A DNA stretch of 64,000 nucleotides from Flavobacteriaceae bacterium. GTDB taxonomy: Bacteria; Bacteroidota; Bacteroidia; Flavobacteriales; Flavobacteriaceae. The notes under the pieces are model-generated. The model had not been told where the DNA came from. It ran no database searches and saw nothing but the letters and a program-made list of their open reading frames with translations. Position numbers and translations under genes: made by a program. Positions 1 to 64,000 of this stretch are shown piece after piece; position 1 is the first letter of the stretch; the number at the start of each line of letters is the position of its first letter. The stretch spans positions 1-64,000 of the forward strand of contig JALSLK010000013.1 of NCBI GenBank assembly GCA_026988355.1, written 5' to 3'.

Positions 1-56
1 CAAAATAGTATTGACTATCAGTTAGTTATATTAAAAACACATCAATACAAGGGTTA

Positions 57-85
57 AAAAGCTGCTTTATATAGCAGCTTTTTTA
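57..85 (+). terminator. Rho-independent terminator-like hairpin (AAAAGCTGCT...AGCAGCTTTT) followed by T-run
   Basis: Perfect inverted repeat aaaagctgct/agcagctttt followed by tttttatttt; probably terminates a gene lying left of the window. Confidence 0.7.
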
Positions 86-336
86 TTTTATACTAAAAAA
101 ATATACAGATACTTGAGTTAATAAATAAATTACCTATTTCATAAATACAAGTCTATAAACCTAAGTTCCTCTAAGACTTCTTTTTACAGAAAATGAAGAA
201 ATGGTGAGATTTGAAGAACAAGAAATGTAGAGAATAACCGAAATCATTACAGAAAATTAAAGTTAATAGATCGTTTTTTATCTGTTTTAAAAAAAATATT
301 TATCCCTAAAAGCATATCCTTTTAAAGAAAAAAACG

Positions 337-424
337 TATATTTGTTTAAAGTTAATTAGTTTAAGACTAATTAATCTTTTTCATAGCAATTTTCCCCCAT
401 TAATCAATGATTAATGGGGGTTTT
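337..424 (+). ncRNA. Candidate short non-coding transcript (promoter-like TATATTTG box, hairpin, strong terminator)
   Basis: TATATTTG at 337-344 (TAnnTTTG), hairpin TTAATTAG/CTAATTAA (352-359/367-374), 13-bp hairpin CCCCCATTAATCA/TGATTAATGGGGG (394-420) plus TTTT; no ORF in between. Confidence 0.4.
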
Positions 425-470
425 ATTTTAACAAATCACTTGTAATCTTAACTTTATACCTTGAGTTTAA

Positions 471-515
471 TACCAATTCAATTTCAAAATTCACTAAATA
501 GATTTGAACTATTTT
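471..515 (+). repeat. Solo/truncated end related to the MITE-like element at 37627-37786
   Basis: 40/45 identical by eye to 37628-37672 (TACCAATTyAATTTCAAAAT...CTAAATAGATTT...). Confidence 0.55.
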
Positions 516-1060
516 GAGGGAATTTTATTTTACACTTTCTTTTGACAATATTTTTTTCTCATCTAAGATTAAATTAAAGTAACAAAAATATCTTTTCCTT
601 TTTTCTTTTTGTTTTAACAATTTTATATAAATTTCTTTTTTTAAATTGCTTCTAGTAATATTAATTTGATTAGTTTTGCGATTATTGAGTAACAACTTTA
701 AAATTACTAAGTTCTTTTAATTTATTATTTCCTATCGCAATATTTGTCCTATCTTTTTTGGATTTTACAGTTTTGTTGAATAAACAAATCTATCCTTCGA
801 TAGAATTAATGCGATATTTTAAATAAAAGAGCCTGTATATTTTCTTTAGGTTCTTTAAAAAGCATGTAGGTGTTGGGTTTGGTGTTAAATATAGTATGTC
901 TAATTTAGATTTAAGTAATGATTACAAGTATAACTGGTTTATAAAAACCATATTAACTTTTATAATTATAACATTTATAAAGATTACGTATCTGTGTAGT
1001 GTTTTTCATCTTCCACCCATAATACAAAAAGGAAATTATAAAAGTCTCCTTTTATATTTT

Positions 1061-1135
1061 CGGGGTGTAGCGTAGCCCGGTTATCGCGCCACGTTTGGGA
1101 CGTGGAGGCCGCAGGTTCGAATCCTGCCACCCCGA
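1061..1135 (+). tRNA. tRNA-Pro (anticodon TGG)
   Basis: Acceptor CGGGGTG/CACCCCG, anticodon arm CCACG-TTTGGGA-CGTGG, T-arm GCAGGTTCGAATCCTGC; CCA not encoded. Confidence 0.96.
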
Positions 1136-1209
1136 CAAATTATATTTATACACACACATTTAAGTGTTTAACAAATTGAAGATGTTACAATTTATTTTAG
1201 ATAGTGTAC

Positions 1210-1249
1210 AAAAAAGTCAGGGTTTCAAATTGAAACCCTGACTTTTTTT
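1210..1249. terminator. Bidirectional terminator between tRNA-Pro and dnaK
   Basis: AAAAAAAGTCAGGGTTTCAA/TTGAAACCCTGACTTTTTTT inverted repeat with A/T tracts on both sides. Confidence 0.85.
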
Positions 1250-1267
1250 ATTTGTATCTAAAGATAA

Positions 1268-3175
1268 TTATTTTTCTTCTTCTACTTCTTCAAAATCTAC
1301 ATCCTCTACATTATCTGCTTGTACATCATTTCCGGCTTCTGGTTGTGCTCCTGCTCCTCCTGCTTGTGCTTCTTGCTCTGCTTTGTACATTTCTTCACTT
1401 GCTACTTTCCAAGCGGCATTAATTTTTTCCATTGCTGCATCTATTTCTACAATATCTTTAGATTCATGTGCTTTTTTTAATTCTTCTAAAGAAGTTTCTA
1501 TTGGTGTTTTTTTATCATCCGATAATTTATCTCCAAACTCTTTCAATTGCTTTTCTGTTTGAAATATCATCGAATCTGCAGCATTAATTTTTTCTGCTGT
1601 TTCTTTCACTTTTTTGTCTGCTTCTGCATTCGCTTCTGCATCTGCTTTCATTTTTTGAATTTCTTCATCTGTCAATCCTGAAGATGCTTCGATACGTATG
1701 TTATGTTCTTTTCCTGTTCCTTTATCTTTTGCAGATACGTTAATAATTCCGTTTGCATCAATATCAAAAGTTACTTCAATTTGTGGGATTCCTCTTCCTG
1801 CTGGTGGAATTCCATCTAAGTGAAACTTTCCAATCGTTTTATTATCTGCTGCCATTGCTCTTTCTCCTTGTAAAACATGGATTTCTACCGATGGTTGGTT
1901 TTCTACTGCGGTAGAGAATACTTGCGATTTCTTGGTTGGTATGGTTGTATTTGCATCTATTAATTTTGTAAATACATTACCCATTGTTTCTATCCCTAAG
2001 GATAATGGTGTTACGTCTAATAACAATACATCTTTTACATCTCCTGTTAATACACCTCCTTGTATTGCTGCTCCTACCGCTACTACTTCATCTGGATTTA
2101 CTCCTTTATTTGGATCTTTTCCAAAGAATTTTTTTACTTCTTCTTGTATTCTTGGTATACGTGTTGATCCTCCTACTAAAATTACTTCGTCTATATCGCT
2201 TGTACTTAAATCTGCATCTTTTAATGCTTTAGCAACTGGTGCCATTGAACGTTTTATTAAGCTATCTGCTAATTTTTCAAAAGCTGCTCTCGTTAATGTT
2301 TTAACTAAATGTTTTGGTCCCGATGCTGTTGCTGTTACATAAGGCAAATTAATTTCTGTCTGTGTTGCTGATGATAATTCTATCTTTGCTTTTTCTGCTG
2401 CTTCTTTTAAACGTTGTAAAGCCATTGGATCTTTTCTTAAATCAATGCTTTCGTCTTTATTAAATTCTTCTGCTAACCAGTCGATGATTACTTGGTCAAA
2501 ATCGTCTCCTCCTAAATGCGTATCTCCATTTGTAGACAACACTTCAAAAACACCATCTCCTATTTCTAGGATAGAAACATCAAATGTCCCTCCTCCTAAA
2601 TCATATACTGCTATTTTTTTATCGTCGTGTGCTTTATCCATTCCATAAGCTAAAGCTGCTGCCGTTGGCTCATTTATAATACGTGACACTTTTAATCCTG
2701 CTATTTGTCCTGCTTCTTTTGTTGCCTGACGTTGTGCGTCATTAAAATATGCTGGTACAGTAATTACTGCTTCTGTTACTTCGTGTCCGAGATAATCTTC
2801 TGCTGTTTTTTTCATTTTCTGCAATACCATTGCTGAAATTTCCTGTGGTGTATATAAACGACCATCTATATCTACTCTTGGTGTATCATTATCTCCTTTT
2901 ACTACTTTATATGGTACTCTTTCTGCTTCTTTTTTGCTTTCTGAGTATTTATTTCCCATAAATCGTTTTATTGAAGAAATGGTCTTTGTTGGATTTGTTA
3001 CTGCTTGTCTTTTTGCAGGATCTCCTACTTTACGCTCTCCTCCTTCTATAAATGCTACAATAGATGGTGTTGTTCTTTTTCCTTCTGCATTTGGTATTAC
3101 TACTGGTTCATTTCCTTCCATTACAGATACGCATGAATTCGTTGTTCCTAAATCGATTCCAATTATCTTACTCAT
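1268..3175 (-). CDS. dnaK: Molecular chaperone DnaK (Hsp70)
   Basis: [45 protein letters not shown]-terminus. Confidence 0.98.
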
Positions 3176-3227
3176 AATTATATATTTTTTTTAGTTATTT
3201 TTTTAATTTAATTTACGTTTTGTAATA

Positions 3228-3289
3228 GTCAATCTTTATGCCAAGTGATTTTTATCTATTTTGTGACATGTTTTAATGTCATTTTGTCA
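3228..3289 (-). promoter_or_regulatory. Sigma54-like -24/-12 element (TTGGCAT-AAAGA-TTGA) with upstream TGACA/TGTCA repeats ahead of dnaK
   Basis: Minus strand reads TTGGCATAAAGATTGAC at 3244-3228; TGACA/TGTCA elements at 3264-3268, 3277-3281, 3285-3289; no TAnnTTTG box seen between here and dnaK. Confidence 0.4.
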
Positions 3290-3345
3290 GAAAAAATACT
3301 TTGTATGAGATAAAATTGGTAAGTTATATGTCTAATCTAAGTAAT

Positions 3346-4143
3346 TTATGAATTTTCTAATGCAAGCATTTTATCTTCTACTTTAGCTACCAATTCATTA
3401 AATTTTGGAGTTCTTTTTATAGTGCGTTCTCTTTTATATGGTAAATCGACATCTATTTTTGTTATTATTTTGGATGGTGCATATTTCATAATATGTATTT
3501 CATCTCCTAAATAAACTGCTTCATCAATATCGTGTGTTACAAATAAAATAGTTGCATTGTATTTTTCCCATATATTTAATAATAAATCTTGCATTTGCAA
3601 ACGTGTTTTTATATCTAATGCTCCAAATGGTTCATCCATCAATAATATTTTGGGATTTGCCAATAAACTTCTGGCTATGGCAACTCGTTGTAATTGTCCG
3701 CCTGATAAAGATGGGTATTGTGCATATTTCTTTTCATGTCCTTCTAATCCTACTAATTTTATCAATTCCATTGCTCTTTCTTCTCTTTCTTTTTTTGAAA
3801 CTCCTTTAAATTGCAATGCTAATCCGACATTCTCAAGAACAGTCATCCATGGTAAGGACGAATATTGTTGAAACACCATACTTACTCTATTATCTTCTCC
3901 AACGGGTTTTCCATTAACTAAAACAGTTCCTGTTGTTGGCTCTTGTAATCCTGCTATATATCGCAATATGGTTGATTTCCCACAACCACTCATTCCCATT
4001 AAAACGGTAAATAGACCTTGTTTTGGATTTTCTTTGAGTACCAAATCCAAATTTTTTAGTATAAATGTTTTTCCACCATCGTAGCTTTGTGAAACGCCTT
4101 TTAATTCAATAATATTTTTAGTATTTAATATTTTTTCTTCCAT
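3346..4143 (-). CDS. ABC transporter ATP-binding protein (NitT/TauT/SsuB-like)
   Basis: Walker A GMSGCGKST, signature LSGGQLQRVAIARSL, Walker B ILLMDEPFGALD. Confidence 0.93.
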   Translation of the reverse strand: MEEKILNTKNIIELKGVSQSYDGGKTFILKNLDLVLKENPKQGLFTVLMGMSGCGKSTILRYIAGLQEPTTGTVLVNGKPVGEDNRVSMVFQQYSSLPWMTVLENVGLALQFKGVSKKEREERAMELIKLVGLEGHEKKYAQYPSLSGGQLQRVAIARSLLANPKILLMDEPFGALDIKTRLQMQDLLLNIWEKYNATILFVTHDIDEAVYLGDEIHIMKYAPSKIITKIDVDLPYKRERTIKRTPKFNELVAKVEDKMLALENS

Positions 4144-4144
4144 A

Positions 4145-5101
4145 TCAATACTTTTTTTGTTTGTTTATATGCTTATATGGAAATAACATTTTATCTATTA
4201 GTACAAATATTCTATCTTGTATTAATCCTATAAAAACGATTACTATTAATATTGCAAAGGCTTTATCTATTCTGCTTTGTCGCTTTGCCATCCATATTAA
4301 CTCTCCTAATCCTCCGCCTTTATTTAGCATTTCTGCTATGGTTATGTAGGTCCATGAAATTGCTGTTAATACGCGTATATCGTCTATTAATTTTGAAAAT
4401 ACATAAGGCATATATACGGTTTTAATTGTTTGCCAACTTCCTGCGCCTAAAGTAAAAACGGTTCTTAGATGTACTGTTTCTACTTCTTTTATTCGTTGTA
4501 CGACTACTGGTATTAAATATACGATGATTCCAAATGCTAAAAAAAACACTTTCATTTTTGATTCTAATCCAAACCACATAATAAATATTCCTGTAACTGC
4601 GGTTAATGGTATAAATCGAATGGAATCTACTATTCGTCCAAATAAGCCGTTAAATAATGGTACTAATCCTAGTAGAAATCCTAGTAATATGGAAATAATT
4701 ATTGCTATTACATATCCTAGAACATTTAATTTAATAGAATGCATGGCATTTCCTATTAAATTATCTTTTTCTTTTAATTCTTTAAATGAACGTACTACTT
4801 TTATTGGCGATGGCAATAATGGATATACTTTATCGTTTGTTAATCCGTAATTATCTAATGTAGGTTTATCTAAGGTTTTTAAATAGTCATATTTTGCTAT
4901 AAGTAGAGAGTCATTATCGTAATATGTTCTATCGAATATTTTTGTTTTAATACGGTTATTATCTACTTGTTTTACTACTTGTTTGGATAATAATTCGGAT
5001 ACTAAAAACCAACTTATTATTACAATTATCACTCCTATAATTGATAGGAGTGATTTGGTTTTTTTATGTAAACTGCCTCTTAATTCGAATAGTGATGACA
5101 T
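4145..5101 (-). CDS. ABC transporter permease (NitT/TauT-type, BPD_transp_1)
   Basis: Multiple TM helices, typical permease region RFIPLTAVTGIFIMWFGLESKMKVFFLAFG..; an N-terminal TM plus ~60-aa insertion before the core. Confidence 0.88.
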   Translation of the reverse strand: MSSLFELRGSLHKKTKSLLSIIGVIIVIISWFLVSELLSKQVVKQVDNNRIKTKIFDRTYYDNDSLLIAKYDYLKTLDKPTLDNYGLTNDKVYPLLPSPIKVVRSFKELKEKDNLIGNAMHSIKLNVLGYVIAIIISILLGFLLGLVPLFNGLFGRIVDSIRFIPLTAVTGIFIMWFGLESKMKVFFLAFGIIVYLIPVVVQRIKEVETVHLRTVFTLGAGSWQTIKTVYMPYVFSKLIDDIRVLTAISWTYITIAEMLNKGGGLGELIWMAKRQSRIDKAFAILIVIVFIGLIQDRIFVLIDKMLFPYKHINKQKKY

Positions 5102-5125
5102 AATTATTGCAAAGCATTTTTGAAA

Positions 5126-6670
5126 TTAATCATTTACCAATTCAAAATCTGTTCTTCTATTTTTTGATCTGCATTTTTTTGTTGCATTAGATTTACATCC
5201 TTCTACTGGTTTTGACGGTCCATTTCCTAATACTATTAATCTGTTTTTTTGCATGTTATGTGCTTGTATTAAGTAATCTGCAACCGATTGTGCTCTCTTT
5301 TTAGATAGCGATACATTAGATGCAAAACTTCCTACATTATCTGTATTTCCTTCTACTCTAATTCTCGAATTAGAAAATGCTTTTGCTATTGGTATAAACT
5401 GAATGTCTATTAATTGTTTTGCATTCTCATCTAATACATATTCTCCTGTTCTAAAACTTATACTTAATCGTTTTGTTGATAAGGCTTCTTTTTTTATTAC
5501 TTTTTCATCTATGTTTGCAAATACTTTTTCTTTTTCTGCTTCTGATCCTGCTACGGTTACTTTTGCTGCTGGAACGATATCTTTACTTGCCAATAATCTC
5601 CAACTCTTTGCTCCTGCTGTACTAAAGCCTAAATCGTTGTATTTTATTTTCATTTTATTATATAGGTCTTCTCCTGTAACTCCTTTGTAATCTGAATTTA
5701 ATCCAAAGAAATTCAAATTATCTCCATGTGTCGTTAATCGTGTATTGTTTATTGCATTATAACAGAAGTCTTCTGGCATTCCTAGTCCTTTTGCTAAATA
5801 CTTTGCTGCTTCATGTTTTTTCTCTTCTGAACTATTTAGTGCTGCTGCTCCTTTCATCCATCCTTCGTACAGCTCTTTTAATTGTTGTTTATTTTTTTGA
5901 ATAAACTCTTTTTTTGCTATAAACACATCGGCAATAATATGACTTGCATTTTTTGTACTTTCTAGTACTTTAGATCCTGCTACTTTGTTTACTGCATCTT
6001 CATCGTCTGGACTCCAAACTACTGCTGCATCTACCGAATTACTTTTAAATGCATCTGCTGCATCTATGGCACTTGGCACTTCTATTATTTTCACATCTTT
6101 TGTGGTTAAATCTCCTGCTTCTAACAACCATATTAAAAACGAATGTGATGGTGTCATTGGTGCTACTGCAATTTTTTTACCTCGTAAGTCTTTTACTGTA
6201 TTTATTCCTCTTCGTGCTACAATTGCATCTCCTCCTCGACTCCAATCTGCTTGAAATACTACTTGTGGATCGTATTTCGCTAATCCTTCTATTTCTGTCG
6301 GAAATGCATCTATTGTTGCCCACATTAAATCTATATTTCCGCTTTTAAATGCATCTCTTGATGCGTCAAAATCGTCTATTACTTTAAATTTTACTTTAAA
6401 TCCGTAGTCTTTATAAAATTGAGATTCGGTATTTGCATCAAATCCTCTATTAAAGTATTGCCCTCCTGCATATCCTCCCCAAGTTACTACACCTATATTT
6501 ATTACATCTTTATATCCTTCTTTTGATGTTTTTTCTTTTTTATTTCCTTTGGTTATTTCCTTTATTTTATCTTTGAATAAATCTGTTTTTTGTGTTACAT
6601 AATACGCTCCAAAAAGAAGTACTGCAAAAATTAATATTTTAGAAAATGGTGTCAATTTTGTCTTAGCCAT
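5126..6670 (-). CDS. Membrane-anchored solute-binding protein (NMT1/SsuA-like) fused to C-terminal OmpA-like domain
   Basis: N-terminal TM (ILIFAVLLFGAYYV), SBP-type fold region (INIGVVTWGGYAGGQYFNRG...DLMWATIDAFPTE), C-terminal VEGNTDNVGSFASNVSLSKKRAQSVADYL...NRRTDFELV. Confidence 0.88.
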   Translation of the reverse strand: MAKTKLTPFSKILIFAVLLFGAYYVTQKTDLFKDKIKEITKGNKKEKTSKEGYKDVINIGVVTWGGYAGGQYFNRGFDANTESQFYKDYGFKVKFKVIDDFDASRDAFKSGNIDLMWATIDAFPTEIEGLAKYDPQVVFQADWSRGGDAIVARRGINTVKDLRGKKIAVAPMTPSHSFLIWLLEAGDLTTKDVKIIEVPSAIDAADAFKSNSVDAAVVWSPDDEDAVNKVAGSKVLESTKNASHIIADVFIAKKEFIQKNKQQLKELYEGWMKGAAALNSSEEKKHEAAKYLAKGLGMPEDFCYNAINNTRLTTHGDNLNFFGLNSDYKGVTGEDLYNKMKIKYNDLGFSTAGAKSWRLLASKDIVPAAKVTVAGSEAEKEKVFANIDEKVIKKEALSTKRLSISFRTGEYVLDENAKQLIDIQFIPIAKAFSNSRIRVEGNTDNVGSFASNVSLSKKRAQSVADYLIQAHNMQKNRLIVLGNGPSKPVEGCKSNATKKCRSKNRRTDFELVND

Positions 6671-6750
6671 AATAATTTAATTTTGTTTTGTTTGATTTTT
6701 TAATTTGCAAATATAGTATTTATAAAATAGGTAGTGTTATCTGTTAATTG

Positions 6751-7365
6751 TTACAAATATTTATTTATTTTTTTTATATCTTCTCGCATCTCTTGTATCA
6801 ATTTATTGGTTGTAGCTTCAAAATCGCCACTCGTATGGCCATTTAAACTTCCGTACAATTTCTTTTCTAAATCCGATATTTCTTTGGTTAATTGTTTTAT
6901 TTGTTTCTTTTTAGATGCTATTTTTTTTAAAATTTCACTTTCTTCTCTACTATCTATATTTGTTTTGTTATTTTCTTTTAATGTTTTAATAAATTTTATT
7001 CGTTCGTTATTAAGTACTCTTTGATAGAATCCTATTGATTGTAACAATTTTGGCACGGTTACTCCTAATGTTTTTGCGGTTGCAAATGCGGAACGATATC
7101 TTGTTTTTTCGTCCATTTCCATAGACTCTAATGACTTTATTGCATTTTTATACTCTAAATAATCAAACCCTTCTTGGTTATTCTCATTTAGAATAGTTAA
7201 TAATTGCGTCATTATTCTATTACTTGCTTTTCCTTCGGATTCAGAGTATACTTTTGATTCTAAAACTCCTTTTTTGGTAAAATCAACAGCATCCGTTTTT
7301 GGCTTATCATCATTAGATTTTTCTTCTTCTTGAACGATAAATAAAGCTTTTAATTTGTCTAGCAT
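6751..7365 (-). CDS. Conserved hypothetical protein with C-terminal coiled coil, first gene of the ABC/OmpA operon
   Basis: 204-aa ORF, Lys/Glu-rich coiled-coil tail, same strand and close spacing to 5126-6670. Confidence 0.75.
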   Translation of the reverse strand: MLDKLKALFIVQEEEKSNDDKPKTDAVDFTKKGVLESKVYSESEGKASNRIMTQLLTILNENNQEGFDYLEYKNAIKSLESMEMDEKTRYRSAFATAKTLGVTVPKLLQSIGFYQRVLNNERIKFIKTLKENNKTNIDSREESEILKKIASKKKQIKQLTKEISDLEKKLYGSLNGHTSGDFEATTNKLIQEMREDIKKINKYL

Positions 7366-7440
7366 GATTCAATTCGTTTTCGCAAAGTTACAATTTTTTA
7401 AAGATTATTTGCTTTGTCTTATTCTTTACATTAAAGATAC

Positions 7441-8796
7441 TTATTTTCTCTTATTACGTTTATTGTAATTCTTATCTCCTCTAGTTTTTGGCTTTTTATA
7501 TTTTTTTGCCAATTCTCTTCGGTATTTTCCTCCTGCATTTACTTGCGAATTCTTTTCACTTTTTTCATGAAATGCTTCGCCTTTAACAAATCCTATGGTT
7601 GTTTTATGTGGATTATATCCTTCTTTTTCTTGTGGTTGTTCTTCTCTTGTTAATTTTTCTGAAATTATTACTTCTTTTGGAAAAGGCAACTTTGGTATCT
7701 CATAATCCATTAATTTTATGATGGCTTCTCTATATGGTTGTTCGTGTTCTGTTGTAAATAAAATGGATTTCCCTTCTTTTTTTGCTCTTCCTGTTCTTCC
7801 TATTCGATGCATGTAATTTTCTGGAAAATTTGGTGTGTCAAAATTGATTACATGACTTATTTCTTCTATATCCAATCCACGAGCCATTACATCGGTAGAA
7901 ACCAATATTCGATTTTCTCCTTCTGCAAATTGCTTTATAGAGCGTATTCGATAATTCTGTGTTTTGTTAGAATGTATAATACATAATGTATCATTATACA
8001 TTTCATCTAACACTTCAAACAATAAATCTGCTCTTCGTTTATTGGAAACAAATACCAAAACTTTACGATACGTTTCTTTATCTTTTAATAAATAAGATAA
8101 TAAATTTGCCTTGGTGTAAAAATTTTCAACATCATAAGTTGTTTGTGCTATATTATTTAATGGCGTTCCACTTACGGCTATCGACACTTTTTTTGGCGCT
8201 ATAAAGTAATCTGTAATCAATGCATCTACATCGTCTGTCATTGTTGCTGAAAACATAATATTTTGCCGCTTCGATGGTAGTATTTCAAAAATATTCATTA
8301 GTTGAAATCGAAATCCTAAATCCAACATAACATCGACTTCATCTATTACTATTTTTTTTATATCGGATGCCTTTAACGCTTTACTTAAGGCTAAATCGTA
8401 TAATCTTCCTGGTGTTGCTACTAGTATATCTTGTCCTTCGGAAATGGCTTTTTTTTGGGTATTTATATTGGTTCCTCCATACACTCCTAATACACGAAGG
8501 TTTATATACTTTGCTAATTTTTCGACCTCTTCTACTACTTGTAACACCAATTCTCTTGTTGGTACTAAAATTAATACTCTAGGGTTTAATTGTTCCGAAT
8601 ATTTTAAACCTCTAATTATTGGTAGTATGTAAGCAAATGTTTTTCCTGTTCCTGTTTGCGCTATTCCTACCATATCGCTTCCAGACATTATTACTGAAAA
8701 TGATTTTTCTTGTATTGGTGTTGGTGTTTTAAAGCCTAAATCATGTAATGCATTTAGCTGTTGCTTGGATAGGTTTAAATCTTCAAAAGTGGACAT
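7441..8796 (-). CDS. DEAD-box RNA helicase (RhlE/CshA-like)
   Basis: AQTGTGKT, PTREL, VIDEVD (DEVD variant of motif II), SAT, HRIGRTGRA motifs; basic C-terminal tail. Confidence 0.95.
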   Translation of the reverse strand: MSTFEDLNLSKQQLNALHDLGFKTPTPIQEKSFSVIMSGSDMVGIAQTGTGKTFAYILPIIRGLKYSEQLNPRVLILVPTRELVLQVVEEVEKLAKYINLRVLGVYGGTNINTQKKAISEGQDILVATPGRLYDLALSKALKASDIKKIVIDEVDVMLDLGFRFQLMNIFEILPSKRQNIMFSATMTDDVDALITDYFIAPKKVSIAVSGTPLNNIAQTTYDVENFYTKANLLSYLLKDKETYRKVLVFVSNKRRADLLFEVLDEMYNDTLCIIHSNKTQNYRIRSIKQFAEGENRILVSTDVMARGLDIEEISHVINFDTPNFPENYMHRIGRTGRAKKEGKSILFTTEHEQPYREAIIKLMDYEIPKLPFPKEVIISEKLTREEQPQEKEGYNPHKTTIGFVKGEAFHEKSEKNSQVNAGGKYRRELAKKYKKPKTRGDKNYNKRNKRK

Positions 8797-8923
8797 GAAT
8801 TATTTTTTGGCAAAGGTAAGTAAAATGTTTTCAGATAAATTAAAATTTGTTTTTTTAATTATACAAATACAAACTCGTTATTAACGAATATAAAATAGAA
8901 TTCATTTAAGCTATTTTTTTTAT

Positions 8924-8931
8924 TATTTTTG
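8924..8931 (+). promoter_or_regulatory. Bacteroidota-type -7 box TATTTTTG
   Basis: TAnnTTTG match 20 nt upstream of ORF 8952-9185. Confidence 0.4.
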
Positions 8932-8951
8932 GAAAACAAAATTATATCGTA

Positions 8952-9185
8952 ATGAAAAAATTTAAAAGAGTAATTATACAAAGCATAAGTCTGTTTTTTT
9001 TACTCTTTATCGGAATTGTTTTTTGGCTTTTAAATTTAAACCTAACTGAATCTGCTGTTGGTAAAAGAATACAAATTGTTTTTTCTTTTTTATCTGGTTT
9101 TAAAATAGTACTTATTTCTTCTATTATTATTACAATAGCGAATACAAAAAACACAAAAAGCAATCTACTTTTGTTAGGTTTTTAG
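8952..9185 (+). CDS. Small hypothetical membrane protein (77 aa)
   Basis: Two hydrophobic segments, upstream TAnnTTTG box; antisense ORF 8942-9163 is the alternative. Confidence 0.5.
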   Translation: MKKFKRVIIQSISLFFLLFIGIVFWLLNLNLTESAVGKRIQIVFSFLSGFKIVLISSIIITIANTKNTKSNLLLLGF

Positions 9186-9250
9186 CTTTTTTTACCTATT
9201 ACTATAACATGTAATCATCATTATATTTATTTTATAAATTAAGAATAGAA

Positions 9251-9258
9251 TATATTTG
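9251..9258 (+). promoter_or_regulatory. Bacteroidota-type -7 box TATATTTG
   Basis: TAnnTTTG match 23 nt upstream of the 9282 start codon. Confidence 0.5.
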
Positions 9259-9281
9259 CGGTTAAATAGTCTTTACAAAAT

Positions 9282-11006
9282 ATGAAACACTACTTCTTTA
9301 TATTATCTTTATTTCTTATTTTTTGTAATGGTTGTAATGAAATGGATAATAAATTGGACAAGTTATCTGACGATGCTTTTATCAATATAATAGCCAACAA
9401 TAAAAATTCTTCGAAAGGAATTGCTAAAATAGATAGCTTACTTGATAATAATATATTTTCCAATCATAAATTGGCGTTGCTTTATTATAATAAAGCTGCA
9501 TATTTATTATACTCTAGAGAGTATATTAGTTCTATCGCACATCTCAATAAATCCCTATCTATTTTTAAAGATGAAAATAATAAAAAGTTTATTGGTAAAA
9601 CATATAATGTATTGGCAAGTGCAAACATTAATTTAAACAGAGAAAAAACTGCCTTAAAACAAATAAACTTAGCCTTATCCTTTTTTAAAAAAATTGACAA
9701 CAAATACGAAGAAGCTGTTACTCTCGATGCTCTTGCAAGAATTAATTATCGCAATGGAGACTATAAAAAATCACTTGCTATTTTAAAAAAATCGCTAAAA
9801 CTATATATTGAAATTGACGATACTAAAAAAATTTTTGCGACGTATGGTAATATTGGCTCCATTTATAGAAAAATTAAAGATTATAAAAATGCGGTGTATT
9901 ATTATAAAATAGCCATAAAATTTAATGAGGAATATGATTTTTTAAATTCCAATCCATTACAAGATTTAGGACTTATTTATTTAGAAACTGGCGCTCCCGA
10001 AAAATGCATTGATTTACATATAAAATCCATTCAAATTCAAAATAAAACTGGACATTTGGCCATACAGAAGCAAATCTATGATGTACTTATTGATTCTATT
10101 AAAGGCAAACAACTTAAGCCTAGTGTTGTGATTGGAACCTATTTTAATAATTTACCTAATTATATACTAAAACGAGATTCTGTAATTAAATTGATTGAAA
10201 AATCTAAAGTAGAAAGTAGAATTAAACTGATTGAAGAACAATACAAACTACAAATAAAAAAAAATGAATTAAATCAAGAATTAGAATTAAACAGACGAAA
10301 TAAGTTATTTTTTGTTATTATTATAGGATTACTTTTATTTATTGGATTGTTTTTATTACAGCGCAATAGAAACAAACAACTACAACTAAATCACGAAAAA
10401 TTAATGTTAGAACAAAAAGTTTTACGTACACAAATGAATCCTCATTTTATTTTTAATGCTTTGACTTCTATTCAAAAGACTATTTTTGATAATGACCCTT
10501 TAAAATCGGCTACTTATCTTTCTAAATTCGCAAAATTAATTCGGCAAAATTTTGAATTTGTTAGCAAAAAAGAAATTCTGCTATCCGACGATTTAGATGC
10601 TTTAAAAAATTATATTGATACGCAACTATTGCGCTTTGATAATAAATTTTCGTATCAAATAATAATTGCAGATACGATTAATCCTTCGCAAGTTTACATT
10701 CCTCCAATGCTTCTACAACCATTTATTGAAAATGCGATTGAACATGGTCTTAAACCAAAAACGAATAAAGGTTTATTAGGTATAGAAATTTCAAAAAAAG
10801 GAAATCTATATCAATTTGTTATTACCGATAATGGTATTGGCTATAATAAAGATAAGGAGAATCAAAAAAGAGAACATTCGTTAGATGTTTTTCTAAAACG
10901 ATTAAAATTAAGAAATTTGGATGAGGAAAAATATTTCTCTATTGAGGCACAAAAAGATAATAAAGGAACTATTGTTAGTTTCTGTTTAAAACTAAAATCA
11001 TGGTAA
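9282..11006 (+). CDS. TPR-containing LytS-family sensor histidine kinase
   Basis: TPR-like repeats, one TM (LFFVIIIGLLLFIGLFLL), MNPHFIFNALTSIQ H-box, PFIENAIEHGLKPK N-box. Confidence 0.93.
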   Translation: MKHYFFILSLFLIFCNGCNEMDNKLDKLSDDAFINIIANNKNSSKGIAKIDSLLDNNIFSNHKLALLYYNKAAYLLYSREYISSIAHLNKSLSIFKDENNKKFIGKTYNVLASANINLNREKTALKQINLALSFFKKIDNKYEEAVTLDALARINYRNGDYKKSLAILKKSLKLYIEIDDTKKIFATYGNIGSIYRKIKDYKNAVYYYKIAIKFNEEYDFLNSNPLQDLGLIYLETGAPEKCIDLHIKSIQIQNKTGHLAIQKQIYDVLIDSIKGKQLKPSVVIGTYFNNLPNYILKRDSVIKLIEKSKVESRIKLIEEQYKLQIKKNELNQELELNRRNKLFFVIIIGLLLFIGLFLLQRNRNKQLQLNHEKLMLEQKVLRTQMNPHFIFNALTSIQKTIFDNDPLKSATYLSKFAKLIRQNFEFVSKKEILLSDDLDALKNYIDTQLLRFDNKFSYQIIIADTINPSQVYIPPMLLQPFIENAIEHGLKPKTNKGLLGIEISKKGNLYQFVITDNGIGYNKDKENQKREHSLDVFLKRLKLRNLDEEKYFSIEAQKDNKGTIVSFCLKLKSW

Positions 11007-11719
11007 AGATAGCTATTATTGATGACGAAAAAAACGTACGAATCGTTATAAAAAAAATGCTTCATCTATTATTTCTAGATTGTAAAATTGTAGCCGAAGC
11101 TGCTTCCATTAAAGATGCTCTACACTGTATTTCGCAATCTAAACCAGACATTGTTCTCTTAGATATTGAGTTAGAAGATGGTACTGGCTTTTCTTTATTA
11201 AAACAATTACCAAATCTTGATTTTAAATTAATTTTTATTACTGCTTTTAATCAATATGCTATTAATGCTTTTAAAGTAAATGCTTTAGATTATATTTTAA
11301 AACCTATTGAACCTTCCGAATTAGAACTTGCTATTAATAAAGCTAAAGAATTAATTTCTTCTGAGGATCTTTTAAAGAAACAGCTAGGTAATTTAGATAA
11401 CTTTGAGCATTCGACTATTGTTATTAAAACTACGGAAGCTACTCATTTTATAAATATTAATGATATCTTATATTGCAAAGCTGATGGTTCTTATACGTAT
11501 GTTTTCACTAAAAATCAAACTATTTTTACTTCAAAAAATTTAAAATATTTCGAAGATTTATTATCCAATCAAGTTTTTATTAGAACACATCAATCTTATT
11601 TAGTTAATAAAACAGAAATTTTATCTATTAAAGATAAAACTATTCTTTTAAAGAGTAATACTGAAATTCCTATCTCTGTAAGAAGAAAGGCACAGATAAC
11701 TTCCATTTTTAATGCTTAG
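11000..11719 (+). CDS. LytTR-family response regulator
   Basis: REC domain (IIDDEKNVR, DIVLLDIELEDG) plus LytTR C-terminus (YCKADGSYTYVF, RTHQSYLVN); ATG overlaps kinase stop by 7 nt. Confidence 0.95.
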   Translation: MVKIAIIDDEKNVRIVIKKMLHLLFLDCKIVAEAASIKDALHCISQSKPDIVLLDIELEDGTGFSLLKQLPNLDFKLIFITAFNQYAINAFKVNALDYILKPIEPSELELAINKAKELISSEDLLKKQLGNLDNFEHSTIVIKTTEATHFININDILYCKADGSYTYVFTKNQTIFTSKNLKYFEDLLSNQVFIRTHQSYLVNKTEILSIKDKTILLKSNTEIPISVRRKAQITSIFNA

Positions 11720-11751
11720 TATCTTTTATTTAAAAAATGGATTATAACAAA

Positions 11752-12510
11752 CTATCGTGTAAAAACAAATTCTGTATTGGTCGACAAACTTAAATCAAAG
11801 GCATAATTCCCATAATTAAATCCTTTTAAATCTTCTTTTTTTTCGATATCATTATCTATAATATATCTAACCATCATACCTCGAGCTTTCTTTGCAAAAA
11901 ATGCAATTATTTTTAAACTTCCATTTTTATAATCTTTAAAAATTGGTGTGATTACTGGTACTTTTAGCAATTTTGGTTTTACAACCTTAAAATATTCATT
12001 ACTTGCCAAATTAACAAAAATCTCATCTTTTTTTAGTTCTTTATTCAATTTTTGTGTAACGGTTTCGTCCCAAAATTGATATAGATTTTTTGTGGTATCT
12101 ACTTGTAATTTGGTTCCCATTTCTAAACGATATGCTTGCATTAAATCTAAGGGCCTTAAAATACCATATTGCCCTGATAGCATTCGCAATTTTTCTTGTA
12201 ACTGCGGTATTTTTTCTTTGGGAATTGTATAGGCATCCAATCCTTCATAAACGGTTCCTTTAAATGCATAAATTGCTTGTCTTGCATTTTTTTTAGTAAA
12301 TGGCAGTTGCCATTCTTGATTTCGTTGCCAATTCAAATTTGCCAATTTATCCGATATTTTCATTAGTTTAGACAAATCTGTTGGCGATTTCGTTTTTAAA
12401 ACTGCATTTAGTAGTGCTGCTTGTTTTAAAAAAGCACATTTTGTATATTCGTTTATTGGAATTTCTGTTGTAAAATCTAAGGACTTTGCTGGTGATATTA
12501 CTATTTTCAT
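11752..12510 (-). CDS. yaaA: Peroxide stress protein YaaA (DUF328)
   Basis: MKIVISPAKSLDF, LSGQYGILRPLDLMQAYRLEMG. Confidence 0.95.
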   Translation of the reverse strand: MKIVISPAKSLDFTTEIPINEYTKCAFLKQAALLNAVLKTKSPTDLSKLMKISDKLANLNWQRNQEWQLPFTKKNARQAIYAFKGTVYEGLDAYTIPKEKIPQLQEKLRMLSGQYGILRPLDLMQAYRLEMGTKLQVDTTKNLYQFWDETVTQKLNKELKKDEIFVNLASNEYFKVVKPKLLKVPVITPIFKDYKNGSLKIIAFFAKKARGMMVRYIIDNDIEKKEDLKGFNYGNYAFDLSLSTNTEFVFTR

Positions 12511-12630
12511 TTAAATTGTTATTTTTAATTCTACATTGCAATGTTACTTTGTTTTCCTCTATATATTTCATGCAAAGTGGCAAGTTATGTAAAGCATTTT
12601 TAATATACTATTACTAATTTAGGAACAATC

Positions 12631-16217
<3,587 letters not shown>

Positions 16218-16342
16218 ACACTAGATATTTATGCAAAGAAACGATTATTTTTTGTTAATTATTTGATAAAAATTTAATTTGTTTTCCTCTTTAATTCGAT
16301 AATTAATAAAATTATTTCTTGTTATTTACTCTCCAAAAAAGA

Positions 16343-17026
16343 TTAACTAATTGCCATAACTGCAATACTAACTTTTATATTTTTTGTCTTATTAAGTTCA
16401 TTACAACAAGCCTCGATTGTAGCTCCTGTTGTAATTATGTCATCTATTAATAAGATGTGTTTATTCTCAAATAGAAGTACGTTTTCCAAATAAAATAATT
16501 CGATAACATTATTCCATCTATCCATTCTTCCTTTATTTGTTTGTGTTTTATTTGCTTTTTTTCGGCTTAAAACATTTTCTAAATATGGCACTTCTAATAC
16601 ATCCGCAAGTTGTTTACCAAATTTCGTTACTTGGTTATAACCTCGTTCTTTTAAGCGTTTACTGTGTAATGGAACTGGTATAATATAATCAATTTCATTA
16701 AACTGATTACTTTCTTTCATTTCTGCGCCTAACCAATTACCAATAAAAGTTCCTATTTTTTGTTGGTTTCTATATTTAAGATGGTGTATTAAATTTTGAA
16801 CAATTCCTTTTTTCTGATAAAATAGTAAAGCTGTAGCATTCTCTATTGCAACTCTTCCATAAAATACTTTTAAAACGGAGGTGTCTTTTGTAAGTGTGTA
16901 ATTTGTTACTGGCAAGTTATGTAGACAATAAGTACAAATTACTTTTTCTTGATTTGTCAATACATTTTCACAACAGAAACAAATATTTGGGAAAAAAATT
17001 TGGCTGATACCCTTAAAAATATGCAT
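16343..17026 (-). CDS. ComF family phosphoribosyltransferase-like protein
   Basis: CFCCENVL...CTYC zinc motif, PRPP loop VLLFENKHILLIDDIITTGATIEAC. Confidence 0.92.
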   Translation of the reverse strand: MHIFKGISQIFFPNICFCCENVLTNQEKVICTYCLHNLPVTNYTLTKDTSVLKVFYGRVAIENATALLFYQKKGIVQNLIHHLKYRNQQKIGTFIGNWLGAEMKESNQFNEIDYIIPVPLHSKRLKERGYNQVTKFGKQLADVLEVPYLENVLSRKKANKTQTNKGRMDRWNNVIELFYLENVLLFENKHILLIDDIITTGATIEACCNELNKTKNIKVSIAVMAIS

Positions 17027-17090
17027 ATTTGCTAAACCTATTTTTTAATAGGTATAAAAATACGAATTATTATTCTTAACTTAAACAAAA

Positions 17091-17654
17091 TTGCAAACAA
17101 AAAAAGCATTTTTTAAAGAAGCTATTAAAAATTTTAAGACTGCTGGTACAATAACTCCTAGTTCTCGATTTTTGATAAAAAAAATGCTGCATAGCATTGA
17201 TTTTAATACCGCTAAAGTAATTGTCGAATACGGTCCTGGAAATGGCATTATTACACATCAAATTTTAAATAAAATGCAAAGCGATTGTGTCTTAATCTGT
17301 TTTGAAATAAATACACATTTTTACAAACACCTTAAAGAAATTAATGATGGTAGATTAATCGTTTTAAAATCTTCGGCAGAAAATATTCTTATCGAATTAA
17401 AAAAATTAAACATTAATTTTGCAGATTATTTTATTTCTAGTTTGCCACTTACGATGCTTCCAAAATTAGTTTCACAAAATATTTTAGTAAAATCTAAACA
17501 TGCATTGAGAACAAATGGACAATTTATACAATATCAATATTCTTTGCGTTTTTACCGTAAATTTAAACAAATTTTCAATAAAAATAATGTTTCTTTAAAT
17601 TTTGAACTAGCAAATATTCCTCCTGCATTTATTTATAAATGTATAAAAAAATAA
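17091..17654 (+). CDS. Class I SAM-dependent methyltransferase (rRNA adenine dimethylase/phospholipid methyltransferase-like)
   Basis: VIVEYGPGNGIITHQIL motif I; TTG start codon at 17091. Confidence 0.8.
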   Translation: MQTKKAFFKEAIKNFKTAGTITPSSRFLIKKMLHSIDFNTAKVIVEYGPGNGIITHQILNKMQSDCVLICFEINTHFYKHLKEINDGRLIVLKSSAENILIELKKLNINFADYFISSLPLTMLPKLVSQNILVKSKHALRTNGQFIQYQYSLRFYRKFKQIFNKNNVSLNFELANIPPAFIYKCIKK

Positions 17655-17662
17655 TATATTTG
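17655..17662 (+). promoter_or_regulatory. Bacteroidota-type -7 box TATATTTG
   Basis: TAnnTTTG match upstream of 17702. Confidence 0.45.
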
Positions 17663-17701
17663 TCTTTTGTATCTATCAACTAATAATTAAATTTTCAAAT
17701 C

Positions 17702-18598
17702 ATGTCCAACGACAATAAAAAAATAATCATTGTTATCTTATCTATAGTAATCGTAGGTCTTGTAATTTATAGCTATTTAAACAACGAACAATATCAAGAA
17801 ACGAAGCAAACTTTGGTTATTGAGAAAGAAACAATACTCGAAAATTTAACAAAAATAGAAGACCAATACAATTCTGCAATTGCACAAAATACTACGCTAT
17901 CGGAAGAATTAGAAATCCAAAAAAATAGTATTATTAGCTTTAAAGATTCTTTAAAAAGTCTTAAAAATACAAATTGGAAACTAATCAAATTTTATAAAAC
18001 TAAAATAAAAGGTTTAAATAAGATTTCTAAGAAATTATTATATCTAAACGATTCTATAGTAAAAAGAAACGAATTATTAAATCAAGAAAATCAAGATTTA
18101 CACGAAGATAAACAGGTATTAGAAACCGATTTAGAAAAACAAACCACTTATAATGATACCTTAGTTAAACAAAATTTAGATTTAGCAAAAAAAGTTGCTA
18201 TTGGCGAAATTGTAAAAGTTAGTAATTTTAAAGTTACTACTTTTAGAGAACGCAGTGGCGGAAAGTACAAAGAAAGCACAAGAGCAAGAAGGGTAGATCT
18301 TTTTAAAACAAGTTTGTTATTAAATGAAAATCCTATTGCTAAAGAAAAAGATATTGTAACACATGTTGTAATTAAGAAACCAGATGGTAATTTATTAATT
18401 TCAAAAGGTATATTTACCACAGAGAATGGTGATCGTGTTACATTTTCGGAAGAAAGTATTATTCCGTATAACAAATCTGCAATGGTTGGCGAAATTATTG
18501 TAAATACAAATGGAAAAAAATTAGAAAAAGGCATTTATACCATTGATTTTTATACCGATGGTGTAAAAGTTGGCTCTGTGGAGAAGGTACTTAAATAA
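17702..18598 (+). CDS. Hypothetical membrane-anchored coiled-coil protein
   Basis: N-terminal TM followed by long coiled coil and beta-rich C-terminal domain. Confidence 0.75.
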   Translation: MSNDNKKIIIVILSIVIVGLVIYSYLNNEQYQETKQTLVIEKETILENLTKIEDQYNSAIAQNTTLSEELEIQKNSIISFKDSLKSLKNTNWKLIKFYKTKIKGLNKISKKLLYLNDSIVKRNELLNQENQDLHEDKQVLETDLEKQTTYNDTLVKQNLDLAKKVAIGEIVKVSNFKVTTFRERSGGKYKESTRARRVDLFKTSLLLNENPIAKEKDIVTHVVIKKPDGNLLISKGIFTTENGDRVTFSEESIIPYNKSAMVGEIIVNTNGKKLEKGIYTIDFYTDGVKVGSVEKVLK

Positions 18599-18657
18599 AT
18601 TATAAAACTTCATGCTTTGATGCCAATAATTATTTTAAGGATAAACAATTTAGAATC

Positions 18658-18933
18658 ATGAAAGAAAAACAATTAAAAAAAGAGGTATTAACGATTAATA
18701 GGAAATTAATTTTTCCATTAATTTTCTTATTGGCTGCTCTATTTTCTCTTATTTATATATTCAAATTAAAACAAGATTTAAAGAATAACATACAATTGTT
18801 AGAAGAACAAAAGAAAGAGGAAATTGATTACAATAAAAATGCTATTTTTAAAGATATAGAAGACGAGGTTCCAGATAGCGAGTTACAAAACTTTGAAGAA
18901 TTTAAAGATGTTCCTGAAGATAGTATTCAATAA
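18658..18933 (+). CDS. Hypothetical small single-TM protein (91 aa)
   Basis: ORF with TM and acidic C-terminus, co-directional with 17702-18598. Confidence 0.6.
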   Translation: MKEKQLKKEVLTINRKLIFPLIFLLAALFSLIYIFKLKQDLKNNIQLLEEQKKEEIDYNKNAIFKDIEDEVPDSELQNFEEFKDVPEDSIQ

Positions 18934-19020
18934 TTACACTCCAAATTCAAATTGCATTACTTTTCAAATAAATATTTATTAATTATTCTGTAATTGTATA
19001 GTATTTTCTATTTTTGCCAA

Positions 19021-20556
19021 ATGGCAAAACAAGAAGATTTATTTAAGAAAGTAATTTCACACGCAAAAGAATATGGATACGTATTTCAATCTAGTGAAAT
19101 TTACGATGGTTTAAGTGCGGTTTACGACTATGCTCAGAATGGTGTTGCACTAAAAAAAAATATTCGTAACTATTGGTGGAAAGCAATGGTACAATTACAC
19201 GAAAATATTGTTGGAATTGATACGGCAATATTTATGCATCCAACCACTTGGAAAGCTTCTGGACATGTAGATGCTTTTAGCGACCCTTTGATTGATAATA
19301 AAGATTCTAAAAAACGGTATAGAGCAGATGTTTTGATTGAGGATTACTGTGCGAAAATTGAAAAAAAGATAGAAAAAGAAGTTGCTAAAGCTGCAAAACG
19401 TTTTGGCGATACTTTTAATAAAGAAGAATTTATTTCTACTAACGGAAGGGTTTTAGGCTATCAAGAAAAAATTAATAATATTCTTTCTCGTATGGGAAAA
19501 TCTCTCGAAAAAGAAGATTTGGCTGATGTAAAAGCACAAATCGAAGAGTTAGGTATTGCTTGTCCTGTATCTGGTTCTAAAAACTGGACAGATGTAAAGC
19601 AATTTAATTTGATGTTTGGTACCAAATTAGGTGCAGATGCTGCTTCTGCTATGGATTTATACTTACGTCCTGAAACAGCACAAGGTATCTTTGTAAACTT
19701 TGCTAACGTACAAAAAACAGGACGTATGAAAATACCTTTTGGTATTGCTCAAACTGGTAAAGCGTTTAGAAACGAAATTGTTGCTAGACAGTTTATCTTT
19801 AGGATGCGTGAATTTGAACAAATGGAAATGCAATTTTTTGTAAAACCTGGCACACAAACCGAATGGTATGAAAAATGGAAAGAAAATCGTTTAAAATGGC
19901 ATTTATCTCTTGGTTTAGGTAAAGACAATTACCGTTTTCACGATCATGAAAAATTAGCCCATTATGCAGATGCTGCTTCGGATATTGAATTTAAGTTTCC
20001 TTTTGGATTTAAAGAATTAGAAGGTATTCATTCTAGAACCGATTTCGATTTAAAAGCACACGAAGAACACTCTGGTAAAAAATTACGCTTTTTTGATCCT
20101 GAAACAAAAACCAATTATGTACCTTATGTTGTAGAAACTTCGGTTGGTTTGGATCGATTATTTTTAGCTATATTTTCAAACTCATTAGTTACCGAAACTT
20201 TAGAAGATGGCTCTACAAGAGTAGTTTTAAAGTTGCCGTCTATCCTCGCTCCTACTAAAGTTGCTGTTTTTCCATTATTAAAGAAAGATGGTCTACCAGA
20301 AATAGCACACGATATTATAAACAATTTAAAATTTGATTTTACTACCATTTATGATGAAAAAGATGCTGTTGGTAGACGTTATAGAAGACAAGATGCTAAT
20401 GGTACGCCTTTTTGTATTACCGTAGACCATCAAACAAAAGAAGATAATACGGTAACCATTCGTTATAGGGATACTATGCTACAAGAGCGTATTGCAATTA
20501 ACGATATTGCAACTATTGTTAATAAAGATATTTCTTTTAAGAAGTGGATTGGTTAA
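19021..20556 (+). CDS. glyS: Glycine--tRNA ligase (GlyQS-type single chain)
   Basis: Class II aaRS motifs (RPETAQGIFVNF, GIAQTGKAFRNEI); start taken as MAKQEDLF at 19021 rather than ORF-track 18994. Confidence 0.95.
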   Translation: MAKQEDLFKKVISHAKEYGYVFQSSEIYDGLSAVYDYAQNGVALKKNIRNYWWKAMVQLHENIVGIDTAIFMHPTTWKASGHVDAFSDPLIDNKDSKKRYRADVLIEDYCAKIEKKIEKEVAKAAKRFGDTFNKEEFISTNGRVLGYQEKINNILSRMGKSLEKEDLADVKAQIEELGIACPVSGSKNWTDVKQFNLMFGTKLGADAASAMDLYLRPETAQGIFVNFANVQKTGRMKIPFGIAQTGKAFRNEIVARQFIFRMREFEQMEMQFFVKPGTQTEWYEKWKENRLKWHLSLGLGKDNYRFHDHEKLAHYADAASDIEFKFPFGFKELEGIHSRTDFDLKAHEEHSGKKLRFFDPETKTNYVPYVVETSVGLDRLFLAIFSNSLVTETLEDGSTRVVLKLPSILAPTKVAVFPLLKKDGLPEIAHDIINNLKFDFTTIYDEKDAVGRRYRRQDANGTPFCITVDHQTKEDNTVTIRYRDTMLQERIAINDIATIVNKDISFKKWIG

Positions 20557-20570
20557 AGGATTTGTTCCTT

Positions 20571-23500
20571 TTAAAAATTAGCACGTAGTTGTACCGTACC
20601 AGTATGAATCGCTTTAAAATCGGTTGATTTTCGTGCATTGTAATTTAGATTAATATCTAAATAATTTGTGAGCTTTTTTTGAAAAACAAAATTCCAAGTA
20701 TAGTTTTTACCATTTTGTAAACCTTCTAACATTTGAAATCCTACTGGCGAATTTTGATTGCCAATAAAAGCATTGTTTATATAATCAAACGAAGTGTGTA
20801 AAGATACATTCTGATTTTTAGCATACGTAAATGAAACGCCTATTTTATTAGAAATTAACGATTCCATTAACAATATTCTATTGCTTTTATCTTTATAATT
20901 ATAATGTAAATCTAGAGAGGTGCTTTTTCCGTAAAGATAAGCAATTTTAGCTTTTAAATCACTGGTTAACAATTCAAAATTTCTACTAGAATAGCGTTCA
21001 TTAGTACTCTTTGTTTTAATACGATTTCCATGTAAATCTAACAACCAAGAAGTATTTAATTTATGCTGGAATTGTAGTTGATTGGAACGGATGTCGTTTT
21101 CTTGTGTTCCTATTGCAAAAGCGGTTTTATTCGTAGCTTTTAAATACGAATACGTTGTAGAGTAATGCTGTTTACCACGATTAAAATAAAAATTATTCTT
21201 TAAATTATATTTTATAGATAGTGCATTATTTCGCTCAAATGGATTTAACTGAAAACTACCCGTTTTTAAATATTTATTATCAATCTGCATGGTCGTTTGG
21301 TTAAAAAAATGAGCAGCAATTTTTTTAATTCCATTACCATTTGTCCATTTTGAGGGATTAAGATGTAACGATTGACTAAATTTTGTTTGGTTTGTTCTAA
21401 CAAACTGTATGGTAGGTAATAATACACGTACATAAGTTGCTTGATCTTGAAATTGAGCAATTTCAAACTCATCTAAATCTTGTATACCATCATTATTAAA
21501 ATCAATCCAAGTATAAAAACCTTGTCCAGCCTCTACCTCTAAATAGTTAAATTCTTGTTGTGGCAAAGCACCAGAACTGGTTTCAAAAACACTTTGCAAT
21601 CGTATAAAATTATTTGCTAATTCTTGACGATAGTGTATTCTAGAGTTGATAGACTCATCATCGTTAAAATGTGTGTTTTTTAATTTTCGATAATGCAAAT
21701 AAACGCTTAAATTTGATATTTTATTTTGTATAATTCTCGACTTAATATAATACGTTCTCGACTTACTAAAATTCTGAATACGAGATAATTGTACGCTATC
21801 ATTTTTTCTAAAACTATAGCCTAGTTCTAAATTTACTTTTGTACTGTCTCCGATACCAAAATACACATCATAATTACTATTTTTATGACTTGAGTTACTA
21901 AGTTGTTGCGTTGTTTTATTTTTGCGAATATTATCCTCAAAAAACAATCTCGCTCCTAACCAAAACTTTTTGGAAACTTGTTGTCTAATATCTGTATCTA
22001 ATTTGGAAAATTTACTTGATTCTAAAGTAGAATTACTCGATAATATACTAGCATCTAGTGTAATTTTCGTTTTATTAAAATGAAAATTACTGGCAAATTT
22101 ATGTTTTAAACCTTTAAAATTTTCATTAAAAGTTAAATTTTCAAACTGATACTGTAAAAAGCCTTGTTTTTCATTTTCATAAATCAAGTTAGCCAATAAC
22201 AAATCTTGATTTCCTAGGAGATTCGTTATATTCCAATCTCTATTAAATTCTACTCGATTAATTCGCTCAACGGTATTAAAATTGTGTTGAATTTTTTCAT
22301 ATTGAAGGGTGCTTTTTAACTTCCAATTTTTATCGAGTAACAATTGTTTCCAATTTAGTCTACCAGCAAACCCTTGATTATTTCCATCGTCAATATCCGA
22401 AAATAAATTTTTGTCATTATTACTAAAAGCGATTTCGGTTGATAATGCTATTTTCTTATTTGGAATAAAATCTGCTTTAAACGTCGTTATTTGGAGTTTA
22501 TTTGGTGCTACCAAACGGATGGTTGGTTCATAATCCCCTTGCTTAACACCATTAACAGGTGCAATATATTCATAAATTCGACCAGTAGCAACGGTATTTT
22601 TAATACGATAATCGCCTTGATTTACTCCTAACAAACGAAATCGAACTCCATATAACACATCCGTTTGGTTACTTGAAAAAACGAAAACTTCAACACCATT
22701 TACCACTTCTTTTTTATATTGAATTTTATTTTCTATATATGCTTCTTGTACTGCACTTAAAGCTTGCATTTGCGATAAATCATCGCCTGCATTAATTAAA
22801 ACTTGCTGTTGTTCTTCGCTTAAATCTTGTTGTAGGGTTTGGTTTTTTGCATCGTTTTCATTGTAAAAACCAACCTGTACCTGTAACTTTTCAGAAGCAA
22901 AATCTATTTTATCAAAAGTTACAAAACGTGTATAATTTTGATCACTTGCTTGAAATTCGACATGAATTCGCATATTAGAATTGATTGGATATGTTGTGTT
23001 AAACGTTATTTCTGCTGTATTATAATCGATCACATAATCTTTACTTTCGCCTCGAGTTAAAGGAATTCCATTAACAAAAACAGTTTCACTTCCAGAAATT
23101 ATCAATAAAAACGGCACATTACTTGTTGCTAACCGATATGGTCCTTGATTGGCTTCTAATCCATTAAAATCGACCGACGTAAACTTTCCTCTAACCAATG
23201 CTCCAGAGGCAAAAATATTTGTTTTATTAGTAGCATTTCCTAAATTAATATCTACCGAAATACCTGCAACTTTTTTATTAAAATTCAAATAAGCATTCGC
23301 ATTATTATTAAAATTAATATCTCCAGCAGTTAAACGCCATTTGCTACTAAATAATTCAATAAAAACCCTATCAAATTCGTTTAAACGTTGTGTATAACCA
23401 TTTTCTTGTAGAGGCACATTAGTATCGGTAATATTAGCTCTTATTTTAACTTTTTTAGATAAATTTCCACTTATTTGCAAATCAAAATTAGAATTTAAAA

Positions 23501-23963
23501 CGCCATCTTGGTTATTTCCCATTGTTATACCTCTCGACAAACTTCCATTAGTATCTAGACCTCTAAAAGGTTTACTGTAAGAATTATTTATACTAGAACT
23601 TGAACTATAAAGACGCGTTAAATTTTTAGAATTTGTAACAATTAACTTTTCATCGAACGGTTTGTATGTTTTTGTTAAAAATTTAGGAAGAGATTCATAT
23701 ACAATGCTAATTGTTTTGTCCAAATACGTTGTATCGGTAAAAAACAGATTTGCTTTTGCAAAATTAACCTTATATTTAGAAGTGTCAATTATAACCTTAT
23801 TAGCATCTATAGCTTTAAAGTAAAATGGACTTACACTAACTGTATCAAAAACAATAGTATCTTTTTTTACTAAAACTTGCTTGGTAATACGATTTGTTGG
23901 AATTTCTTGTGCTAGGACAAAAAAGTTAACGCTTAAGAAGCTAAAAACAATAAATCGTTTCAT
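20571..23963 (-). CDS. Large conserved outer-membrane/cell-surface beta-barrel-like protein
   Basis: Signal peptide, SRGITMGNNQDGVLNSNFDLQISGNLS, abundant alternating aromatic beta strands, terminal Phe (QLRANF). Confidence 0.75.
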   Translation of the reverse strand: MKRFIVFSFLSVNFFVLAQEIPTNRITKQVLVKKDTIVFDTVSVSPFYFKAIDANKVIIDTSKYKVNFAKANLFFTDTTYLDKTISIVYESLPKFLTKTYKPFDEKLIVTNSKNLTRLYSSSSSINNSYSKPFRGLDTNGSLSRGITMGNNQDGVLNSNFDLQISGNLSKKVKIRANITDTNVPLQENGYTQRLNEFDRVFIELFSSKWRLTAGDINFNNNANAYLNFNKKVAGISVDINLGNATNKTNIFASGALVRGKFTSVDFNGLEANQGPYRLATSNVPFLLIISGSETVFVNGIPLTRGESKDYVIDYNTAEITFNTTYPINSNMRIHVEFQASDQNYTRFVTFDKIDFASEKLQVQVGFYNENDAKNQTLQQDLSEEQQQVLINAGDDLSQMQALSAVQEAYIENKIQYKKEVVNGVEVFVFSSNQTDVLYGVRFRLLGVNQGDYRIKNTVATGRIYEYIAPVNGVKQGDYEPTIRLVAPNKLQITTFKADFIPNKKIALSTEIAFSNNDKNLFSDIDDGNNQGFAGRLNWKQLLLDKNWKLKSTLQYEKIQHNFNTVERINRVEFNRDWNITNLLGNQDLLLANLIYENEKQGFLQYQFENLTFNENFKGLKHKFASNFHFNKTKITLDASILSSNSTLESSKFSKLDTDIRQQVSKKFWLGARLFFEDNIRKNKTTQQLSNSSHKNSNYDVYFGIGDSTKVNLELGYSFRKNDSVQLSRIQNFSKSRTYYIKSRIIQNKISNLSVYLHYRKLKNTHFNDDESINSRIHYRQELANNFIRLQSVFETSSGALPQQEFNYLEVEAGQGFYTWIDFNNDGIQDLDEFEIAQFQDQATYVRVLLPTIQFVRTNQTKFSQSLHLNPSKWTNGNGIKKIAAHFFNQTTMQIDNKYLKTGSFQLNPFERNNALSIKYNLKNNFYFNRGKQHYSTTYSYLKATNKTAFAIGTQENDIRSNQLQFQHKLNTSWLLDLHGNRIKTKSTNERYSSRNFELLTSDLKAKIAYLYGKSTSLDLHYNYKDKSNRILLMESLISNKIGVSFTYAKNQNVSLHTSFDYINNAFIGNQNSPVGFQMLEGLQNGKNYTWNFVFQKKLTNYLDINLNYNARKSTDFKAIHTGTVQLRANF

Positions 23964-24021
23964 AAGACAAACTAACGAAATAATTTTTAAATTAGTCTAA
24001 TTAATTTTAATTATAAATCCA

Positions 24022-24029
24022 TATATTTG
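24022..24029 (+). promoter_or_regulatory. Bacteroidota-type -7 box TATATTTG
   Basis: TAnnTTTG match 37 nt upstream of 24067. Confidence 0.45.
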
Positions 24030-24066
24030 GATTCTAACAATTCTAATAACATAATAAACTTAACAG

Positions 24067-25377
24067 ATGAAAAGAAAAAGAAAATTAATTGTATTTGTAC
24101 TAATGGTAAATTTAATCTTTAGTAGTTGTAATCGAGACGAGCCAAATGATGGCGATAGCATTCTAACCTCAACTATTACAACTATAGATCCTAATATAGG
24201 TCCAAAAGAAACTATTGTAACCATTACTGGAGAAAATTTTGGAACGAATAGTGCTGTCGTTTCTGTTTTTTTTAATGGTAAAGAAGCAACCGTAATTACA
24301 GTAAGCGACACAGAAATTACTGCTAAAGTCCCTGCATTAGCATATACAGGTTTAGTAAAAGTATTAATTAACGAAGAGGAGCTAATAGGACCTAAATTCA
24401 CATACACTATATCAGCTATTAATTCAAGTATTCTTGCAGGAAATGGCTCGACAGGAAGTGTAAATGGTGTAGGTACAACAGCGAGTTTTTCGGCTCCAAT
24501 TGGGCTTGCCGTTGATTCTCAAAATAATATTTTTGTAACAGATACAAACAACCATTTAATCCGTAAAATAACGCCTAATGGTATGGTTACTACGTTTGCA
24601 GGAAGCGTACAAGGATATGCAGATGGTACTGGAATAACAGCAAAATTCAGTTATCCTTATGGCATTACCATAGACTCCGAAGATAATTTGTACGTAACCG
24701 ATCCTAATAATTACAAAATACGCAAAATAACTTCGGCAGGAGTAGTTTCGACTATTGCAGGAAGCTCACAAGGTTATACAGATGGTGTTGGAACACTTGC
24801 TAAATTTCATTCACCAGCAGGAATTACCATTGACTCCAATAATATTCTATATGTTGCAGATCAAAAAAATAATAGAATTCGTAAAATAACACCAAATGGT
24901 GAGGTAAGTACTTATTCTGGAAGCACACAAGGCTATGTTGATGGAGCAAGAGCATCTGCGAAATATTACTGGCCAGCAGGAATAACAATTGATTCTGAAG
25001 ATAACTTATTTATTGCGGATTCGTATAATAATAAAATTAGAAAAATTGATACCAATGGAAATGTAAGTACCTTAGCTGGAACCACTTTAGGTTTTGATAA
25101 TGGAGCTGGAACTCTTGCTAAGTTTCATTATCCATTAGGTATATGTGTCGATGCACAAAATAATATCTATACTGCAGATTATGGCAACGATAAAATTAGA
25201 AAAATTGATGAAAATAATGAAGTAAGTACTCTTGCAGGAAGTTCAAGAGGTTATTTAGAAGGTATAGGTAGCACTGCAAGGTATAATCGCCCATTTGGTA
25301 TTACTGTAGATTCTAATGGTACTATTTTTGTTGCTGACACATTTAATAATAGAGTTCGAAAAATAACACAAGAGTAG
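24067..25377 (+). CDS. IPT/TIG + NHL-repeat lipoprotein, paralog 1
   Basis: Lipobox FSSCNRDEP, IPT region GPKETIVTITGENFG, six NHL-like units (..DSxNNIFVTDTNNHLIRKITPNG..). Confidence 0.88.
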   Translation: MKRKRKLIVFVLMVNLIFSSCNRDEPNDGDSILTSTITTIDPNIGPKETIVTITGENFGTNSAVVSVFFNGKEATVITVSDTEITAKVPALAYTGLVKVLINEEELIGPKFTYTISAINSSILAGNGSTGSVNGVGTTASFSAPIGLAVDSQNNIFVTDTNNHLIRKITPNGMVTTFAGSVQGYADGTGITAKFSYPYGITIDSEDNLYVTDPNNYKIRKITSAGVVSTIAGSSQGYTDGVGTLAKFHSPAGITIDSNNILYVADQKNNRIRKITPNGEVSTYSGSTQGYVDGARASAKYYWPAGITIDSEDNLFIADSYNNKIRKIDTNGNVSTLAGTTLGFDNGAGTLAKFHYPLGICVDAQNNIYTADYGNDKIRKIDENNEVSTLAGSSRGYLEGIGSTARYNRPFGITVDSNGTIFVADTFNNRVRKITQE

Positions 25378-25531
25378 AAGTAATTTTAGATTTTAATAAG
25401 CAAGATATACATCAAAAACAGTAAAAAATAAAAAATTTAGTACCATTAATAATATTGTTTTTTTTTAACTTAAATTTAATATTACTTTTGATTATTGAAA
25501 ATAATACTAAATCATCTCAATTTTAAAAATT

Positions 25532-26836
25532 ATGAAATATGTAAATAAAGTAATACTCTTATTTTTTACCGTAATAACATTTATTAACTGTAATAAAGAT
25601 GATATTAATACTACTGTTAGAAGTATCAGTCCAGAAAGTGGTCCAAAAGAAACCGTAGTGAGCATTCAAGGAGATGGGTTTGGTGCTGATATGAATAAAG
25701 TTTCGGTTTACTTTAACGGAAAAGAAGCAGAAGTACTTACTGTAAGTGAGTCTACAATTACTGCTAAAGTTCCAGTAAAAGCATTTACAGGTTTGGTTAA
25801 AGTTATTGTAAATGGTATAGAATCTATCGGTTCAAAATTTACTTATATAATTTCTGAAGTAAATACCTCTTTAATCGCTGGAAGTGGGACTGCTGGTTAT
25901 CTAGATGGAACTGGAGCCGTTGCGCAATTTAATATTCCTATTGGATTGACAATAGATAGTCAAGATAATCTATTTGTCTCCGAGTATGGTAATAACAGAA
26001 TCCGAAAAATAACACCTACAGGTGTTGTAACTACAATTGCTGGAAGTGGTATTTCTGGAACCAATGATGCTTTTGGAGTTGCGGCTCAATTTAATAGACC
26101 TTGGGGAATTACAATAGATACACAAGACAACTTATATGTAGCAGACTATGGAAATCACACGATACGTAAAATAACCACTAGTGGTGCAGTTAGTACTATT
26201 GCAGGAGTTCCAGGAACCTCTGGTAATACAGATGGTATCGGTGCTAATGCGCAATTTTATTTTCCTGCTGGAATTATTTCAGACTCTCAAGGAAAATTAT
26301 ATGTTGCTGACACAAGTAACCATCGAATTCGTATGGTAGAAACTAGTACTGGAAATGTAACTACAGTAACTGGTAGCGCAGCTGGAAGTGTAGATGGATC
26401 TACAAGTGATGCTCAATTTAATAGACCGTTTGGAATAACAATAGATGGAGAAGGTAATTTATTTATTGCAGATACAAATAATCGTACAATACGAAAAATA
26501 ACACCAAGTGGAACTGTTACTACCTTAGCAGGAAGTAGTACTAATACTGGAGATATTGATGGTATTGGTGATAATGCAAGGTTTAGTACCATGTTTGGAA
26601 TAACAATAGATGCAAATAATAACCTTTACATACCAGATTACGGCAATCAAAAAATAAAAAGTATTTCGCCTAATGGTTTGGTTACAACCCTTGCTGGAAG
26701 TACTGTTGGATATGTTGAAGGTTCTGGTACAGTTGCTCAATTTAAAAGCCCTTATATCATTGCTGTTGATTCGGATAATAATTTAATTGTAGCAGACACC
26801 TATAATCACAGAATTCGTAAAATTGTGATCGAATAA
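25532..26836 (+). CDS. IPT/TIG + NHL-repeat lipoprotein, paralog 2
   Basis: Same architecture as 24067-25377 (GPKETVVSIQGDGFG, NHL units). Confidence 0.88.
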   Translation: MKYVNKVILLFFTVITFINCNKDDINTTVRSISPESGPKETVVSIQGDGFGADMNKVSVYFNGKEAEVLTVSESTITAKVPVKAFTGLVKVIVNGIESIGSKFTYIISEVNTSLIAGSGTAGYLDGTGAVAQFNIPIGLTIDSQDNLFVSEYGNNRIRKITPTGVVTTIAGSGISGTNDAFGVAAQFNRPWGITIDTQDNLYVADYGNHTIRKITTSGAVSTIAGVPGTSGNTDGIGANAQFYFPAGIISDSQGKLYVADTSNHRIRMVETSTGNVTTVTGSAAGSVDGSTSDAQFNRPFGITIDGEGNLFIADTNNRTIRKITPSGTVTTLAGSSTNTGDIDGIGDNARFSTMFGITIDANNNLYIPDYGNQKIKSISPNGLVTTLAGSTVGYVEGSGTVAQFKSPYIIAVDSDNNLIVADTYNHRIRKIVIE

Positions 26837-26850
26837 AAAATCACAATTTT
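26819..26850. terminator. Bidirectional terminator hairpin at convergent gene ends
   Basis: AAAATTGTGAT/ATCACAATTTT inverted repeat; loop contains the stop codon of 25532-26836. Confidence 0.7.
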
Positions 26851-28109
26851 TATGTTTTCTGTTTTTTCTTTTTCGCAGCAGGAAAAAGTACATTATTTAG
26901 TATCAAACGATATCCTGGAGAATTTGGATGTAAATCTAACTCTGTTTTGGGATCTCCTACTCTATGCTTGTAATCTTCTGGATCATGACCTCCGTAAAAA
27001 GTAAACATGCCTTTACCTATAACTCCATGAATATATCTTGCCTCTTCATTTAATTTTAATTCTCCCATTACCAAGACATTTGATTTTATGCTACTTCGTT
27101 TAAATGAAGTTGTTTGTCCCATAAAACCTTTAATTAATGTTGTATGATTTTGCGTAAGCATTGTTGGTATTGGATCCCACTTTGCAGAATATTCCATCAA
27201 CGAAAAATAATCTAATGTTTTAGATACTTTTCGTTTTCGAGTCATATCAATTGAAGAAAATTCATATATCATTGGATTTCGCTCTAATATAAAATCTTTA
27301 AAGGCAAACGTTTTATTAAAATCAATTTTTGATTGATAGTCTGCTTCACTTCCATCGCCATCAAACATAGGTTCACAAATATCTATGCCTTCCGCTGCTA
27401 GTGCAATGTCAAAACTATCGGTTGCACTACACATTGCAAACATAAATCCTCCTCCTATCACAAAATCACGAATACGTAGGGCTACATCTAATTTTTCCTT
27501 TGACACTTTATCATATCCTAATTTTTTGGCTAAATCTTCTGCGTGTTTTTTTGCTTCAATATACCAAGAAACTCTTCTATATGCTGCATAAAATTTTCCG
27601 TATTGTCCTGTAAAATCTTCATGGTGTAAATGCAACCATTCGTATTTTATTAATGCATCATTTAGCACTTCTTCGTCATAAACAACTTCATACGGAATTT
27701 CAGCATAATTTAATACCATCGTAACAGCATCGTCCCATGGTGCTTTATCTTTTGGTGAATAAACTGCAATTTTTGGTGCTTTCTCTAACAGTACTGCTTC
27801 CATATTTTGTGATGGACTACTAATTAGCTCTAATATACTTAATGCTTCTGTATCCGAAATCACTTCGTAAGTAACTCCTCTAATGGTACATTCTTTTCTA
27901 AAAATATCGGTATCTTCTAATAAAAAAGATCCTCCTCTATAATTTAACAACCATTTTACTTTATTTCCTTTTTCTAAAGACATGTATGTTATTCCGTATG
28001 CCTTTAAATGATTTTTCTGTGAAACATCATCCATCGGAATTAAAATAAAAGATGCAAAACTAAATTTAGCAAAAAATAAAAATAAAAATAGAAATATATA
28101 TTTTTTCAT
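26850..28109 (-). CDS. Secreted conserved protein, as I recall often labelled asparagine synthetase B in Flavobacteria; function unknown
   Basis: Signal peptide; GATase-1-like elbow region VIGGGFMFAMCSATDSFD; no AsnB amidotransferase or ATP-PPase motifs seen. Confidence 0.75.
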   Translation of the reverse strand: MKKYIFLFLFLFFAKFSFASFILIPMDDVSQKNHLKAYGITYMSLEKGNKVKWLLNYRGGSFLLEDTDIFRKECTIRGVTYEVISDTEALSILELISSPSQNMEAVLLEKAPKIAVYSPKDKAPWDDAVTMVLNYAEIPYEVVYDEEVLNDALIKYEWLHLHHEDFTGQYGKFYAAYRRVSWYIEAKKHAEDLAKKLGYDKVSKEKLDVALRIRDFVIGGGFMFAMCSATDSFDIALAAEGIDICEPMFDGDGSEADYQSKIDFNKTFAFKDFILERNPMIYEFSSIDMTRKRKVSKTLDYFSLMEYSAKWDPIPTMLTQNHTTLIKGFMGQTTSFKRSSIKSNVLVMGELKLNEEARYIHGVIGKGMFTFYGGHDPEDYKHRVGDPKTELDLHPNSPGYRLILNNVLFPAAKKKKQKT

Positions 28110-28147
28110 ATAATGGTTTTAATATGTTGTAAAAATAGCAAAATTTA

Positions 28148-28180
28148 TACCAATATTTAAAACGCATTATTAAATTGGTA
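28148..28180. repeat. Short inverted repeat TACCAATATTTAA...TTAAATTGGTA, possible MITE relic
   Basis: Ends match TACCAA/TTGGTA termini of the 37627 element. Confidence 0.3.
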
Positions 28181-28216
28181 AATCTACAAATTGGAGATGT
28201 TTACAATCCTTAAGAA

Positions 28217-29722
28217 CTAAAATGGCACATCATTATCTCCAAATGCATCCGCTGGACTAGGCAAGGTATTTGTATCTAATCCTGAATTCATTTTAGAAGC
28301 GTATTCATTGTCAAAGTTGGTATCCTCTAAATCCGAAAACAAAGCTAAGTGACCTGTAAATTTCAAACGAATATTTTCTAAACCACCATTACGATGTTTT
28401 GCAATAATTAGCTCTCCTTGTCCTTCGCAAGGAGTATGTTCATCATCGTCCCACTCTGTTTGCCCATAATATTCTGGTCTAAAAATAAAGGAAACAATAT
28501 CTGCATCTTGCTCAATTGCTCCAGATTCTCGTAAATCGGATAATAATGGTCTTTTACTTCCTCCTCGTGTTTCAACGGCTCGTGATAATTGTGATAAGGC
28601 GATTACTGGAATATTTAGTTCTTTTGCTAAGGCTTTTAAATTTCTAGAAATCATCGATATTTCTTGTTCTCTATTTCCTCCTCCTTTTGAGTTTCCTGCT
28701 GTCATTAATTGCAAGTAATCAATAATTACAATTTTAATTCCATGTTGCGACGCTAAACGACGTGCTTTTGCTCTTAAATCAAAAATGGATAAAGATGGTG
28801 TATCATCTATAAATATTGGTGCATCCGATAATTTTTTAACTTTTACATTTAGTTGCTCCCATTCGTGAGGTTCTAAATCTCCTTTTTTTAATTTTCCTGA
28901 AGAAATTCCAGTTTCACTCGAAATCATCCTAGTGATTAACTGTATAGAAGACATTTCTAACGAAAATATAGCTACTGGAATATTAAAATCTATTGCCATA
29001 TTTTTTGCCATTGACATTACGAAAGCGGTTTTCCCCATTCCTGGTCTTGCTGCTAATATAACTAAATCCGAAGGCTGCCATCCAGAGGTTAGATTATCTA
29101 ATTTTGTAAATCCACTTGGTACACCACTCATACCTTCTGTATTCGAAATATCTTGTATTTTTTTAAGTGCTTGTGCAACTAATCCTGCTGCTGCTTCGGT
29201 ACTTTTCTTTAAACTTCCTTGAGAGACTTCAAACAGTTTTGCTTCTGCAGAATCTAACAAATCAAATACATCGGTTGTCTCGTCATAAGCTTCGGTAATA
29301 ATTTCATTAGAAATACTAATCAATTTTCGCTGAATAAATTTTTGCAAAACAATTCGTGCATGAAATTCGATATGTGCAGATGAAGATACTTTTTGTGTTA
29401 AATTAATCAAGTATAAATCTCCTCCTGCTAGCTGTAAATTACCATCTTTAATCAATCGATCGGAAACTGTTAATAAGTCAATTGGTTGGGAATCTTTAAA
29501 TAAACCATAAATTGCATTGTAGATGTATTGATGTTCTGTTTTATAAAAAGTTTCTTGGCTCAACACATCAATAACATCGTCTACTCCTTTTTTATCAATC
29601 ATCATAGCTCCAATTACAGCCATCTCTAAATCAATAGCTTGTGGTGGTAATTTCCCTTTTTCAAGCGAAATTAGTGTGCCTTTTCTCGATTTGTTTGTTG
29701 TAAATTGTTTTGGTTGCTCCAT
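28217..29722 (-). CDS. dnaB: Replicative DNA helicase DnaB
   Basis: LAARPGMGKTAFVMSMAKN, IDYLQLM, LSQLSRAVETRGGSKRPLLSDLRESGAIEQDAD; start taken as MEQPKQF at 29722. Confidence 0.96.
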   Translation of the reverse strand: MEQPKQFTTNKSRKGTLISLEKGKLPPQAIDLEMAVIGAMMIDKKGVDDVIDVLSQETFYKTEHQYIYNAIYGLFKDSQPIDLLTVSDRLIKDGNLQLAGGDLYLINLTQKVSSSAHIEFHARIVLQKFIQRKLISISNEIITEAYDETTDVFDLLDSAEAKLFEVSQGSLKKSTEAAAGLVAQALKKIQDISNTEGMSGVPSGFTKLDNLTSGWQPSDLVILAARPGMGKTAFVMSMAKNMAIDFNIPVAIFSLEMSSIQLITRMISSETGISSGKLKKGDLEPHEWEQLNVKVKKLSDAPIFIDDTPSLSIFDLRAKARRLASQHGIKIVIIDYLQLMTAGNSKGGGNREQEISMISRNLKALAKELNIPVIALSQLSRAVETRGGSKRPLLSDLRESGAIEQDADIVSFIFRPEYYGQTEWDDDEHTPCEGQGELIIAKHRNGGLENIRLKFTGHLALFSDLEDTNFDNEYASKMNSGLDTNTLPSPADAFGDNDVPF

Positions 29723-29976
29723 ATTACAAAAATACTTTTTAATTTGAATATAATAATAACTACTCCGTACTTTATTCACAAATAATGTTAATAAGAATTG
29801 TTAATAAGTCTACTTTTTTGTTAAGATATTTATTTTTAAATAATAGAAATTTACGTTCCAAAGTGGACTTTATTATGATACTGTAAAAAAAAGTTTTTTT
29901 TTTATGTCTGCAATAAATTCAGATAACTTATTTAGAAAGTTAAAAAGAATTGATAAAAAAAATTTACATTTGAAGT

Positions 29977-31035
29977 ATGGTAAAAACAAACAAAGTACTT
30001 AGCCTCTTATTACTCATACAAATTGTACTTGTTAATTGGTTATCTAAGTATCCTAATTTCATCGAAAATTATTATTCTAATGGTATCTATCCTGTTATTT
30101 CCTCTTTTTTTAGAACTATTTTTGGATGGCTTCCTTTTTCGATTGGCGATATTTTATTAATTGTTGCTTTTATTTGGTTTTGTAGAAGTATTTGGCTTTT
30201 TTTTAAAAGACCAAAAAATTTATCGCATACTTTTTATGCTATTTTTGCTAAACTATCTATTTTATACTTTATTTTTTATCTTTTTTGGGGAATGAATTAT
30301 TATCGTAAACCTTTACAAGAAGGAATGCAATTAGAGATTCCAAAATACGATATAGAAGATTTATCTCTTTTAACCGAAAAATTACTTGTAAAAACACAAG
30401 AAATTCACTTTAAACTAACAAAAAATGATACCATTTCTGTACAAACTATATTAACGGAATCCGAATTACTAGAGAGAACAAGTATTGGTTATGAAAAATT
30501 AGCAAAAAAATTCCCTCAATTTACCTATACTAAGCCTAAAGTTAAAAAATCCATTTTTAGTATTCCGATGAGTTATATGGGTTTTGCTGGATATTTGAAT
30601 CCTATAACTGGCGAAGCTCATGTAAATTCTAATTTAGTAACGTATACTGTTCCTGCAACTGCTAGTCATGAAGTTGCACATCAAATTGGTTATGCAAACG
30701 AAAGTGAAGCTAATTTTATTGGTTATTTGGCTGCTATTAATAGTACGGATTTATTATTTCAATATTCTGCAAGAATTATGGCTTTACGTTATTCTTTATA
30801 TGAAATTAGACGAAATGATACTGTAATATATGAAGAAATTTTAAATCGAATTCCTTTAGGTGTTCAAAAAAACATTCAAGAAACTAGAGCACACTGGAAA
30901 AAATACAAAACACCACTTAATCCTTTATTTCATAAAATTTACGATACCTTTTTAAAAGCAAACCATCAAGAACATGGCATGGAAAGCTATGGCAAAATGG
31001 TTGGTTTATTACTTGCTTACGAAAAATCACTTTAG
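29977..31035 (+). CDS. DUF3810 family membrane protein with HExxH-like zinc peptidase motif
   Basis: N-terminal TMs, SHEVAHQIGYANESEANFIGYL. Confidence 0.88.
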   Translation: MVKTNKVLSLLLLIQIVLVNWLSKYPNFIENYYSNGIYPVISSFFRTIFGWLPFSIGDILLIVAFIWFCRSIWLFFKRPKNLSHTFYAIFAKLSILYFIFYLFWGMNYYRKPLQEGMQLEIPKYDIEDLSLLTEKLLVKTQEIHFKLTKNDTISVQTILTESELLERTSIGYEKLAKKFPQFTYTKPKVKKSIFSIPMSYMGFAGYLNPITGEAHVNSNLVTYTVPATASHEVAHQIGYANESEANFIGYLAAINSTDLLFQYSARIMALRYSLYEIRRNDTVIYEEILNRIPLGVQKNIQETRAHWKKYKTPLNPLFHKIYDTFLKANHQEHGMESYGKMVGLLLAYEKSL

Positions 31036-31056
31036 CCCTTTAACGACATGCTCAAT

Positions 31057-34032
31057 ATGAAAAAATATCTTCCAATACTTTTTGTTTTTTTATGGTTCGC
31101 TATAAATGCACAAGAACATTTTCCGAAAAATAACGGTATTAAAACACCAAATAAAGGTTATACTGCATTTGTTAATGCAACTATTTATGCTAATCCAACA
31201 AAAATAATTAAAAATGGTACTTTATTAATAAAGGATAAAAAAATTGTCGCTGTTGGTTTAAACATTAAATTACCTAAAAATACAGTACAAATTAATGTTA
31301 AAGGATTATATATCTATCCATCTTTTATCGATTTGTATAGCGATTTTGGTATTACAAAACCAAAAAGAGATAAAAATTTTTCTTTAAGTTCTCAATGGAA
31401 TTCAAAACGTGACGGTTATTATTGGAACGATCATATTAGACCAGAAACCAATGCTGTAAATTTTTACAAATACGATGTTAAAACCGCTAAAGCATTATTA
31501 AAATTAGGTTTTGGTGTTGTAAACACACACGTTAAAGATGGTATTGCTCGTGGAACTTCTGTACTTACCAGTTTAGATCAAAATACGACAAATAATACTC
31601 GAATTATTTCACAAAAAGCAGCACAACATTTTGCTTTTACTAAAAGTGTAACATCCAGACAATCGTATCCTACTTCTCTAATGGGAAGTATCGCTTTATT
31701 ACGACAATTTTTTAACGATGTAAATTGGTATAAAAATCAGAAAAACACCAATGATATTTCTTTAGATGCACAGATTAATAACGAAAGTTTACCTTTAATT
31801 TTTGATGCTAATGACAAACTGAATGCCATACGTGTTTCAAAAATTTCAAAATTATTTCATTTGAATGCTATTATTAAAGGAAAAGGAAATGAATTTGAAC
31901 GAATTAATGAAATTAAGGCAACAAATGCACGATATATTATTCCATTAAATTTTCCAAAACCTTATGATGTTAGTAATCCGTATACAGCAAATCAAATTGC
32001 TTTGAGTGATTTGCGCTTTTGGAACCAAGCGCCTGCAAATTTAGCTATTCTAGCTAAAAACAAGGTTTCTTTTTGCCTTACTACTGCAGATTTAAAAGCA
32101 AAAAAAGATTTTATTCCTAATCTTCTTAAAGCAATAAAATACGGTTTAGATAAAGAAACTGCTTTAGCTGCACTTACTACAATTCCTGCAAAATATTTGC
32201 AAAAAGAAAATGTAATTGGATCGCTAAAAAAAGATGCCTATGCTAACTTTTTAATAACTTCAAAACCTATTTTTGATAAAGGTTCTATTATTTATGAAAA
32301 TTGGATTCAAGGTTCTAAAAATATACTTGAAGATCGTAATATTATTCCCATTTCTGGAAAATATTTTTTTCAAATAGATGCAAAAAAATACAACATTATA
32401 TTTACTGGAGAATCTAATAAAATAAAGGCCAAAGTTACTTTAGATTCCATGGTATTAAAATCAAAAACAACCTATAAAAATAATTGGCTGAATGTGTTAA
32501 TAAATCCGTTAGACACAACAAAAACAGAATTTATACGATTAATTTCCAAGATTAATACTGTTTCTGAATTTAGTGGTAATGCAATCTTAGAAAACGGTAC
32601 TAAAACTACTTGGAAAGCTATAAAAGAGCGTGTAAAACCTGTTTCTAAACAAAGAAAAAAGAAAAAAAACACTTCTAAAGAAGTTTTTATATTACCTGTA
32701 ACTTTTCCAAATATTGCTTATGGCTTTATTAAAAAACCGAAACAACAAGACTTCTTAATTAAAAATGTTACTGTTTGGACAAACGAAAAGGATGGCATTA
32801 TAAAAAATAAAGATGTATTTATTCGTAATGGTAAAATTTATAAAATTTTAGATACTGATACGCAAACCTTCAATAAAAATTTTATACGTATTGATGGCAC
32901 AAATAAACACCTAACTGCTGGAATTATAGATGAGCATTCGCATATTGCTATTTCTGATGGAGTAAACGAAGCTGGACAAAATAATTCTGCAGAAGTCACT
33001 ATTCAAGATGTCGTAAAATCCAACGATATTAATATGTATAGAAATCTTGCAGGTGGCGTTACAACATCACAATTACTACATGGTTCTGCAAATCCTATTG
33101 GTGGACGTGCTGCATTGATAAAACTAAAATGGGGAGAAAATCCAGATGTAATGCAGTATAAAGACCATAAATTTATAAAATTTGCTTTAGGTGAAAATGT
33201 AAAACATTCTAGATCTCCATATAATTCACATCGTTTTCCACAAACAAGAATGGGTGTTGAGCAAGTTTATATGGATAATTTTACACGAGCAAAAGAATAC
33301 GATTATAAAAAGAAACATGGAAAAGAAGTACGTTATGATCAAGAATTAGAAGTGCTTGCAGAAATCCTTAATAAAGAACGATTTATTACATGTCATTCGT
33401 ATATTCAATCCGAAATTACCATGTTAATGCGAGTCGCTGAAAAATTTAATTTTAAAGTGAATACTTTTACACATATCCTCGAAGGCTATAAAGTTGCAGA
33501 TAAGATGAAGCAACATGGTGTTGGCGCATCTACTTTTTCCGATTGGTGGGCTTACAAATACGAAGTTAATGATGCCATACCTTATAATGGTGCTATTTTA
33601 CATAAAAAAGGAATTGTAGTTGCATTTAATTCCGATGATGCAGAAATGTCACGAAGACTAAATCAAGAAGCTGCAAAAGCTGTAAAATATGGTAACATTA
33701 GCGAAGAGGAAGCTTGGAAATTTGTAACTTTAAATCCTGCTAAATTATTGCATATTGACCATCGTGTAGGTAGTATTAAAGTTGGTAAAGATGCAGATTT
33801 AGTTTTATGGAATACGAATCCGTTATCGGTTTACGCTAAAGCGGAAAAAACTTTTATTGATGGCATTCTATATTTTGATATTGAAAGAGATTTAAAACAA
33901 CAGCAATTAATTAAAAAGGAACGCAATAAATTGATAAATTTAATGCTTATCGAAAAAAATAAAGGTGTAAAAACTCAAAAACCAAAAAAGAAAGCTCCAA
34001 AATTATATACTTGTGAAACAGTTGCTTATTAA
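31057..34032 (+). CDS. Tandem-domain amidohydrolase family protein
   Basis: C-terminal half keeps IIDEHSHIAIS, CHSYIQSE, FTHILEGYK, FNSDDAEM; N-terminal half is a degenerate copy; start taken as MKKYLPILF. Confidence 0.85.
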   Translation: MKKYLPILFVFLWFAINAQEHFPKNNGIKTPNKGYTAFVNATIYANPTKIIKNGTLLIKDKKIVAVGLNIKLPKNTVQINVKGLYIYPSFIDLYSDFGITKPKRDKNFSLSSQWNSKRDGYYWNDHIRPETNAVNFYKYDVKTAKALLKLGFGVVNTHVKDGIARGTSVLTSLDQNTTNNTRIISQKAAQHFAFTKSVTSRQSYPTSLMGSIALLRQFFNDVNWYKNQKNTNDISLDAQINNESLPLIFDANDKLNAIRVSKISKLFHLNAIIKGKGNEFERINEIKATNARYIIPLNFPKPYDVSNPYTANQIALSDLRFWNQAPANLAILAKNKVSFCLTTADLKAKKDFIPNLLKAIKYGLDKETALAALTTIPAKYLQKENVIGSLKKDAYANFLITSKPIFDKGSIIYENWIQGSKNILEDRNIIPISGKYFFQIDAKKYNIIFTGESNKIKAKVTLDSMVLKSKTTYKNNWLNVLINPLDTTKTEFIRLISKINTVSEFSGNAILENGTKTTWKAIKERVKPVSKQRKKKKNTSKEVFILPVTFPNIAYGFIKKPKQQDFLIKNVTVWTNEKDGIIKNKDVFIRNGKIYKILDTDTQTFNKNFIRIDGTNKHLTAGIIDEHSHIAISDGVNEAGQNNSAEVTIQDVVKSNDINMYRNLAGGVTTSQLLHGSANPIGGRAALIKLKWGENPDVMQYKDHKFIKFALGENVKHSRSPYNSHRFPQTRMGVEQVYMDNFTRAKEYDYKKKHGKEVRYDQELEVLAEILNKERFITCHSYIQSEITMLMRVAEKFNFKVNTFTHILEGYKVADKMKQHGVGASTFSDWWAYKYEVNDAIPYNGAILHKKGIVVAFNSDDAEMSRRLNQEAAKAVKYGNISEEEAWKFVTLNPAKLLHIDHRVGSIKVGKDADLVLWNTNPLSVYAKAEKTFIDGILYFDIERDLKQQQLIKKERNKLINLMLIEKNKGVKTQKPKKKAPKLYTCETVAY

Positions 34033-34051
34033 TTCCACAAAACTCTTACTT

Positions 34052-35317
34052 ATGAAAAATATATTATTCTTGTTATTCGTTGGAATTGGTTCTGTTGCAA
34101 TGTCGCAACAAATTCCTGCTCCAAAACAGACAGAAACAATTACTATTATTGGAGCTACGGCTCATATTGGAAATGGAAAAGTTATTCCGAATAGTATTGT
34201 CGTTTTTAAAAATGGAACCTTAACTACTGTTCAAAGTAATTCTGGTGTAAATAAGCATCTTGGGAAAGTAATTCGGGCAAAAGGAAAACATATTTATCCT
34301 GCTTTTATTGCACCAAATACGACACTTGGATTGGCAGAAATTGACGCTGTAAAAGCAACTTTAGATGTTACAGAAATTGGCACTTTTAATCCACACATAC
34401 GAAGTATTGTTGCTTATAATCCTGAATCTAAAGTTACGGAAACTGTTCGTTCTAATGGTGTTTTAATTGGACAGATAACTCCTCGTGGTGGTTATATTTC
34501 TGGCACATCTTCGGTTGTACAATTTGATGCTTGGAATTATGAAGACGCTATTCTTAGAGAAGATGATGGTATACATCTAAACTGGCCTAAATCTTTTAAT
34601 CGTTCTGGTTGGTGGGCACAACCTGGCTCCATAAGCGAAAATAAAAAGTATGACAAACAAATACAAACTATTGTTTCTTTTTTTGATAATACAAAAGAGA
34701 ATACGGATACTCCTAACTTAAAATTTGAAGCGTTAAAAGGTTTATTTAATGGTAGTAAAACACTTTATATTCATGTAAATGGAGAGAAAGAAATTATAGA
34801 TGCTATTACTTTTAAAAATCAATTTTCTATTCTTAACCTTGTTTTAGTCGGTGCTTTTGATGCGTATAAAGTAACGGATTTATTAAAAAAGAATGCTATT
34901 GCTGTTATTTTAAAACGTACACATTCTTTACCAACTGCCGAAGATCAAGACATTAAACTTCCTTTTAAATTAGCTAAGTTATTAGATGATGCTGGTATTT
35001 TGGTTGCTTTTGATCCTGCTGGAGGAATGGAGCGTATGAATACTCGAAATTTACCTTTTTATGCTGGTACTGCTGTTGCTTATGGTCTAGATTATGAAAA
35101 AGCAATAACAATGCTTACTTTAAATCCTGCTAAAATTTTAGGTATCGATACGCAAATTGGTTCTCTCGAAGTTGGTAAAGATGCTACGTTGTTTATTTCC
35201 TCTGGCGATGCTTTAGATATGCGTACCAACAACGTTGAAAATGCTTTTATTAACGGTAGAGAGATTAATTTAGATACACACCAAAAACAGTTATATCGAA
35301 AATTTTCTACCAAATAA
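34052..35317 (+). CDS. Amidohydrolase-like protein lacking canonical HxH
   Basis: Amidohydrolase C-terminal signature LNPAKILGIDTQIGSLEVGKDATLFI; start taken as MKNILFLLF. Confidence 0.82.
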   Translation: MKNILFLLFVGIGSVAMSQQIPAPKQTETITIIGATAHIGNGKVIPNSIVVFKNGTLTTVQSNSGVNKHLGKVIRAKGKHIYPAFIAPNTTLGLAEIDAVKATLDVTEIGTFNPHIRSIVAYNPESKVTETVRSNGVLIGQITPRGGYISGTSSVVQFDAWNYEDAILREDDGIHLNWPKSFNRSGWWAQPGSISENKKYDKQIQTIVSFFDNTKENTDTPNLKFEALKGLFNGSKTLYIHVNGEKEIIDAITFKNQFSILNLVLVGAFDAYKVTDLLKKNAIAVILKRTHSLPTAEDQDIKLPFKLAKLLDDAGILVAFDPAGGMERMNTRNLPFYAGTAVAYGLDYEKAITMLTLNPAKILGIDTQIGSLEVGKDATLFISSGDALDMRTNNVENAFINGREINLDTHQKQLYRKFSTK

Positions 35318-35357
35318 AACTGTAAAAAAGTTGAGATATGGTATTTTAGAATAACGA

Positions 35358-35400
35358 TTGTATCGAGAGTGTTTTGTAAAATTATGTGTTCTCGATACAA
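35358..35400. repeat. Stem-loop TTGTATCGAGA...TCTCGATACAA in convergent intergenic region
   Basis: Perfect 11-bp arms at 35358-35368 and 35390-35400; weak T-rich stretch follows on + strand. Confidence 0.6.
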
Positions 35401-35483
35401 CTTTTATTCGTTTCTTCTATGAAAAATTACTCGACTTGACGTAATTTTCTCTAAGAATAATCTGATTTTAGAATACCGTTTTG

Positions 35484-37181
35484 TTATATTTTACCATTAA
35501 TAAAAGTAATAATTTCATTTTCTGAAGCAACTGCTTTATCAAAAATAACTTTCGCTTTTTCTAAAATTTCGGTTGCAAAATCTCTATCTTTAATGTCTTT
35601 TGCGTTTATTCGTACGTTAAAATATGCGCCATAAACGGCTGCTCTTGCACATAATGCTCCTACTCCTGCATCTGATAATGAGTTTTGAATTCCTTTTTTT
35701 GCCATTTCTAACATGACTTCCATAGACTGTTGCGCTGTTTCCATTACTTGAAATGGCACTTCTGTTGCGTATTTGGTTGCATTCTCGATGGCTTCTACTC
35801 TTAGTTCTTTTTCTTTATTGGTATTTTTTGGCATTCTAAATCCGTCAATAATTTTATTAAACGCATTGGTGTCTTCGTCTACTAAGGCTAACAATCTGTT
35901 TTTATACGCTTGTCCTTTTTCTGCCCATTTTGAAAATTCTTCCCATTTGTCGTCCCATCCTCTTTTATGTGCAGATAAATTTGCGACCATTGTTCCTAAC
36001 GATACTCCTAATGTTCCTACATAAGCAGAAATACTTCCTCCTCCTGGAGCCATCGATTCTCCTGCAGTTTCTTCTGCAAAATCGGTTAAGGATAAATCTA
36101 TTAGTTGTTTTTGGTTTTTGCTCTTAAGTACGTATTCTATTATTTTTTCTTCTGGATAAAATGGTTTTAAATCGTCTAATCCTAAGGATTTTACTGCTAT
36201 TTTAATTTTTTCTTTATGTGAAATTCCTAGAGAACGTTCTTGCTTTTTTAAATAAAAATCTCCTGCATCTAACATGGCTTGCAATGGAATTAGCCCTATT
36301 AATTCGGATCCTGTTACACGTAATCCTCTTTTTTGTGCAGATTTACAGGTTTCATCGAATGCTTCGTGCATGGATGTAATACTTATGTTGGTTAGGTTGT
36401 ATGATATTTGTGCTATTCCGTATTCTTCAATAAACCAACCTATTCCTTTTACTGCTTTTAATTTTCCTGGTACACGAACTGCATTTCCGTTTTCATCCAT
36501 TACTTTTTTTCCTGTAATTGGATTTCCAATTCGCTTTGCTCTTCCTGCTTCTCGAATATCAAAGGCTATTGCATTTGCTCTTCTTGTAGATGTTGAATTT
36601 AGGTTTACATTGTATGCGATTAAAAAATCACGTGCTGATATTGCTGTTGCTCCCGTTTTTGAAACATTTATTGTAAACTCTGCTGGTCCAAAGTCTGGTT
36701 TCCATGCTGCATCTGTTATTTTTTTTTGAAGGCCTTCGTATTCTCCTGACCGACAATTTGCTAAATTTTTTCTTTTTTCTTCTTGCGCTGCACTTTCATA
36801 TAAGTATATTGGTATTTGTAGCTCTTTTCCTACTCGTTCGCCAAGTTCTTTTGCGTACTTTACTGTTTCTTCTATTGTTATTCCTGAAATTGGCACTAAT
36901 GGACACACGTCTGTTGCTCCAAATCGTGGATGTTCTCCTTTATGCTTACGCATATCTATTAATTGTGCTGCTTTTTTTATTAATAAAAACGCTGCTTTTA
37001 TCACTTGTTTTGGTTCTCCAACAAATGTAATGACGGTTCTATTTGTTGCTGCTCCAGGATCTACATCAAGTAATTTTATTCCTTCTACTGTTTCTACAAT
37101 ATTTGCTATTGCATTAATTTTTTCTAAATCTCTACCTTCACTAATATTTGGCACACATTCTATAAGTTGTTTTTGCATCAT
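35484..37181 (-). CDS. ftcD: Bifunctional glutamate formimidoyltransferase / formimidoyltetrahydrofolate cyclodeaminase
   Basis: N-terminal LIECVPNISEGRDLEKI, C-terminal FCD FAEETAGESMAPGGGSISAYVGTLG. Confidence 0.92.
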   Translation of the reverse strand: MMQKQLIECVPNISEGRDLEKINAIANIVETVEGIKLLDVDPGAATNRTVITFVGEPKQVIKAAFLLIKKAAQLIDMRKHKGEHPRFGATDVCPLVPISGITIEETVKYAKELGERVGKELQIPIYLYESAAQEEKRKNLANCRSGEYEGLQKKITDAAWKPDFGPAEFTINVSKTGATAISARDFLIAYNVNLNSTSTRRANAIAFDIREAGRAKRIGNPITGKKVMDENGNAVRVPGKLKAVKGIGWFIEEYGIAQISYNLTNISITSMHEAFDETCKSAQKRGLRVTGSELIGLIPLQAMLDAGDFYLKKQERSLGISHKEKIKIAVKSLGLDDLKPFYPEEKIIEYVLKSKNQKQLIDLSLTDFAEETAGESMAPGGGSISAYVGTLGVSLGTMVANLSAHKRGWDDKWEEFSKWAEKGQAYKNRLLALVDEDTNAFNKIIDGFRMPKNTNKEKELRVEAIENATKYATEVPFQVMETAQQSMEVMLEMAKKGIQNSLSDAGVGALCARAAVYGAYFNVRINAKDIKDRDFATEILEKAKVIFDKAVASENEIITFINGKI

Positions 37182-37243
37182 GTTTTTTATTTATGTTTCC
37201 AAAGTTATATATTTTAACAATATGTACATCAAATTTTATGTAT

Positions 37244-37276
37244 AAAAAAACTCCATAAAATTATAATTTTATGGAG
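37244..37276 (-). terminator. Rho-independent terminator on minus strand downstream of small ORF
   Basis: Perfect 26-bp palindrome CTCCATAAAATTATAATTTTATGGAG followed (minus) by TTTTTTT. Confidence 0.85.
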
Positions 37277-37305
37277 CCTTATTTTAATGGTTATTTTTGA
37301 TTGAA

Positions 37306-37416
37306 TTATATTCCAAATCTTCTTCTATTATTCCAAACAATATGCTTTGCATTATTGCTAAAATTCATTGTTATTAATCGTTTTGTTTCTTTTTTTACTT
37401 GTTTGTTATTTTTCAT
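37306..37416 (-). CDS. Candidate 36-aa basic small protein MKNNKQVKKETKRLITMNFSNNAKHIVWNNRRRFGI
   Basis: ATG-to-TAA ORF absent from ORF track, flanked by TAnnTTTG box (37489-37496, minus) and strong terminator. Confidence 0.5.
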   Translation of the reverse strand: MKNNKQVKKETKRLITMNFSNNAKHIVWNNRRRFGI

Positions 37417-37488
37417 GATTTTAGTATTTTAATTTTTTTATAATTTTAATTTGTTCCCTTTATATTGTACACCCTATTTTTAGGAGTG

Positions 37489-37496
37489 CAAATATA
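37489..37496 (-). promoter_or_regulatory. Bacteroidota-type -7 box TATATTTG on minus strand
   Basis: CAAATATA on + strand, ~73 nt upstream of the small ORF start. Confidence 0.45.
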
Positions 37497-37626
37497 TAAC
37501 TTTTTATTTAAAATAATACTATTTATTTATTTATTTTATTAACTATATTAACAATCTGATTGTTAGATGTTTATGCGCGTATATGTTATTATTATTAATT
37601 ATTATTGTCATCCTATTATCATATTT

Positions 37627-37786
37627 ATACCAATTTAATTTCAAAATGCGCTAAATAGATTTAAAATATTTTTATGTTTTACAATCTTGAAATTTCAAGC
37701 ATAGCATGGCTATGGTTTAAATTTAAAGTGCAGTAAAACGTGAAAAGATAAATAATTTATAGCGTATTTTGATGTTGAGTTGGTAT
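37627..37786. mobile_element. MITE-like non-autonomous element with ~25-30 bp imperfect TIRs
   Basis: Left end TACCAATTTAATTTCAAAATGCGCTA and reverse-complemented right end TACCAACTCAACATCAAAATACGCTA match 20/25; possible 3-bp TTA flank on both sides; no ORF inside. Confidence 0.65.
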
Positions 37787-37930
37787 TACAGAATAATTAA
37801 CATTTAATCATTAAATTATTAATCAAATAACTTAAATAATTTAGATATTATTTATATCCCAAAAATTGCATGAAAAATATGGAATCGACAAAATAAATAC
37901 ACTTCTTATTCTAAAAACAATCTATAGCAT

Positions 37931-38932
37931 TTAGATAATTTTATCAAATGTTTTTATTTTAGAAATAAAATGTTTTTTAACTATATTTTTTGTTCTAAAA
38001 TACGTTTCTTTTTTAGTACTAATTTTAGCTCTTTTTTTATTTATTTTTTGCAAATTAAAATACATATTAAAATGTGCTTTAATTATTGCAATAGTATGTA
38101 GTGGTTTTCCTTCTAATAAAAATTTAATTCCTGCCAATCCATCTAGAAATAATCTTACTAATACAATAATAAATACTTTGCTCTTTGGGAGGTTTTTAAT
38201 AAGTGTTATTAAATTATTTCTAAAATTCAAATATGTTTTTTGTGGACTTCCTTCTTTTAATGTTGCTCCTCCTACATGATAAACTGTTGATTTCCCGTTA
38301 TATTTAACTTCATAGCCTAAATTCTGTGCTCTCCAACACAAGTCTATTTCTTCTTGATGTGCAAAATATTCGCTATCAAATTTTAAGGCTTTAAAAACTT
38401 CTTTACGTATAAACATACATGCTCCTGATGCCCAAAATATTTTTATTTCGTCATCGTATTGTCCTATATCTCTTTCTAGCTCTCCAAAAATTCGTCCTCT
38501 ACAAAATGGATATCCTAAATTGTCTATAAACCCTCCTCCTGCTCCTGCATACTCAAATTTTGTTTTGTCTTTATAATCTAATATTTTTGGTTGGATTATC
38601 GCTGTATTCTCTTCTTTTTTAAAGGTGTTAATTATCGGTTTGAGCCAATCTTTTGTTACTTCTATATCTGAATTTACTAGTGCAAATATATCGGCATTTA
38701 TATTTTTCAGGGCTTGATTGTATCCTTCTGCATAACCGTAATTAGCATTATTTTGTATGATTTTTACTTCTTTAAATTTTTGCTTTATGTATACAACCGA
38801 ATTATCTGTTGAAGCATTGTCTGCTACATAAATATCACAATATGTTGGATCACTATATCGGATAATCTCTGGTAAAAATTTTGCTAGTAAATCTTTTCCG
38901 TTCCAATTTAATATGACGATGGCTATTTTCAA
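37931..38932 (-). CDS. Glycosyltransferase family 2 (rhamnosyltransferase-like)
   Basis: VILNWNGKDLL, VADNASTDNSV, LVNSDIEVT, ASGACMFIRKEVF. Confidence 0.92.
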   Translation of the reverse strand: MKIAIVILNWNGKDLLAKFLPEIIRYSDPTYCDIYVADNASTDNSVVYIKQKFKEVKIIQNNANYGYAEGYNQALKNINADIFALVNSDIEVTKDWLKPIINTFKKEENTAIIQPKILDYKDKTKFEYAGAGGGFIDNLGYPFCRGRIFGELERDIGQYDDEIKIFWASGACMFIRKEVFKALKFDSEYFAHQEEIDLCWRAQNLGYEVKYNGKSTVYHVGGATLKEGSPQKTYLNFRNNLITLIKNLPKSKVFIIVLVRLFLDGLAGIKFLLEGKPLHTIAIIKAHFNMYFNLQKINKKRAKISTKKETYFRTKNIVKKHFISKIKTFDKII

Positions 38933-38990
38933 GTTGCGAAGATATTAAAAACTAATACGAATTGTATTGCCTACTATAATTTTTATCTAA

Positions 38991-39632
38991 TTATTCTTTT
39001 ATATATTTCCATATAAATACACTTATTGCTGCGCCAATTGTTGGAGCTGCAATATATAATCCTAAATTTTGAAAGTTACCTGACACTAATGCAGGCCCTA
39101 TACTTCGTGCAGGATTAAATGAACCTCCAGATATTGGTCCTGCTACAAAAATCATCGCCAAAACTATTGCTCCTATTATTATTCCTGCCAATGCTTTTGA
39201 TTCTTTTTCTCCTTGTTGTGTTATGCCCAAAATTACTAACATTAATAAAAATGTTGAAACAACTTCCATAATAAAAGATTGCATGATAGTTCCTGAAACT
39301 ACTGTTAATCCTAAATTTTTATTTTCTGGAAATAATATTTTTAGTATTACAGATGCTAAAATTGCTCCTAAAACCTGAAAAATTATATAAAATAAAGCAT
39401 CTTTTTTTGATATGTCTTTTTTTATAGCAAAACTTATCGTTACTGCTGGATTTATGTGTGCTCCTGATATATTTCCAAATACATAAATCATGGTAGTTAC
39501 TATGATACCAAATGCTAAAGCTATTCCTACTAAACCTACTGCTCCATTACTACTTTCATTAACAACTATTGATCCTGTTCCTATAAAAACCAATCCAAAT
39601 GTTCCTATTAATTCTGCTATATATTTCTTCAT
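38991..39632 (-). CDS. Aquaporin/MIP family channel
   Basis: Two NPA motifs: GAHINPAVTISFA and GSFNPARSIGPALV. Confidence 0.93.
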   Translation of the reverse strand: MKKYIAELIGTFGLVFIGTGSIVVNESSNGAVGLVGIALAFGIIVTTMIYVFGNISGAHINPAVTISFAIKKDISKKDALFYIIFQVLGAILASVILKILFPENKNLGLTVVSGTIMQSFIMEVVSTFLLMLVILGITQQGEKESKALAGIIIGAIVLAMIFVAGPISGGSFNPARSIGPALVSGNFQNLGLYIAAPTIGAAISVFIWKYIKE

Positions 39633-39645
39633 TTACTCTTCATAT

Positions 39646-39681
39646 AATAAACGTGTAAATATATTTATTTACACGTTTATT
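39646..39681. repeat. 15-bp perfect stem hairpin AATAAACGTGTAAAT/ATTTACACGTTTATT immediately upstream of the aquaporin gene
   Basis: Perfect inverted arms, 6-nt loop, 14 bp from start codon. Confidence 0.75.
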
Positions 39682-39716
39682 CTTTAATTTTTTCTAAATA
39701 TTGAATACTTCAAATA

Positions 39717-40115
39717 TTACAATGCTGCTGCTCCTGCTGCTGCTACTGCATGGTCGTCTTCTACTGAAGATCCACTTACACCTATTGCTCCAATTATTTC
39801 TCCATCTGCATTTTTAATACAAACTCCTCCTGGAAAAGAAATTAACCCTCCATTTGAGTGTTCTATATTATATAATGCTCCTCCTGGTTGTGATAAAGAT
39901 CCTATTGTTCCTGTATCCATATTAAAAAAACGTGCTGTTTTTGCTTTTTTAATTGCAATATCTATAGATCCTAACCACGCTCCATCTTCTCTTGCAAATG
40001 CAGTTAAATTGATTCCTGAATCAATTACTGCTATATCCATTTTTGTTCCTAATTCTTTTGATTTTTTAATTGCTGCTGCAACTACTTTCTGAGCTTGTTC
40101 TAATGTAATGTTCAT
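39717..40115 (-). CDS. GlcG/HbpS-family heme-binding-like protein
   Basis: [54 protein letters not shown]; start taken as MNITLEQ at 40115. Confidence 0.88.
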
Positions 40116-40239
40116 TTTAAATTTGTTTTGTATATTTTTTACAAAAGTAAATAGTATTTTAAATCGAATTAAATTTACAAAGTTCAAGTTGTTATGAAAA
40201 AAGTCCAAAAACGAACAACAATAGGTTAATAATGGATTA

Positions 40240-41085
40240 TCACGCCTCTTTTGGACTTATTCCAAACTGTTTTTTAAATGCTGTACTAAAATTGGATAAA
40301 TTATTATATCCAAAATTTAAGTAAATCTGAGATGCATTTAGTTTTCCTTCTTGTAAAATTTCTTTCGCTTTATTTAAACGCTTACTTTGCATCCATTTCC
40401 CTGGAGTCTCTTTATATTCTATAATAAAATGACGTTTAAATGTTGATAAACTCATATTGCATAAAAATGCTATTTCTTCTAATTTTAAATTAGATTCTGC
40501 ATTTGCTTCTACCACTTTTCTAAATGATGAATTTACTTTGTCTGAAACCAATGAATATAGAAATTGCATAAAGCAATCTCCATAAACACTTAACAAATAA
40601 AGAAGTAACTCTTCAAATTTTATTGTTAATAAATCTTGGGAATATTTTGTGTCCATTTTTTGAATGGATGATAGCGAATCTACAAATGAATTTATATAAT
40701 TATCATTCCTTATCGTAAAATACGATTCTCTTTTTTTTGGCAAACTCTTTTTTTTCCATGAATCTCTATGTTTTTTTAAAAACTCATTTAAAGTATCTGA
40801 TGAAAAAAAAAGTAACTTGCAAAAATATATTTTATCATTTAATAAGAGTTCTGTCATTAAACAATTCCCTTTTTTTATCAATAGTGATTGATCTTTATTT
40901 ACTGCTATCGAATTATTTGCAAAATGAACTTGCTTTGAGCCTGATTGCAAAAAACTAAACATATGTAAACTTAAATTTACTCGACTTTTTACTACATCTT
41001 TAGTCATTTTAAAATCATGAATTAACAAATCTGACATTTGACTTGTTTTCTCTATAAATATCTCTGGTATATTTTGATTTATCAT
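40240..41085 (-). CDS. AraC-family transcriptional regulator
   Basis: C-terminal [22 protein letters not shown]...[28 protein letters not shown]. Confidence 0.92.
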
Positions 41086-41135
41086 CTTTTATTGCAATTA
41101 ATTATACTGTTTTTATGACCTTTCTGTATACAATA

Positions 41136-41143
41136 CAAATATA
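41136..41143 (-). promoter_or_regulatory. Bacteroidota-type -7 box TATATTTG for the AraC-family gene
   Basis: CAAATATA on + strand, ~50 nt upstream of 41085. Confidence 0.45.
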
Positions 41144-41148
41144 TATTC

Positions 41149-42411
41149 TTATTTTATTTTGGTAAATGTTTTTGTTATGATTTTCCAACCTTTATCTGTC
41201 TTTAGTAGTGTCAAATAATCTTGATATGTTTTATCTACATAAACAAATTCTGTTTTAAAATTAGCAATATTATTTGTAATATTTCCTGACAGAATACTTG
41301 TTTTAGCTTCCTTTACACCATCTGTTTTTACTTTTGTAAAATATTCTTTTAAAGTAATAACCAATTCTTTTCCATCTTTTACGGTGTATAGTTTTGCTTC
41401 TTCTGAAAATACATTTCTTAAAAGTGACAAATTTGCATTTTTTCTTCCATCAAAATAATTTTGTATTATTTTTTCTACTTCAGAAAATTCATTTTTTTTA
41501 TTAAAAAATTCTTCTAATACTTTATTGTATGTTGCTGCGACATTAATGTATGGAAAATGACCTTCTTTATTAAATGTAAATACGTTTGCTGATGGATATA
41601 ATTGCTTTATTTCTTCTCGAAGAGTATATTCTACCAAAGGGTCATTATCCGATTCTATAATTAATTTTGGTATCCTTTTAATTACATTAATTGATGGATT
41701 TATAGTAAATTTATCTGTAACAACTGCATATCTATTTATAAATTGCGTTTTACTAAAAGGTAAACTTGGCAAAAAAGCGGCTAATAACTTTGAATTTTTT
41801 GCTGCTGGTATTAATTCTTTTTTTAATTTCTTCTCTCCAAATTTAGATATTAATATTTCTGGTAATAATGGAATTATAGCACTTTTTTTCTTGTTTTTTT
41901 TTAGTATTAAATCATTTGGGGGAAATGTATTTCCAAATACTACTTTTTCTATTCTATTTGGTATTTTTTTTATTAAATATTGTGAAATATATCCTCCCAT
42001 TGATGTACCTACTAAATAGAATGTATTTACTTTTTCTGTTTCTAATATTTGTAAAATCCCTTTAGAGGTTTGCTCTAAGTTATTAATTTCTTCTGGCAAT
42101 GAGTAACTTATTACTTTATAGTTATTTTCGAAAGCATTAATTTGTTGCCACCATAAGTCGTATGCTCCTCCCATGCCATGTGCAAAAAGTATTGTTTTAT
42201 TTCCTTTTCCTCCTGAATAATAATTCCAATTCACATCATCTATTTTTATTGTTTTTAACTTTCTTGATTGGAATTCTTTTAAACTTTTTGATGCTTGGTC
42301 TTTTTGTGTGTATTCTTTAAAAAAATCAACTTTAGAAGACGGTATGAAATAACTTATTATTAACAATAACAATAGAGTTAACAGAATGTATTTAATTATT
42401 TTTTTTATCAT
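41149..42411 (-). CDS. Alpha/beta hydrolase with C-terminal NTF2/lumazine-binding-like domain
   Basis: LFAHGMGGAYDLWW, LVGTSMGGYISQYL; C-terminal ~110 aa EVEKIIQNYFDGRKNANLSLLRNVFSEEAKLY...GWKIITKTF. Confidence 0.85.
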   Translation of the reverse strand: MIKKIIKYILLTLLLLLIISYFIPSSKVDFFKEYTQKDQASKSLKEFQSRKLKTIKIDDVNWNYYSGGKGNKTILFAHGMGGAYDLWWQQINAFENNYKVISYSLPEEINNLEQTSKGILQILETEKVNTFYLVGTSMGGYISQYLIKKIPNRIEKVVFGNTFPPNDLILKKNKKKSAIIPLLPEILISKFGEKKLKKELIPAAKNSKLLAAFLPSLPFSKTQFINRYAVVTDKFTINPSINVIKRIPKLIIESDNDPLVEYTLREEIKQLYPSANVFTFNKEGHFPYINVAATYNKVLEEFFNKKNEFSEVEKIIQNYFDGRKNANLSLLRNVFSEEAKLYTVKDGKELVITLKEYFTKVKTDGVKEAKTSILSGNITNNIANFKTEFVYVDKTYQDYLTLLKTDKGWKIITKTFTKIK

Positions 42412-42435
42412 TTATACTAGTTTAAGTCTTTATAC

Positions 42436-42900
42436 TTAGAAATACTCTGGACATTCCTCTAAAAAAACATATTCTTGTTTTTCGAAATCCATTTTACAAT
42501 AATAATGCTCTAAACCATTTGTAACTATTAGATAGTTTGCTTTTAATTGTAAATTATATCTTGCTATTTGATCGAATGTTGCTTGTGTTATTTTAATTTT
42601 TGGCGATTTACACTCTACAATTACTTCATGTTCTCCACGATTATTAAAGACCAGTACATCAAATCTTTTTTTTAAATTGTTCACTTTTATTTCTTTTTCT
42701 ACTGCAATGTGACTTTTTGGATATTTTTTCTCTTGTATTAAAAATTGTATAAAATGTTGTCGAACCCATTCTTCTGGTGTTAAAAAAACGCTTTTTTTTC
42801 TGATTTCATCAAAAATATAATGCTTTTCTTCTTTTTTGGTTATTTTAAAGGAATACTTTGGTAGATTTAATTTGTACATCGAAGAAATATATTTTTCCAA
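42436..42900 (-). CDS. Stand-alone type I restriction HsdR N-terminal-domain protein (HSDR_N_2-like)
   Basis: PEEWVRQHFIQFLIQEKKYP, PD-(D/E)xK-like RFDVLVF...VIVECKSPK. Confidence 0.88.
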   Translation of the reverse strand: MEKYISSMYKLNLPKYSFKITKKEEKHYIFDEIRKKSVFLTPEEWVRQHFIQFLIQEKKYPKSHIAVEKEIKVNNLKKRFDVLVFNNRGEHEVIVECKSPKIKITQATFDQIARYNLQLKANYLIVTNGLEHYYCKMDFEKQEYVFLEECPEYF

Positions 42901-42943
42901 ATGTAAATAAATTTCAGTTTATTTGCATTTAATTTTTTAATAT

Positions 42944-45382
42944 ATGCAAGTCTTAAAATTTGGAGGAACTTCTGTTGGCTCTTCAGAAAGCATGAAAAAT
43001 GTGATGCAAATTATTCTAAATGCTGCTAAAAAGGATAAAACTATAGTAATTGTATCTGCTTTTTCTACCATTACAAATAGTTTGTTATTAGCAATGCAAG
43101 AGGCTAAAAACACCAATGATCGTTACAAAATTACCTTAGATGAAATAAAATATATTCACATAGATAGATTATCCGACTTTGAAATGGAAAACTCTTCTAA
43201 AATGGAATCTTTTATTGAAAAAGAAATGGCCATTATCTCCGAACTTTGCAAAGGTATTTATTTAACGAAAAGTATTCCACAAAAAGCGAAAGCAGAAATT
43301 TTAAGTCTGGGAGAAAAACTATCTTCATACATTATTGCCTCTATTTTAAATGCAACTCATAAAGATGCTAGAGAATTAATTGTAACAAGTTCTAAATATA
43401 ATAACGCTACCGTTGCTTTTAAAGAAACAGATAATAATATCCAAAGTTTTTTTAGAAATACGGATAATAACATTACGATACTTGGTGGTTTTATTGCAAG
43501 AAACCAACATAAGGAAACTACTACTCTTGGTCGTGGTGGTTCCGATTATACTGCTGCTATTTTTGCTGCTGCCCTCCACGTTGAAAAATTAGAAATTTGG
43601 ACGGATGTTAGTGGTATGTTTACTGCCAATCCTAAAATAGTTAAAGCGGCATTTCCTATTGAATATATTAGTTACCAAGAAGCTATGGAATTGTCTCATT
43701 TTGGTGCTAAAGTGATTTACCCTCCAACCATAATTCCTGTTTTAAACAAAAACATTCCTATTCATATTAAGAATTCTTTTTATCCTAATGAAAAAGGTAC
43801 TTTAATTTGTAATAAATTTAAAGTGCAAAAGAGTCCTGTAATTGGTATTAGCCATATTGAGAATATTGCTTTAATTACTTTAGAGGGCAATGGAATGATT
43901 GGTATTCCTGGATTTGCCAAACGATTATTTGAAGCCTTGTATTTTGAAAAAATAAATGTTAAACTTATTACACAAGCGTCTTCAGAACATTCTATTTGTA
44001 TTGCTATTGATATTAAGGATGTAAATCTTGCTAAACAAGCTGTTAACCAATCTTTTGAATACGAAATAATTACTAAAAAAGTTTTCCCTTTACAAGTAGA
44101 AATTGAAATTTCTATTATTGCAATTGTTGGCGATCAAATGAAATCGCATCAAGGCATAAGCGGAAAATTATTTAGTGCTTTAGGGTATAACAATGTTAAT
44201 GTACGTGCCATTGCTCAAGGTGCTTCCGAAAAAAACATATCTGTTGTTATTGCTACTAAAGATGCAAAAAAGGCGTTAAACTCCTTACATGCTGCCTTCT
44301 TTGAAAATCAAATGAAACAACTCAATTTATTTGTAACTGGAATTGGTAATGTTGGTGCTAAATTACTGGAACAAATCAAATTACAACAAGAATATTTACG
44401 TAAACACTTGTATATTGATTTGAGAGTGATTGCTATTTCTAATTCTAAAAAAATGATTTTTAACGACGATTCTATTGATTTATCCAATTGGAAATCCGAA
44501 ATTAAAAATGGAGATATGGCTGATTTTGCTTCGTTTTTTAAAACAGTAAAATCCCTAAACCTACGCAATAGTATTTTTATTGACAATACTGCTAATGAAG
44601 AAATCACATCGTATTATACCAACTATTTATCGGAAAGTATTTCGGTAGTTACTTGTAATAAAATTGCTTGTTCTTCGGATTACGAGAATTATCAAAATTT
44701 AAAAGATTTCGCTAAAAAATACCACGCTTCTTTTTTATATGAAACTAATGTCGGTGCTGGTTTACCCATTATTGACACCTTAAAAAATTTAATTGCTTCT
44801 GGCGATAAAATTACCGAAATACAAGCGGTACTTTCTGGTAGTTTAAATTTTATTTTTAATAATTTTAATACAGATAACGCAGAAAATTCTTTTTATAATA
44901 TTGTAAAACAAGCTGGAATTGAAGGCTATACTGAACCTGACCCTAGAATTGATCTAAGTGGTGTTGATGTAATGCGTAAGATTTTGATTCTTACTAGAGA
45001 AAGTGGTTATGCATTTGAATTATCTGATATTGATAACGAGGCTTTTTTGCCTAAATCATCTTTAGAAGCAAAAACTATTTCCGAATTTATGGAAACTTTA
45101 AAAGCGGAATCTAAACATTTTGAGCAATTAGTTACTAATGCTACTAAAAACAAGTGCCGATTAAAATATGTTGCTTCTTTTAAAGATGGCAAAGCTAAAG
45201 TAGGCTTACAAGAAATTCCTATTTCACATCCTTTTTATAATTTGGATGGTTCGGATAATATTGTCTTATTTTACACCAATAGATATGTAAATCAGCCATT
45301 AATTATTAAAGGTGCTGGTGCTGGTGCTGATGTTACTGCTTCTGGAATTTTTGCGGATATTATTAGAATTGGAAATAGTTAA
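42944..45382 (+). CDS. thrA: Bifunctional aspartate kinase / homoserine dehydrogenase
   Basis: KFGGTSVGSSESM, ACT region, HSD domain ETNVGAGLPIIDTLKNLIASGD. Confidence 0.95.
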   Translation: MQVLKFGGTSVGSSESMKNVMQIILNAAKKDKTIVIVSAFSTITNSLLLAMQEAKNTNDRYKITLDEIKYIHIDRLSDFEMENSSKMESFIEKEMAIISELCKGIYLTKSIPQKAKAEILSLGEKLSSYIIASILNATHKDARELIVTSSKYNNATVAFKETDNNIQSFFRNTDNNITILGGFIARNQHKETTTLGRGGSDYTAAIFAAALHVEKLEIWTDVSGMFTANPKIVKAAFPIEYISYQEAMELSHFGAKVIYPPTIIPVLNKNIPIHIKNSFYPNEKGTLICNKFKVQKSPVIGISHIENIALITLEGNGMIGIPGFAKRLFEALYFEKINVKLITQASSEHSICIAIDIKDVNLAKQAVNQSFEYEIITKKVFPLQVEIEISIIAIVGDQMKSHQGISGKLFSALGYNNVNVRAIAQGASEKNISVVIATKDAKKALNSLHAAFFENQMKQLNLFVTGIGNVGAKLLEQIKLQQEYLRKHLYIDLRVIAISNSKKMIFNDDSIDLSNWKSEIKNGDMADFASFFKTVKSLNLRNSIFIDNTANEEITSYYTNYLSESISVVTCNKIACSSDYENYQNLKDFAKKYHASFLYETNVGAGLPIIDTLKNLIASGDKITEIQAVLSGSLNFIFNNFNTDNAENSFYNIVKQAGIEGYTEPDPRIDLSGVDVMRKILILTRESGYAFELSDIDNEAFLPKSSLEAKTISEFMETLKAESKHFEQLVTNATKNKCRLKYVASFKDGKAKVGLQEIPISHPFYNLDGSDNIVLFYTNRYVNQPLIIKGAGAGADVTASGIFADIIRIGNS

Positions 45383-45383
45383 T

Positions 45384-45857
45384 TTATTCGTGATGATATG
45401 GTTCGTTTTTTAGAATTGTAAATCCTCTATAAATTTGTTCGACTATAAATAAGCGAATCATTTGGTGCGAAAATGTCATTTTTGATAAGGATATTTTTGC
45501 TTTTGAGTGCTGGTAAACGGTTTCTGAAAAGCCGTATGGACCTCCTATTACAAATACCAATTGCTTAATACCTAAATTCATCTTTTTTTGTAAATACACA
45601 GCAAATGTTTTGGATCTAAACTGTTCTCCTTTTTCATCTAGCAATACCAAATAATCAAACGTTTGTATTTTCTTTAGAATTAATTCGCCTTCTTTTTCTT
45701 TTTGTTGTTTCTCGGATAGTTTTTTTGCATTTTTTATGTCTGGAATTATTTCAATTTCAAATTTTATATAATGCTTTAAACGCTTTTCGTACATTGCAAT
45801 TAATTGCTGTAAGTTTTTATCGTCCGTTTTTCCTATGGTCAAAAGTTTTATTTTCAT
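45384..45857 (-). CDS. rlmH: 23S rRNA (pseudouridine-1915-N3) methyltransferase RlmH
   Basis: MKIKLLTIGKT, VFVIGGPYGFSETVY, SLSKMTFSHQMIRLFIVEQIYRGFTILKNEPYHHE. Confidence 0.97.
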   Translation of the reverse strand: MKIKLLTIGKTDDKNLQQLIAMYEKRLKHYIKFEIEIIPDIKNAKKLSEKQQKEKEGELILKKIQTFDYLVLLDEKGEQFRSKTFAVYLQKKMNLGIKQLVFVIGGPYGFSETVYQHSKAKISLSKMTFSHQMIRLFIVEQIYRGFTILKNEPYHHE

Positions 45858-46628
45858 TTAAAAGCAAATTTCTTTATTTTTCCAATTCTTTTTAAAAAAA
45901 TTAGTTCTATTAATTATTACATTCTTTTTTGCCTTTTCTAATTCCATCTTAAATTTTGTCCAATCTTTTGCTTTTAAAATTTTCTCCATTTTTTTATTTT
46001 CAAGACCTCTATTTACTTGAAAGAATTCGCCATTTGCGTGAATCACTACAAATCTATAATTTTTGTTTTTAGAAAAAAATATTTTTTTCAGAATTCTATT
46101 TGGATCTTTTTCCCATTTTAAAATAGTTTCTCGCTTGTTTATATTATAAAAGAAACGAATATTATCAACATATTCTTTATCTTTTAATTTTTTAATGCAT
46201 TTTTTATAACTCTTGCTACTTTTTTTATTCCATCTCTTAAATCTAGCTTTAGACATTGGTTTACTTAGATATTTTTTGTTTTGAAACAAATATTTTTTAT
46301 ACGGATCAATACTTTGTCTAACTTGAATTGTATCCTTATACACAATTATTAAATTTGTTCTGATAGTTGTTTTTAATTCCTTTTTTACTTTAATTAATTG
46401 TTCTTTTGAAAGTTTTCCAAAATTATATTTATGATATATTACATTTACTATTGTATCGCTATTTACAAACTTATAACATGTATTAATCTGATAATAACAT
46501 TTATTTGCATATTGTAGGGAATCTATTTTAATTAAGTTTTCATCGTAATATGCTTGTACTTGAGCAGATGAAGTTTTAAAAATAAATAATATAAATAGTA
46601 ATTTGTAAAATGATATTGTTTTCTTCAT
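45858..46628 (-). CDS. Secreted Lys-rich hypothetical protein, tandem paralog A
   Basis: Signal peptide ..SSAQVQAYY; shared motifs SDTIVNVIYHKYNFGKLSK and HANGEFFQ..MEKILKAKDWTKFK. Confidence 0.7.
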   Translation of the reverse strand: MKKTISFYKLLFILFIFKTSSAQVQAYYDENLIKIDSLQYANKCYYQINTCYKFVNSDTIVNVIYHKYNFGKLSKEQLIKVKKELKTTIRTNLIIVYKDTIQVRQSIDPYKKYLFQNKKYLSKPMSKARFKRWNKKSSKSYKKCIKKLKDKEYVDNIRFFYNINKRETILKWEKDPNRILKKIFFSKNKNYRFVVIHANGEFFQVNRGLENKKMEKILKAKDWTKFKMELEKAKKNVIINRTNFFKKNWKNKEICF

Positions 46629-47438
46629 TTATAAGCAATTATGTTCGTGGTTCATATAAAAGAATCCTGTTCTTTTATTTAACAGATATGTCTTTTTTAA
46701 ATCTTCTTTAATTTTACTCCAGTCTTTTTTTTGGAGTAATTTTTTTATCCTATTTGGATTTATAAATCCTCCTATTAACATATATTCTCCATCTGGTTTC
46801 AATATCACGTAATAAAATTGATTTACATATTTAAAAAAATAATTTTTAATCAGTTTGTTTTTATCCTTTTTCCATGTAAAATTTGGAAATAATAATTCAT
46901 CATTTTCTCCATATCCATTATAATGAATTAAGTTTGTATTGTATTTTTTCTTATACTTTTTAATACATTTATTTATTCGTTTTGTTAAATATTTACGTCT
47001 TTTCAAAATTTTATTTTTTGACAGTTTTTTTATAACATACCATTTATCAACGTAATTATTTTCCCATTGTTTATTTACACTATCTAATTCTCTATTTTTA
47101 ATTTCAATGTTTTTCGTATAGTTCTCAAAAGTCTTTAGCGAATCTCTATAATGTAATATCGTTATTCCATCAAACTCTTCATTTCTATAAATTTCATTTT
47201 TTATTCTGTTATAATGGTATTTATTTAATTTTCCGAATTTATACTTATCATAAACAACATGAAAAATAGTATCTGATTCTGGCATTGTAATATGTATGCA
47301 TTTCAAAGCTACACGATTACATTTTCTTATATATGTACTTATGTCTATACTTTTTAAGTCTCTATTAAAATAGGCATTCACTTGCGAAAACATATAACCA
47401 TGAACACTTAAAAGTATTATTATTATTAACTTTTTCAT
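46629..47438 (-). CDS. Secreted Lys-rich hypothetical protein, tandem paralog B
   Basis: Signal peptide ..FSQVNAYF; SDTIFHVVYDKYKFGKLNK and KPDGEYML..IKKLLQKKDWSKIK. Confidence 0.7.
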   Translation of the reverse strand: MKKLIIIILLSVHGYMFSQVNAYFNRDLKSIDISTYIRKCNRVALKCIHITMPESDTIFHVVYDKYKFGKLNKYHYNRIKNEIYRNEEFDGITILHYRDSLKTFENYTKNIEIKNRELDSVNKQWENNYVDKWYVIKKLSKNKILKRRKYLTKRINKCIKKYKKKYNTNLIHYNGYGENDELLFPNFTWKKDKNKLIKNYFFKYVNQFYYVILKPDGEYMLIGGFINPNRIKKLLQKKDWSKIKEDLKKTYLLNKRTGFFYMNHEHNCL

Positions 47439-47468
47439 ATAGTAATTGTGACTAAAATATAGATTTTA

Positions 47469-47726
47469 TTATTTTTCATATTTACAAACAGTTCTATTTT
47501 TAACGCTCCATTTTATCAAAAAATCATCTTTATATTCATTTAAAGATTTATCTAAATTCTCTATATAACTATTCCAATACTTTGCTCTTCGTATTTTTTT
47601 TATTTTTGGAAGTGACATCCTATTTTTATATTTAAAATAATTGCCATTTGGTCTTATAATAGCATTGGTTTGTGATGACATTTCAAACATTCCAAAAAAT
47701 AAAATTGAAAGTAATATATAGTTCAT
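47469..47726 (-). CDS. Short secreted paralog C (signal peptide joined to the C-terminal module)
   Basis: ..SSQTNAIIRPNGNYFKYKNRMSLPKIKKIRRAKYWNSYIENLDK aligns to C-terminal ends of A and B. Confidence 0.6.
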   Translation of the reverse strand: MNYILLSILFFGMFEMSSQTNAIIRPNGNYFKYKNRMSLPKIKKIRRAKYWNSYIENLDKSLNEYKDDFLIKWSVKNRTVCKYEK

Positions 47727-47776
47727 AAAATAACATTTTTAACAAAAATACATTAATTTCGTAAAAAACTAAGTAA

Positions 47777-48637
47777 ATGATTTCAGAAGTACAATTTCAA
47801 GAAGAATTAGATATCCTAATTAAAAATGCTATTCGAGAAGATGTTGGAGATGGCGATCATAGTTCTCTAGCTTGTATTCCTAGTAACGCAAAAGGAAAAG
47901 CCAAATTATTAGTTAAAGATACTGGTATTATTGCTGGTGTTACATTTGCAAAACAAATTTTTAATTATGTAGATAGCAATCTAGAAATAGAAACTTTAAT
48001 TGAGGATGGTAGCAACGTAAATTATGGAGATATTGTATTTTATGTTTCTGGAAATTCGCAATCTATTTTAAAAGCCGAACGCTTGGTTTTAAATGCAATG
48101 CAACGTATGAGTGCTATTGCAACCAAAACAAGGTCTTTTATGGATTTACTAAAAGGCACTAAGACTAAGATTTTAGATACTCGAAAAACAACTCCTGGAA
48201 TTAGAGTTATTGAAAAATGGGCAGTAAAAATCGGTGGCGGAGAAAATCATCGTTTTGCTTTATATGACATGATTATGCTTAAAGATAATCATATCGATTT
48301 TGCTGGTGGTGTTATTAATGCGATTGAAAAAACGCAGACTTATTTAAAAGAGACCAAACGCAATTTAAAAATTATTGTGGAAGCTAGAGATTTAGATGAA
48401 ATTAAAAAAATACTAACTAAAGATAATATCCATCGTATTTTAATTGATAATTTTAATTATGAAGATACTAGAACTGCTGTTACTTTAATTGGTAATAAAT
48501 GTCAAACAGAATCTTCTGGTGGTATTAACGAAAAAACATTACGAAAATATGCAGATTGTGGCGTAGATTATATTTCGTCTGGTGCATTAACGCATTCTAT
48601 TTATAATATGGATTTAAGTCTAAAAGCAGTAGATTAA
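47777..48637 (+). CDS. nadC: Nicotinate-nucleotide pyrophosphorylase (carboxylating)
   Basis: REDVGDGDHSSLACIP, KILDTRKTTPGIRVIEKWAVKIGGGENHR. Confidence 0.96.
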   Translation: MISEVQFQEELDILIKNAIREDVGDGDHSSLACIPSNAKGKAKLLVKDTGIIAGVTFAKQIFNYVDSNLEIETLIEDGSNVNYGDIVFYVSGNSQSILKAERLVLNAMQRMSAIATKTRSFMDLLKGTKTKILDTRKTTPGIRVIEKWAVKIGGGENHRFALYDMIMLKDNHIDFAGGVINAIEKTQTYLKETKRNLKIIVEARDLDEIKKILTKDNIHRILIDNFNYEDTRTAVTLIGNKCQTESSGGINEKTLRKYADCGVDYISSGALTHSIYNMDLSLKAVD

Positions 48638-48677
48638 CCAAGTTGACATCAAAATAAGCCAAAAAATAAAATTGGTA
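48638..48677. repeat. Short inverted-repeat relic related to the MITE-like element
   Basis: CCAAGTTGACATCAAAATAAGCCA is 19/24 to the right TIR of 37627-37786; opposite end ATTGGTA. Confidence 0.4.
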
Positions 48678-48693
48678 TTAATACTAAATTAAC

Positions 48694-48701
48694 TATCTTT
48701 G
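48694..48701 (+). promoter_or_regulatory. -7 box TATCTTTG with TTG at 48672-48674 (19-bp spacer)
   Basis: Matches the Flavobacterium promoter pattern TTG-N17-23-TAnnTTTG upstream of 48719. Confidence 0.55.
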
Positions 48702-48718
48702 ATATAAACAGACGAATT

Positions 48719-49198
48719 ATGAAAAAAATAATTAGTTCCGTAATCATTGCCTTATTTTTATTTGCTTGTGCTTTAGAGTCCGAGTTTTCGCTTCCAAATA
48801 CAGAAAAAAACGACAAGCAACTAATTGGTACTTGGATTGCAAATGATGCTAGTGGCAAGTTAATTATATCGCAAAATAATGACAATCGTACGCTTTTAAT
48901 AAAAATTATTGATGATACAAATAAGGAAGAAATTCTCTCTAAAAATGCATTTAATAGCACTATTAATGGCTATAATATTCTAAATTTAGTACATGTAGAT
49001 AATGCTTCAAAAAAACAAATCACTACTTTTTATGGATACCGAATTACTAAAAATAAGCTTTCGTATGCGGAAGTAAATGATAAATTTACTGACCGAAAAT
49101 TTACTTCTTCGAAAGATTTATTATCCTATTTTAATGAAAATATAGATAAAAAAGGTTTTTTTAACGATTGGGAAACCCCAATGATTAAATCGGAATAA
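48719..49198 (+). CDS. Hypothetical lipoprotein (159 aa)
   Basis: Lipobox-like LFLFACALESEF; small beta-rich domain (LIGTWIANDASGKLIIS). Confidence 0.75.
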   Translation: MKKIISSVIIALFLFACALESEFSLPNTEKNDKQLIGTWIANDASGKLIISQNNDNRTLLIKIIDDTNKEEILSKNAFNSTINGYNILNLVHVDNASKKQITTFYGYRITKNKLSYAEVNDKFTDRKFTSSKDLLSYFNENIDKKGFFNDWETPMIKSE

Positions 49199-49200
49199 TT

Positions 49201-49845
49201 TTACTTCGATACATCTTTTAAAAAAGGTACAAATGAGAACGCATCAAACTCTTGTTTTTCGAATTCTTTTTCACTTTTACGAATAAATAAAGTCATTACT
49301 TGTGTTTTATCTCCAACTGGAATAACCAATCTACCTCCTATTTTTAATTGTGCCAATAAGGGTTTGGGCACAAATGGAGCTCCTGCTGTTACGATAATTC
49401 CATCAAAAGGTGCTATTTCTGGCAATCCTAAATAGCCATCTCCAAAAATCAATTTTTTAGCTACATATCCTAATTTTGGCAAAAAACTTTTTGTTTTAAT
49501 ATACAATTCTTTTTGACGCTCTATACTATATACTATTGCATTTAATGCGACTAAAACAGCAGTTTGATAACCAGATCCTGTTCCTATTTCTAAAATTTTA
49601 TCGTTTGCTTTAACTTGTAATAATTCCGTTTGAAACGCTACGGTATACGGTTGCGAAATTGTTTGTTCTGCTCCTATTGGAAATGCTTTATCTTTATATG
49701 CAAAATCTACGAAACTAGAATCCATAAATAAATGACGTGGTATTTTTGAAATGGCTTCTAATACCAGCACATCTTTAATGCCTTTATCTCTCAATATTTG
49801 AACCAACTGATTGCGTAAACCTTTATGTTTTAGTAAATCTTTCAT
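49201..49845 (-). CDS. pcm: Protein-L-isoaspartate O-methyltransferase
   Basis: AEQTISQPYTVAFQTELL, ILEIGTGSGYQTAVLVAL. Confidence 0.95.
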   Translation of the reverse strand: MKDLLKHKGLRNQLVQILRDKGIKDVLVLEAISKIPRHLFMDSSFVDFAYKDKAFPIGAEQTISQPYTVAFQTELLQVKANDKILEIGTGSGYQTAVLVALNAIVYSIERQKELYIKTKSFLPKLGYVAKKLIFGDGYLGLPEIAPFDGIIVTAGAPFVPKPLLAQLKIGGRLVIPVGDKTQVMTLFIRKSEKEFEKQEFDAFSFVPFLKDVSK

Positions 49846-49864
49846 TTTTATGAGGATGGTTATT

Positions 49865-50245
49865 TTACTTTACTGCAATAACTGATATTTCAACATTTAC
49901 AAATAATGGTAGATTTGCTACTTCTACGGTTTCTCTTGCTGGTGCAGTTTCTGCTTTAAAATACTCTCCATATATGGCATTTATCTTAGAAAAATTATGC
50001 ATATCCGAAATAAATATGGTTGTTTTAAAAACATTTTCAAAGGTCATGTCGGCAGCTTTTAAAACAGCTTTTAAGTTTTCCATAACTTGTTTTGTTTCTA
50101 CTTCAATAGAATCGGCAACTAACTTTCCTGTTGCTGGATTAATTGCTATTTGTCCAGATGTATACAACATATTTCCAACCATTGTTGCTTGATTATATGG
50201 TCCTATTGGTTCTGGTGCATCTTTGGTGTAGATTATTTTTTTCAT
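49865..50245 (-). CDS. RidA family protein
   Basis: APEPIGPYNQATMVGNMLYTSGQIAINPATG, APARETVEVANLPLFVNVEISVIAVK. Confidence 0.96.
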   Translation of the reverse strand: MKKIIYTKDAPEPIGPYNQATMVGNMLYTSGQIAINPATGKLVADSIEVETKQVMENLKAVLKAADMTFENVFKTTIFISDMHNFSKINAIYGEYFKAETAPARETVEVANLPLFVNVEISVIAVK

Positions 50246-50275
50246 ATAAAATTACTTTTTGTTATTATTTTTTTC

Positions 50276-52903
50276 TTAAAACAGTCTTTTATCTGGCACT
50301 TTATGTTGATCGTATTTTAAATCGCTTAATGCGGAAGCTTTTACTCCTATAAAAAGATAATAGGTAGAACGATTTCCTAAAGGAGTCCAATTAAAGGTCA
50401 TTCGCCAACTATCTAAATCTCTTGCAAACCCTAAAGTAGTATACGATAATCCTTTATCTTTTATATCGTATCCTGAGCTAAAATTTATGTTCCATTTTGG
50501 TGTTAATTCTACACTTCCGTTAAAACGAAGTGTATTTCGAGAAAATTCACTTTCTCTATTTCTATTGGAATATCCTATATTATAATTCAAATTTAATTTC
50601 CATGGAATTTTAGAATGGTATAATTTAACTTTTTTAGTTTCTGGTTGATTTGTTGTACTTGTTGTTCCTCTATTTTTATCTTTCAAATCGGCACCAAATT
50701 GTCCTTGCCCATTATCATTTGTAGATTCTGGCGTTTCTTTTTTATCCTTTTTTTTCTTAAATGTGTCATTAGAAAGATTAAAACTTGCCGTTAATCCTGC
50801 ATCGGTTAACCGAAATAAACTTCCTCCATTATTAATATTAAATGTATTTATTCTTCTTCCTCCTGCGGTTATTGCGTACGGATCTAGTGTTGCATTCAAA
50901 TTCAAATTTAACTCTTTAAATAATACAGTCGATGTTGTCATCCGCACTGGACTCCATTTTAAAGTATCTGCTTCTAAATTATAACTTGTTGTAAAATCAA
51001 AATTGTTTAATAACTTTAACTTTTTAGTTTTTGTAGAGTCTTTTCCTTTTACCTTGGCTTCAAAAGTGTTTCGTAATGCAATTCCTATATTCTGAGACAT
51101 ATTTCTATTTGGAGAACCATAAATTCCGCCATCAAATCTGGAATATTGTGTTGTATTTCCTAAGATATCGTTTTGCACATCGTCGTAATAGTAACTAAAG
51201 TCTGGTGTATATCCATACGAAATAGATGGTTTTAGAGTATGTCTAATTGCTTCTACTGCTCCTTTTTTAAACTTAAACATTCCATAGATTGTTGTTGATG
51301 CCGAAACACTTCCTGAATAATCTCTAAATGTTTTAAAGCCGTTTATTGTATCTGTTTCAATGGTATTTGTCGTTGGATTCCACTTCTTATCTATGGTTTT
51401 TAAATACCAAATATCTCTATAATTTACACTTGGTGATAGCGTAACGTATTTTAATGCTTTTATATTTGTACTAAGCGATATACTGTGTTTTAATCCTGTT
51501 TTTGCTTTTTCAAACATTCCTGCTTTAAAAAACTCATCGTCATTTGTTGTAATCTGATTTTGTAATGCCAAGGAATAGGTTAGCCCTATATTTTGAATTG
51601 GATTTTTTTTTGCGCCATTTTTTGGTGCAAACGGATACAATCTATCCATACCTATCGTTAAATTTGGTAAGGACATATTAATAACTTCTGTATTTGTATT
51701 TTGAGAGTGTGTTACTGCCAAATTCATATTAAACGGTGTTCCTACAAATTTTCTATAATACGATATGGATGAACTCAATGTATTATTTAAAAATCGTGGC
51801 GAACTCAATTCATTTAAAGATTGTTTAAAGAATTTACTAGATCCAAAATTAACAGATGCTGAAAATCGTGCATTTGGATTAGATTTTGCATCTTGATTAT
51901 GTCGCCAATTTACATGAAAACTATTTGTTTTACTATATCCTGACAATCCTCGTTGTCCTTCAATTAAATTTTCAAATCGTATTCCAAATCCTCCTCCAAA
52001 TCGGTATCGCAATTTATAATTAGAATCGAATCGTAAACCCCAACTTCCATTTGTGTAAATATCTCCAGTTACTGCTAAATCTACATAATCGCTAATTGCA
52101 AAATAAAACCCTCCATTTTGTAAAAAATAACCATTTCTATTGTCTCCATACGTTGGTAATAATATTCCAGAAGCTCTACCTTTTGTTAATGGTACATAAA
52201 AAAATGGTAATACTATTGGTGTTGGTACATCTGCTAAAAACAATTGCGATAATCCTCCAACTGCTTTTTTATTTGGCACAAATTTCACATTTTTTGTTCT
52301 AATAAAATAATCTCTTTTTTTCTTTTTGGATGTTGTTATCTCTGCCCTATTCATGTAAATGGTAGAATCATTTTCTCGCTTTGTTATTAAAGCATCTATA
52401 ATCATTCCGTCTTGTTCTGTTCTTGTTCCGTAAACAATTGCTTGTTTGGTTCTAAAGTTATAAACCAACGAATCTTGGAGAGATTCTTGTACGCCTTGCT
52501 TAAATTGTGGTTTTTGCGTATAGGCACCTGTACTATCGACTATACCTTTTGCATAAGCTAAATTTTTTCCGTAGTCTATTATGATAACACCAGATTTAAG
52601 TTCGATATCTTGAAAATACAATTCTGCTTCATTGTATAAAGTAGATATTCTCTTTTTTAAATCAATATCCTTATAATCTTTTGCTTTATCTGTTATGATG
52701 TCTTCTAATCGTTCCTTTTTTTGTATTGTAATACTATCTATTTTAATGGTATCTGTCTTAACTAATGCGTGTTCTTTTTTCGCAGCATCTATTTTTTTTG
52801 GCTTAAATACTCGCTGTTTCGGAATATCTTGCGCATGAGTAAAGTGCATTCCTAATAAAAAGGAAAAACTGAATAAAAGTATTTTGTTTATGCTTGTTTG
52901 CAA
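50276..52903 (-). CDS. lptD: LPS-assembly protein LptD (Bacteroidota type)
   Basis: N-terminal OstA-like region, LFLADVPTPIVLPFFYVPLTKGRASGILLPTYGD, C-terminal barrel. Confidence 0.85.
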   Translation of the reverse strand: MQTSINKILLFSFSFLLGMHFTHAQDIPKQRVFKPKKIDAAKKEHALVKTDTIKIDSITIQKKERLEDIITDKAKDYKDIDLKKRISTLYNEAELYFQDIELKSGVIIIDYGKNLAYAKGIVDSTGAYTQKPQFKQGVQESLQDSLVYNFRTKQAIVYGTRTEQDGMIIDALITKRENDSTIYMNRAEITTSKKKKRDYFIRTKNVKFVPNKKAVGGLSQLFLADVPTPIVLPFFYVPLTKGRASGILLPTYGDNRNGYFLQNGGFYFAISDYVDLAVTGDIYTNGSWGLRFDSNYKLRYRFGGGFGIRFENLIEGQRGLSGYSKTNSFHVNWRHNQDAKSNPNARFSASVNFGSSKFFKQSLNELSSPRFLNNTLSSSISYYRKFVGTPFNMNLAVTHSQNTNTEVINMSLPNLTIGMDRLYPFAPKNGAKKNPIQNIGLTYSLALQNQITTNDDEFFKAGMFEKAKTGLKHSISLSTNIKALKYVTLSPSVNYRDIWYLKTIDKKWNPTTNTIETDTINGFKTFRDYSGSVSASTTIYGMFKFKKGAVEAIRHTLKPSISYGYTPDFSYYYDDVQNDILGNTTQYSRFDGGIYGSPNRNMSQNIGIALRNTFEAKVKGKDSTKTKKLKLLNNFDFTTSYNLEADTLKWSPVRMTTSTVLFKELNLNLNATLDPYAITAGGRRINTFNINNGGSLFRLTDAGLTASFNLSNDTFKKKKDKKETPESTNDNGQGQFGADLKDKNRGTTSTTNQPETKKVKLYHSKIPWKLNLNYNIGYSNRNRESEFSRNTLRFNGSVELTPKWNINFSSGYDIKDKGLSYTTLGFARDLDSWRMTFNWTPLGNRSTYYLFIGVKASALSDLKYDQHKVPDKRLF

Positions 52904-53022
52904 TGCTTTAAATAGTATTTTTGTAAAATATGGCTCAATTTTTGAACTTTAAAGAACCAGTGCCCAAAAATAATTAAAATTAATTGATGTAAACGCAACA
53001 AAATACTAAAATTTCGCCAAAA

Positions 53023-54444
53023 ATGAATTACTTATTACGTATCGTATTTTTTATTTATGTTTTGTTTAATGTACAGGTTATCTCTGCACAAAATTCGGAA
53101 TTTAAAGTTGTTTTAGACGCTGGTCATGGAGGGAAAGACTCTGGTACTGTTGGTTTAAAAAGCTATAAAAATAATTACGAAAGTCATATTGCCTTAAAAG
53201 TAACGAAAAAAGTTGGCAAATTACTTAAAAGTCATGGAGACATTAAAACAATATATACTCGAAGTTCTGACAATACGTTTATTGAATTACATAAACGTGG
53301 AAAAATTGCTAATAAAGCAGATGCTAATTTATTTATTTCGATTCACTGTAATGCTGCTGGTAATAAAAATGCTTATGGAACTACTACCTATGTTTTAGGT
53401 ATGGGAAAAACGGCTAAAAATCTAGAGCTTTCTAAAAGAGAAAATGATGTAATCTTATTGGAAGACGATAGAGAAAAAAATTATAGTTACGATCCTAATT
53501 CTCAAGAATTTATTATAGGCCTAACTTTAATGCAAGAAGATTATTTAGATAAAAGTATTGAATTTGCTGGTATTGTTCAAGATAAGTTTGTTCGTGTTGC
53601 TAAAAGAAAAAGTCGTGGTGTTAATCAAGGTAATTTGGCCGTTCTATACGATTCCTATATGCCAAGTGTACTTATTGAAATTGGTTTTTTAACCAATAAA
53701 AATGAAGAGCGGTTTTTACATACCGATACTGGACAAAACAAAATTGCCAAAGCTATCTATAAGGCTATTATTACATATAAAAACCGATTAGACGATAATA
53801 GTATTGATGGTATTGAAGATGATGATACACGTACTAAAGAGGATTCCGTTTCTAGTAATACAACAGCTGCAAACATAACTTCGGATAAATATTATAGCAT
53901 TCAATTTGCTTCGAGCAGAAAAAGAATGAAAACAAAATCTTATAATTTTAGAGGTTTAAAAAATGTAACACGCAAAAAAATAGGAAAGATTTATAAGTAT
54001 TATTTTGGTAAAACATACGATAAAAATCATGCTAAAGAATTGCGAATTCAAGCAATTAACAAAGGGTATAAAGATGCTTTTATTGTTTCCTTTAAAAATA
54101 CTACTTCTTCGAAAGAGGCAAAAACTACCTCTACTACAAAGGTTACACCTAAGTCTGTGGTTCATAATAATTCAAATGTTTTTGAAGGTATTGATTTTAA
54201 AGTTCAAATTTCTTCTAGTAGAAAAAAAATCACTACAAAATCGTATAATTTTAGAGGCTTAAAAAATATTGAGCGTGTAAAAATTGGCAGACACTACAAA
54301 TACTATTATGGTAAAACTAGCGATTTTAATTTAATAAAAAAACTACATAAAGAATCTCTTAAAAAAGGATATAAAGGTGCTTTTATTGTTGCTATTAAAA
54401 ATGGTAAAAAAGTATCTATTACTAAGATTTTAAAAGGAGTGTAA
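53023..54444 (+). CDS. N-acetylmuramoyl-L-alanine amidase with two C-terminal SPOR-like repeats
   Basis: Amidase_3 VVLDAGHGGKDSG, ISIHCNA, VLIEIGFLTN; repeats KSYNFRGLKNVTRKKIGKIYKYYFGKT / KSYNFRGLKNIERVKIGRHYKYYYGKT. Confidence 0.93.
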   Translation: MNYLLRIVFFIYVLFNVQVISAQNSEFKVVLDAGHGGKDSGTVGLKSYKNNYESHIALKVTKKVGKLLKSHGDIKTIYTRSSDNTFIELHKRGKIANKADANLFISIHCNAAGNKNAYGTTTYVLGMGKTAKNLELSKRENDVILLEDDREKNYSYDPNSQEFIIGLTLMQEDYLDKSIEFAGIVQDKFVRVAKRKSRGVNQGNLAVLYDSYMPSVLIEIGFLTNKNEERFLHTDTGQNKIAKAIYKAIITYKNRLDDNSIDGIEDDDTRTKEDSVSSNTTAANITSDKYYSIQFASSRKRMKTKSYNFRGLKNVTRKKIGKIYKYYFGKTYDKNHAKELRIQAINKGYKDAFIVSFKNTTSSKEAKTTSTTKVTPKSVVHNNSNVFEGIDFKVQISSSRKKITTKSYNFRGLKNIERVKIGRHYKYYYGKTSDFNLIKKLHKESLKKGYKGAFIVAIKNGKKVSITKILKGV

Positions 54445-54471
54445 TTTTTTTCTTTTATATTCCAAAAAACA

Positions 54472-55833
54472 TCAATATACTTTATTTTCTGCTTTTAGCC
54501 TTTCTTGCTCTAATTTTTCGGCCAATCTTTTCGGTATTATTGGTTTTATTATTGTTTTACGAGCTTTTACTTTTACAAAAGGATATAATTCTAAGTCTGC
54601 TTTCATCTTATCCTTTTTATTCGGATATTTATTTGTTCCTAATAAAACTATTTCTCCTTTATCGAACTGTTCTTGTTCTTTTTTTGCTGATTCTTCTATT
54701 TTTCGTTGAATTGTTCCCTTTTCTAATTGTTGTAAAAAGCCTCCATTTTTCTCAATATCTTTAAATAATTGCAATGCTTTTTCTGCAATTTCGTAAGTTA
54801 ATTGCTCTATATAGTAAGAACCTTTTGCTATGGCTTTGTTGTTTTTAAAATAACTTTCTTCTAACAATATTAATAACTGATTTCTTGCTATTCTTGATCC
54901 AAATGCATTAGAACGATGATAAATAGAATCGTAGGCTGTATTACTTACTATATTTGCTCCTCCAATAATTGCACTCATACATTCTGTTGTGGTACGCAGC
55001 AGATTTACATTATAATCGTATATTGTTTTGTTTCTTGTTGTTGGTTCTACAAGTATATTTACGGTACTTTTTGATTGGTATTTTGCAGTCAATTTTTTAA
55101 ACAAGTATCGAAATGCTCTAATTTTTGCAATTTCAAAAAAGTAGTTACTTCCTACAGCGAATGTAATTTGTATTTCTGTTTTATCTGTTATTAGATTTTC
55201 GTTTAAATATTCGTTTAAATGTGCTAATGTATAGGCTACTTGTTGTACGGAATTCGCTCCTGAATTTTGATAGACACTTGCATTAACTCCAACATACGAT
55301 TCGCTAGTATTATTCTTAATTAAAGTCTTGATTTCTTTAAAATCTTCTTGTTTAGAACGATACCAATTTCCACTTTTCACGAAATTATTTATTACATCTA
55401 GTACGATACTTATTTTGTGATTTTTTGTGGATTTCGTCAATTTTTGCAGGAATTCTTTTTCTAAAAATTCACAAATTAAAAGAATCTTTATTTTAGAATC
55501 TAAATCTTGAAAAAGAATTTTATAATCAAATGTTTGTTGTGCTATAAATCGAATTGCTGTCGCTCCTTTTTTGGTTACTTCTTTTGCAATTCGGTTTGCT
55601 TTTTTTTCATCATCTACAAAAATAGTTTGACAAATTTTTGTTTCTAATTTTACTTCTGGAATTTCTAACTTTTTAAAATTATCTTGATGATAAAACGGTT
55701 TTATTACGATGCCCTCATTTGTTTTTGATAAAAGTAACTCATTGTAATCTCCTCCTTTTAAGTCTACTTGTATTTTTTGTTTCCATGCTTTTGCGGAAAC
55801 GAAATCAAAATCAGTAAATATGGAATTGGACAC
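54472..55833 (-). CDS. mutA: Methylmalonyl-CoA mutase small (beta) subunit
   Basis: FDFVSAKAWKQKIQVDLKGGDYNELL, NTAYDSIYHRSNAFGSRIARNQLLIL; lacks B12-binding domain. Confidence 0.85.
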   Translation of the reverse strand: MSNSIFTDFDFVSAKAWKQKIQVDLKGGDYNELLLSKTNEGIVIKPFYHQDNFKKLEIPEVKLETKICQTIFVDDEKKANRIAKEVTKKGATAIRFIAQQTFDYKILFQDLDSKIKILLICEFLEKEFLQKLTKSTKNHKISIVLDVINNFVKSGNWYRSKQEDFKEIKTLIKNNTSESYVGVNASVYQNSGANSVQQVAYTLAHLNEYLNENLITDKTEIQITFAVGSNYFFEIAKIRAFRYLFKKLTAKYQSKSTVNILVEPTTRNKTIYDYNVNLLRTTTECMSAIIGGANIVSNTAYDSIYHRSNAFGSRIARNQLLILLEESYFKNNKAIAKGSYYIEQLTYEIAEKALQLFKDIEKNGGFLQQLEKGTIQRKIEESAKKEQEQFDKGEIVLLGTNKYPNKKDKMKADLELYPFVKVKARKTIIKPIIPKRLAEKLEQERLKAENKVY

Positions 55834-55871
55834 TTTATAAATTGGTTTTATTTTTTAATACGATAAGAAAC

Positions 55872-56165
55872 TTAATCTATCGTATCAAATTCTATTAGAT
55901 ATATATCTTCGTTTTCTTTTTTCATTTTATATTCTTCTCTAGCAAATTTTTCTAATGTTTCCGAATTATCTAGTTCCTCAATCTTTTTTTTATCTTTTTT
56001 TATTTCTTTTTTATAATAATCTGTTGTTTTTTCTAATTTTTCTATTTCATTATCTAACTCTTTGTGTATTAAATAGGAATTTTCATCAAAAAATAACATC
56101 AATACGATAAAAGCAACTAATATCGCTAACATAATTTTATGCATTCTATTTAATTTACTAAACAT
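55872..56165 (-). CDS. FtsB/DivIC-like septum formation initiator
   Basis: Short N-terminal TM plus coiled coil, FAREEYKMKKENEDIYLIEF. Confidence 0.88.
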   Translation of the reverse strand: MFSKLNRMHKIMLAILVAFIVLMLFFDENSYLIHKELDNEIEKLEKTTDYYKKEIKKDKKKIEELDNSETLEKFAREEYKMKKENEDIYLIEFDTID

Positions 56166-56167
56166 CT

Positions 56168-56776
56168 TTAGGATAATTTCTCATTGATTACTGTTCTAAC
56201 AATATCTATTGCTACTGTATTGTATTTATCGTTTGGTATAATGATGTCTGCAAAGTTTTTAGTTGGCTCTATAAACTGTTGATGCATTGGCTTTAACGTC
56301 TTTTGATAACGATTTAAAACTTCATCCAAATCTCTGCCTCTTTCTTTTATATCTCTTCGTAACCTTCTTATTAATCGTTCGTCTGTATCTGCATGTACGA
56401 AGATTTTTATATCAAATAAATCTCTTAATTCTTTATTATTAAAAATTAAAATTCCCTCTACGATAACAACTCTACGTGGATGTGTTTTTAAGGTGTCTTT
56501 TGTTCTATTATGGGATACAAACGAATAGATTGGTTGTTCTATTACCTCTCCCTTTTTTAATTTTTTTAAGTGTTTTACTAACAATTTGAAATCAATAGAT
56601 GATGGATGGTCAAAATTTATTTTTGTTCGTTGGTCGTAAGTTAATTCGTCTGTTGCGTTATAGTACGAATCTTGAGATATTACGCATACTTCGTCTGCCT
56701 CTATTTCGTTTAGTATTTGATTTACAACAGTTGTCTTTCCTGATCCTGTTCCTCCTGCGATTCCTATAATTAACAT
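56168..56776 (-). CDS. udk: Uridine kinase
   Basis: IIGIAGGTGSGKTTVV, NFDHPSSIDF, FVHADTDERLIRRLRRDIKERGR. Confidence 0.96.
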   Translation of the reverse strand: MLIIGIAGGTGSGKTTVVNQILNEIEADEVCVISQDSYYNATDELTYDQRTKINFDHPSSIDFKLLVKHLKKLKKGEVIEQPIYSFVSHNRTKDTLKTHPRRVVIVEGILIFNNKELRDLFDIKIFVHADTDERLIRRLRRDIKERGRDLDEVLNRYQKTLKPMHQQFIEPTKNFADIIIPNDKYNTVAIDIVRTVINEKLS

Positions 56777-56884
56777 GTTTTGGTATTTTGGCTACAAAGT
56801 TAGGCTTTTCTACTTGATTAGACAATAGGTATTTTAATGCTCTTTTTTACAAGAAAATGTTTTTTTAATCATAGAATACTCAGG

Positions 56885-59344
56885 TTAATAATTATCCACA
56901 TCAAAAATAAATCGAACTGGTCTAAACTCTGCTATAGATTGAAATGATATTCGTATTTTTTTCAATATTATTTTTGATTTTTTTATGGATTTATTACTTG
57001 GCAATTTTATTAAAATATGCTTTATATATTGATTTCTTACTCTAGCTACCGATGGTGCTGTTGGTCCTAATACATTTTCTTGAAATTGATTTCGTAACGA
57101 TTTTGCCAACCATTCACTTGCTCTATTTACTTTATTAAAATCTTTGTGTTTTAAGGTAATTTTTATAGTTCGCAATAATGGTGGATATTTATATTGGTAG
57201 CGTTCCTCTAACTGTTCTTTATACATTGCTGCATAATTATTTGTGGTTACTTGCTGCAATATTTGATGATACGGATTAAACGTTTGGATGGCTACTTTTC
57301 CTCTTTTTTTTGCTCTTCCTGCTCTTCCTGATACTTGCACCATCATTTGAAAACTTCGTTCGTGTGCTCTAAAATCTGGAAAATTAAGCATGTTATCTGC
57401 ATTTAATATTCCAACTAAAGATACATTTGCAAAATCCAATCCTTTAGATAACATTTGTGTTCCTACCAAAATATCTACTTCTTGCGCTTGAAAAGATTGT
57501 ATTATTTTATAATATCCGTTTTTACCTCGTGTCGTATCTAAATCCATTCGCGCTACCTTTACATCTGGAAAAATTTGTGCTATTTCTAATTCTATTTGTT
57601 CTGTTCCAAATCCTTTTGTAGTTAAAGATATTCCTCCACAAGCGCCACATACTTTTGGCATAGATCTCGAATAGCCACAATAGTGACATCGCAGTTCGCT
57701 TTTAAATTTATGATAGGTTAAACTTACATCACAATTTGGGCATTCTGGCGATACGCCACAAGTATTACAAGTTACTATTGGTGCGAATCCTCTTCGATTT
57801 TGAAATATAATTACTTGTTCTTTTTCTTCTAATGCTTCGGTTATTAAGGTTACCATTCGATCCGAAAAATGTCCTTGCATCATTTTTTTTCGATATTTTT
57901 CTTTGATATCTACCAATTCTATTTCTGGCAACAACACGTTTCCAAATCGCCTATCTAAAGTTACCAATCCGTATTTTTTTCGCATGGCATTATACCTACT
58001 TTCGATAGATGGTGTTGCACTTCCTAATAGTATTTTTGCTTGGTGTATTTTTGCTAATACTATTGCCGAATCTCGTGCATGGTATCTTGGCGATGGTTCG
58101 AATTGTTTGTACGATGTTTCGTGTTCTTCATCTACAATAATTAATCCTAAATTATCGAAAGGCAAAAACACAGACGATCTTGCTCCTAGTATTATTTGTG
58201 TTTTTTTCTTTTTATGCAATAAATTTTTCCATACTTCTACTCTTTCGTTTAAGGAATATTTAGAATGGAATACGGAAATTTTATCTCCAAAATATTGTTG
58301 TAATCGAGTTATTAGTTGTGTTGTTAGTGCTATCTCTGGTAACAAATACAATACTTGCTTTCTTTTTGTTAATGTTTCTTGAATTAATTTTGCGTAAATT
58401 TCGGTCTTTCCGCTTGAAGTTACTCCATGTAATAATGTAATGTCTTTTTCTTGAAATGATGCTTGAATTTCGGTAAATGCTTTTTCTTGAAATTCGGATA
58501 ATTTTTTTAATTTCTTATTCGATTTTCCAAAGTCTACTCGATCTGTTTGGATGTAATAAATCTCAAAAATAGATTTATCTACTAATGTTTTTATTATTGC
58601 TGCAGAAACATTTGCTATTTCTTGTAAGGTCTTTACTTTAATCGGTTTTTTTGTACTTGCATCTAGAGAAAAATACTGCATTACTGCTTGTTTTTGTTTT
58701 TTTGCTCTCGTTAATTCATCCAATAAAACTCCTAATTTTTTATCGGAATTGTACGTATCTTTTAACTTGACATACTTGATTAATTTTGGCTTATATTGTT
58801 CATAAAATTCTTCTTTTACCGCTAGTACTCCTTTTGCTATTAAACGATTTAAAATTGGCAATACCGTTTTTTTATCTAATATATTACTTACTTCTTGTAT
58901 GGTTAAGATTGCTTGCTGTTGTAATGCTTCGTATATTAAAAATTCTTCATCATTTAATATTTCTTCTTCTTTAAAATTTTCATTTCTAACGATTAACGAT
59001 TCACTTTCTAACAAAAACATAGATGGTAATCCTGCTCGTAATACATCTCCAAATGCACATAAATAATAATCTGCTATCCACCTCCAATGTGTTAACTGTT
59101 TTTCGTTTACTATTGGAGCATCGTCTAATATCTGATATATTTCTTTGGCTTCGTAAGCTGTTGGTGCTATATTGTGGATTTTATAAACTAGTGCTGTATA
59201 TATTTTTGATTTTCCAAATGGTACTGCAACACGCATTCCTGGCTTTAAAAAGTTCGATTCTGCTTCGGTTATTTTATAGGTAAATAATCGTTCTAGCGGT
59301 TTTGGCAATATGACGTTTATGTAATTCTTAGACTCGTAATTCAC
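56885..59344 (-). CDS. priA: Primosomal protein N' (PriA helicase)
   Basis: LLHGVTSSGKTEIYAKL, DEEHE, GSATPS, CNTCG..CPNCD zinc motifs, LSKGLDFANVSLVGILNAD. Confidence 0.96.
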   Translation of the reverse strand: MNYESKNYINVILPKPLERLFTYKITEAESNFLKPGMRVAVPFGKSKIYTALVYKIHNIAPTAYEAKEIYQILDDAPIVNEKQLTHWRWIADYYLCAFGDVLRAGLPSMFLLESESLIVRNENFKEEEILNDEEFLIYEALQQQAILTIQEVSNILDKKTVLPILNRLIAKGVLAVKEEFYEQYKPKLIKYVKLKDTYNSDKKLGVLLDELTRAKKQKQAVMQYFSLDASTKKPIKVKTLQEIANVSAAIIKTLVDKSIFEIYYIQTDRVDFGKSNKKLKKLSEFQEKAFTEIQASFQEKDITLLHGVTSSGKTEIYAKLIQETLTKRKQVLYLLPEIALTTQLITRLQQYFGDKISVFHSKYSLNERVEVWKNLLHKKKKTQIILGARSSVFLPFDNLGLIIVDEEHETSYKQFEPSPRYHARDSAIVLAKIHQAKILLGSATPSIESRYNAMRKKYGLVTLDRRFGNVLLPEIELVDIKEKYRKKMMQGHFSDRMVTLITEALEEKEQVIIFQNRRGFAPIVTCNTCGVSPECPNCDVSLTYHKFKSELRCHYCGYSRSMPKVCGACGGISLTTKGFGTEQIELEIAQIFPDVKVARMDLDTTRGKNGYYKIIQSFQAQEVDILVGTQMLSKGLDFANVSLVGILNADNMLNFPDFRAHERSFQMMVQVSGRAGRAKKRGKVAIQTFNPYHQILQQVTTNNYAAMYKEQLEERYQYKYPPLLRTIKITLKHKDFNKVNRASEWLAKSLRNQFQENVLGPTAPSVARVRNQYIKHILIKLPSNKSIKKSKIILKKIRISFQSIAEFRPVRFIFDVDNY

Positions 59345-59615
59345 TAATCAATATTAATTCTTAAAATGTAAAGGTCGCAAAGTTTTAACAATTTTTCACT
59401 TCTAAACTAGAAAAAAATAAAAAGTGTATTGGAGATCTCTTTTTTTCTTGCTTTTAATCTAAGTTTTATTACGAATTCTATTTGGAGTGGTATCTTGATT
59501 CTTAATAACTTGTCTATGATTTCTAATTTGTTTACAGTTTATACGAACTTTTAGTCTTTTAAAAGTTGTATTTAAGTACGGTTGTTGTCCTTTTTTACAC
59601 TATGAACAACTCTTC

Positions 59616-60467
59616 TTACTCGTTATTAAGTTCTTCTTTATAAACCGAAATGTTGGCTTTCGTTTCTTCATTTATCGTTGGATATTGCATGTCTTCGTAT
59701 TTTGCCAAAGTTTTTAAAATCGTTTTCGCAACCAATAATCTTGCTGTGGCTTTTTCATCTGCTGGAATAATATACCATGGTGCATATTCTTTTGAAGTTC
59801 TATTTAGCAAGTCTTCGTAACAGAACATATATTTATCCCAATGTTTGCGTTCTTTTAAATCTCCTGCGGAGAATTTCCAATTCTTTTCTGGTAAATTTAG
59901 ACGTCTAAGTAATCTGTTTTTTTGCTCGTCTTTCGATAAATTTAAAAAGAATTTTAAAATTATTGTACCATTTGCTGCAATATGGTTTTCAAAATTAATA
60001 ATGGCTTCCATCCTATTGTGATAAAACGCATCGTTTAAATCGGTCTCTGTTTTTACATTTGGAATATTTTCGCCAAAAATATAGTTTTTATGTACTCGTG
60101 TTACCAGTACATTTTCGTAATGTGTCCGATTAAAAACGGCTATTTTACCACGTTCTGGTAAAACAATATAATGTCTCCAAAGAAAATCGTGTTTTAACTC
60201 TGTTTCTGTAGGCACCTTAAAACTATGTACCGAAACTCCATTTGCATTTACATCTTTAAAAACTTCTCTAATCAAACTATCTTTGCCAGAAGTATCCATT
60301 CCTTGTAAACAAATAAGCATACTGTACTTACCATGAGCGTACATTTTATCTTGTAGCTTACTTATTTCTTTACGGATTTTTTTTAATTCTTTTTTGGCAT
60401 TTACATTAATTTCTTTTGTATGTAAATCTGCTAAATTAATTTTGGAATTGACTTTGTATGTATTCAT
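59616..60467 (-). CDS. PPK2 family polyphosphate:nucleotide phosphotransferase
   Basis: LICLQGMDTSGKDSLIREVFKDVNANGVSVHSFKVPTETELKHDFLWRHY, FNRTHYENVLVTRVH. Confidence 0.94.
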   Translation of the reverse strand: MNTYKVNSKINLADLHTKEINVNAKKELKKIRKEISKLQDKMYAHGKYSMLICLQGMDTSGKDSLIREVFKDVNANGVSVHSFKVPTETELKHDFLWRHYIVLPERGKIAVFNRTHYENVLVTRVHKNYIFGENIPNVKTETDLNDAFYHNRMEAIINFENHIAANGTIILKFFLNLSKDEQKNRLLRRLNLPEKNWKFSAGDLKERKHWDKYMFCYEDLLNRTSKEYAPWYIIPADEKATARLLVAKTILKTLAKYEDMQYPTINEETKANISVYKEELNNE

Positions 60468-60500
60468 CTATATTTATTTTATTAAATCTAAATTAATTTT

Positions 60501-61310
60501 TTAGGTCACATCAACCTTACGTATCATTTTCGCAATAATTCTTGGAAAAAATCGCTTTACATAAACAGCAAAAACCTCTAATTTTCCACCAATAACAACT
60601 TCTTGCTTTTTTCCTGCTATCGCTTTTAGCATTCTTTTTGCAAAATAGTCTGTCGAAAGTCCATTTGCCGTTGCCTTATCTAATGTGTTTTGTTTAGAAC
60701 CATCTCCTGTTAATGCATTTACAGATACATTCGTATTTACAAAACCTGGACATATTAACGTTACACTAATATTATCGTTATAAATCTCTGCACGTAAACT
60801 ATCAAAAAAACCATGTAATGCGTGTTTAGATGCTGCATAAGAAGAACGTAATGGCGTTCCTATTTTCCCTACAACACTTGTTACTACGACAAAATGTCCT
60901 TTTTTTCTTGCTGAGAAATACGGCAATATTGCTTTTGTTAAAGCTACTGTTCCAAAATAATTAGTTTTAAAAATGCGTGTATCTACCTCAATATCAGTAT
61001 CTATCGCAAGAGAACGCTGACTAATTCCTCCATTATTAATTAATATGTCTATTTCTCCAAATAGTTGGATTGCCTTTCCTACAATTTTATCTAATTTTAG
61101 ATAATCGTCTAAATCTAATGTTAAGATTTTTACTTTATTTGGTGATACGCACAAATTTTTAACTTCTTCTAATTTTTCAACATTACGTGATGATATAATA
61201 ACCTTTGCTCCTTGCTCTGATAATGCTATTGCCAATGCTTTTCCTATTCCAGAAGAGGCTCCTGTTACCCAAATTATTTTGTTATTGAAATTCATTTTAT
61301 GTATAGTCAT
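60501..61310 (-). CDS. SDR family NAD(P)-dependent oxidoreductase
   Basis: WVTGASSGIGKALA, INNGGISQ, SSYAASKHALHGF; start may be MNFNNK. Confidence 0.93.
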   Translation of the reverse strand: MTIHKMNFNNKIIWVTGASSGIGKALAIALSEQGAKVIISSRNVEKLEEVKNLCVSPNKVKILTLDLDDYLKLDKIVGKAIQLFGEIDILINNGGISQRSLAIDTDIEVDTRIFKTNYFGTVALTKAILPYFSARKKGHFVVVTSVVGKIGTPLRSSYAASKHALHGFFDSLRAEIYNDNISVTLICPGFVNTNVSVNALTGDGSKQNTLDKATANGLSTDYFAKRMLKAIAGKKQEVVIGGKLEVFAVYVKRFFPRIIAKMIRKVDVT

Positions 61311-61317
61311 GTATTCA

Positions 61318-61335
61318 CTTCTAAAATTTTAGAAG
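61318..61335. promoter_or_regulatory. 18-bp perfect palindrome CTTCTAAAATTTTAGAAG upstream of SDR gene
   Basis: Perfect dyad 8 bp upstream of the annotated SDR start. Confidence 0.4.
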
Positions 61336-61402
61336 AGTAAGAACTTAATATTTTAATCACTCTGTACTCTAAATTTGTGTGCTAAAAAATTCGTTTTACT
61401 AT

Positions 61403-62566
61403 TTACTTTGTTGCAAACAATTTTACATCTTGTTCGGATACTTTAGATTCTCCAAGAATTATTAATCGTTCTACTACATTACGAAGTTCTCTAATATTAC
61501 CTGTCCAGTCGTAATCTTGTAATAATTTAATTGCCTTTTCCGAAAAAGTTTTAACTATATTGCCCTGTTCATTTGCTATCTTTTTTGCAAAATGATTAAT
61601 TAATAACGGAATATCTTCTCTTCGTTCGTTTAATGCTGGTACTTTTACTAAAATAACTGCCAAACGATGGTATAAATCTTCTCTAAATTTCCCATCTGCA
61701 ATTTCTTTTTTTAAATCTTTATTTGTCGCCGCTACAATACGTACATTAACTTTAATATCTTTATCACTACCAACTCTGCTAATCTTACTTTCTTGTAAAG
61801 CTCTCAATACTTTTGCTTGTGCCGAAAGACTCATATCTCCAATTTCATCTAAAAATATAGTTCCTCCATTTGCTGCTTCAAATTTTCCTGCTCTATCTTT
61901 GTTTGCTCCTGTAAAAGATCCTTTTACATGCCCAAATAATTCACTTTCTATTAACTCACTTGGTATTGCAGCACAGTTTACTTCAATCATTGGAGCTTTA
62001 AATCGTGGACTTTTTTCGTGCAACCAATGTGCCACCAATTCTTTTCCTGTACCGTTTCCTCCAGTAATTAGAACTCTTGCATCTGTTGGTGCTACTTTAT
62101 CAATAATTTCTTTAATATGCTTAATCGCTGAACTTTCTCCAATCATTTCATATTTTTTATTGACTTTTTTCTTTAATCGTTTATTTTCTACAACTAAGAC
62201 TTTTCTATCTAATGCATTACGCACTGCATTTAATAAACGATTTAAATCTGGTGGTTTCGATATATAATCAAATGCTCCCATTCGCATGGTTTCTACTGCT
62301 GTATCTAAGTCGCCATGTCCTGATATCATTATAAATGGAATTTCTGGTTTTATTTTTTGTGCTTTTTCTAAGACTTCTACACCATCCATTTTTGGCATTT
62401 TTATATCACATAATACCAAATCGTAATCTGTATTTTTTATCTTTTCTAGTCCTACCAAACCATCTTCGGCATCTTCTACTTGATACGTTTTACTTTCTTC
62501 CGATATTATTTTGGACAATACTCTACGTATTGCTGCTTCATCTTCTATTATTAATATTTTACTCAT
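61403..62566 (-). CDS. Sigma54-dependent response regulator (NtrC/AtoC-like)
   Basis: REC domain; AAA+ GESSAIKHIKEIIDKVAPTDARVLITGGNGTGKELVA, GAFTGA loop variant ELFGHVKGSFTGANKDRAGKFE. Confidence 0.93.
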   Translation of the reverse strand: MSKILIIEDEAAIRRVLSKIISEESKTYQVEDAEDGLVGLEKIKNTDYDLVLCDIKMPKMDGVEVLEKAQKIKPEIPFIMISGHGDLDTAVETMRMGAFDYISKPPDLNRLLNAVRNALDRKVLVVENKRLKKKVNKKYEMIGESSAIKHIKEIIDKVAPTDARVLITGGNGTGKELVAHWLHEKSPRFKAPMIEVNCAAIPSELIESELFGHVKGSFTGANKDRAGKFEAANGGTIFLDEIGDMSLSAQAKVLRALQESKISRVGSDKDIKVNVRIVAATNKDLKKEIADGKFREDLYHRLAVILVKVPALNERREDIPLLINHFAKKIANEQGNIVKTFSEKAIKLLQDYDWTGNIRELRNVVERLIILGESKVSEQDVKLFATK

Positions 62567-62702
62567 ATTTTTTTATTTCTATTAGTGCTGTATTGTTGAT
62601 ACTAACCTCCATTATATCTTACTTCTTTACATCTAATTATCCCTCTTGCGTCTTGTATTTTCTTCTTGTTTCCTTTATCTTGATTCTCTCCACTCATACA
62701 CG

Positions 62703-64000
62703 TTACCCCTTGTATCGCAACCATTTATACAATTCTTTATAACTTGGCTTTTTACCATACATTAATATTCCTACTCGATAAATTTTTGCTGCCATAAACA
62801 CGATAAATAAAAATGTAGCTATTAACAATCCTAAGGATAATGCTATTTGCCATAATGGTACTCCAAAAGGTATTCGCATTAACATTACTATTGGAGAAGT
62901 AAATGGTATAAATGAAAAAATAGTGGCTACTAGTCCGTGAGGATCATTCATTACGGTTACAAAACCAACATAAATACCTAACATTAATGGCAACATAACT
63001 GGCATCATAAATTGTTGTGTATCGGTTTCGCTATCTACTGCTGCTCCTATTGCTGCATAAAGACCACTATATAACAAATAACCGCATAAGAAAAACAATA
63101 CAAAGGACACTAACATGGTTGTCCATGGAAGACTCCACACTTCTCTCATTAGCATTTGCAAATTATTCTCTGTTGTCATTTCTTTTACCATTTCCATTTG
63201 ATTGGATGTAACGCTACTATTTGCTTGCATTTCACTCATATCAATACCAAAAATCATACTACCAATAAAGAGTAAAATTACAATTAAAACTCCCCAAATA
63301 GCAAATTGTGTTAGTCCTGCAAAGGCATTTCCAATAATCTTTCCCATCATTAATTGGAATGGTTTTACTGATGAAATTATTACTTCTATAATTCTACTTG
63401 TTTTTTCTTCAATAACACTACGCATTACAGAAGTTCCATAGACAATAATAAACATCATAATCATATAACCTGCAAAAAAGCCAAATCCTATTTTAATTTT
63501 ATTAATAAATTTTGAAGATTTTTCTCCTGAGAAATTTGATAATTTAATTTCTGATTTGATTCTTGCTGAATTTATTCTTTCTACATTAACTCCTAAATAT
63601 TGTAGTTTCTTAGTTCTTAGATTGTTTTCAATTTTCTTTTCTAGAATATTTACCATTTCCATGTTTGGTGTTTTTTGAGAAAAAAACTGAATATTATTTG
63701 CCAATAATTCTAAGCTATCCTTTTTTGGAATGATTAACAGACCATAATAGTTTTCATTATCGGTTTGTTTTTTTGCGTTTTCTATACCTACTTTGGTTAA
63801 ATCTTCATATTTAACACTTTCGGAATCCTCAAATTTATTATCTTTCAATAAATTTGCGAGATCAACATAAGCAATGGTTTTTTGCTTACTATCATTCGCT
63901 TTTCCTAAATATACTATAACAAACATTAATCCTACCATTAAAAATGGTGCTAACAATGTCATAATAATAAATGATTTATTACGAACTTTTGCGTTAAACT
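62703..64000 (-). CDS. ABC transporter permease (NatB-like, ABC-2 type), 5' end beyond window
   Basis: Open frame continues to window edge as FNAKVRNKSFII-MTLLAPFLMVG; TM-rich C-terminus. Confidence 0.9.
   Translation of the reverse strand, partial: FNAKVRNKSFIIMTLLAPFLMVGLMFVIVYLGKANDSKQKTIAYVDLANLLKDNKFEDSESVKYEDLTKVGIENAKKQTDNENYYGLLIIPKKDSLELLANNIQFFSQKTPNMEMVNILEKKIENNLRTKKLQYLGVNVERINSARIKSEIKLSNFSGEKSSKFINKIKIGFGFFAGYMIMMFIIVYGTSVMRSVIEEKTSRIIEVIISSVKPFQLMMGKIIGNAFAGLTQFAIWGVLIVILLFIGSMIFGIDMSEMQANSSVTSNQMEMVKEMTTENNLQMLMREVWSLPWTTMLVSFVLFFLCGYLLYSGLYAAIGAAVDSETDTQQFMMPVMLPLMLGIYVGFVTVMNDPHGLVATIFSFIPFTSPIVMLMRIPFGVPLWQIALSLGLLIATFLFIVFMAAKIYRVGILMYGKKPSYKELYKWLRYKG

Follow-up and report, generated by a model that had tools for sequence, protein, structure and literature searches.

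An SBP-OmpA transporter cassette carried mainly by huge phages, and its trimmed-down copy in a Flavobacteriaceae genome

A cluster of ABC transporter genes in the window (the whole 64,000-nucleotide stretch of DNA analysed here) is a rare, trimmed-down copy of a cassette whose fuller version is found chiefly in the phages with the largest genomes known. Synteny and predicted fold show that the complete system has, besides the wall-anchored importer, a membrane-anchored protein with a predicted PspA/Vipp1 fold and a closely coupled helical partner. This type of operon has been noted once before in bacteria (Ravi et al. 2024, PMC11237479). We found no published description of its carriage by phages in the article texts searched.

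The window cluster comprises four genes on the minus strand (3346-7365), with intergenic gaps of 1, 24, and 80 nt. Gene calls, order, coordinates, and strand are all as the initial annotation gave them. The features are as follows.

3346-4143, minus: ABC ATPase, TauB/SsuB/NrtD-like, 265 aa (Pfam ABC_tran, E 1.2e-30; NCBIfam)
4145-5101, minus: ABC permease, TauC/SsuC/SaoP-like, 318 aa, with a long loop after TM1 (Pfam BPD_transp_1, NCBIfam, hydropathy, alignment)
5126-6670, minus: SBP-OmpA fusion, 514 aa (Pfam NMT1_2 and OmpA; alignments)
5129-5470, minus: OmpA-like peptidoglycan-binding domain, residues 401-514 of SBP-OmpA (Pfam, 3td3 alignment)
5636-6508, minus: NMT1/TauA-like binding domain, residues 55-345 of SBP-OmpA (Pfam, TauA alignment)
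6596-6652, minus: N-terminal membrane anchor of SBP-OmpA, residues 7-25, no lipobox (hydropathy)
6671-6750, minus: 80-nt spacer, the site of the PspA/ESCRT-III-like gene in sister loci, missing in the window (synteny)
6708-6715, minus: TATATTTG, Bacteroidota -7-type promoter motif upstream of the SBP-OmpA gene (motif scan)
6751-7365, minus: COIL, a 204-aa helical/coiled-coil protein (ORF call, homologs)
7383-7390, minus: TAACTTTG, Bacteroidota -7-type promoter motif upstream of the COIL gene (motif scan)

These genes had been described as one four-gene operon. They are indeed adjacent and co-directional, but the Bacteroidota -7-type motif TAnnTTTG has only two minus-strand matches in the 3200-7500 interval, directly 5' of the COIL and SBP-OmpA genes. 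The two promoter-like motifs (7390 and 6715) suggest that the cluster is likely two transcription units. A prophage location was rejected, since the flanks are dnaK, a DEAD-box helicase, ligA, and similar chromosomal-type genes.

The binding protein is doubly anchored by its sequence, with an N-terminal helix predicted to fix it to the inner membrane and an OmpA domain predicted to fix it to peptidoglycan. Within this one 514-aa protein, Pfam NMT1_2 (residues 81-292, E 1.8e-12, 48.1 bits against a cut-off of 24.7), NMT1 (39.3 bits against 20.5), and OmpA (residues 406-497, E 5.3e-17, 62.4 bits against 27.2) all exceed their cut-offs, bearing out the two domains first annotated. The N-terminus has a single hydrophobic stretch (residues 7-25) and lacks a lipobox Cys. 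The lipobox is absent from all 16 aligned SBP-OmpA sequences (the window and 15 relatives), and 15 of the 16 have no Cys whatever within the first 45 residues. Thus, unlike soluble or lipid-anchored SBPs of the NMT1/TauA type, the window protein and its 15 relatives have a predicted TM segment of the uncleaved type, as the initial annotation had proposed for the window protein. The Asp of the DAP-binding pair is D444, in the TDNVG motif already singled out. The conserved Arg had been placed in an NRR motif, but alignment to 3td3 shows that R459 (in LSKKRAQ) corresponds to the DAP-binding Arg of A. baumannii OmpA and is the peptidoglycan-contact residue. Both D444 and R459 are invariant in the 16-row alignment. 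The uncleaved-type anchor, the OmpA domain with its binding residues, and the cluster's own permease and ATPase support the earlier proposal of an SBP held in the inner membrane and clamped to the wall.

SBP-OmpA is probably still able to bind a small ligand. Its residues D148, W219, and D248 align, at low identity, with the TauA ligand residues E106, W176, and D205 (PMC6906117). D148 is kept in all 63 fusions and stand-alone SBPs compared, and D248 in nearly all SBPs compared, the ~600-aa type excepted. Because these ligand-contact positions are kept as acids and Trp, ligand binding is probable, and the suggestion of a role other than ordinary nutrient uptake finds no support.

The three transporter genes are nearest to TauABC, SsuABC, NtrB, and SaoP, with all NCBIfam matches well under cut-off. 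They resemble the TauABC/SsuABC alkanesulfonate importers in family affinity and in the retained TauA ligand acids and Trp, but differ in that the SBP is membrane-anchored and OmpA-fused and that the equivalog cut-offs are not reached. The N-terminal TM of the permease (residues 17-35) had been called extra, but it has a counterpart by hydropathy in the 267-aa phage permease that was checked, and is probably the ordinary TM1. The insertion described with it stands: the extra part of the window permease is the stretch between this helix and TM2, at about residues 36-93.

Other Bacteroidota carry a longer gene order: COIL, a TM-anchored PspA-like protein, SBP/OmpA, permease, and ATPase, in many cases with an AAA+ ATPase gene next in line. 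The PspA-like gene is present in five sister loci (L009-L011, L013, and L014), and the AAA+ gene lies 3' of the cluster in L009-L011. In silico, this partner protein has the Vipp1/PspA (ESCRT-III) helical fold. In the PDB, Foldseek ranks Vipp1/PspA structures at the top for its predicted model (pLDDT 63), the probability reaching 1.00, and the model aligns to 6zvs with a TMt of 0.79 over 133 columns. The Pfam PspA_IM30 match is weak and below cut-off (best 19.4 bits against 33.9, E 9e-4). The partner differs from PspA/Vipp1 in having N-terminal TM helices. In complete loci, the COIL gene immediately precedes the PspA-like gene, and the two often overlap. COIL homologs, which also occur in phage loci, are 25-62% identical. 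COIL has no Pfam, NCBIfam, or PHROG match of weight, and its AF2 model (pLDDT 71) has a usable core and no PDB match.

A profile search with five positive-control genomes finds no PspA-like gene in the window genome or in five congeners. Relocation of the gene elsewhere in the window genome was rejected on the same search. Substitution by a canonical PspA was also rejected, none being found in that genome; the congeners lack one as well. The initial annotation, made from sequence alone, had missed the PspA/ESCRT-III-like partner, its absence in the genus, and the predominantly phage-borne distribution.

The synteny survey that the initial annotation had set as its check, with a failure of the genes to co-occur as the refuting outcome, found the SBP-OmpA fusion and the gene order in dozens of independent loci. 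The arrangement is therefore more than chance. The five-gene cassette occurs, with its order kept, on 40 of 49 IMG/VR contigs (up to 512 kb), and in five of the remaining nine the contig end is no more than about 350 nt from the last match. COIL and PspA-like genes are spaced by 30 nt or less, or overlap, in 35 of these 40 cassettes. The cassette is also complete in the three Lak megaphage genomes read and in a 735-kb phage, and the SBP-OmpA gene is found in 15 of 15 matching Lak records. Related versions occur in other huge phages, phage G included. Terminase-like matches were detected in 22 of 27 IMG/VR contigs, some of them weak, and in all five named phages. An alternative genetic code was rejected as the cause of seemingly missing genes in some IMG/VR loci, as an all-ORF scan recovers them. 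For phage G gp246 and gp247, profile-profile comparison gave a probability <3% of homology to COIL and the PspA-like protein; they were rejected as homologs and count as positional analogs only. A 357-aa protein of a 595-kb phage was considered as TelA or PspA-like, and no such identity was found.

Bacterial copies are placed among phage sequences in the tree. The window clade consists of five bacterial copies (100/100), and four phage copies group with it (95/95). Because support for the backbone is poor, the tree does not prove which way transfer went.

Two known systems share parts of this cassette. The bacterial operons described by Ravi et al. (2024, mSystems, PMC11237479) combine PspA/Snf7 with a TM segment, AAA+, ABC ATPase/permease, and PBPB-OmpA, and were proposed to tie membrane remodelling to solute transport. 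Loci L009-L011 match them in the TM-anchored PspA/Snf7 homolog, ABC ATPase, permease, and solute-/peptidoglycan-binding protein, with the AAA+ ATPase gene nearby. The window shares the ABC ATPase, permease, and SBP-OmpA, but the TM-bearing PspA/Snf7 homolog is absent from window and genome, and the neighbours are DnaK and a DEAD-box helicase rather than a linked AAA+ ATPase. The text of that paper mentions neither phage genomes nor the helical COIL gene. The initial annotation also placed similar fusions of other Bacteroidota near TelA-type genes. This link is real on the Vibrio plasmids pSEA2 and pIFO15640, where ATPase, permease, two SBP-OmpA fusions, a vWA protein, and TelA are clustered and a PspA-like gene is lacking, but it is remote, with identity of only about 25%. 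As first noted, TelA is not seen with the window cluster: a Pfam scan covering the four genes and adjacent ones gives no match to TelA or TerBCDF.

We regard the anatomy of the system as secure and infer its function. Our explanation, to which we give somewhat less than an even chance, is that a dedicated ESCRT-III-like membrane guard is coupled to an ABC importer/sensor anchored to the wall and gated by its ligand, with the window copy as a reduced form. The binding protein, held at a set distance between membrane and wall, would sense, and probably deliver, a small positively charged ligand. As the permease and ATPase cycle in response to ligand, they would control assembly of the ESCRT-III-like polymer via the helical COIL protein, and the polymer would seal or reinforce the inner membrane at the anchored site. 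Huge phages may carry the system to protect the host envelope through a long infection. As the window has no PspA-like protein, the coupled-guard model cannot describe its copy as it stands. That copy may be a relic left in the chromosome, or a form put to new use, in which the ESCRT-III part is lost and the wall-anchored transporter kept under its own promoter.

The closest families (TauABC, SsuABC, NtrB, and SaoP) and the conserved ligand-site residues would also fit an ordinary taurine/sulfonate/nitrate-class importer with an SBP wall-anchored by happenstance, used by phages as an auxiliary metabolic gene that feeds the infected cell, with the PspA-like protein merely protecting the surrounding membrane. 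A window that keeps only the transporter core and COIL is what a plain importer predicts. However, this leaves unexplained why the five genes stay strictly linked across phages whose binding-site types differ, no riboswitch match (sought as a ligand clue) was found in the loci searched, and few metabolic genes were recognised among the small sample of flanking genes scanned. We consider this reading unlikely.

A superinfection-exclusion or anti-phage module, in which incoming DNA that breaches the envelope is sensed by a peptidoglycan-anchored protein and kept out by a layer (PspA-like or TelA) beneath the membrane, appears rather improbable. In jumbo phages, TelA/Ter proteins have been proposed to build structures under the membrane that prevent superinfection (PMC7824862), and the plasmid relatives have TelA but lack a PspA-like gene. 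The OmpA part matches Zorya ZorB MotB-type domains, and a Tenacibaculum operon is followed by an SF1 helicase resembling defence helicases. Yet none of the four window proteins matches defence models beyond shared generic domains, and a mechanical sensor needs no ligand-binding importer. Strong, subfamily-specific conservation of the ligand cleft would likewise be unneeded in an FtsEX-like device, where a non-transporting ABC pair relays force or wall state from peptidoglycan to cytoplasm via the tethered SBP-OmpA. The double anchoring and invariant OmpA residues agree with such a device, which we nonetheless hold to be very unlikely.

To our knowledge, few non-structural functions are recognised as common to the phages of largest genome size. 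The cassette is a five-gene envelope module whose order is the same in dozens of large viral contigs as in Lak phages and the 735-kb phage; phage G is among the huge phages that have related versions. A module shared across huge phages points to a common need, to keep the host membrane in working order while infection lasts. The module also provides a testable case in which an ESCRT-III-like protein is tied to both an ABC transporter and the cell wall, and phage G is amenable to laboratory culture. It is possible, if on balance doubtful, that several huge-phage lineages carry a conserved ESCRT-III-like membrane guard, gated by a wall-anchored, ligand-binding ABC transporter, that holds the host inner membrane intact or closed to rivals in long infections. 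A few Bacteroidota would then have captured the system, and the window genus would keep the transporter half only.

The four genes form a minus-strand cluster as initially annotated, with gene calls and coordinates in agreement.

3346-4143, minus strand, ABC ATPase (gene call)
4145-5101, minus strand, ABC permease (gene call)
5126-6670, minus strand, SBP-OmpA fusion, 514 aa (gene call)
6751-7365, minus strand, 204-aa protein, COIL (gene call)

The intergenic gaps are 1, 24, and 80 nt. The predicted gene content shows that a complete importer (binding protein, permease, and ATPase) is encoded. In NCBIfam, the permease is closest to TauC/SsuC/SaoP and the ATPase to TauB/SsuB, and neither reaches an equivalog cut-off. 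From 3200 to 7500, the minus strand contains only two TAnnTTTG motifs, which we take to be the Bacteroidota -7-type element; they stand directly upstream of the 204-aa gene and the SBP gene, a placement suggesting that the cluster probably comprises two transcription units. The N-terminal TM initially regarded as extra in the permease is matched by one in a phage permease of 267 aa. The distinctive feature is a lengthened TM1-TM2 stretch, which in the alignment is greatest in the compared locus L013. Elsewhere in the window, a minus-strand ORF of 1130 aa (20571-23963) has no Pfam match at E 1e-5.

The 514-aa protein does combine an NMT1-like domain (residues 81-292) with an OmpA domain (406-497), both exceeding Pfam cut-offs. 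The proposed N-terminal TM without a lipobox is also borne out: there is a single hydrophobic segment at residues 7-25, and a lipobox is absent from 16/16 aligned sequences, this protein included. Alignment to A. baumannii OmpA (3td3) places the peptidoglycan-contact pair at D444 and R459, both invariant across the 16-row alignment; the OmpA residues to which they align contact DAP. D444 is the TDNVG Asp of the initial annotation, but its NRRTDF Arg is not the aligned contact residue. Signals for double anchoring, in membrane and wall, are present in the sequence.

GTDB relatives (Tenacibaculum, Lacihabitans, and other Bacteroidota) carry five genes in the order COIL, ~334-aa protein, SBP-OmpA, permease, ATPase, with the L014 locus ending before COIL. 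The first two genes frequently overlap, and a large AAA+ protein lies downstream of the operon in L009-L011. In Tenacibaculum L009 (15244-17973), the genes after the AAA+ gene encode an SF1 helicase similar to defence helicases (MkoA/MkoC models) and a 2OG-Fe dioxygenase. The 334-aa protein carries TM helices at its N-terminus and matches PspA_IM30 weakly (best E 9e-4). The top PDB matches to its AlphaFold2 model (pLDDT 63) are Vipp1, PspA, and ESCRT-III filaments, at probabilities up to 1.00; 6zvs aligns with TMt 0.79 over 133 columns. Comparison with viral models gave marginal-E likeness to PspA/IM30 of Acinetobacter phage ME3 and a Snf7-family protein. Given the profile match, helices, and Vipp1/PspA folds, we treat this PspA-like protein as a putative membrane-anchored ESCRT-III superfamily member or near relative. 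Its gene was not found in the window genome or five congeners with a profile positive in 5/5 control genomes, and the window genome also yielded no canonical PspA. The sole congener locus carrying the system (L012/L029) has the window's arrangement, without the PspA-like gene. Since the closest sister copy, L014, keeps this gene, its loss in the window genus is the simplest reading.

Scanning IMG/VR with the SBP-OmpA and PspA-like profiles yielded 49 distinct contigs, a few of them near-duplicates, so that independent cases are somewhat fewer. The five genes share order and strand in 40 of the 49, and five of the other nine contigs stop within ~350 nt of the last match. Of the 27 IMG/VR contigs tested, 22 have a terminase-family match and 10 a tail-sheath match; 5/5 named phages also have a terminase-family match. 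Some of these matches are weak. Within INPHARED, the fusion is present in 15 Lak megaphage records (540-552 kb), both 735-kb phage records, and Bacillus phage G, which has two (gp249 and gp250); a related form occurs in 595-kb and 462-kb phages. The complete cassette is seen in Lak-A1, Lak-B4, Lak-C1, and the 735-kb phage. Phage G matches in its permease (gp243), ATPase (gp245), and fusions, while gp246/gp247, considered as COIL/PspA-like homologs, are positional analogs only. The tandem phage G fusions (L031, 7352-10557; Gram-positive host) have divergent ligand-site residues. In two viral contigs (L019, 4520-5935; L024, 4649-6040), COIL is immediately preceded by a gene for an AAA+ ATPase, echoing the bacterial AAA+ link. 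Upstream of the operon, 735-kb phage LR756501 (L032, 5045-6385) encodes a protein with Fib_succ_major and Por_Secre_tail (T9SS sorting) domains, pointing to Bacteroidota as the host of this phage, the largest one.

Among sampled Bacteroidota (297, then 396 genomes), the window's own genome was the only match, and a search of relatives found one positive congener. A tree of 27 fusions unites five bacterial copies in the window clade (support 100/100), which groups with four phage copies (95/95); L013 lies apart from this clade, among phages. As the backbone is poorly resolved, the tree suggests phage-to-bacterium transfer but does not prove it.

The SBP domain aligns with TauA (6ssy) at low identity, D148, W219, and D248 corresponding to TauA E106, W176, and D205, respectively; TauA E106 and D205 bind taurine through its amine (PMC6906117, the source of the TauA ligand residues). 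D148 is kept in 63/63 sequences compared. Among fusions of the window's type (510-530 aa), most retain D248 and a P-S-H loop (174-176). A second type, of ~600 aa, retains D148 and the OmpA residues but lacks D248, and its loop differs (mostly D-G-D). This pattern suggests that the ligand site is functional, with two or more specificities among the fusions, and that the ligand of the window type is positively charged.

Most relatives show strict linkage to the ESCRT-III-like protein. We propose that ligand-driven ABC cycling would control an ESCRT-III-like polymer, which may protect the inner membrane at sites of wall attachment; in broad terms, Ravi et al. (PMC11237479) put forward the same idea for bacterial operons built from these parts. 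The rival readings are a plain importer, a non-transporting mechanical link, and a superinfection or defence module. The last is favored by relatives on Vibrio plasmids of 285-306 kb (L039, 7914-16743; L040, 7916-16754), where an ATPase, two SBP-OmpA fusions, vWA, TelA, a separate SBP, and a permease cluster without a Vipp1/PspA-type gene. The layout in the 595-kb phage (L037) is similar and includes vWA, but Pfam finds no TelA there.

Ravi et al. (2024) mention this kind of operon in bacteria in a single passage, and the window copy is a reduced form of it. The cassette goes unmentioned in the main texts consulted, on huge phages and Lak phages, in a jumbo-phage overview (including Lak-B8 and phage G), and in a 2026 review. 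What is new, and of more interest than the window copy, is the distribution across phages.
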